Virus record (IMG/VR): IMGVR_UViG_3300006078_000009
Span: 1-24,820 of that record
Strand: one strand, 5' to 3'
DNA from: a virus
DNA length: 24,820 nucleotides
Numbering within the stretch: the first letter of the stretch is position 1; each line of letters begins with the position of its first letter. The position numbers were made by a program, and so were the translations under genes. Positions 1-24,820 of this stretch are shown here, one piece after another. The notes below the pieces were generated by a model. It did no database searches and was not told where the DNA came from. It saw nothing but the letters and a program-made list of their open reading frames with translations.

Positions 1-3
1 CCT

Positions 4-672
4 ATGACCTTTAGAGAAGCAATTAACGAAGTGCTAATCAGGTTGAGAGAGGAAACCATTGCTACCGATTGGTCGGGTAATATCAATGATTCATCAACAA
101 TAACTGACTATCAAAAGGTTATTGGCTCACTGATTAACGACTCGAAGAAAAACATTGAGGCTTACCATGACTGGCTTGTATTGCGTGAAACTGTAAATAT
201 TACGACAGTATCTGGCACTAGAAATTACAACTTATCGTCTGGTCAAGAGGTTAAGATTATTGATGTTGTAAATCAGGCTACAGGACACAGTTTGTCTCAA
301 GTGAGCCGTCAGTATGTAAACTCAACAATGTACCCTGCAGAGAATACTGGTGAACCTTTATACTACGCTTTCAACGGATCAGACTCCTCAAATAACCTTA
401 AAATTGATTTAGAGCCTAAACCTAACTCTGTTCAGACCTTGTCTTTTGATATTACCAAGCCACAGGATGAATTAAAACTCGCAGCAACTTCAATAAAGAT
501 TCCTCAGAAGGTTGTTGTTCTTGGTGCATGGGCGAGAGCTGTAGCTGAGCGTGGTGAAGATGGTGGCACTCAATCGGGATTACTGTCTGAAGAGTTTAAA
601 GAGTCTCTAAATCAATCAATTGTTTTAGATTCTGGGAACACTCAATACGAGCATGACTGGGTGGTAAGCTAG
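4..672 (+). CDS. Head-to-tail adaptor / tail accessory protein (gp4-like position)
   Basis: A 222-residue protein beginning MTFREAINEV, mixed alpha/beta, with no signal peptide or membrane segment. I assign it by position: it lies directly before a beta-propeller stabilisation protein, where P22 carries tail accessory factor gp4 and T7 carries its gp11 adaptor. Such proteins form the ring that joins the portal to the tail nozzle. The helical N-terminus (about residues 1-60) followed by a beta-rich middle and a C-terminal helix (AVAERGEDGG region) would suit an adaptor. The start lies three bases from the window edge, so an upstream extension cannot be excluded. The next gene starts on the last base of its stop codon. 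Role inferred from synteny. Confidence 0.6.
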   Translation: MTFREAINEVLIRLREETIATDWSGNINDSSTITDYQKVIGSLINDSKKNIEAYHDWLVLRETVNITTVSGTRNYNLSSGQEVKIIDVVNQATGHSLSQVSRQYVNSTMYPAENTGEPLYYAFNGSDSSNNLKIDLEPKPNSVQTLSFDITKPQDELKLAATSIKIPQKVVVLGAWARAVAERGEDGGTQSGLLSEEFKESLNQSIVLDSGNTQYEHDWVVS

Positions 673-2354
673 TGAGCAAACCCATTCAACCACTAGCACT
701 TGATTCAATAGGAGTATACGGTCTAAACAAGCAATCATCTCCATCAAGCCTTGATCCTCGCTGGCTAGTTGAAGCTAATAATATCATGCTTGATGATGAG
801 GGTAGAGTTACCTCTAGGCGTGGAATTAAACAGATTAGTGACCTAATAGGATCTTCAACATCTAATGATTACATTGTTAAATCTTTAGGTGAGTTTAGAA
901 GTGCAACTGGAAGTCCTACTATCTTTGCCGGATCTAACGATAAGATTTATAAATTAAACAAGTCTAATTCTCCATTTACTTTAGATGCTCAGACATTTAC
1001 TGGAACTCCGCAGACAATAACTGACGGAAACTGGGAGTTCTGTAACTTTAATAATAAGTTCTACGGTGTTCAATCTGGTCATAAGCCTATCTATTTTGAT
1101 GGAACTAACTGGATGGATTTAGAAGATGCTAGTGGATTTTCAGCACCAGGCTCTGTAGTTACATTTAATCCAAGCAGTTGTGTTGGCGCTTTCGGTAGAC
1201 TTTGGGTTGGTGGCACTAGCGAAGCTAATGATGTTGTTTATTACTCAGATACTTTGATAGGTCATGATTTTACTGGCGGACTTGCTGGTTATATTGATTT
1301 GAAGTCTGTATGGGATGGAGACAAAGTTGTTGCCCTTGCAAGCTTTATGGGTAAGCTTGTTATTTTCGGCAGTCGAAATATTGTTGTATATAACAGCCCT
1401 TCTGATCCTTCAGTTGAAGCATTTCAGTTAGATGAAGTTGTTAGGGATATTGGCTGTGTAGCTAGAGATACTGTTCAGGCTCTTGGTGATGATATTGTCT
1501 TCTTGTCTAACTCTGGCGTTCGCTCATTGCAACGTACAATGGTTAAAGATAAGATGCCATTGACTGATCTATCTATCAATATCAAAGACGAGATGGTCAG
1601 GCATATTACTAACGCTGATATGAATCAAGCTAAAGGGCAGTATTGCCTTTGTGGTGGATACTATGTTGTCTCATTCCCTGATAGAAACATAGCGTATGTG
1701 TTTGATTTTAAAGGTGGTGTAGGCGATGCACCAAAAGTAAGTAACTGGAATTTTGATTCTAAGAAAACTCCAAAATCTTTCCTGTCAACGGCTGAAGGTA
1801 TTATGTATGTTGGTCTTGGCGCTCCTGAATACGAAGGCAGGATTGCTGTGTATGACGGCTACTTTGATGTAGAAAAGCAAGACGTAACAGCTACTTATGG
1901 AACATCAAGCGCCTGTATTGCAGCTGGTAATATTTGGGAGTCCACAGGTTCAAATTGTTGGAAAAATGTAAACAATACATACCAAGCTGACTTCAGTACA
2001 GTATGGCTAGACTTCGGAGACCCTAGTAGAGCTAAGTTATTAAAGAGATTCCTAGCTGTAATTTCAGGTGGTCAAGATATGGCTGTAACAATGAACTGGT
2101 ACAGGGATTATGAAATTAATGCTGAGTCTTCAAGCTTTACTATACCAGGTCCTGTTTCATCTTTCACTTGGGGGCATTCTTCCTCTATCTGGGGTGTTGC
2201 TACATACGCAGGAACTGCTAAACCAGTTGAATACAAGTCATCTTTAGCGAGATCTGCAAAGGTGCTAAGAATGGAAATGAGAGGAACTATTAAAGGTTAT
2301 AAAGCCTCACTTCAAAATATGATTATATGGGCTAAACAAGGAAAAATACGATGA
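672..2354 (+). CDS. Tail nozzle / stabilisation protein (P22 gp10-like beta-propeller)
   Basis: A 560-residue protein with many repeated beta-strand blocks containing G-x-LW/Y-V-G and FxxKLVIFG-type strands (for example FGRLWVGGTS, MGKLVIFGS), the look of a beta-propeller. The N-terminus has the NNIMLDDEGRVTSRRGI signature seen in phage stabilisation/hub proteins. These close the bottom of the tail tube after packaging and carry the fibre or needle. Translation begins at a GTG that shares a base with the previous TAG, so the two genes are probably coupled. It ends in an ATGA overlap with the fibre gene. Family call is from recognisable sequence plus order. It could equally be described as T7 gp12-like. 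Confidence 0.7.
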   Translation: MSKPIQPLALDSIGVYGLNKQSSPSSLDPRWLVEANNIMLDDEGRVTSRRGIKQISDLIGSSTSNDYIVKSLGEFRSATGSPTIFAGSNDKIYKLNKSNSPFTLDAQTFTGTPQTITDGNWEFCNFNNKFYGVQSGHKPIYFDGTNWMDLEDASGFSAPGSVVTFNPSSCVGAFGRLWVGGTSEANDVVYYSDTLIGHDFTGGLAGYIDLKSVWDGDKVVALASFMGKLVIFGSRNIVVYNSPSDPSVEAFQLDEVVRDIGCVARDTVQALGDDIVFLSNSGVRSLQRTMVKDKMPLTDLSINIKDEMVRHITNADMNQAKGQYCLCGGYYVVSFPDRNIAYVFDFKGGVGDAPKVSNWNFDSKKTPKSFLSTAEGIMYVGLGAPEYEGRIAVYDGYFDVEKQDVTATYGTSSACIAAGNIWESTGSNCWKNVNNTYQADFSTVWLDFGDPSRAKLLKRFLAVISGGQDMAVTMNWYRDYEINAESSSFTIPGPVSSFTWGHSSSIWGVATYAGTAKPVEYKSSLARSAKVLRMEMRGTIKGYKASLQNMIIWAKQGKIR

Positions 2355-3016
2355 GTACATACAACTTACAAATTGGCTGGTCAGGAAAGGATGCTGCTGG
2401 CGGTATCATCTCTGGAGATGACTTCCATACAGAATTTACAGCTGCAAAGAATGCTATTAATGATAAGGCTGAACTTGCAGGAACTGCTTCACAAGCGTTT
2501 AGCGCCTTAACCGCTGCTTCAGGAACTAATACAAGTCAAGTAGCTACTACTGCCTTTGTTACTACAGCCATTGATGCTATATACCCAGTAGGCGCTATCT
2601 TTATGACAGCCACCACTTATGCCGATTCAGCTGCTGTAGTTTCTGCTATTGGTGGTACAACATGGGTTGCATTTGGTGCTGGTAAAATGCCTATTGGTGT
2701 TGATTCCACAGATACAGATTTCGATACAGTAGAAGAAACTGGTGGTACTAAGACTCATACGCTAACAGAATCAGAAATGCCTTCGCATCAGCACTTTATT
2801 GTTGATAATGGAGCTGTTGCAGAATCTGGTGACATAACAGCTTCTAACACAGTATCAGAGATTGCTTCACAAAGCGGCTCTACTTATCAGTCTTATGTAA
2901 TGAGACCGGGAACAGGAGATGCAGAAGTTGGTCTATCTTCAGTGACAGGTGGCGATACGGCACACAGTATTATGAACCCATATATCGCAGTGTATATGTG
3001 GAAACGGACAGCATAG
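2351..3016 (+). CDS. Short tail fibre with phage collar domain
   Basis: A 221-residue protein. Residues about 45-75 hold the S/T/A-rich ASGTNTSQVATTAFV linker typical of phage fibre repeats. From about residue 78 there is a collar-type domain: YPVGAIFMTATT, then GxxGTTWVAFGAGKMPIGVD, a DFDTVEETGG-KTHTLTESEMPSHQHF block, and the closing NPYIAVYMWKR. The SEMPSHQHF histidines match the metal-binding tip of collar-type fibres. It is likely to bind the host surface or form the central needle. It is short for a receptor fibre, so the main receptor binder may lie elsewhere. It overlaps the nozzle gene by ATGA. Confidence 0.8.
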   Translation: MSTYNLQIGWSGKDAAGGIISGDDFHTEFTAAKNAINDKAELAGTASQAFSALTAASGTNTSQVATTAFVTTAIDAIYPVGAIFMTATTYADSAAVVSAIGGTTWVAFGAGKMPIGVDSTDTDFDTVEETGGTKTHTLTESEMPSHQHFIVDNGAVAESGDITASNTVSEIASQSGSTYQSYVMRPGTGDAEVGLSSVTGGDTAHSIMNPYIAVYMWKRTA

Positions 3017-3025
3017 GAGAATATT

Positions 3026-3829
3026 ATGGGATTATTTAGCACTATAGGTAACTTTATAGCACCAGGAGTTGGCGGAATGGTTGGAGGTTTAGTTGACTCA
3101 AGTATGTCTTCTGGAAGAGCTTCAGATCTATCAGGTCAAATTGGCGGAATGTCTGAAGAGCAGTATCAAAAAGAATTGCCTTGGGATGTATCAGGTCAAT
3201 TCGGTGGTATCACTTATGACCGAGAAGGTAGGGCTGTATCTACAGAGTTATCTGCACCCTGGCAGTCGAGCATGGACTCCTTGCTAGGTCGTGCTGCTTT
3301 AACTGGTACTCAAATTGATAAATACTCAGCTGACCCTATGGCGTTTGGTCATCAGTTAGCTCAAGAACGAATTGGCTTACATGAACCTGCTGATACAAGA
3401 GCAGCTTTATCTCGTGAAGCTAGAGCTGTGCAACAAGGTCAATATGGAACTACTGGTTTTGCTGGTAGAGAAGGTGTTCAACAAGATGCTTTAAATCGTA
3501 GAAACCAAGCTTATGAGGTTCAAGGATTCCAAGATGCTCTTAAATTAGGCACTTCATTGAGAGACTGGCAGAAGGGCGATACTCAACAAGCTATTACTAT
3601 TGGCAAGCTTCCTATGGAATATCTGGGATTAGCACAATCTGGTGGTGTAAGTAACGATCCTTATGCTGATATGAAAGTTGAAGGAGTAAAAGGTGCCTCT
3701 AAAGCTAGAGGTATGATGTACGATGAGTTTGGCAACGTAATAAGCGGTATGCTTGGCGGCTCTTCAGGCGGAGGCTTGAGTTTTGACGATCCGTATATCC
3801 AAGATATTGGAATTTCTAGCTATACATAG
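3026..3829 (+). CDS. Putative ejection / internal virion protein (gp7-like position)
   Basis: A 267-residue protein opening with a glycine-rich hydrophobic helix (IGNFIAPGVGGMVGGLVD). A long helical, Q/R/A-rich middle follows (residues about 100-185), and the C-terminal part is glycine-rich (SGMLGGSSGGGLSF). The order fibre, small protein, medium protein, very large protein matches P22 gp7-gp20-gp16 and T7 gp14-gp15-gp16, which leave the head at infection and form a conduit across the envelope. GGAG lies just before ATG (TAGGAGAATATTATG). I do not recognise a named domain, so the call rests on order and composition. Confidence 0.5.
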   Translation: MGLFSTIGNFIAPGVGGMVGGLVDSSMSSGRASDLSGQIGGMSEEQYQKELPWDVSGQFGGITYDREGRAVSTELSAPWQSSMDSLLGRAALTGTQIDKYSADPMAFGHQLAQERIGLHEPADTRAALSREARAVQQGQYGTTGFAGREGVQQDALNRRNQAYEVQGFQDALKLGTSLRDWQKGDTQQAITIGKLPMEYLGLAQSGGVSNDPYADMKVEGVKGASKARGMMYDEFGNVISGMLGGSSGGGLSFDDPYIQDIGISSYT

Positions 3830-3838
3830 GAGATAATA

Positions 3839-4969
3839 ATGGCAACAACAATGTTTACAAACCCGTATGACGCTCAGGTATCAGCTGACGCAGCTAGAAG
3901 AAAAGAAATGCGCGAAATTGCTCAGATGGATGCGTACGATTACCACGCTTACCAAGCTGGACAATCTAGTGCTGGAGCTGGTAGAGCTTTAGGTGGTATG
4001 CTAGGTATGCAAACACCTGAGCAAGCCAAGCAAGATAAAATTGAAGAGATTATGGGTCAGTACGGTGAAGGTACTAAATCTTATGAACAGTTAATGCAAA
4101 TTGCTGATTCATTTAGAAGTGCCAATATGCCAGATCTATGGCAAGAAGTTATGAATATGGCTGATAAGATGAAGCCTACTAGTTCTACTGATTTGAAGAA
4201 GTGGCAGTATCAGATTGCCGGACACAAGCAAGCTATTGCTGACTACGCTAAAAGTAAGGGCTACAATCTTACAGATAGACAGCTAGACAACCTTGTTAGC
4301 TCTACTAAAGCTAAACCAACATTAAACCAACTTGGTGGCGAACAGGTGAGTGGCTGGGTTGATATTGTTAATCAGGCGTTAGCTGGAATGAAGCCTAATG
4401 TTACTGAGACTGGAGGCGGCTCCGATGGTGATGTTAGTGCCACTGGTTCAACTGATACTAGTATGACGGCTCTTGCAAGATTAAAGCCCCTAGAAAATAT
4501 GCAAACTAATTATAGAACGGATACCAAGGAATCTCGAACCGCTCTAAAATCTGTAGAAGATGGTCTTAGTTATGTTAAACAGCATAGGGGTGGTGTTAGT
4601 TCCGCCCGTCCAAATATAACAAAAGTTCTTGCTCAAATGAATAATGACAATAGACTTTCACAGCCTGAAGTTGTTCATGCAATGAAGTTTGGTGGGCTTG
4701 GCGATAGAATCGCAAGAAGTATGTCACTTTGGATAACAGGCGATATACCTGATGCCGATTTAGACGATATTGAGAGAATGTTTAGGATAGTCGGACAGGT
4801 TTCAGAGCAAAGGTTGAATGAAAGAAATTTGGAGTATAGATTTAAGTATAAAGATAGTCTTACAGATGACGAACTTAACATCTGGCTTCCTAAAAGACCT
4901 CAAAAGTACCTGACAGATGCTCAAAAACTAGAGTTAGCTAGAGAAGCATTAAGCAAGAGAGGTAAATAA
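3839..4969 (+). CDS. Putative ejection / internal virion protein, medium (gp20-like position)
   Basis: A 376-residue, mostly helical protein, rich in Q, A, M and K, without a signal peptide or membrane segment. An acidic, glycine/serine/threonine linker near residues 195-208 (GGGSDGDVSATG) separates an N-terminal helical half from a charged C-terminal half. GGAG stands nine bases before ATG. The gene ends in TAATG shared with the next, much larger gene. It is second of three consecutive genes of rising size after the fibre, the arrangement of podovirus ejection proteins. Function is inferred from position only. Confidence 0.5.
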   Translation: MATTMFTNPYDAQVSADAARRKEMREIAQMDAYDYHAYQAGQSSAGAGRALGGMLGMQTPEQAKQDKIEEIMGQYGEGTKSYEQLMQIADSFRSANMPDLWQEVMNMADKMKPTSSTDLKKWQYQIAGHKQAIADYAKSKGYNLTDRQLDNLVSSTKAKPTLNQLGGEQVSGWVDIVNQALAGMKPNVTETGGGSDGDVSATGSTDTSMTALARLKPLENMQTNYRTDTKESRTALKSVEDGLSYVKQHRGGVSSARPNITKVLAQMNNDNRLSQPEVVHAMKFGGLGDRIARSMSLWITGDIPDADLDDIERMFRIVGQVSEQRLNERNLEYRFKYKDSLTDDELNIWLPKRPQKYLTDAQKLELAREALSKRGK

Positions 4970-7875
4970 TGGCCGAAATGTATGATGGAACTTGGCAGGA
5001 AGGTGATGGTACTGTTCATGAGAAAGATCCTGTAGCTTTAAATGCGTTCAATGAAGAAATGAACACAATGTCTACTCAGCAGCTTGAAGAGTATATAACA
5101 GGCCTTGCAAGTAGGACGGCTTCAAAGAGCCAAGGAGATACCCCCGATTTTGACACTATGTCTGATGAGGAGATTTATGCTTACGTTGCTAAACTAGAGC
5201 AAGGTCAAGTTAAAGAAAACAGGTATACAGATCTCACTGAGTATTACGTTGATCGGGTTGAATCTGGTATAACATCCACACCATCAATGGTGGGCGCAGC
5301 TATAAAAACCTTTTTAATTGATCCTGTTGAAAAGATAGTATCTAAATCGCCTGAAGATCTATTAAAAGAATACGGCCCAGATGTTGCTGAGAATTTATTC
5401 AATTTTATGACTAAATCTGGCTTACCGTCTGGCTCTAATAAAGATAGTGCTGATGATTTATATCAACAGTTTGGCGAAAACTTTATGAATTACCAGCATG
5501 GTTATCAGGAGCTTTTCAACCTAGACGTTGATAAGACCGGCAAGAAGCCGCCTAACGATGTGCATAGATATTTAGGATCAGGTGTAGAGGCATTTTCAGA
5601 TCCGTACGGCCTTCTTCTGAAGACTGGTGGAGCTATTACTAGCATCTTGTCAAGAGCAACCGGCCTTCAGATAGTTGGCATGGGTTCTGAGTTCGGAGGA
5701 GATGTTGGTGGATCTCTTGAAGAAACCTATACTGGCAAGCCGGAGACTGGAACCTGGAGAACTGTTGGGTCTGTAGGTATGACTGTCCCAAGCGCATTTA
5801 TTTCTGCACCCATTTCATCCGCATTATTTGATACAGGTGGGTCTGCTTTTAGAAAGTTTAAAGAAATTAAAGCTAATTCAGGAGATGCTCAGCAAGCTTA
5901 TTCAACAACATACGTTAAAGGTGTTCTAGCTAAGATTGTGGAAGAGAATCCAGATATTAATTCAATTCTGGGAGATCTTAACAAGATTGGCGTTAAATGG
6001 GATGCTGGAGATTTTCCTCTTATTGCAGCGGCCGGACAAAGTCCAACAGCACACTCGCAGCTTGTTAAATTAGCAAAGACAAATGCCACTTATAGACACG
6101 GCTTTGAGATGGAGCTAAAGAGAATGAAAGATTTAGTTGAGCAAAATGCTGATCGAATCTTTGGCAATAGATATGCTGAACTACCTTGGAATGACGCTGC
6201 AATTAAGAAAGGATTGCAGGCTAGACAGCAAAGGCTGATTAAAGCTAGATCTCATATTGATGATCGTATCCAGGGGATGCAAGATAAGCTTGACCCAAGT
6301 ATGTCTGATCTTGACCGTGGTATCGCTATTGAAAACCTAGTAGCCCAGCGTGAGAAACTAGCTAGAGCAGAGTTAAAGCCTGTTTATGACTCTTTAATCA
6401 AAGAGGCTACCGAACAAGGTGTTCATGTACCGGCTGAATTTGTGGGCGAGTTTTATGATTTTATTAAAGCAAACTCTGTCCGAGATCTTTTTGGTAAGCT
6501 TACCGATGTAGACAAACAAGTGTTTAAAAAGCTAAAGCCAGAAATTAAAACAGTAAACGGTATTAATATACCCGAGTTTAAGTCTATGTCTTTCGCTCAA
6601 GTGGAATCATTGAAACGAGCTGTAAACAGATTGAAGCGCTCTCCAATGTCTAAAACAGAACAAAGACAGCTTCAACAGTTTGAGGAGCAGTTTAATGTAG
6701 TTAGAGGGAAATTATACAAAGAGAGTGCTGTAATTAACGGAACACGAACTTCTGTAAATCCAGCTGGCTCTTTTAATGAAAGATTGCTTAGTGTTGATAA
6801 GCTTTACTACGAAAAGGTAGGATTGCCGTTCGATGCTGAAGCTATTGCTCAAATCGGTAAAAAGAGATACTCAACCGAAGTTGCTAATATTATTCTAAAG
6901 AACCGTGAGGCTCTTGATCAATATATGAATGTAGCTGGCAAGGAAGGCCCTCAGCTTGCCCGTGACGCTATGATTGCCAAGCTACACAGTAAAGTGGTAG
7001 TTAATGGTATTTTAGATCGCAAGAGACTTGCTAGAGAGCTTGCTAAAAACAAAGATGTTATAGATGGAATACCTGGGATGAAGAGTGAGTTAGATAACAT
7101 TCAGATGGATGCTGACTATCTTGGCATGAGAATGGGAACTCTTGATGATGCCCTCAAGGCTGAGCGAAGTAAAGTTGCAGATCACTTCTTATCTACAAGT
7201 GGATTCGCTCCAGACTACAAGACTTTAGTTAGTGGCATGGTTGCCAGTCCTAAAAATCTAAAGAAATTCTTGGGAGATATTAAATCTCTTGACTCATCAA
7301 CTAAAACTGCAGTTATGGGTAGAGTAAGGCGAGAATTTGTTGAAAGCTTAAAGTCTCAACCTACTGGCGCTTATGAGTTTATGATGAGTCCTAGAAATGC
7401 CAAGGTGTTAAACGACATTATGGGCAAGGGTTATACTAAAGACTTAAAAGACTTTGCTAAAGTAATTGATGCTATGAATGGCATTGACGTTAAAAAACTT
7501 GGCGCAACACTAAATAAAGCTGAAGTAGATTGGGTTGGTAGGTACGCTAAAGGCCTTGATGCTAAATATGTATCATCTCAATTAAGAGATAGAATATCAA
7601 GTGTTGTTATGAAAATGACAAGGCTTTCTTCTAAAATGCTAGACTATAAGACTGCTCAAGGTATGGATAGAAGCGTGTTCGAACTTCTTGTAGATCGTGA
7701 AGGAATGAAGAAAGTTATTGAGTCTGTAGCTAAGATGGACTTTAATATCGACACACCGTTGAAGTTGAAGAACATTACAGGCGTGATTAAAGACGTGTTG
7801 CCGGTATATATGTACACCGGACTTAAAACAAGTGTTAGCCATGAGGCTGAAGAAATAGAACAAAAAATTCAATAG
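4969..7875 (+). CDS. Large internal virion / ejection protein (gp16-like position)
   Basis: At 968 residues this is the largest protein in the window. The N-terminal 200 residues are acidic and helical. Residues about 212-290 are Gly/Ala/Ser-rich and hydrophobic (GAITSILSRATGLQIVGMG, SVGMTVPSAFISAPISSALF), a segment that could insert into a membrane. The remainder is long charged helices. I see no transglycosylase motif in it; the lysozyme-like domain is in the separate gene at 9638. In P22 and T7 the equivalent large ejection protein enters the cell ahead of the DNA. The RBS is AGAGAGG, overlapping the end of the previous gene. Confidence 0.55.
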   Translation: MAEMYDGTWQEGDGTVHEKDPVALNAFNEEMNTMSTQQLEEYITGLASRTASKSQGDTPDFDTMSDEEIYAYVAKLEQGQVKENRYTDLTEYYVDRVESGITSTPSMVGAAIKTFLIDPVEKIVSKSPEDLLKEYGPDVAENLFNFMTKSGLPSGSNKDSADDLYQQFGENFMNYQHGYQELFNLDVDKTGKKPPNDVHRYLGSGVEAFSDPYGLLLKTGGAITSILSRATGLQIVGMGSEFGGDVGGSLEETYTGKPETGTWRTVGSVGMTVPSAFISAPISSALFDTGGSAFRKFKEIKANSGDAQQAYSTTYVKGVLAKIVEENPDINSILGDLNKIGVKWDAGDFPLIAAAGQSPTAHSQLVKLAKTNATYRHGFEMELKRMKDLVEQNADRIFGNRYAELPWNDAAIKKGLQARQQRLIKARSHIDDRIQGMQDKLDPSMSDLDRGIAIENLVAQREKLARAELKPVYDSLIKEATEQGVHVPAEFVGEFYDFIKANSVRDLFGKLTDVDKQVFKKLKPEIKTVNGINIPEFKSMSFAQVESLKRAVNRLKRSPMSKTEQRQLQQFEEQFNVVRGKLYKESAVINGTRTSVNPAGSFNERLLSVDKLYYEKVGLPFDAEAIAQIGKKRYSTEVANIILKNREALDQYMNVAGKEGPQLARDAMIAKLHSKVVVNGILDRKRLARELAKNKDVIDGIPGMKSELDNIQMDADYLGMRMGTLDDALKAERSKVADHFLSTSGFAPDYKTLVSGMVASPKNLKKFLGDIKSLDSSTKTAVMGRVRREFVESLKSQPTGAYEFMMSPRNAKVLNDIMGKGYTKDLKDFAKVIDAMNGIDVKKLGATLNKAEVDWVGRYAKGLDAKYVSSQLRDRISSVVMKMTRLSSKMLDYKTAQGMDRSVFELLVDREGMKKVIESVAKMDFNIDTPLKLKNITGVIKDVLPVYMYTGLKTSVSHEAEEIEQKIQ

Positions 7876-7885
7876 GAGAATAGCA

Positions 7886-9049
7886 ATGGAAAGAAAAGGA
7901 ATTAGACACCCAAAAACTGGCGACTTTATGACAGCTGATCAAAGAAAAAAAGCTGAGTTTGAACACAACATGGAATTACTCAGAACCATTCTACCTGAGG
8001 AATTAAACAATACAGGTCCTCGGAATTTCCTGGATTCAGGCGGTATGTCTACTGGCTTTGGTGGAAACCGATGGCAAAAATATATAGATGAGTTAAGAAG
8101 TCGAGGTGAGGACGAGCAAGCTGAAGAAGCTCAACGCATTATAAACAGTAAAAAGGAAGCTGCCTCTACTGGTCAAGAGTGGGAAGAGTTTACAGTTGAG
8201 AAAGATGGTACAACAGTGTATGACCAAGACACTGGTGAGCAGGTATATCCTAAACAGTCTAGGAATCTTAAAGGAAATAGAGACCCTAGAACTGGCGACC
8301 TTCTAACAGTTTCTGATAGTGAGGGCGCTGAACATCCATTAACAGGTAAGCCTACAGCAGTGAGACTCGTAGATGGTGTAGTAACTGATCCTTCTAATTT
8401 GAATGACGCTCAATCAAAAATAAACATAGATAATATTAAAGAAAAGTACGGTAATATTATTGAAGGTGAAAGAAAGGGTAGAGAATTAAGAGCTAAAAAG
8501 AGAAATGCAGATGCTAACACTCAAATAGAACAAGAAGATTCAGTTGATAACTGGATGGCTAACTTTGAGTCTATGTCTGATGTACAGTTTGAATCTATTG
8601 ACTATGAAGAATTAGCTCAATATGGTGAAAACGCTCAAGATGCTTATACTGAGATTAAGTTAGCAAAAGGTGAAGCAGATAGCGAATTTACTGATGCTCA
8701 GATGGATGCTGCTGAGACAGATAGACAAGCTATGGAGATGGAATCTGATTTTGATGCTGAAATTGCTCAAGACCAAAGCATGGAAGATGATATATCTGAA
8801 TCTGAACTTGATAGGCTAATGATGGAAGCTGAGTCCGATAGAGATTCTATGGAAGGAGATGCTGAGAAGAGAAACTTTCCTATGATGAATATGTCTGATA
8901 AAGACAAAGGTATGTTCACATTCCAAAAGACAGACACTATTGCTAATAAGAAGCAGCAAGACTCAATCAATACGATTGTGGGCGATACGGGTATGAACGA
9001 AGAACAAGCACGTCAGTTAATGACTAAATTAAAGGGAATCTGTGGCTAA
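7886..9049 (+). CDS. Acidic repetitive virion-region protein
   Basis: A 387-residue strongly acidic protein of unknown function in the late operon. Two kinds of internal repeat are visible. An HPKTGDFMT-like motif recurs as DPRTGDLLT and HPLTGK at roughly residues 8, 133 and 151. A D-R-x-M-E-x-E-S-D motif recurs in the low-complexity region around residues 290-325. It is probably a structural or ejection-associated protein, since it follows the large ejection gene with only a ten-base gap and a good GGAG site. Base-rich, aspartate-rich proteins can mimic DNA, but nothing here shows that. The stop TAA shares its last base with the next ATG. Confidence 0.5.
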   Translation: MERKGIRHPKTGDFMTADQRKKAEFEHNMELLRTILPEELNNTGPRNFLDSGGMSTGFGGNRWQKYIDELRSRGEDEQAEEAQRIINSKKEAASTGQEWEEFTVEKDGTTVYDQDTGEQVYPKQSRNLKGNRDPRTGDLLTVSDSEGAEHPLTGKPTAVRLVDGVVTDPSNLNDAQSKINIDNIKEKYGNIIEGERKGRELRAKKRNADANTQIEQEDSVDNWMANFESMSDVQFESIDYEELAQYGENAQDAYTEIKLAKGEADSEFTDAQMDAAETDRQAMEMESDFDAEIAQDQSMEDDISESELDRLMMEAESDRDSMEGDAEKRNFPMMNMSDKDKGMFTFQKTDTIANKKQQDSINTIVGDTGMNEEQARQLMTKLKGICG

Positions 9050-9636
9050 TGTATGAATGGGTTGATGATATAAGTTCAGGAATAAAAAAGGGCATAGACT
9101 ACAAGGATAGGATGCTGTCTGGTGCTATGGTTAAAACCCTTGGGCCTGTTGCTGGTGGTTATTTTGGTGATTTGTTTTTTGATTTGGGTGAGGACAGAGG
9201 GTATCTTGTTGATGATTTTTCACCTAAGACTATTGACATGATTAAACAAATGATTCGTTTAAATAGAAAAGGTGAAGAAACAAAAGGTTCAATAAATCCA
9301 AAGCACTATGCAAAGATTTTCCAGCCAAAAGGAGAGGATGCTGGTTATTTAGAGAAGCATATCACATCCCCGTTTGCTGAGATAATGAATGGGGTGGGTA
9401 AGTTTGACTGGAGTTTAAACGAAGACGGTAGTGTAAAAATTACAGAACGAGGATATGATTGGGAGAATGAATTAGACGACCAGCCTTGGAATAAAGACAC
9501 AGGCAGTACAAAAGTAAGTGGCGGTAAGATTAAACACTTTGCAAAAAAACTTGCTTATGAAACAACCGGAACAAGGGAGGGCGATGCTATGCCATACACC
9601 CTTGAGTTGGGTATGTTAGGTGGCAACGGTCGTTAG
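9049..9636 (+). CDS. Conserved-looking late protein before the lysozyme gene, unknown
   Basis: A 195-residue protein starting at an ATG that shares its A with the upstream TAA. It has a Gly-rich hydrophobic patch (AMVKTLGPVAGGYFGDLFFDLG, residues about 26-48), then a charged middle and an aromatic/acidic segment (RGYDWENELDDQPWN). Similar proteins occur next to lysozyme-like genes in phage genomes, but I cannot name the family. Its place between the virion genes and the muralytic gene suggests a role in virion assembly or host entry. The hydrophobic patch is too short and interrupted for a confident holin call. Confidence 0.45.
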   Translation: MYEWVDDISSGIKKGIDYKDRMLSGAMVKTLGPVAGGYFGDLFFDLGEDRGYLVDDFSPKTIDMIKQMIRLNRKGEETKGSINPKHYAKIFQPKGEDAGYLEKHITSPFAEIMNGVGKFDWSLNEDGSVKITERGYDWENELDDQPWNKDTGSTKVSGGKIKHFAKKLAYETTGTREGDAMPYTLELGMLGGNGR

Positions 9637-9637
9637 T

Positions 9638-10270
9638 ATGGGATTCTGGGCAGATGCCAAGAGAATGGCAAAATCTATTAAAAGAGACATCCAATATGGT
9701 GATGTTCTTGATCCTGATGAAGACGGAACATACGGACGTAAAGCTAAAAGAAAGGTTGAAGACTACTCAGTTGATGAGTTTTGGGATGCTTTTCAAGAGG
9801 CTGAAACAGGTAGTGTTGATGACCCTTGGATTAGGACTACAGCTAAAGATGCTCCAGGCGGATCTACTGCGTATGGACCAGTTCAACTAACCAGAAGTCT
9901 TGTTGCACAATATGCAAAAAATAAGCCTAAGATTTTAGAGGATGCTGGGCTAGTTGACTTTGCTGTAAAGTTCATGGATCAAGGTGATGAGTTTTTAAAT
10001 CACGGTAATAACAAAGGTAAGATTGACTTCTACAATAAAAGATATGATTATGGTGGCAAGGGTCATTTATATGGCGCTGAAGACCAGAAGAATTACTCTA
10101 AGCTAACAAAAACGCTCATGGGTGATCTATGGGAGATGTCTAAGAAAAAGAAAGACCCTGTAGAGAATTTAATTAAGTATTGGAGATGGGGTGAAAAAGA
10201 TGCTCCATCTAAGAGTCGTAACTCTGACCCTAGATACTTTAAAGAGTTCTATAGCAAGCTAAGAGGTTAA
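9638..10270 (+). CDS. Lysozyme / lytic transglycosylase-like muralytic protein
   Basis: The protein has 210 residues from the ATG at 9638; an in-frame GTG at 9620 would add six. The domain at about residues 45-100 has the lysozyme-fold pattern. A probable catalytic Glu56 lies in EAETGS, followed by PWIRTTAKD and the S-x-AYGPVQLT element (residues 76-85), equivalent to the GA-x-GLMQ motif of SLT enzymes. It should cut peptidoglycan, either from the virion at entry or as endolysin at lysis. There is no signal peptide, so release would need a holin or injection. It is the last gene of the late + operon, ending 4 bp into the 3' end of an opposing gene. The exact subfamily is uncertain. Confidence 0.6.
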   Translation: MGFWADAKRMAKSIKRDIQYGDVLDPDEDGTYGRKAKRKVEDYSVDEFWDAFQEAETGSVDDPWIRTTAKDAPGGSTAYGPVQLTRSLVAQYAKNKPKILEDAGLVDFAVKFMDQGDEFLNHGNNKGKIDFYNKRYDYGGKGHLYGAEDQKNYSKLTKTLMGDLWEMSKKKKDPVENLIKYWRWGEKDAPSKSRNSDPRYFKEFYSKLRG

Positions 10271-10434
10271 AGCCTTGGTTGTCTAATATCACCTGGCATA
10301 ACAACTTTCATTTCAGCGTTTAAGGCGAATAACTTAATCATTGCGCTACGACTTAACCCGTAGCGTTTTGCTTTTGCGTCTATGTAAGACAGATCGTCTT
10401 CACTTACTTTAATGTTGATTTGATGGGATGCCAT
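10267..10434 (-). CDS. Small ribbon-helix-helix (CopG/Arc-like) DNA-binding protein
   Basis: A 55-residue ORF. The sequence INIKVSEDDLSYIDAKAK then YGLSRSAMIKLFAL fits the RHH fold: an N-terminal beta-strand (residues 5-10), helix A (12-24), and a turn with G-x-S-R-S followed by helix B (28-40). Such dimers bind operators through the strand pair and often repress their own promoter. It is the most downstream convincing minus-strand gene, facing the end of the late operon and overlapping it by 4 bp. No clear Shine-Dalgarno precedes the ATG, so it may be weakly translated or leaderless. It may be a phage regulator or an antitoxin-like protein, but no toxin partner is visible. Confidence 0.65.
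   Translation of the reverse strand: MASHQINIKVSEDDLSYIDAKAKRYGLSRSAMIKLFALNAEMKVVMPGDIRQPRL
10344..10375 (+). terminator. Intrinsic terminator of the late operon
   Basis: A perfect 7-bp GC-rich stem CGCTACG / CGTAGCG with an 8-nt loop is followed by TTTTGCTTTT on the + strand, about 75 bases past the last late stop codon. It lies inside the coding part of the opposing ribbon-helix-helix gene. Confidence 0.65.
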
Positions 10435-10483
10435 TATAGTCTATAATTATTTGTAATGAATGCATTATACACTATCTATATAC

Positions 10484-10511
10484 TTGACTTTTGTATGACT
10501 TATGGTATATT
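10484..10511 (+). promoter_or_regulatory. Candidate sigma70 promoter in the convergent junction
   Basis: TTGACT (10484-10489), a 16-bp spacer and TATATT (10506-10511). It would start a + transcript near 10518 that runs into the 3' ends of the minus-strand early operon. No + strand gene follows, so any product would be a short or antisense RNA. Sequence match only. Confidence 0.35.
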
Positions 10512-10514
10512 TAA

Positions 10515-10575
10515 GGCGTGTGAGTAATCTCCTCAGATGTTTGTCTAAACCTTAGTTTTTTCATGCTCACACACC
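10515..10575. repeat. Imperfect inverted repeat in the convergent junction
   Basis: Arms at 10515-10526 and 10564-10575 pair with a perfect 7-bp core GTGTGAG / CTCACAC and extend to 12 bp with a mismatch and a wobble. The 37-base loop ends in TTAGTTTTTT on the + strand (10551-10560). It may be part of a small RNA or a two-way transcription block between the opposing operons. A 17-codon minus ORF fits inside (10511-10564) but is unsupported. Confidence 0.35.
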
Positions 10576-10581
10576 CTATTT

Positions 10582-10782
10582 CTACATTAGATTAGCGCTA
10601 ATAATAAACCCATCGTCTTTCTTTAGGCCTTGAACTTTATACTGCTTCTTTAATTCTTCAGTCTCTCTTTTTAAACATCTTCCTAGGTAATGCTCAAAAG
10701 CATCATCGTAGTTTGCTCCACCGCGTGAAGCTCTATCAGCGTAATCATTAGCTAGTTCTGTACATATTTCTGTCTTTGTCAT
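10582..10782 (-). CDS. Small charged unknown protein at the end of the early operon
   Basis: A 66-residue protein beginning MTKTEICTELANDYADRA, mostly helical and charged, with a K/E-rich centre (RETEELKKQYK). GAGG lies nine bases before ATG. It follows the RusA gene across a hairpin with a T-run (10806-10825), so it is probably expressed by read-through or at a reduced level. No membrane segment, zinc motif or known domain is visible. Confidence 0.55.
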   Translation of the reverse strand: MTKTEICTELANDYADRASRGGANYDDAFEHYLGRCLKRETEELKKQYKVQGLKKDDGFIISANLM

Positions 10783-10805
10783 TAAATTTCCTCAAATTTA
10801 GTTAT

Positions 10806-10825
10806 AAAAAAAGGCTGTTAAGCCT
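10806..10825 (-). terminator. Intrinsic terminator after the RusA gene
   Basis: Read on the minus strand: AGGCT-TAAC-AGCCT followed by seven T residues. It sits 18 bases past the RusA stop codon and before the 66-residue gene. The stem is only 5 bp, so it is likely to be partial and to attenuate the operon's last genes. Confidence 0.6.
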
Positions 10826-10842
10826 AATCCTCCCCCGAGTAT

Positions 10843-11235
10843 TTAGTCTTGAATTTCTAAGAACTCACATTCTATTCTTGGAAGTTCCGACCAATATATT
10901 CTTGCTCTAAGCATCACAATTTGCCGATCGTCTTCGTAGTATATACCATTTAAAGAATCTAGGATGGCCTTGCAGTAATTGTCTATATCCGCGTTATTGT
11001 CACAGAACTTGCCATTCTTCGACTCTTTCTTTTTCTTTGACCATGACTTTGGAATCTTGACAAAGAAGTCTAATTTCGCATATACGTTTCTCTTAAAGGG
11101 TATAAAGTATGTATTTCCCACCGCCATTTCCATATCAGACTTAAACTGAGTGTATTTCTTGGGATAGAACGTTGACCATCTTGTTACTCTAGGTCTTGCT
11201 GCCGGAACTGGGTTTACATAATATGTTACTTTCAT
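10843..11235 (-). CDS. rusA: RusA-family Holliday junction resolvase
   Basis: A 130-residue protein, close to the roughly 120 residues of E. coli RusA. The signature is clear: an N-terminal NPVPAARPR (residues 8-16), then NADIDNYCKAILDSLNG (81-97) and YEDDRQI (100-106). Asp83, Asp85, Lys89 and Asp102 or Asp103 correspond to the acidic metal site and catalytic lysine of RusA enzymes. The dimer cuts four-way junctions symmetrically, resolving recombination intermediates or debranching phage DNA before packaging. It overlaps the upstream gene by ATGA and stands at the end of the recombination/replication block with the Erf and SSB genes, which fits this role. Confidence 0.9.
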   Translation of the reverse strand: MKVTYYVNPVPAARPRVTRWSTFYPKKYTQFKSDMEMAVGNTYFIPFKRNVYAKLDFFVKIPKSWSKKKKESKNGKFCDNNADIDNYCKAILDSLNGIYYEDDRQIVMLRARIYWSELPRIECEFLEIQD

Positions 11236-11429
11236 GAGTGTGTTTCGTCCTCTCCTAAGTTGACTTCATTATTCAGATACATTAGATCTTGCAAGGCAAG
11301 CTCAAGCTTACCTCTAACCCACTGCTCTCTATCTGTCTTCGGAAACTCTAACTGCTCTTGTATCTCATCCAAGAATCCGACAATACAGTTTAACTTTTGC
11401 TTACACAACTCGTCATTGTGATACTTCAT
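11232..11429 (-). CDS. Small helical protein before RusA, unknown
   Basis: I start this gene at 11429 (MKYHNDELCKQ), giving 65 residues, because GGAG stands four bases before that ATG. The longer reading to 11501 would use sequence that codes for the upstream zinc protein in another frame. It is helical and acidic at the C-terminus (NEVNLGEDETHS). It overlaps the upstream gene by 17 bp and RusA by ATGA, so the three are translationally linked. Small helical proteins are common beside phage resolvases, but I do not recognise this family. Confidence 0.6.
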   Translation of the reverse strand: MKYHNDELCKQKLNCIVGFLDEIQEQLEFPKTDREQWVRGKLELALQDLMYLNNEVNLGEDETHS

Positions 11430-11559
11430 TCTTCTCCTTTTGCTTTTGCTTAGTGTGCCATTCAACCCTTCCACAACCACTATGAGCTTTATCACGGTCA
11501 ATCTTACACTCCCAAAAGTATGTTAGCTTAGTCATTATATTTCCACAGTTACAAATCAT
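11413..11559 (-). CDS. Small Cys-rich, probably zinc-binding protein
   Basis: A 48-residue protein from the ATG at 11559; an internal ATG at 11535 with GGAAATATA before it is possible but would lose two cysteines. Cys3 and Cys5 (CNC), Cys18 (FWEC), Cys29 (SGCG), His26 and His35 could form a zinc site, and the C-terminal tail is Lys-rich (KQKQKEKNE). It begins one base after the stop of the 149-residue gene, whose GGAG near its end could serve as the RBS. The tail overlaps the next gene in a different frame. It is probably a nucleic-acid-binding or partner protein in the replication block. Function unknown. Confidence 0.5.
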   Translation of the reverse strand: MICNCGNIMTKLTYFWECKIDRDKAHSGCGRVEWHTKQKQKEKNEVSQ

Positions 11560-11560
11560 G

Positions 11561-12010
11561 TTACCAAGGGTCTCCTATTACTTTTGTAATTTGTTTTGAA
11601 GTCCATCCTATTCCTCTGAAATACTCCCTTGAAATCCATTTGGTTGATGATGGTATGTCTTTTGAATTAAAAGTGTCGTAAAAGCATTCCTTGGCCTCAG
11701 GATTCGATTTATTCCAAATACCTGAGTAGTTGATTTGAACATCAGTAGATTGTGGTAGAAATTTAGTCACCATTACGTTATCTTGCTGTTTAATTAACTC
11801 AAGTAAAGCTTGAATACCATCTGCCGGTACTTTCGGGATAGCTTTCATAACTTTTGAGTGTTGATATAAGTTGTAATCCTGCTTCTCGCTCAAGAAAAAG
11901 TCGATTAGCTTAGTTGCCCAAATGTTCTTGACATTCATCTTGATCTTGTTGAATACGATAAGTTCTTCGACAATCTCATTAGCAAGTGTATTTACCTCTT
12001 CTTCATTCAT
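11561..12010 (-). CDS. Putative replication-block protein downstream of the O-like gene
   Basis: A 149-residue protein, ATGA-overlapped with the O-like replication gene upstream, which implies coupled expression. In lambda-type phages this position carries a helicase loader or a partner of the initiator, but I see no Walker motif or DnaC/P signature. The N-terminus is acidic and helical. The middle has KVPADGIQALLELIKQ, and the C-terminus has an aromatic stretch (KWISREYFRGIGWTS) that could be a small DNA-binding unit. The loader idea is an inference from order; plain hypothetical is the safe reading. Confidence 0.5.
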   Translation of the reverse strand: MNEEEVNTLANEIVEELIVFNKIKMNVKNIWATKLIDFFLSEKQDYNLYQHSKVMKAIPKVPADGIQALLELIKQQDNVMVTKFLPQSTDVQINYSGIWNKSNPEAKECFYDTFNSKDIPSSTKWISREYFRGIGWTSKQITKVIGDPW

Positions 12011-12678
12011 TGTGCCACCTTGTCTTGTAACTTCATGGCAATTAACGCTTTACGTGAGTCACTCATTCCGGCAAACGTACCTTTCTTGGCCGAAGCTACA
12101 CCAACTTGTATGTAGTCCTTGCGTAGATAGTTTCTGAAGCATGATTGTAAGTCTTGCCACTTCGCTGTTCGATTGAACATCTGATCTTTAAATGATTGGA
12201 TTAACTCAGCGCCTTGTGATTGAGTGACACCGGCGTACTTATCTCTAACAGCTTTTAATGATGCCTCGTTAGGTATGAAATTTTCTATTTGATCTTTCTT
12301 AGTATTAGTATTAGTAGTTATAGTATTAGTAGTTATAGTATTAGTATTAGTATTAGTAGGGTCGTCACGTAGTCGTAACGAGGCCGTACTACTCTTACCA
12401 AATAAACAGTCATCTGTTAATACACTGTTGCAGTTAGATAGAACACTAAGGTTCTTCTCAATAACAGCTTCTGATAGTCTTTCATACTGTGTCTGAGTAA
12501 TTTCAATAGTTTCGCTTACTGAGTTTTTACTAGCATTGTATCCAAAGAATAAAGTAAGCTTAAACGATAGCTTAGTAGTCTTATGGGTTAGTAAAGATTG
12601 AAGACTTGCTCCGGTATAGCTTTCTACATCATGCTTTGTGTGGTTGACAATTATGTTGTCAATTATATTAATCTCCAT
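12007..12678 (-). CDS. Lambda O / DnaT-like phage replication protein
   Basis: A 223-residue protein with two parts joined by a Thr/Asn repeat linker (residues about 107-127). The N-terminal part has winged-helix-like helix and strand alternation (SLLTHKTTKLSFKLTLFF, then VSETIEITQTQYERLSE). The C-terminal part has an AxxFKDQMFNRTAKWQDLQ-SCFRNYLR pattern (residues 160-186), the F..(10-12)..W..L...F..WLR arrangement of phage replication proteins and DnaT-type domains. It probably binds the origin and recruits the host helicase or primosome. The linker is encoded by AT-rich repeats with phased 10-11 bp repeats beside them, as in lambda where the origin lies inside O. GAGG precedes the ATG. Confidence 0.6.
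   Translation of the reverse strand: MEINIIDNIIVNHTKHDVESYTGASLQSLLTHKTTKLSFKLTLFFGYNASKNSVSETIEITQTQYERLSEAVIEKNLSVLSNCNSVLTDDCLFGKSSTASLRLRDDPTNTNTNTITTNTITTNTNTKKDQIENFIPNEASLKAVRDKYAGVTQSQGAELIQSFKDQMFNRTAKWQDLQSCFRNYLRKDYIQVGVASAKKGTFAGMSDSRKALIAMKLQDKVAQ
12300..12392. repeat. AT-rich tandem repeat plus phased GTCGTAACGA units inside the O-like gene
   Basis: Positions 12300-12358 are tandem TTAGTA / TAGTTA units on the + strand, encoding the Thr/Asn linker on the minus strand. Directly next to it, 12361-12392 holds three units at 11, 11 and 10 bp spacing: GTCGTCACGTA, GTCGTAACGAG, GCCGTACTAC. An initiator-site array beside an easily melted tract is the layout of an intragenic phage origin. 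Origin function is inferred. Confidence 0.5.
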
Positions 12679-12697
12679 GTTTCCTCATATAGTTTGT

Positions 12698-12778
12698 TTA
12701 ATTTGGTGGTTCTTCGCAGTGGTTATCTTTCATTAACACCCAAAACCGTAGTGTTGGATAATTAGTTTAAGTCTGCAT
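12698..12778 (-). pseudogene. Possible tiny gene with an in-frame ochre codon
   Basis: Read from the ATG at 12778, there are 27 codons beginning M-Q-T and then a TAA at codon 4. The same frame stays open for 22 more codons (TNYPTLRFWVLMKDNHCEEP and so on) to a second TAA. AAGGGGGAAG lies upstream on the minus strand. The open part looks protein-like, and a single CAA-to-TAA change would explain the break. It could also be chance sequence in a 132-bp gap between the double-HTH and O-like genes. Confidence 0.25.
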
Positions 12779-12810
12779 TATCAGTCGGACTTCCCCCTTG
12801 CCCTCTACTC

Positions 12811-13257
12811 TTAGCTTGCTCGCATAAGCAACGACCAATCAAAATCCTTTGAGTACATCATTCGGTCTTTATAGTAATTCTTAACCTCTTGTGCTTGGCT
12901 CTCAATAGGCACATAGCCTTTGATACCCTCAGGTCGCTTGCCCTTGCCAGGCTTCTTGGCAAGTTTTTCAACATCTGTTATGCCCTTAGCAAGTCTTGCA
13001 TTCATAGTTGAGTGGTTGATATTGAATCGCTCAGCTATCTGCCTTGCGCTCATCTTAGTACCATCAGATAACTCATAGTGTTTACTGTTATAAACAGAAT
13101 GGCGTGAAGACATTCTAGGTCTCATAACCATATCAACATCAGTAGATTTTTCCAAGCGGTATCTTGCCGCGGCATGGCAAATATTTAGTTTAGCTCCAAG
13201 ACTCATCGCAGTCCACGATGTGCCATTACTTAATATATACGTTTTCGGTGTGATCAT
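12811..13257 (-). CDS. Double helix-turn-helix DNA-binding protein
   Basis: A 148-residue protein made of two copies of the same unit. YILSNGTSWTAMSLGAKLN plus ICHAAARYRLEKSTDVD lies at about residues 7-42, and YELSDGTKMSARQIAERFN plus INHSTMNARLAKGITDVEKL at about 61-98. Each has a beta-hairpin (L-S-[ND]-G-T) and a helix-turn-helix, as in NUMOD/HTH modules of phage proteins. A basic linker (KKPGKGKRPEG) and a helical tail follow. No nuclease motif is visible. It may bind paired sites such as tandem repeats or the origin. GGGGGAG lies seven bases before the ATG, and it sits between SSB and the O-like gene. Confidence 0.65.
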   Translation of the reverse strand: MITPKTYILSNGTSWTAMSLGAKLNICHAAARYRLEKSTDVDMVMRPRMSSRHSVYNSKHYELSDGTKMSARQIAERFNINHSTMNARLAKGITDVEKLAKKPGKGKRPEGIKGYVPIESQAQEVKNYYKDRMMYSKDFDWSLLMRAS

Positions 13258-13276
13258 TATCTCTCCCCCTTAGTAG

Positions 13277-13591
13277 TTAAAACGGGATTGGATCGTCAAA
13301 GTTATCTTGCGGAGTAACTTCAGTAGTTGGTGTTGGAGTTGGTGTTGGAGATTGTGTTGATCCGCTATTAAAGAAGACTTTGCAGTTTCCAAGAATAGGT
13401 GTTTTTACTCCCGATTCCCTCTCTTCTTTAGAAGTTGATTGACTGATAAAACCGTTTTGATCGTATTGATCCGGATTATCTGTGTCAATGAACGTTGTTA
13501 CGTCCATGTAAACGCCTTTCTTGCCTTTGAATAATCTTGCCTTATCGATTTTTGATACATCGATGCTAATATTAATACCTATTTTGCTCAC
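13277..13591 (-). CDS. ssb: Phage single-stranded DNA-binding protein
   Basis: A 104-residue protein. The N-terminal part (residues 1-75) has the strand pattern of a small OB-fold: INISIDVSKIDKARLFKGKK, GVYMDVTTFID, GFISQSTSKEERESGVKTP, ILGNCKVFF. A Pro/Thr repeat linker follows (residues about 80-90). The C-terminus is FDDPIPF (residues 98-104), matching the DDIPF tip by which bacterial SSBs recruit host replication and repair enzymes. It begins at a GTG with GGAG seven bases before it, next to the Erf annealase gene. It should coat single-stranded phage DNA in replication and recombination. Confidence 0.75.
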   Translation of the reverse strand: MSKIGINISIDVSKIDKARLFKGKKGVYMDVTTFIDTDNPDQYDQNGFISQSTSKEERESGVKTPILGNCKVFFNSGSTQSPTPTPTPTTEVTPQDNFDDPIPF

Positions 13592-13701
13592 TTTCTTACT
13601 CCTTTATTATAATTTGGTAGCTACTTACGGTAGCAACTCGCACAATAAGTCGTTTAACGAGGTCATGGAGTAACCCCGAATAAGCATTGTGATCAGCTTA
13701 A

Positions 13702-14295
13702 TTACATTCCATCACCATTGTTAGGCTCAAAAAGTTGCGAGTAGTAATCGCACACTTGGATAAATCCATTCTTTTTTGCGTAGTCAAAAACATCTGAAGC
13801 CGTATCAAAGTCTTCCTCTCTCTTTGCTCTGTCTAATACTTCTTTGGCTGAGTTGATGCGCTCGTTATGCTCTTGTGTAGCTGTCAAAGGCTTGCTCTTT
13901 CCAACAGCAACATTGCCGTCATCGTCTATGGATTCCAGTCCAAACAGAGTTACTAAACTGTAGCGTCTAGAATACGTTATCGCTCCGCCGAGTTTCTGCA
14001 TATCAGCACTAGGGATAATAAGTTGCATCTTTGATACAATCTTGTCTTCCGGATTGGCTATGTTTACAATCTCTGTAACTAATACGTTTACGTTATCAGT
14101 GCCATCAGTGCGATCTACATATTGAACGTATATTAAGTTGCATTCAACTAAGGCCGGAGCGAGCGTATCCATGACCGAATTTAGATCAGCGTAATTACTT
14201 TTAAAGAAAGGGTTTTTGGCCGTCTTCTTTACACCACTAACCATGCCTCTAACCATAGCCAACCTTTCATAGACGTTTAATTCTTTTGCTTCCAT
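13702..14295 (-). CDS. erf: Erf-family single-strand annealing recombinase
   Basis: A 197-residue protein with the ERF signature. There is an N-terminal helix, then KNPFFKSNYADLNSVMDTL (residues 28-46), strands IYVQYVD and VLVTEIVN, then KLGGAITYSRRYSLVTLFGL (101-120) and IDDDGNVA. Known Erf proteins form rings, pair complementary single strands and circularise or recombine phage DNA. The C-terminal 60 residues are charged helices with a variable end. GGAG stands before the ATG, which overlaps the preceding TAA. The SSB gene lies downstream after a 110-bp gap, and RusA completes the pathway. Confidence 0.88.
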   Translation of the reverse strand: MEAKELNVYERLAMVRGMVSGVKKTAKNPFFKSNYADLNSVMDTLAPALVECNLIYVQYVDRTDGTDNVNVLVTEIVNIANPEDKIVSKMQLIIPSADMQKLGGAITYSRRYSLVTLFGLESIDDDGNVAVGKSKPLTATQEHNERINSAKEVLDRAKREEDFDTASDVFDYAKKNGFIQVCDYYSQLFEPNNGDGM

Positions 14296-14465
14296 TATCT
14301 TTCTCCTTTAATTTCTTCTGCATAAATGCCACCCGTTTCATAATACCCTAGCATAAATGAAGCTAGTTCTGCCGGGCTACCGCAAACCCAGGTCTTTTGT
14401 TTCTTTTGAAACTCTACCTCAGTTATGATAAATCCATTTTCTGTTTGCTTTACTTTTAAACTCAT
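14295..14465 (-). CDS. Small beta-rich protein before Erf, unknown
   Basis: A 56-residue protein. It starts in an ATGA overlap with the upstream gene and ends in a TAATG overlap with Erf, so it is firmly embedded in the operon. It has a predicted beta-hairpin (VKQTENGFIITEVEFQ), a Trp-Val-Cys segment and a helix PAELASFMLGYY. The end carries the Erf ribosome-binding site (KGER encoded by AAAGGAGAAAGA). No family recognised. Its size and pattern resemble the small proteins at 15403 and 16368, possibly distant relatives. Confidence 0.6.
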   Translation of the reverse strand: MSLKVKQTENGFIITEVEFQKKQKTWVCGSPAELASFMLGYYETGGIYAEEIKGER

Positions 14466-14719
14466 AATTGCTCGCCTATTTTTTCAAAAATCATATCGTA
14501 TTGGTATTGTAATTTGCGTATATGTTCATCTTTACGCTTGATTATCTCTAGGTAATTAATACGATGGTCATCTACTAACACATACTCTATCTCGTCATCA
14601 TCAGTTCGCACAGACTCTGGAGAGTGTTTGCATAGATACTCATAGATAAAGTCATCATCAATGTTGGTAGCGTGACTGCCATTTACATAAATTTCTATTA
14701 CATCGCTATGTATATTCAT
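14462..14719 (-). CDS. Small acidic protein, unknown
   Basis: An 85-residue protein from the ATG at 14719; a GTG three bases earlier is an alternative start. It is acidic, with D/E clusters (NIDDDFIYEY, TDDDEIEYVLVDD) and a C-terminal helix with a heptad look (IKRKDEHIRKLQYQYDMIFEKI). It shares bases with the stop of the upstream gene and with the start of the next. No membrane segment or known motif is visible. Small acidic early phage proteins often inhibit host enzymes, but nothing here supports a specific target. Confidence 0.55.
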   Translation of the reverse strand: MNIHSDVIEIYVNGSHATNIDDDFIYEYLCKHSPESVRTDDDEIEYVLVDDHRINYLEIIKRKDEHIRKLQYQYDMIFEKIGEQL

Positions 14720-14913
14720 CACTCGCCACTTATGTCTTTGCGTATTGCGTTTGTGAGTTTATCCATTTCTTTAGCAAACTCCGGATCAGCCATGCAAGAC
14801 TTAACGTAATTTGCATAATCAGAGTAATCCGGTTCAAGGCTTTGGTCGGGTATTACTCCTCCCATCGCCTCTACATTTTGTCGATCAATATCAAGGTTAG
14901 AAAAATATCCCAT
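14719..14913 (-). CDS. Small protein, unknown
   Basis: A 64-residue protein (MGYFSNLDIDRQ...). GGGGAGG, which lies within the last codons of the upstream gene, precedes the start. The C-terminal half (ADPEFAKEMDKLTNAIRKDI) is a charged helix. The N-terminal half contains a Tyr/Asp-rich stretch (DYSDYANYVKSC). No recognisable domain. It is part of the coupled run of small minus-strand genes. Confidence 0.55.
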   Translation of the reverse strand: MGYFSNLDIDRQNVEAMGGVIPDQSLEPDYSDYANYVKSCMADPEFAKEMDKLTNAIRKDISGE

Positions 14914-14915
14914 AA

Positions 14916-15146
14916 TTATTTACCTCCCCATATAGATTTGGCAATAGTCTTGTTAGATTCGGCTTGTCTTTGAATAAACAATAGTTGGCCACCTAACTCT
15001 ATAGCTTGTGCGGTTGGCAAGTGTCGTACTTGATCCCAAATGTCCTTGGGTAAGTGCGCGCAAGCATCTACTTTGTCGTGATATTGATCGTCCGCTCTCT
15101 GATCCATTGCATCAAAATCCGGCTCTTGGTCTTCGTAATCTTTCAT
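14916..15146 (-). CDS. Small acidic N-terminus protein, unknown
   Basis: A 76-residue protein with an acidic first third (MKDYEDQEPDFDAMDQRADD) and a helical remainder (AIELGGQLLFIQRQAESNKT). The last codons TGG-GGA-GGT encode WGGK and at the same time supply the ribosome-binding site for the next gene. GAGGAG precedes its own ATG and overlaps the end of the small membrane-protein gene upstream. Function unknown. Confidence 0.55.
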   Translation of the reverse strand: MKDYEDQEPDFDAMDQRADDQYHDKVDACAHLPKDIWDQVRHLPTAQAIELGGQLLFIQRQAESNKTIAKSIWGGK

Positions 15147-15148
15147 AT

Positions 15149-15304
15149 TTATCTCCTCGATAATAGAATTTGTTTTAGTATTGAGTATCTGATTATACTC
15201 TTTTTATACTCTACTTGTGATCTTTTATAATCCGTGTAGAGTAGGCAGTAAAAGGCTTGTATGGCTATGAATAGTAAAACAAGCGTAATTAGTGTAGAGT
15301 TCAT
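15149..15304 (-). CDS. Small single-span membrane protein
   Basis: I choose the ATG at 15304, giving 51 residues. The longer reading to 15364 runs back across the stop of the neighbouring 25-residue gene. Residues about 3-23 (STLITLVLLFIAIQAFYCLLY) are one strongly hydrophobic segment, followed by a basic cytoplasmic-type tail (DYKRSQVEYKKSIIRYSILKQ, ending SRR). By the positive-inside rule the N-terminus would face out. It could be a holin-like or superinfection-exclusion protein, but early-operon placement argues against a simple lysis role. No strong RBS is visible at this start. Confidence 0.45.
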   Translation of the reverse strand: MNSTLITLVLLFIAIQAFYCLLYTDYKRSQVEYKKSIIRYSILKQILLSRR

Positions 15305-15311
15305 GTTAGTG

Positions 15312-15389
15312 TTATTGAAGTAGATAGGTAAGCTTGTAAGCCATATACATGATCGTAATTCCAACTATAAGTTCTAACAATTCGTTCAT
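15312..15389 (-). CDS. Very small membrane protein (25 residues)
   Basis: The ORF MNELLELIVGITIMYMAYKL plus TYLLQ is nearly all one hydrophobic helix. It is well supported by AGAGGGGGAAAGC directly before the ATG, one of the best ribosome-binding sites in the window. It lies just upstream of the 51-residue membrane protein, so the two may work as a pair in the inner membrane. No known family. Confidence 0.5.
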   Translation of the reverse strand: MNELLELIVGITIMYMAYKLTYLLQ

Positions 15390-15402
15390 GCTTTCCCCCT
15401 CT

Positions 15403-15576
15403 TTAATATTCAAAAGTATCTAATGATTGGTTGTTAGCACCATCTAGGTTTGCATAGAAATCATCTTCGCTTTCCCAAACAGTTACTAAACCCTCACCAA
15501 TTATTAATACACGGTTGTTATCATTAACTTGTATTAGGTAGTTACCACCACCCGTTTCAATTTGTTTGTATTCCAT
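15403..15576 (-). CDS. Small beta-rich acidic protein, unknown
   Basis: A 57-residue protein: MEYKQIETGGGNYLIQVNDN, then strands RVLIIGEGLVTVWES and an acidic end (EDDFYANLDGANN, DTFEY). GAGG lies seven bases before the ATG. The alternating strands suggest a small beta-sheet fold. It fits between the coiled-coil gene and the tiny membrane-protein gene with gaps of only 2 and 13 bases. No family recognised. Confidence 0.55.
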   Translation of the reverse strand: MEYKQIETGGGNYLIQVNDNNRVLIIGEGLVTVWESEDDFYANLDGANNQSLDTFEY

Positions 15577-15578
15577 TA

Positions 15579-15944
15579 CTAATCCTCAAAGTTACAGTCA
15601 TTAGCCAAACCCATTATGCTGTCAAGTCTAGACTCTCTATCCTTTAAGCTCTTCTCTAGCCCTTGTATACGCATCGCTAGTTCTATTCTCATATTGTCGT
15701 GAGTCTTTAGCCATTTCTTTAGGCTTTCTTCTAGGTATTTGATGCGTATTTCTTGCCTTTCGTTTTCAACAAGTCGCTGTTCAATAGAACCGTGCCAACC
15801 TTGAGCGATTAAATCTATATCAGCTTTCGTGTATCCACAATCCCCTAGGTAGTTGGCGAACGATGCGTTCTCCTCTGTCAAGAAATCTTTCTGTACTTCT
15901 AAGTCTTCTACTAGCGTTGCTAGTGTTGTGTGTTGCTTATTCAT
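15579..15944 (-). CDS. Coiled-coil protein, unknown
   Basis: A 121-residue protein. The C-terminal two thirds (residues about 55-110) show heptad spacing of Leu/Ile with many Glu, Lys and Arg (RIKYLEESLKKWLKTH, IELAMRIQGLEKSLKDR). The N-terminal third (TLVEDLEVQKDFLTEENA) is also helical. It starts in an ATGA overlap with the upstream gene. It probably forms a dimer or oligomer through the coiled coil. It may be a scaffold or host-takeover protein, but nothing specific is visible. Confidence 0.6.
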   Translation of the reverse strand: MNKQHTTLATLVEDLEVQKDFLTEENASFANYLGDCGYTKADIDLIAQGWHGSIEQRLVENERQEIRIKYLEESLKKWLKTHDNMRIELAMRIQGLEKSLKDRESRLDSIMGLANDCNFED

Positions 15945-16150
15945 ATTAGTTTATCCTTTGCTCTAATTCCCTCTCTTACGCCCGCTAATTCAGACTCAAG
16001 CCATAACTCTGCTCGGTAATTAACCTCTTCTTGAGATAGCATTAGTTCTAAATCACCGTGGTGGACAAGTACGGCATCACCTTGCATGTAACAATCTATA
16101 TCGTAAGCCTCTAGGTAATTAATGCAGTACATTAGTGGTCTATTTTTCAT
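15941..16150 (-). CDS. Small protein, tandem paralogue of the next upstream gene
   Basis: A 69-residue protein (MKNRPLMYCINYLEAYDIDC...). It lines up with the neighbouring 74-residue protein across a shared pattern: helix, aliphatic G/D-I-x-x-[YW] strand, GD-x-[VL]-x-[VI] strand, [DN]-x-E-[LV] strand, and a closing [EV]-x-YR helix (EEVNYRAELW against SELSYRSDRF). This indicates an old tandem duplication. It starts by ATGA overlap after the AAGGGGGAAGT ribosome-binding site embedded in the upstream gene. Function unknown. Confidence 0.6.
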   Translation of the reverse strand: MKNRPLMYCINYLEAYDIDCYMQGDAVLVHHGDLELMLSQEEVNYRAELWLESELAGVREGIRAKDKLI

Positions 16151-16371
16151 ACTTCCCCCTTGTATTCACCTTTCATTTTAATTTCTCCTTGATTTTCATC
16201 CTTAAATCTATCAGATCGGTAGCTAAGTTCAGAAGTGCTTATTTGCACGGCAAACACCTCAAAGTTATCGTTCTCAACTTCGATATAAACGTCGCCATCG
16301 TCAATCCAAGCGTGTATTCCGTTTGTTATAAACCACTTCATTGCTTGTTTTACTTCAATGCTATTACTCAT
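16147..16371 (-). CDS. Small acidic protein, tandem paralogue
   Basis: A 74-residue protein: MSNSIEVKQAMKWFITNG, then strands HAWIDDGDVYIEVEND and FEVFAVQIS, then SELSYRSDRF. It ends in KGEYKGEV, the same eight residues that end the next upstream protein, because the coding DNA of the C-terminus also holds the ribosome-binding site and start of the following gene. It is paralogous to the 69-residue protein downstream. ATGA overlaps at both ends. Function unknown; this kind of small beta-hairpin protein is common in early operons of aquatic phages. Confidence 0.6.
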   Translation of the reverse strand: MSNSIEVKQAMKWFITNGIHAWIDDGDVYIEVENDNFEVFAVQISTSELSYRSDRFKDENQGEIKMKGEYKGEV

Positions 16372-16394
16372 ACTTCCCCCTTGTATTCACCTTT
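16147..16394 (-). repeat. Duplicated 27-bp translation-coupling cassette
   Basis: The 27 bases at 16147-16173 and 16368-16394 are identical. On the minus strand each encodes KGEYKGEV-stop, contains the AAGGGGGAAGT ribosome-binding site, and ends in the ATGA that starts the next gene. A shorter 14-base version is at 16541-16554. Confidence 0.85.
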
Positions 16395-16544
16395 AGTTAC
16401 AATTTCATTCAAGCAAAGTTCTGCTTCGTATAGCGTCCAAAAATCATACGAGAAGCTACGCTCAAGCACATCACCGTTTGATACTTGATATTCCGTGCGA
16501 CCATCGTCTTGCTTTACCTTTACTATCTGCATTTTCATATTCAT
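16368..16544 (-). CDS. Small protein with the shared KGEYKGEV end, unknown
   Basis: A 58-residue protein from the first ATG of M-N-M-K-M. The first ATG is best placed: AGGGGG ends four bases before it, and it forms an ATGA overlap with the upstream stop. The sequence has two strands (QIVKVKQDDGRTEYQVSNG) and a helix around FWTLYEAELCLNEIV. The C-terminal eight residues are encoded by the duplicated coupling cassette. No known domain. Confidence 0.6.
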   Translation of the reverse strand: MNMKMQIVKVKQDDGRTEYQVSNGDVLERSFSYDFWTLYEAELCLNEIVTKGEYKGEV

Positions 16545-16726
16545 ACTTCCCCCTCAGTTATATCATCTAACGCAGACAGAAATAACTCGACTTCATGATC
16601 CTCTGAGCTACCCTCACTTATTTCATCGTTCATAAGTTCCCAAGATTCCATGATCTGGGATTTGAGATGTGGGTATCTATTTATTGCGGCCGATGCCTTT
16701 GAATTTGCTGTTGCTGTGTCACTCAT
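16541..16726 (-). CDS. Small acidic helical protein, unknown
   Basis: A 61-residue protein with an Ala/Ser-rich start (MSDTATANSKASAAINRYP) and an acidic C-terminal half (NDEISEGSSEDHEVELF, LDDITEGEV). GAGGATAAATC precedes the ATG, which overlaps the upstream stop as ATGA. It ends in GEV, like the two genes after it, since those codons hold the next ribosome-binding site. Function unknown. Confidence 0.55.
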   Translation of the reverse strand: MSDTATANSKASAAINRYPHLKSQIMESWELMNDEISEGSSEDHEVELFLSALDDITEGEV

Positions 16727-16959
16727 GATTTATCCTCTAGCATTCTATTGTAAATCTCAATGTACTCATCTGAGGTAGCATAAGTGAGTAGTTCGTAGCT
16801 TTCACGCGCCATTAGAGCCATGTTTATCACTTCTGTGTGATCTTGCATTACTGAAGCCTTTAAGTCACCCGTAACAGCTGTATATAGATCCTCTAGCTTT
16901 GCATGGTGCAACTTGCAATCGATGGCCAACGTTTTAATTTTGTTTTTTAATTCTTTCAT
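16723..16959 (-). CDS. Small helical protein, second gene of the early operon
   Basis: A 78-residue protein from the ATG at 16959 (MKELKNKIKTLAIDCKLHHA). The five-codon longer form would need a TTG start. Almost wholly helical with His/Lys-rich and Met-rich segments (INMALMARESYELLTYA). It starts two bases after the stop of the winged-helix gene and ends in ATGA with the next gene. No recognised family; early position suggests host modification or regulation. Confidence 0.55.
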   Translation of the reverse strand: MKELKNKIKTLAIDCKLHHAKLEDLYTAVTGDLKASVMQDHTEVINMALMARESYELLTYATSDEYIEIYNRMLEDKS

Positions 16960-16961
16960 GA

Positions 16962-17264
16962 TTAAATATCCCAATTAACAGTTAGAATATTCTTTCTACG
17001 GTCTATTGTGTCTTGTGCTTTTGAGATCATTTCTGCATTAAGTAATTTAACAATTGATCTTTTTATAGTTGATACTCCATAGCCTCTAAAGTATTTTGTT
17101 TTGCGTGTCTTTTGTATTGTTACCCTTTGATGTGCTGAGATATAGATGAATATAGCCATGTCTATGTCATTCAATTTAACATTGTAAATATCTGATAACT
17201 CAGATTGAAAATCTTTAGTCTTGCTGAGTATTGGCCAAATGTGTCTAGCGTGTTTTTCTTGCAT
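16962..17264 (-). CDS. Winged-helix (MarR/replication-regulator-like) protein, first gene of the early operon
   Basis: A 100-residue protein from the ATG at 17264. I prefer this over the ORF start at 17348 because GGAGA lies four bases before it, while the extra upstream codons are repeat DNA. Residues about 38-98 form a winged helix-turn-helix: IDMAIFIYISAHQRVTIQK, then GVSTIKRSIVKLLNAEMISK (recognition helix) and a two-strand wing (AQDTIDRRKNILTVNW). As first gene behind a sigma70-type promoter with repeats between promoter and start, it may autoregulate the operon. Family recognised only at fold level. Confidence 0.6.
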   Translation of the reverse strand: MQEKHARHIWPILSKTKDFQSELSDIYNVKLNDIDMAIFIYISAHQRVTIQKTRKTKYFRGYGVSTIKRSIVKLLNAEMISKAQDTIDRRKNILTVNWDI

Positions 17265-17284
17265 ATTTTCTCCATGATTAATGT

Positions 17285-17316
17285 TTCGTAACGACTTCGT
17301 ACTACTTCGTAACGAC
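17285..17316. repeat. Three phased TTCGTAACGAC units upstream of the early operon
   Basis: TTCGTAACGAC (17285-17295), TTCGTACTAC (17296-17305) and TTCGTAACGAC (17306-17316) lie head-to-tail at 11 and 10 bp, about one helical turn each. They are between the promoter and the first gene of the minus operon. The same units occur inside the O-like gene at 12361-12392. They could be operator or initiator sites. Confidence 0.6.
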
Positions 17317-17353
17317 TTAGTTAGTAACGCGTAAATCAACGTTATCAAGGTCT

Positions 17354-17381
17354 ATTCTAACCTAATATTCTAGTGTGTCAA
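17354..17381 (-). promoter_or_regulatory. Early minus-strand promoter
   Basis: On the minus strand: TTGACA (17376-17381), a 16-bp spacer and TAGAAT (17354-17359), a strong sigma70-type match. It is about 90 bases before the first ATG of the operon. A second TATTGACACA copy at 17428-17436 suggests an upstream alternative or an operator. Confidence 0.65.
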
Positions 17382-17447
17382 TAGTGTATAGCAAAATAAA
17401 CATAAATAAATCATAGTGATCTATTCTGTGTCAATACCGCTGTTAAT

Positions 17448-17800
17448 CTTTTTCTTTTTTCTTTTTTTTATTATTATTATTATTAGTAAGCCTTTTTTCA
17501 GTTGATAACCTAAAAAAAACTAGATAAATCAAAGCTTTAGATAGTGGATAACAATGTTGATAAGGTTGGTATGGGATTGTGGATAAGTGGATAACTTCGC
17601 TGTTTTAGATGGGTTATTAACAATATTGAGTGGTTGTGGATAACGTGCAACTCACCTATGTTGATAACTTAACGCGATGCTCACTTAACGTGATACCCAC
17701 CCTTAACGCGATGCTCACCTAATGTTTATAACTGTGTTGATAACTAGCTTTTTTAAGATTTGGTTGTGGATAACTATCTCTTTTTTGTGGATAACTTTAT
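17448..17800. other. Origin-like region: DnaA boxes and AT-rich tract
   Basis: This gene-free divergent region starts with a T-rich tract and ATT repeats (17448-17486), a candidate unwinding element. It is followed by four exact TGTGGATAA boxes (17578, 17635, 17765, 17786), the complement of TTATCCACA. Variants are also present: TGTTGATAA at 17555, 17659 and 17735; AGTGGATAA at 17543 and 17586; AGTTGATAA at 17500. All point the same way. A 16-18 bp repeat array lies among them. This resembles a plasmid or chromosomal origin using host DnaA. Origin function is inferred. Confidence 0.6.
17641..17719. repeat. 16-18 bp direct-repeat array 1 (iteron-like)
   Basis: Units at 17641-17656 (degenerate), 17669-17684, 17685-17702 and 17703-17719 fit TTAACG[CT]GAT[AG]C[CT]CACC. 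They have no spacers, apart from the gap after the first unit, which holds a TGTTGATAA box. The same family recurs at 18441-18507. Confidence 0.75.
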
Positions 17801-17813
17801 TTATAATTTAGTG

Positions 17814-17841
17814 TTGCAAAAGTATATACTACTGCTATAAT
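17814..17841 (+). promoter_or_regulatory. Early plus-strand promoter
   Basis: TTGCAA (17814-17819), a 16-bp spacer and a perfect TATAAT (17836-17841), with transcription expected near 17848, about 28 bases before the GTG start of the first plus-strand early gene. Confidence 0.7.
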
Positions 17842-17875
17842 TCAATCTCTTAAATAAAAACATGGAGTTTTAAAA

Positions 17876-18199
17876 GTGAAAAAGATAACCGAAGACAGCG
17901 TTAAAGCCTTTTTTAAAGGTAGTAAATTAACAAAGGGAAACATGAGTATTAATACCGATATGTATTTTGAAACTGATCGTGTTATGAGATTGCACGGTAA
18001 TGCAATTGCATGGATTAAAGGAAGTTATTTGACCATTAGTGATTGTGGATGGCAAACGGTAACTACTAAAGAGCGATTGAATGGGATTTTAACCCACTTG
18101 AATTTAGGATATATCTTTCAAAAGGATTTTGTTTGGTATTATTCGGCCGGTAACGGTTGCGTTAAACCTTTCAATGGATCAATGGAGGTTAAATTATGA
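17876..18199 (+). CDS. Small conserved-looking phage protein, unknown
   Basis: A 107-residue protein starting at a GTG, with GGAG eight bases before it. It has a pattern I associate with small uncharacterised phage and plasmid proteins: VKAFFKGSKLTKGNMSI, a strand pair around RLHGNAIAWIKG, then LTISDCGWQTVTTKERLNGI and FQKDFVWYYSAGNG. The D-x-GW-x-T-x-T-x-RLN segment seems the conserved core. No enzymatic motif is evident. It is first in a two-gene cassette flanked by the two repeat arrays, directly downstream of the DnaA-box region, so a replication or copy-control role is possible but unproven. Confidence 0.6.
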   Translation: MKKITEDSVKAFFKGSKLTKGNMSINTDMYFETDRVMRLHGNAIAWIKGSYLTISDCGWQTVTTKERLNGILTHLNLGYIFQKDFVWYYSAGNGCVKPFNGSMEVKL

Positions 18200-18444
18200 G
18201 CTATTATGTAACTAGAAAAAATGAGGATATAGTTGAGTACCTTGATAGCAGATCTAAAAGATGGAAGTCTTATTTTAAGATCAAACAAGGGTTAGATTGT
18301 GGATATAAGACAGAAAAAGGTGCAACTAAAAAACTGATCGAAGTTCAGGTGATTATTAAAGAATATTTTAATAAATCTAGTCTTGAATCTATCAGAAGTC
18401 GCAATATTGATGACTTTTTATACCTTTCAAGGATAGATCATTAA
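18196..18444 (+). CDS. Small basic protein, second gene of the flanked cassette
   Basis: An 82-residue protein overlapping the previous gene by ATGA. It is Lys/Arg-rich in the first half (RKNEDIVEYLDSRSKRWKSYF, KTEKGATKKL) and helical in the second. The basic character would suit nucleic-acid binding. Its TAA stop codon lies inside the first unit of the second repeat array, so the array may have been laid down or duplicated at the end of this gene. No family recognised. Confidence 0.55.
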   Translation: MSYYVTRKNEDIVEYLDSRSKRWKSYFKIKQGLDCGYKTEKGATKKLIEVQVIIKEYFNKSSLESIRSRNIDDFLYLSRIDH

Positions 18445-18507
18445 CGCGATGCCCACCTAACGTGATGCCTACCTAACGCGGTGCCTACCCTTAACGTGAT
18501 ACCCACC
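18441..18507. repeat. 16-17 bp direct-repeat array 2 (iteron-like)
   Basis: Four contiguous units at 18441-18457, 18458-18473, 18474-18490 and 18491-18507 fit [T]TAACG[CT]G[AG]T[AG]CC[CT]ACC. They have the same orientation as array 1, about 800 bp away. The first unit contains the stop codon of the 82-residue gene, and the last supplies one arm of the following terminator. Confidence 0.8.
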
Positions 18508-18534
18508 TAAGATTTATTCAAAGGTGGTTTTTTT
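18503..18534 (+). terminator. Intrinsic terminator after the two-gene cassette
   Basis: CCACCT (18503-18508) pairs with AGGTGG (18522-18527) across a 13-nt loop, followed by seven T residues. Its 5' arm is the end of the last array unit. Confidence 0.55.
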
Positions 18535-18636
18535 GTTTTTTAGGTGTAGTAAATTAGCTGAAAATTTGAAAACTTGAAAAATTCGGCCAACTTAATTTAA
18601 TTAAATATAAGAGCCATTCTGGTATTTGTTTTGGCT

Positions 18637-18691
18637 TATAATTTGATTACTGATTAATTTTGATCAGTCTTTAAAACATGGAGTTTTTAAA
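18637..18691 (+). promoter_or_regulatory. Promoter, operator dyad and repeated leader for the 18692 gene
   Basis: TATAAT at 18637-18642 has no good -35. ACTGAT-N8-ATCAGT at 18649-18668 is an inverted repeat over the expected start point. It is followed by AAAACATGGAGTTTTTAAA, nearly the same leader as before the 17876 gene. Repressor-controlled expression is likely. Confidence 0.45.
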
Positions 18692-18958
18692 ATGGAAAAA
18701 TATATAGTGGATGATACTTATAGAGATGAAATAACAAAATTTGAAAGTTACGACGACGCAATTCGGTATTGCTATGAGCAAGAAATAATTTGCTACTCAC
18801 AGGCAATGAATTACTTAATCGAAAATGATTGTTCATTGTATGAGTCAATTCAATCTTGTGTTGATATGGGATTTGAATTAAAAGGGATTAATAGTGAAAC
18901 TTTGGCCAACGTGCATTATCAAGATGCATTAATGAATTCAATTAAGGAGATTAATTAA
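18692..18958 (+). CDS. Small acidic, Cys/Tyr-containing early protein, unknown
   Basis: An 88-residue acidic protein (MEKYIVDDTYRDEITKFESY...), mainly helical. Five cysteines are spread through it (for example YCYEQEIICY, NDCSL, QSCVDMG) but not in a zinc-type spacing. GGAG is eight bases before the ATG. It is first in a run with the 57- and 111-residue genes. No domain recognised. Confidence 0.55.
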   Translation: MEKYIVDDTYRDEITKFESYDDAIRYCYEQEIICYSQAMNYLIENDCSLYESIQSCVDMGFELKGINSETLANVHYQDALMNSIKEIN

Positions 18959-18959
18959 G

Positions 18960-19133
18960 ATGCTAATAACAAACACTAAAATGGCTCAGTTTTTAACCCT
19001 AAAGAGTGCTTTAAAACTTGAGATCATAGGTTTGAAAAGATCCGGCCGGAGCGCATATTCAATTGTCAAGCAAGAATACGATCTAAAAGGATCAAAACAA
19101 AGGGTTTTAGATCAAATGGAGGCTATGTTGTGA
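18960..19133 (+). CDS. Small basic conserved-looking phage protein
   Basis: A 57-residue protein. The pattern FLTLKSALKLEIIGLKRSGR then SAYSIVKQEYDLKGSKQRVL and DQMEAML resembles a family of tiny basic proteins found in phages and integrative elements, whose function I do not know. GGAG lies in the end of the upstream gene. It ends in a GTGA overlap with the next gene. The three GATC sites within its second half belong to the GATC-rich stretch. Confidence 0.6.
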   Translation: MLITNTKMAQFLTLKSALKLEIIGLKRSGRSAYSIVKQEYDLKGSKQRVLDQMEAML

Positions 19134-19465
19134 GTAATTCAAAAGGTAGATCACTAATAAGAAGATTAGTCGCGTTAGATTCTTGGATCTTAAATGCTTC
19201 GATAGAGGATATTTACAATGGCTCAGATCCAGGGTTTGTCTATAAGTGGCAATATAAGCAACTAAGCGGGTTTGATCAGAAGCTAGCTAGTATTATCAGT
19301 CATGCGGACGGTGGTAATATAATTAAACTTTATAAAGGTTTTCCCGATCAAGTCGTGGCAATGCGTGCATTTTCTATTAAGACCGGTTTTTGGCCGTTTA
19401 TAGAGGATCGAACGCACGAAGTAGAGGATCATTTACGATTATTAATAGATCAGGTTAATGCTTAA
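19130..19465 (+). CDS. Early protein of unknown function
   Basis: A 111-residue protein beginning at a GTG that overlaps the previous TGA; GGAGG stands ten bases upstream. It has a basic start (KGRSLIRRLVALDSWIL) and an aromatic middle (FVYKWQYKQLSGFDQKL). The C-terminal half has KTGFWPFIEDRTHEVEDHLRLLIDQ. No motif recognised. It is the last well-supported gene before the long gene-free stretch. Confidence 0.55.
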   Translation: MSNSKGRSLIRRLVALDSWILNASIEDIYNGSDPGFVYKWQYKQLSGFDQKLASIISHADGGNIIKLYKGFPDQVVAMRAFSIKTGFWPFIEDRTHEVEDHLRLLIDQVNA

Positions 19466-19535
19466 AGAGTTGCTAAATATCTTAATGGCAATTGATCTGA
19501 TCAGCAAAGAAATGCTAAAGGATCTGATAGGGTAA
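19458..19535 (+). CDS. Possible 25-residue ORF at the end of the early plus cluster
   Basis: MLKELLNILMAIDLISKEML plus KDLIG: an amphipathic helix starting inside the end of the 111-residue gene (AGGTTAATG, a weak and very close RBS). It is followed by a terminator 20 bases later, which would make it the last gene of the transcript. It could be coupled by overlap or be chance. Confidence 0.35.
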   Translation: MLKELLNILMAIDLISKEMLKDLIG

Positions 19536-19554
19536 ATTAATAGGGGAGATTAAT

Positions 19555-19582
19555 AAGAGCCGGTTAAATAGCCGGTTTTTTT
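19555..19582 (+). terminator. Terminator of the early plus cluster
   Basis: AAGAGCCGG-N8-CCGG followed by a run of nine or more T residues. The GC core is only CCGG/CCGG, extended by A-T and G-U pairs. Confidence 0.55.
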
Positions 19583-19706
19583 TCGTCTGATCAAAGATGT
19601 ATAAGTGTGTTGATAAGTTTTCTGCGGCTCATACTTAAGTAGTTGATTAATGAGTAATAATTACCAGTGTAAAAGTGTTGATAACTATTCAGATTATTAT
19701 CAAGCG

Positions 19707-19730
19707 TTGGAAGTTAAAATTAACATCCAA
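19707..19730. promoter_or_regulatory. 24-bp near-palindromic operator candidate
   Basis: TTGGA-A-GTTAA-AA-TTAAC-A-TCCAA: 20 of 24 positions are symmetric. Its left 14 bases (GTTGGAAGTTAAAA, from 19706) recur exactly at 19833-19846. This is the form of a dimeric repressor or activator site. Confidence 0.5.
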
Positions 19731-20164
19731 AAGGTTATAAATTAACTTCTAGGGTATTTGTTTGGATCTGATCTAGGGGTTCAAGGGGATAGATCATGTA
19801 ATTTATCTTTTAATAAAGATCTTTTGGTAGTGGTTGGAAGTTAAAAGGATATTTGGATCATAACGGCTTAGTTTAATTAGTGGATTAATGATTAAATTAT
19901 TGTTTGATCGTGGCGTTGATGCTTTGAAAATACTGCGTGGGTTTGTCTATGGGTTGTTAATCCCTTAATTATTTACTTTTCAAACGTTTTTACTCTGGTG
20001 GTTTAACTCTTAGAGTAAATTCAAGCAAACCTATATAGAGAAAGGCCTATAGCTGATACCGTTTCTAGTGTTTGGCAGGGGGGAGGCTCACTTGACCCTA
20101 TGCAACAATGGATACTATACCCAAGACAGAAGAAACGTAATTTGAAAAAAAAGGAAGAACATAT

Positions 20165-20212
20165 AGATAGACCTACTTAGCAGGTTTAAGTTACTGCTAC
20201 TTGTGCCTATCT
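20165..20212. promoter_or_regulatory. Large symmetric dyad upstream of terminase
   Basis: AGATAG-N7-TAGCAG-N10-CTGCTA-N7-CTATCT, two nested 6-bp stems with an even 7x7 internal loop. As DNA it could be a protein-binding or packaging site; as RNA a hairpin. Function unknown. Confidence 0.45.
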
Positions 20213-20345
20213 GGATTAACTATGTTAGTTCAATTGATTGTACTATGAAGATGTCTGTGTAATAACAATGAACATTGCTATGAAGTAACAAACTAGTTAA
20301 GGAAGATTTTAGCTGATAGATACTATATTGTCAAGTCATAATATA

Positions 20346-20375
20346 TTGTATAAACTGAATGTATAGGTATATAAT
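20346..20375 (+). promoter_or_regulatory. Candidate packaging-operon promoter
   Basis: TTGTAT (20346-20351), an 18-bp spacer and TATAAT (20370-20375), about 33 bases before the small terminase ATG. A second weaker pair, TTGTCA (20328-20333) with TATAAA (20349-20354), overlaps it. Confidence 0.45.
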
Positions 20376-20407
20376 AATGGTACTTTAACCCGTGATGGAT
20401 AATTAAA

Positions 20408-20800
20408 ATGACTGAGAAAAGAAGAGGTAACCCTTTGTGGGTGAAGGGGCATAAGGAAGTTAATCATGCTGTAGGTAGACCTAAAGGTTCTAAGAATAAA
20501 TATTCGTTGTTAGCTCGTGAGATGATGACTGAAAGAGGGCCTGATATAGTGCAGAAAGTGGTTGATATGGCTATGGATGGTGATGTTCATTGCTTGAAGA
20601 TGTGTATTGATAGAATACTACCTGTGCATAAAGCTGTTGATTCTAATCGTACTAAACAAGACTCTAAGATTGTTATTAATGTGGGTGCTTCTACTTCTAT
20701 TACAGAAAAGATTGCTGATACTGATCCTACTTCTTTGATTGATCCTTCTGTTAAAACAGATGATGCTGTGATTATTGAAGTTTCTGAGGCTGTTAAGTGA
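20408..20800 (+). CDS. terS: Probable small terminase subunit (DUF5681-like start)
   Basis: A 130-residue protein. GNPLWVKGHKEVNHAVGRPKG plus SKNKYSLLAREMM is the basic GNP-x-W-x-x-G...GRPKGSKNK signature of small DNA-binding phage proteins often placed just before the large terminase. It continues with a helical DGDVHCLKMCIDRILPVHK segment. It should recognise the packaging site on the phage DNA and deliver it to the large subunit. The C-terminus is acidic. The RBS is weak (TGGATAATTAAA), so leader features may matter. It ends in GTGA shared with a 37-residue gene. Confidence 0.65.
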   Translation: MTEKRRGNPLWVKGHKEVNHAVGRPKGSKNKYSLLAREMMTERGPDIVQKVVDMAMDGDVHCLKMCIDRILPVHKAVDSNRTKQDSKIVINVGASTSITEKIADTDPTSLIDPSVKTDDAVIIEVSEAVK

Positions 20801-20910
20801 GTAACTTACCTGAGCTTCCTGAAGATTACTGGACTAGACAAGCTAGATTTAAAAAGGCACTTGCCAAGATTAAAGAGAAACTGAAGAAGGATAAGAATGC
20901 CCGAACTTAA
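20797..20910 (+). CDS. Tiny basic protein between terminase genes
   Basis: A 37-residue protein: MSNLPELPEDYWTRQARFKK plus a Lys-rich helix (ALAKIKEKLKKDKNART). It starts at a GTG overlapping the previous stop and overlaps the next gene by 14 bases. The acidic/aromatic head and basic tail could bind DNA or terminase. No family recognised. Both ends being embedded in neighbouring genes supports real translation. Confidence 0.5.
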   Translation: MSNLPELPEDYWTRQARFKKALAKIKEKLKKDKNART

Positions 20911-21070
20911 TGTTGAAGATAAAAACAACTGCTCTATTTGTGATAGCGAATATGATGAGACCTGTGGCGGCATTAAAGGTTATTTTGGAATAGTGCCTAT
21001 TGTATTCTGTGAAGGGTGTTATTCATCAATCATAGATATGGTATCACAGCATTTAGGGTTGGAAGAATAA
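20897..21070 (+). CDS. Small zinc-ribbon-like protein before the large terminase
   Basis: A 57-residue protein with CSIC (Cys12, Cys15), Cys23 and FCEGC (Cys38, Cys41): a C-x2-C...C-x2-C zinc-binding arrangement. AAGGATAAGA precedes the ATG. Its first six residues, MPELNV, are identical to the first six of the large terminase, and the DNA matches at 17 of the first 20 bases. This points to an insertion or duplication at the terminase start. It ends in TAATG shared with the terminase. It may be a packaging or HNH-type accessory, but there is no HNH motif. Confidence 0.6.
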   Translation: MPELNVEDKNNCSICDSEYDETCGGIKGYFGIVPIVFCEGCYSSIIDMVSQHLGLEE

Positions 21071-22320
21071 TGCCTGAATTAAATGTTGATTTACATCCTG
21101 CTCAATTAGAGATATTCCACTCTGAAGCTAGATTCAAGGTTGTGGCTGCTGGACGTAGATTCGGTAAGTCTCGACTTGCTGCTTGGATCTTGTTAATTAA
21201 AGCTCTTCAATCTGATTCAAAGGACGTGTTTTATATCGGTCCTACGTTTCAACAAGCTAAAGACATTATGTGGGCGATGCTGAAAGAGTTAGGTGAAGAT
21301 CTAATTACTGCTGCTCATGAGAATACTGCTGTATTAACTCTTGTAAATGGGCGGAAGATCTATTTGAAAGGATCTGATAGACCTGATACCTTACGTGGTG
21401 TTGGTCTTGCTTATGTTGTACTAGATGAGTACGCTTCTATGAAGCCAAACGTGTGGGAGCAGATTATTCGTCCTACTCTTGCGGACGTACGTGGTGGTGC
21501 TTTGTTCATTGGTACTCCAGCAGGTAAAAACCACTTCTATGATATTTATACAGACTCGATGGAGCTAGATGACTGGGATTCGTTTCAATTTAACTCGACT
21601 GATAATCCGTTTATTCCAGAAGATGAAATCGAAGCAGCAAGAACCTCAATGTCCTCAATGTCTTTCAGACAAGAATTTGAGGCATCGTTTGAGACGTTCA
21701 CAGGTGGTGTATTCAAAGAAGAGTGGTTTAAGACCGCAGAAGAACCTGAAGAAGGATCGTATGTAATTGCTATTGATCCTGCTGGATTTGAATCTATCGA
21801 GAAAGAGCGTAATCTTAAACGGAGTAGACTTGATGAAACCGCTATTGCCATTGTTAAAATTGATAGAGACAAGTGGTGGGTTAAAGATATACTTCATGGT
21901 CGTTGGAATATTAAAGAAACTGCCAAGAAAATCCTAAAATCAGCCGTATTAGTTGAATCTTCGACTGTTGGTATTGAGACTGGTTCATTAAGAAACGCTA
22001 TATTGCCTTATCTTGAAGATGAGATGCGAACTGAAGGTCAATATGTGTCGATTATTGAAATGAGACACGGTGGAAAGAAGAAAGTAGACAGAATTGTGTG
22101 GTCGCTACAAGGAAGAATGGAATATGGGCAGATTACGTTCAATGAAGATAGAGATTGGAGACCTTTTGTGTCACAACTCGTTGATTTTCCTAACAAATTG
22201 TCGCATGATGATATGTTAGATGCTCTTGCTTACATAGACCAAGTATCTGTTGCTGACTTTGCACATACAATTGAATTAGAAGACGACTGGGAGCCTGAAG
22301 ATGAGGTTGCTGGCTATTAA
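21070..22320 (+). CDS. terL: Large terminase subunit (packaging ATPase and nuclease)
   Basis: 416 residues from the ATG at 21070; a longer frame to 21016 only reads through the upstream zinc-protein gene. ATPase: Walker A AGRRFGKS (27-34), Walker B VVLDEY (116-121, with Glu120 catalytic), coupling motif GTP (148-150). Nuclease: IDPAG (235-239), VGIETG, and DDMLDALAY (380-388), giving the acidic metal-binding residues. The enzyme cuts concatemers and drives DNA into the prohead through the portal. The length is on the short side of normal but all motifs are present. It lies between small terminase and portal as expected. Confidence 0.95.
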   Translation: MPELNVDLHPAQLEIFHSEARFKVVAAGRRFGKSRLAAWILLIKALQSDSKDVFYIGPTFQQAKDIMWAMLKELGEDLITAAHENTAVLTLVNGRKIYLKGSDRPDTLRGVGLAYVVLDEYASMKPNVWEQIIRPTLADVRGGALFIGTPAGKNHFYDIYTDSMELDDWDSFQFNSTDNPFIPEDEIEAARTSMSSMSFRQEFEASFETFTGGVFKEEWFKTAEEPEEGSYVIAIDPAGFESIEKERNLKRSRLDETAIAIVKIDRDKWWVKDILHGRWNIKETAKKILKSAVLVESSTVGIETGSLRNAILPYLEDEMRTEGQYVSIIEMRHGGKKKVDRIVWSLQGRMEYGQITFNEDRDWRPFVSQLVDFPNKLSHDDMLDALAYIDQVSVADFAHTIELEDDWEPEDEVAGY

Positions 22321-22393
22321 TATTCTCAAAAACCGCCCATAAGTATATTTTTATGATATATTACCCATAAATTCGCAGGGAAATCAAACACTT

Positions 22394-24352
22394 ATGTTCG
22401 ATGACAAGGAAACTCAATATAAAGCACTATCTTCTTGGCTTACATATAGACTAGACGGATGGCGCACCCATCGTGATATTAATTATGTCACTAAGTGGGA
22501 TGAGTATTACCGTCTTTGGCGTGGTATCTGGGTTCAATCAGACCGTATGCGTGGTTCTGAGAAGTCTCGTATTATTTCTCCTGCCTTACAGCAAGCTGTA
22601 GAGTCTGCTGTTGCAGAATTAGAGGAAGCTACGTTTGGTCGTGGTAAGTGGTTTGATATTCAAGACGATATGCTGGATCAAGATAAATCTGATGCAGAAT
22701 ATGTACGAAATCTATTACAAGAAGACCTTGAGAAGACTGGTGTTAAAGATGCCATCTGTGAGGTGTTCTTAAACTCAGCTATTTACGGAACTGGTATCGG
22801 TAAGATTGTTGTTGAACAAACTATAGAGCGTGTTCCACAAGAAGTTCCTGTTGAAGGCACTATGACTACGACTCGTGAGTTATTAGAGATCCCAAGTATT
22901 GACGTTAAGATTGAAGCAATCTCTCCTAAAGAGTTTTTGATTGATCCTTCGGCTAATTCTATTAAAGATGCTCTTGGAGTTGCTCATGAAGTCATTAAAC
23001 CGCGTTACCATGTCGTGGATGGGATTAAGTCTGGTATTTATCGTGATGTTCCCCTTGATGGTGATTATGATACTATTCGTTTTGGCTTCGATCCTGAGAC
23101 CAAACAAGCTGATGAGTCTGATTCGGTTAAAATTACTGAATACTGGGGCTTAGTTCCTAAAAGATTCCTTAAAAAGAACAAAAACCAAGACGATTTTGAA
23201 TACACTAAGAAAGATGAGCTAGTTGAAGCGGTAGTTACTATCGTAAATGACGAATACATCCTTAGAGCTGAAGAAAACGCCTTTATGATGAAGGATAGAC
23301 CGTTCATTAGTTATCAACATGACATTGTTCCAAATAAATTCTGGGGTAGAGGTGTTTGTGAGAAGGGATATAACCCTCAAAAAGCATTAGACACTGAGAT
23401 GAGAGCAAGAATTGACTCTCTAGCCCTAACAACTACACCTATGATGGCAGCTGACGCTACTAGATTGCCTCGTGGTATTAAGTTTGAGGTTAGACCTGGC
23501 AAGACTGTACTTACAAATGGCGACCCAAGACAAGCTATCATGCCTCTGACTTTGGGCGCTACAGACCCAACAACATTCCAACAGGTTGCCTCACTTCAAA
23601 ACATGATTCAGATGGGTACTGGCTCTTCTGATGCTGGTTCAGCTGAAAGAGCTACCTCTTCTGGTATGTCTATGGCGCAATCTGCGTCAATTAAGCGTCA
23701 AAAACGTACATTAATGAATTTCCAGAACACGTTCCTTATCCCAATGATCAATAAATCAATGTGGCGTAAGATTCAGTTTGATGTTGATCGTTATCCTGTT
23801 GCTGACTACAAGTTTGTTCCGTATTCAACTATGGGAATCATGGCTAAAGAGTTAGAAATGACTCAGATGGTACAGATGTTGCAAGCTATTCCTAAAGATT
23901 CACCTGCTTTCAACGTGATTCTTCTGTCAATGATGCAAAATTCATCAATGCACAACCGTGATCAGATTGTTCAACAGCTTACACAAGGCAATCAACCTAA
24001 TCCTGAGCAACAACAGATGCAACAGATGGGTGTTCAGTTGCAGATGGAAGAAATGAAGGCTAAGATTAATAAGTTATATGCCGAAGCTGAAGAAGAAAAA
24101 GCTAAAGCAATCAAATGGCAAGCTGAAGCAGCTAATTTACAGCCAAATGAGATCGATATTCAAGAGAAAGTGCTTAAATTGCAGAAGAATGCTATTGGTT
24201 TACAGAAGACTAAGGCTGATATTCAAAATAAGAACTCTGAAACTGCTAGAAACTTCCCAGAAGTAGACCATTTACGCTCAGAAACTGCATTAAACATGGC
24301 AAATGCTAGAAAGATTGCTCAAGAAACAGAAATTAATAGATTTGTTCAATGA
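22394..24352 (+). CDS. Portal protein
   Basis: A 652-residue protein. The N-terminal part (WDEYYRLWRGIW, KSRIISPALQQAVESAVAELE, then FLNSAIYGTGIGKIVVE) and the SPKEFLIDPSA and FWGRGVCEKGYNPQKALDTEMRARID segments are those of podovirus-type portals. The C-terminal 117 residues are Gln-rich and then a long charged coiled coil (about 536-652), comparable to the barrel extension of P22 portal inside the head. The dodecamer forms the DNA channel and terminase docking site. It stands 73 bases after terL with AGGGA as RBS, and ends in ATGA with the next gene. Confidence 0.88.
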   Translation: MFDDKETQYKALSSWLTYRLDGWRTHRDINYVTKWDEYYRLWRGIWVQSDRMRGSEKSRIISPALQQAVESAVAELEEATFGRGKWFDIQDDMLDQDKSDAEYVRNLLQEDLEKTGVKDAICEVFLNSAIYGTGIGKIVVEQTIERVPQEVPVEGTMTTTRELLEIPSIDVKIEAISPKEFLIDPSANSIKDALGVAHEVIKPRYHVVDGIKSGIYRDVPLDGDYDTIRFGFDPETKQADESDSVKITEYWGLVPKRFLKKNKNQDDFEYTKKDELVEAVVTIVNDEYILRAEENAFMMKDRPFISYQHDIVPNKFWGRGVCEKGYNPQKALDTEMRARIDSLALTTTPMMAADATRLPRGIKFEVRPGKTVLTNGDPRQAIMPLTLGATDPTTFQQVASLQNMIQMGTGSSDAGSAERATSSGMSMAQSASIKRQKRTLMNFQNTFLIPMINKSMWRKIQFDVDRYPVADYKFVPYSTMGIMAKELEMTQMVQMLQAIPKDSPAFNVILLSMMQNSSMHNRDQIVQQLTQGNQPNPEQQQMQQMGVQLQMEEMKAKINKLYAEAEEEKAKAIKWQAEAANLQPNEIDIQEKVLKLQKNAIGLQKTKADIQNKNSETARNFPEVDHLRSETALNMANARKIAQETEINRFVQ

Positions 24353-24591
24353 AGACGGATGAACAATTCTTAAAAGATAGATTAGATTTATTTGAGTCAG
24401 AAGGTTGGCTAGACCTGATGGCTGAATTAGAAACCATTGAAGATACAACTCGAGACATTGAGACTATCAACGATGAAAAATCTCTTTGGGATGCCAAAGG
24501 GCAGTTAAAGGTACTAGGTTATTTGCTTAGCTTAGAATCCGCAACGCAAATAGCCGTGGAACAATCGGATCAAACCGACACCACACATTAA
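24349..24591 (+). CDS. Small acidic protein between portal and scaffold
   Basis: An 80-residue acidic, helical protein (MKTDEQFLKDRLDLFESEGW...) starting in an ATGA overlap with the portal stop. Similar small genes between portal and scaffold occur in marine podoviruses, but I cannot name the family. The segment WLDLMAELETIEDTTRDIETI and a Leu-rich GQLKVLGYLLSLES helix suggest a helical bundle. It may be an assembly chaperone or a small scaffold partner; function is unproven. Confidence 0.6.
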   Translation: MKTDEQFLKDRLDLFESEGWLDLMAELETIEDTTRDIETINDEKSLWDAKGQLKVLGYLLSLESATQIAVEQSDQTDTTH

Positions 24592-24626
24592 GTAACTTCA
24601 TAACCCCTCGGGGCGGAGACATAGAA

Positions 24627-24820
24627 ATGAGTATAGTAGTAGATACAGCACCAGAAGGTGTAGCAGAACAGGTAACAGAACCACAGGAAGTTATACAGGA
24701 AGCTCCACAAGAGCCAACTTATGAACCTCCTGGGAAGTATGCTGGGAAGACATTAGAAGATGTAATAACCATGCACCAGAATGTTGAAAAAGCATTCGGT
24801 AAGCAAGGTCAAGAGGTTGG
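24627..24820 (+). CDS. Scaffold protein, 5' part (cut by the window end)
   Basis: The first 64 codons of a longer gene. The start is acidic and Pro/Gln-rich (EPQEVIQEAPQEP). KYAGKTLEDVITMHQNVEKA plus FGKQGQEVG follows, a segment widely seen at the N-terminus of phage scaffold or head-assembly proteins. GGCGGAGAC precedes the ATG, preceded in turn by a CCCC-TC-GGGG mini-hairpin (24604-24613) that could tune expression. In P22 order the coat gene should follow. Scaffold directs coat assembly and leaves the head. Confidence 0.75.
   Translation, partial: MSIVVDTAPEGVAEQVTEPQEVIQEAPQEPTYEPPGKYAGKTLEDVITMHQNVEKAFGKQGQEV

Follow-up and report, generated by a model that had tools for sequence, protein, structure and literature searches.

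The intergenic stretch between positions 17449 and 17794 of this phage genome is best read as a DnaA-dependent origin of replication furnished with accessory iterons, and complemented by a second iteron array placed like incC in the F plasmid or incA in P1, an interpretation to which we assign a probability of roughly 55%. The window, i.e. the whole stretch of 24,820 bases that was analysed, is an incomplete marine phage record which carries genes for a terminase, a portal protein, an ERF annealing protein and RusA. One 16-bp repeat, TAACGYGATRCYYACC, makes up two four-unit arrays with all eight units on the plus strand, and the first of these arrays sits in a divergent intergenic region that displays the layout of a DnaA-dependent origin. 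The features of this region and of the adjoining two-gene cassette are as follows.

17354 to 17381, minus strand: leftward sigma-70-like promoter TTGACA-16-TAGAAT, from a consensus scan; the TTGACA stretch is conserved among the four aligned phages
17449 to 17485, plus strand: polypyrimidine tract and (TTA)6, a putative DNA unwinding element (DUE) with DnaA-trio-like triplets, nearly invariant in four phages
17500 to 17508, minus strand: DUE-proximal DnaA box TTATCAACT, 13 nt from the trio-like tract, present in four of four phages
17543 to 17643: left DnaA-box cluster, with boxes at 17543, 17555, 17578, 17586, 17614 and 17635
17641 to 17719, plus strand: array 1, iteron-like units starting at 17641, 17670, 17686 and 17704; a DnaA box (17659) separates the first unit from the second
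17723 to 17794: right DnaA-box cluster, with boxes at 17723, 17735, 17765 and 17786
17814 to 17841, plus strand: rightward promoter TTGCAA-16-TATAAT, from a consensus scan, with TG before the second hexamer and a GTATATAC palindrome in the spacer
17876 to 18199, plus strand: 107-aa ORF, PF23790 (Kyano_Gp96) / phrog_554
18196 to 18444, plus strand: 82-aa ORF, found beyond the window only in two near relatives
18442 to 18507, plus strand: array 2, units starting at 18442, 18458, 18474 and 18492
18503 to 18534, plus strand: intrinsic terminator, to which the last array-2 unit contributes its tail as the 5' arm; contig L009 has the same hairpin, L107 and L044 an analogous one

The repeat is specific to these two places, since exactly these eight sites are recovered in the whole record when up to two mismatches are allowed (the reversed-pattern control gives none), and up to three mismatches yield ten matches in the window against 1.02 expected, a number reached by 0 of 100 shuffles. 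Units are spaced 16-18 bp apart within the arrays, a non-integral number of helical turns, with the exception of the 29 bp that separate units 1 and 2 of array 1 and accommodate a DnaA box. The initial annotation had described two arrays of one repeat in the same orientation, the first lying among DnaA boxes; this is confirmed, with boxes found on both sides of array 1. Its first unit (17641), which had been called degenerate, does carry two mismatches to the consensus, and is more than degenerate in that it overlaps the DnaA box TGTGGATAACGTG. It was also correctly observed that array 2 starts at the stop codon of the second cassette gene and ends in a terminator stem: the TAA that ends the 82-aa ORF makes up the first three bases of the first array-2 unit, and the CCACCT of the last unit serves as 5' arm in a hairpin at 18503-18527 (-9.9 kcal/mol, z -2.3) that is followed by U7. 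The cassette is bordered by a repeated 27-nt leader (repeat family D4). A host or plasmid source of the repeats was considered and rejected: a scan of genome contigs returned four unrelated matches, the two inspected being local tandem duplications, and plasmids returned a single marginal match of 29 bp. Rfam and tRNA searches gave no match, and no relatives of the portal protein were found in genome contigs when these were searched for a host.

Around 11 near-consensus DnaA boxes are gathered within about 250 bp, most of them on the same strand, compared with 31 of that quality in the remaining 24.8 kb. In four of four phages a box, 13 nt and the tract 3'-GAT(TAT)5-5' follow one another in this order. 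This arrangement agrees with the BUS rule, which asks for a DnaA box with at most two mismatches, a spacer of 0-16 bp and at least three NAN triplets (PMC8287927), a rule that is permissive in A/T-rich DNA, where runs of 6-9 NAN triplets arise in most shuffles; in view of this leniency, the argument is carried by conservation and not by the rule. GC skew passes from negative into positive values at about 17.4 kb, which lends weak support because the direction of transcription also switches there. The promoter-like sites were obtained by a consensus scan whose total does not exceed that of shuffles. GTATATAC-like palindromes lie near both divergent promoters (17814-17841 and about 17378-17392) and are kept in L107, being possible sites for another regulator. 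Elsewhere in the window, about 800 bp between the early and the packaging genes (19600-20400) hold no listed ORF of at least 60 aa and contain two TTATCAACA boxes.

Conservation was assessed among relatives retrieved through portal searches, in which at least 80 viral contigs were listed; all contigs compared are incomplete, and no annotated phage relatives were found at the DNA level. Among the matches listed, the repeat is confined to the near relatives 3300048632 and 3300048878, plus 3300022900/3300022905. In an alignment of the origin from four phages, the polypyrimidine tract, the (TTA)6 and the box ladder are the most constant part, and the order and spacing of the boxes are nearly invariant. 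The diverged contig L011, in which the adjacent protein is 54-55% identical to that of the window, has nine boxes and four repeat units in the same order as in the window, with spacings that differ by no more than 2 bp, which bears out the earlier remark that iteron-like repeats stand near DnaA boxes. L107 keeps the box/DUE core and, of the iterons, just the fragments TTAACGTGA and GATAACGTAACG, with the repeat tails missing; this indicates that the iterons are an accessory layer, dispensable to the core. The sister contigs L070 and L092 carry a helicase and a few DnaA boxes as well, a point against the origin reading; intergenic clusters of such boxes were seen in L070 (three boxes, 7868-7910) and in L013 (about ten, 3213-3590), the latter with a PF23790 relative nearby.

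Array 2 is more variable in its occurrence than in its sequence. L011, a contig of 9.3 kb only, keeps array 1 and is missing both array 2 and the 82-aa gene, while the array 2 of L009 has three units compared with four in the window. Five substitutions separate the two copies, all of them in unit tails, and every aligned unit retains an intact TTAACGYGR or TAACGYGR; their rate is about that of the flanking gene, and a hypervariable array 2 was ruled out on this ground. At the array-2 position, before the terminator, L107 (320-390, minus strand) and L044 (1-60) carry another, 11-bp repeat, CCAACGTAACG, which in L107 directly follows a second early gene that is unrelated to the 82-aa gene. A TAACG repeat thus recurs where the first early operon ends, while its sequence and the gene before it change. 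L009, otherwise near-identical to the window, has an extra small gene (about 200 bp, 4796-4999) between the origin and the 107-aa gene, with unchanged flanks.

The replication genes of these phages also differ according to the presence of the origin. A DnaB-family helicase was detected in six of seven sister contigs without this origin and in none of the four contigs with it (G000-G003, those bearing the box ladder), a comparison between incomplete contigs in which absence is provisional. The matches are above the cut-off in G004, G005, G006, G008 and G011 and consist of a sub-threshold fragment at the contig end in G009, and the short G010 showed neither this origin nor a helicase. Such a distribution suggests that a replication module has been swapped, and that the lineage would rely on the DnaA and DnaB of its host. 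Two further genes of the window are relevant in this regard.

11561 to 12010, minus strand: 149-aa protein adjoining the O-like gene, restricted to the phages that carry this origin
12007 to 12678, minus strand: candidate O-like replication protein of 223 aa, so labelled in the initial annotation; a family search gave no confirmation

The 149-aa protein may be the P-like partner of the O-like protein. A structure model of the latter is unusable (pLDDT 37). Within the O-like gene, the Thr/Asn linker is encoded by a 60-bp CTA/ATA-rich tandem repeat (12299-12359, also 12360-12390, minus strand) preceded by CGTTACG motifs, and the same layout is present in L107 (4415-4505).

The initial annotation had left room for an initiator in the cassette and proposed asking whether the repeat tracks with the 107- and 82-residue genes, which it does not. 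The family of the 107-aa protein is widespread (370 phage records, mostly cyanophages) and occurs in phages without repeats, and seven further viral relatives showed no DnaA-box cluster; L011 lacks the 82-aa gene despite having array 1, with the qualification that on a contig of this length a copy may lie elsewhere in that phage, and in L107 the position of this gene is occupied by an unrelated one. Judged by their distribution across relatives, both proteins are rejected as plausible initiators. No Rep family was found among the neighbouring ORFs examined, and no Rep-like protein lies between the arrays. Attention is instead drawn to the beginning of the leftward operon.

16962 to 17264, minus strand: 100-aa winged-helix-like (wHTH) protein with a sub-threshold SarA/Rot match, encoded by the first gene of the leftward operon; tentative TAACG reader
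17286 to 17315: pair of TCGTAACGA palindromes spaced 21 bp apart within the wHTH leader, a stretch that hardly varies across four phages

The TCGTAACGA palindromes are probably the autoregulatory operator of the wHTH gene. They have TAACG in common with the iterons, a five-base overlap that taken alone is not significant, and CGTAACG in common with the L107 repeats. For the wHTH protein, identity is 97% and 87% in iteron-bearing phages (the 87% referring to L011, over the 53 residues present on that contig), 52% in L107 and 25-35% in sisters without iterons, a gradient that fits changing specificity as well as plain descent. A cognate Rep would be expected to have two winged helices, and a single one was recognized here, below threshold; the structure model is weak as well (pLDDT 64). 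This protein would be a weak first-choice candidate for reading the repeats, the odds being against it. As for other candidates, the double-HTH protein (12811-13257) is unlikely to be the reader, being 82% identical in L026 (3300007777), where there is no repeat, and the O-like protein is less likely since it is 73% identical in L107, which is without intact iterons, and has a 37-47% relative in L060, which is without box ladder or repeats.

Starting from the arrays, the origin-like anatomy with its conservation, and the presence or absence of arrays, helicase and cassette across relatives as observed, we infer origin activity, the use of DnaA, the nature of the binder and the role of array 2 along the following lines. 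Host DnaA would bind the ladder of about 11 boxes and open the adjacent polypyrimidine/(TTA)6 element, after which host DnaB would be loaded, a step proposed because the origin-bearing phages do not have the DnaB-like helicase of their sisters. Array 1 would provide accessory iterons inside the DnaA ladder, to which one further protein, most likely phage-coded, may bind and thereby help or gate DnaA assembly. Array 2, which closes the first early operon 0.8 kb away, would be an optional second set of sites that most likely titrates the array-1 binder or pairs with array 1, as incC does with oriS in F.

Other explanations have been weighed against this proposal. The arrays could be transcriptional operators through which a phage regulator controls the rightward early promoter and a promoter-like leader after array 2, with the DnaA boxes serving regulation and not initiation; array 1 does lie about 95-173 bp upstream of the extended -10 promoter, the wHTH leader has its palindromic operator, array 2 stands between two early transcription units, and the L107 repeats at that place carry the CGTAACG core of the operator. 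However, the DUE, the (TTA)6 and the 13-nt spacing are conserved beyond what transcription requires, and array 2 is optional and upstream of a terminator; we regard this explanation as unlikely. An alternative restricted to array 2 would deny it any separate function and make it a copy of array-1 units, carried there by recombination and partly reused as a terminator arm. Its absence from L011, its three units in L009, the neighbour-like substitution rate and the repeated 27-nt leader flanking the cassette are compatible with such a passive origin, while the confinement of substitutions to the tails, and the TAACG repeats that L107 and L044 have in this position, preceded in L107 by a different gene, speak against it, and on balance it seems rather unlikely.

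Activity of the repeats as RNA in a 3' untranslated region would require array 2 to be transcribed up to the terminator, as would be the case if the early transcript reads through; array 1 is nevertheless upstream of the promoter, and the arrays, terminator hairpin aside, are no more stably folded than shuffled sequence (z -0.74, 0.03 and 0.31), which makes this explanation very improbable. It is also conceivable that lytic replication really starts from a lambda-like origin within the O-like gene, as lambda has its origin inside its o gene (PMC7157519), the intergenic DnaA cluster then being a DnaA-titrating trap or a minor origin. The linker repeat after CGTTACG and its counterpart in L107 agree with that arrangement; nevertheless, the repeat codes for a Thr/Asn tract and could be explained by the protein alone, an ordered ladder with conserved spacing exceeds the needs of a titration trap, and the O-like identity itself was not confirmed by family search, so that we consider a lambda-like origin distinctly unlikely.

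A bolder extension of the preferred reading, of a DnaA-dependent origin with accessory iterons, is that a helicase-less tailed phage replicates lytically from a chromosome-style DnaA/DUE origin with a built-in F-like pair of iteron arrays, run by a small initiator, for example the 100-aa winged-helix protein, which might read TAACG both as operator and as direct repeats; we think this improbable. If the preferred reading is right, a lytic-looking phage group would have taken up the host DnaA start and a plasmid-style repeat control while giving up the helicase of its sisters, offering a testable case of phages that switched naturally between self-sufficient replication and dependence on host DnaA, and pointing to a very small iteron-binding protein.

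Among known systems, the P1 plasmid has an oriR-repA-incA layout comparable to that of F. In the F plasmid, the DnaA boxes, AT-rich region and four iterons of oriS are followed by repE and then by five incC iterons, and RepE-mediated looping between the two iteron sets is thought to block initiation (PMC13028717). The initial annotation had suggested a looped unit around the cassette, and this suggestion survives as far as the geometry of mini-F oriS-repE-incC is concerned (PMC13028717), and no further. As in F and P1, tandem direct repeats lie close to DnaA boxes and an AT-rich element, four tandem iterons are succeeded by a transcribed gene and a downstream second set of the same sequence, and a half-site is possibly common to operator and iteron. 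Unlike in these plasmids, the iteron spacing is 16-18 bp, the second array is optional and precedes a terminator, the arrays belong to a genome with terminase and portal genes, and about 11 DnaA boxes are present compared with 2 in F. Moreover, no Rep protein, the defining feature of the F type, is encoded between the phage arrays, for which reason the region is not filed as an F-type replicon, and a trans-acting reader would have to exist for the arrays to work in that way. With lambda-type origins the phage shares an O-like gene whose A/T linker is rich in repeats, whereas its array repeats are intergenic, 5 kb away and outside O. The origin core itself is closer in its make-up to a bacterial oriC than to a plasmid origin: as in bacterial BUS modules, in which 13 bp is the commonest spacer (PMC8287927), a DnaA box, a 13-nt spacer and triplets starting from 3'-GAT-5' lie beside a DUE-like tract in four phages. 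It differs from them in belonging to a phage, in the TAT-type trios that follow the first triplet, in the iterons inserted into the box ladder and in being recognized here from sequence.
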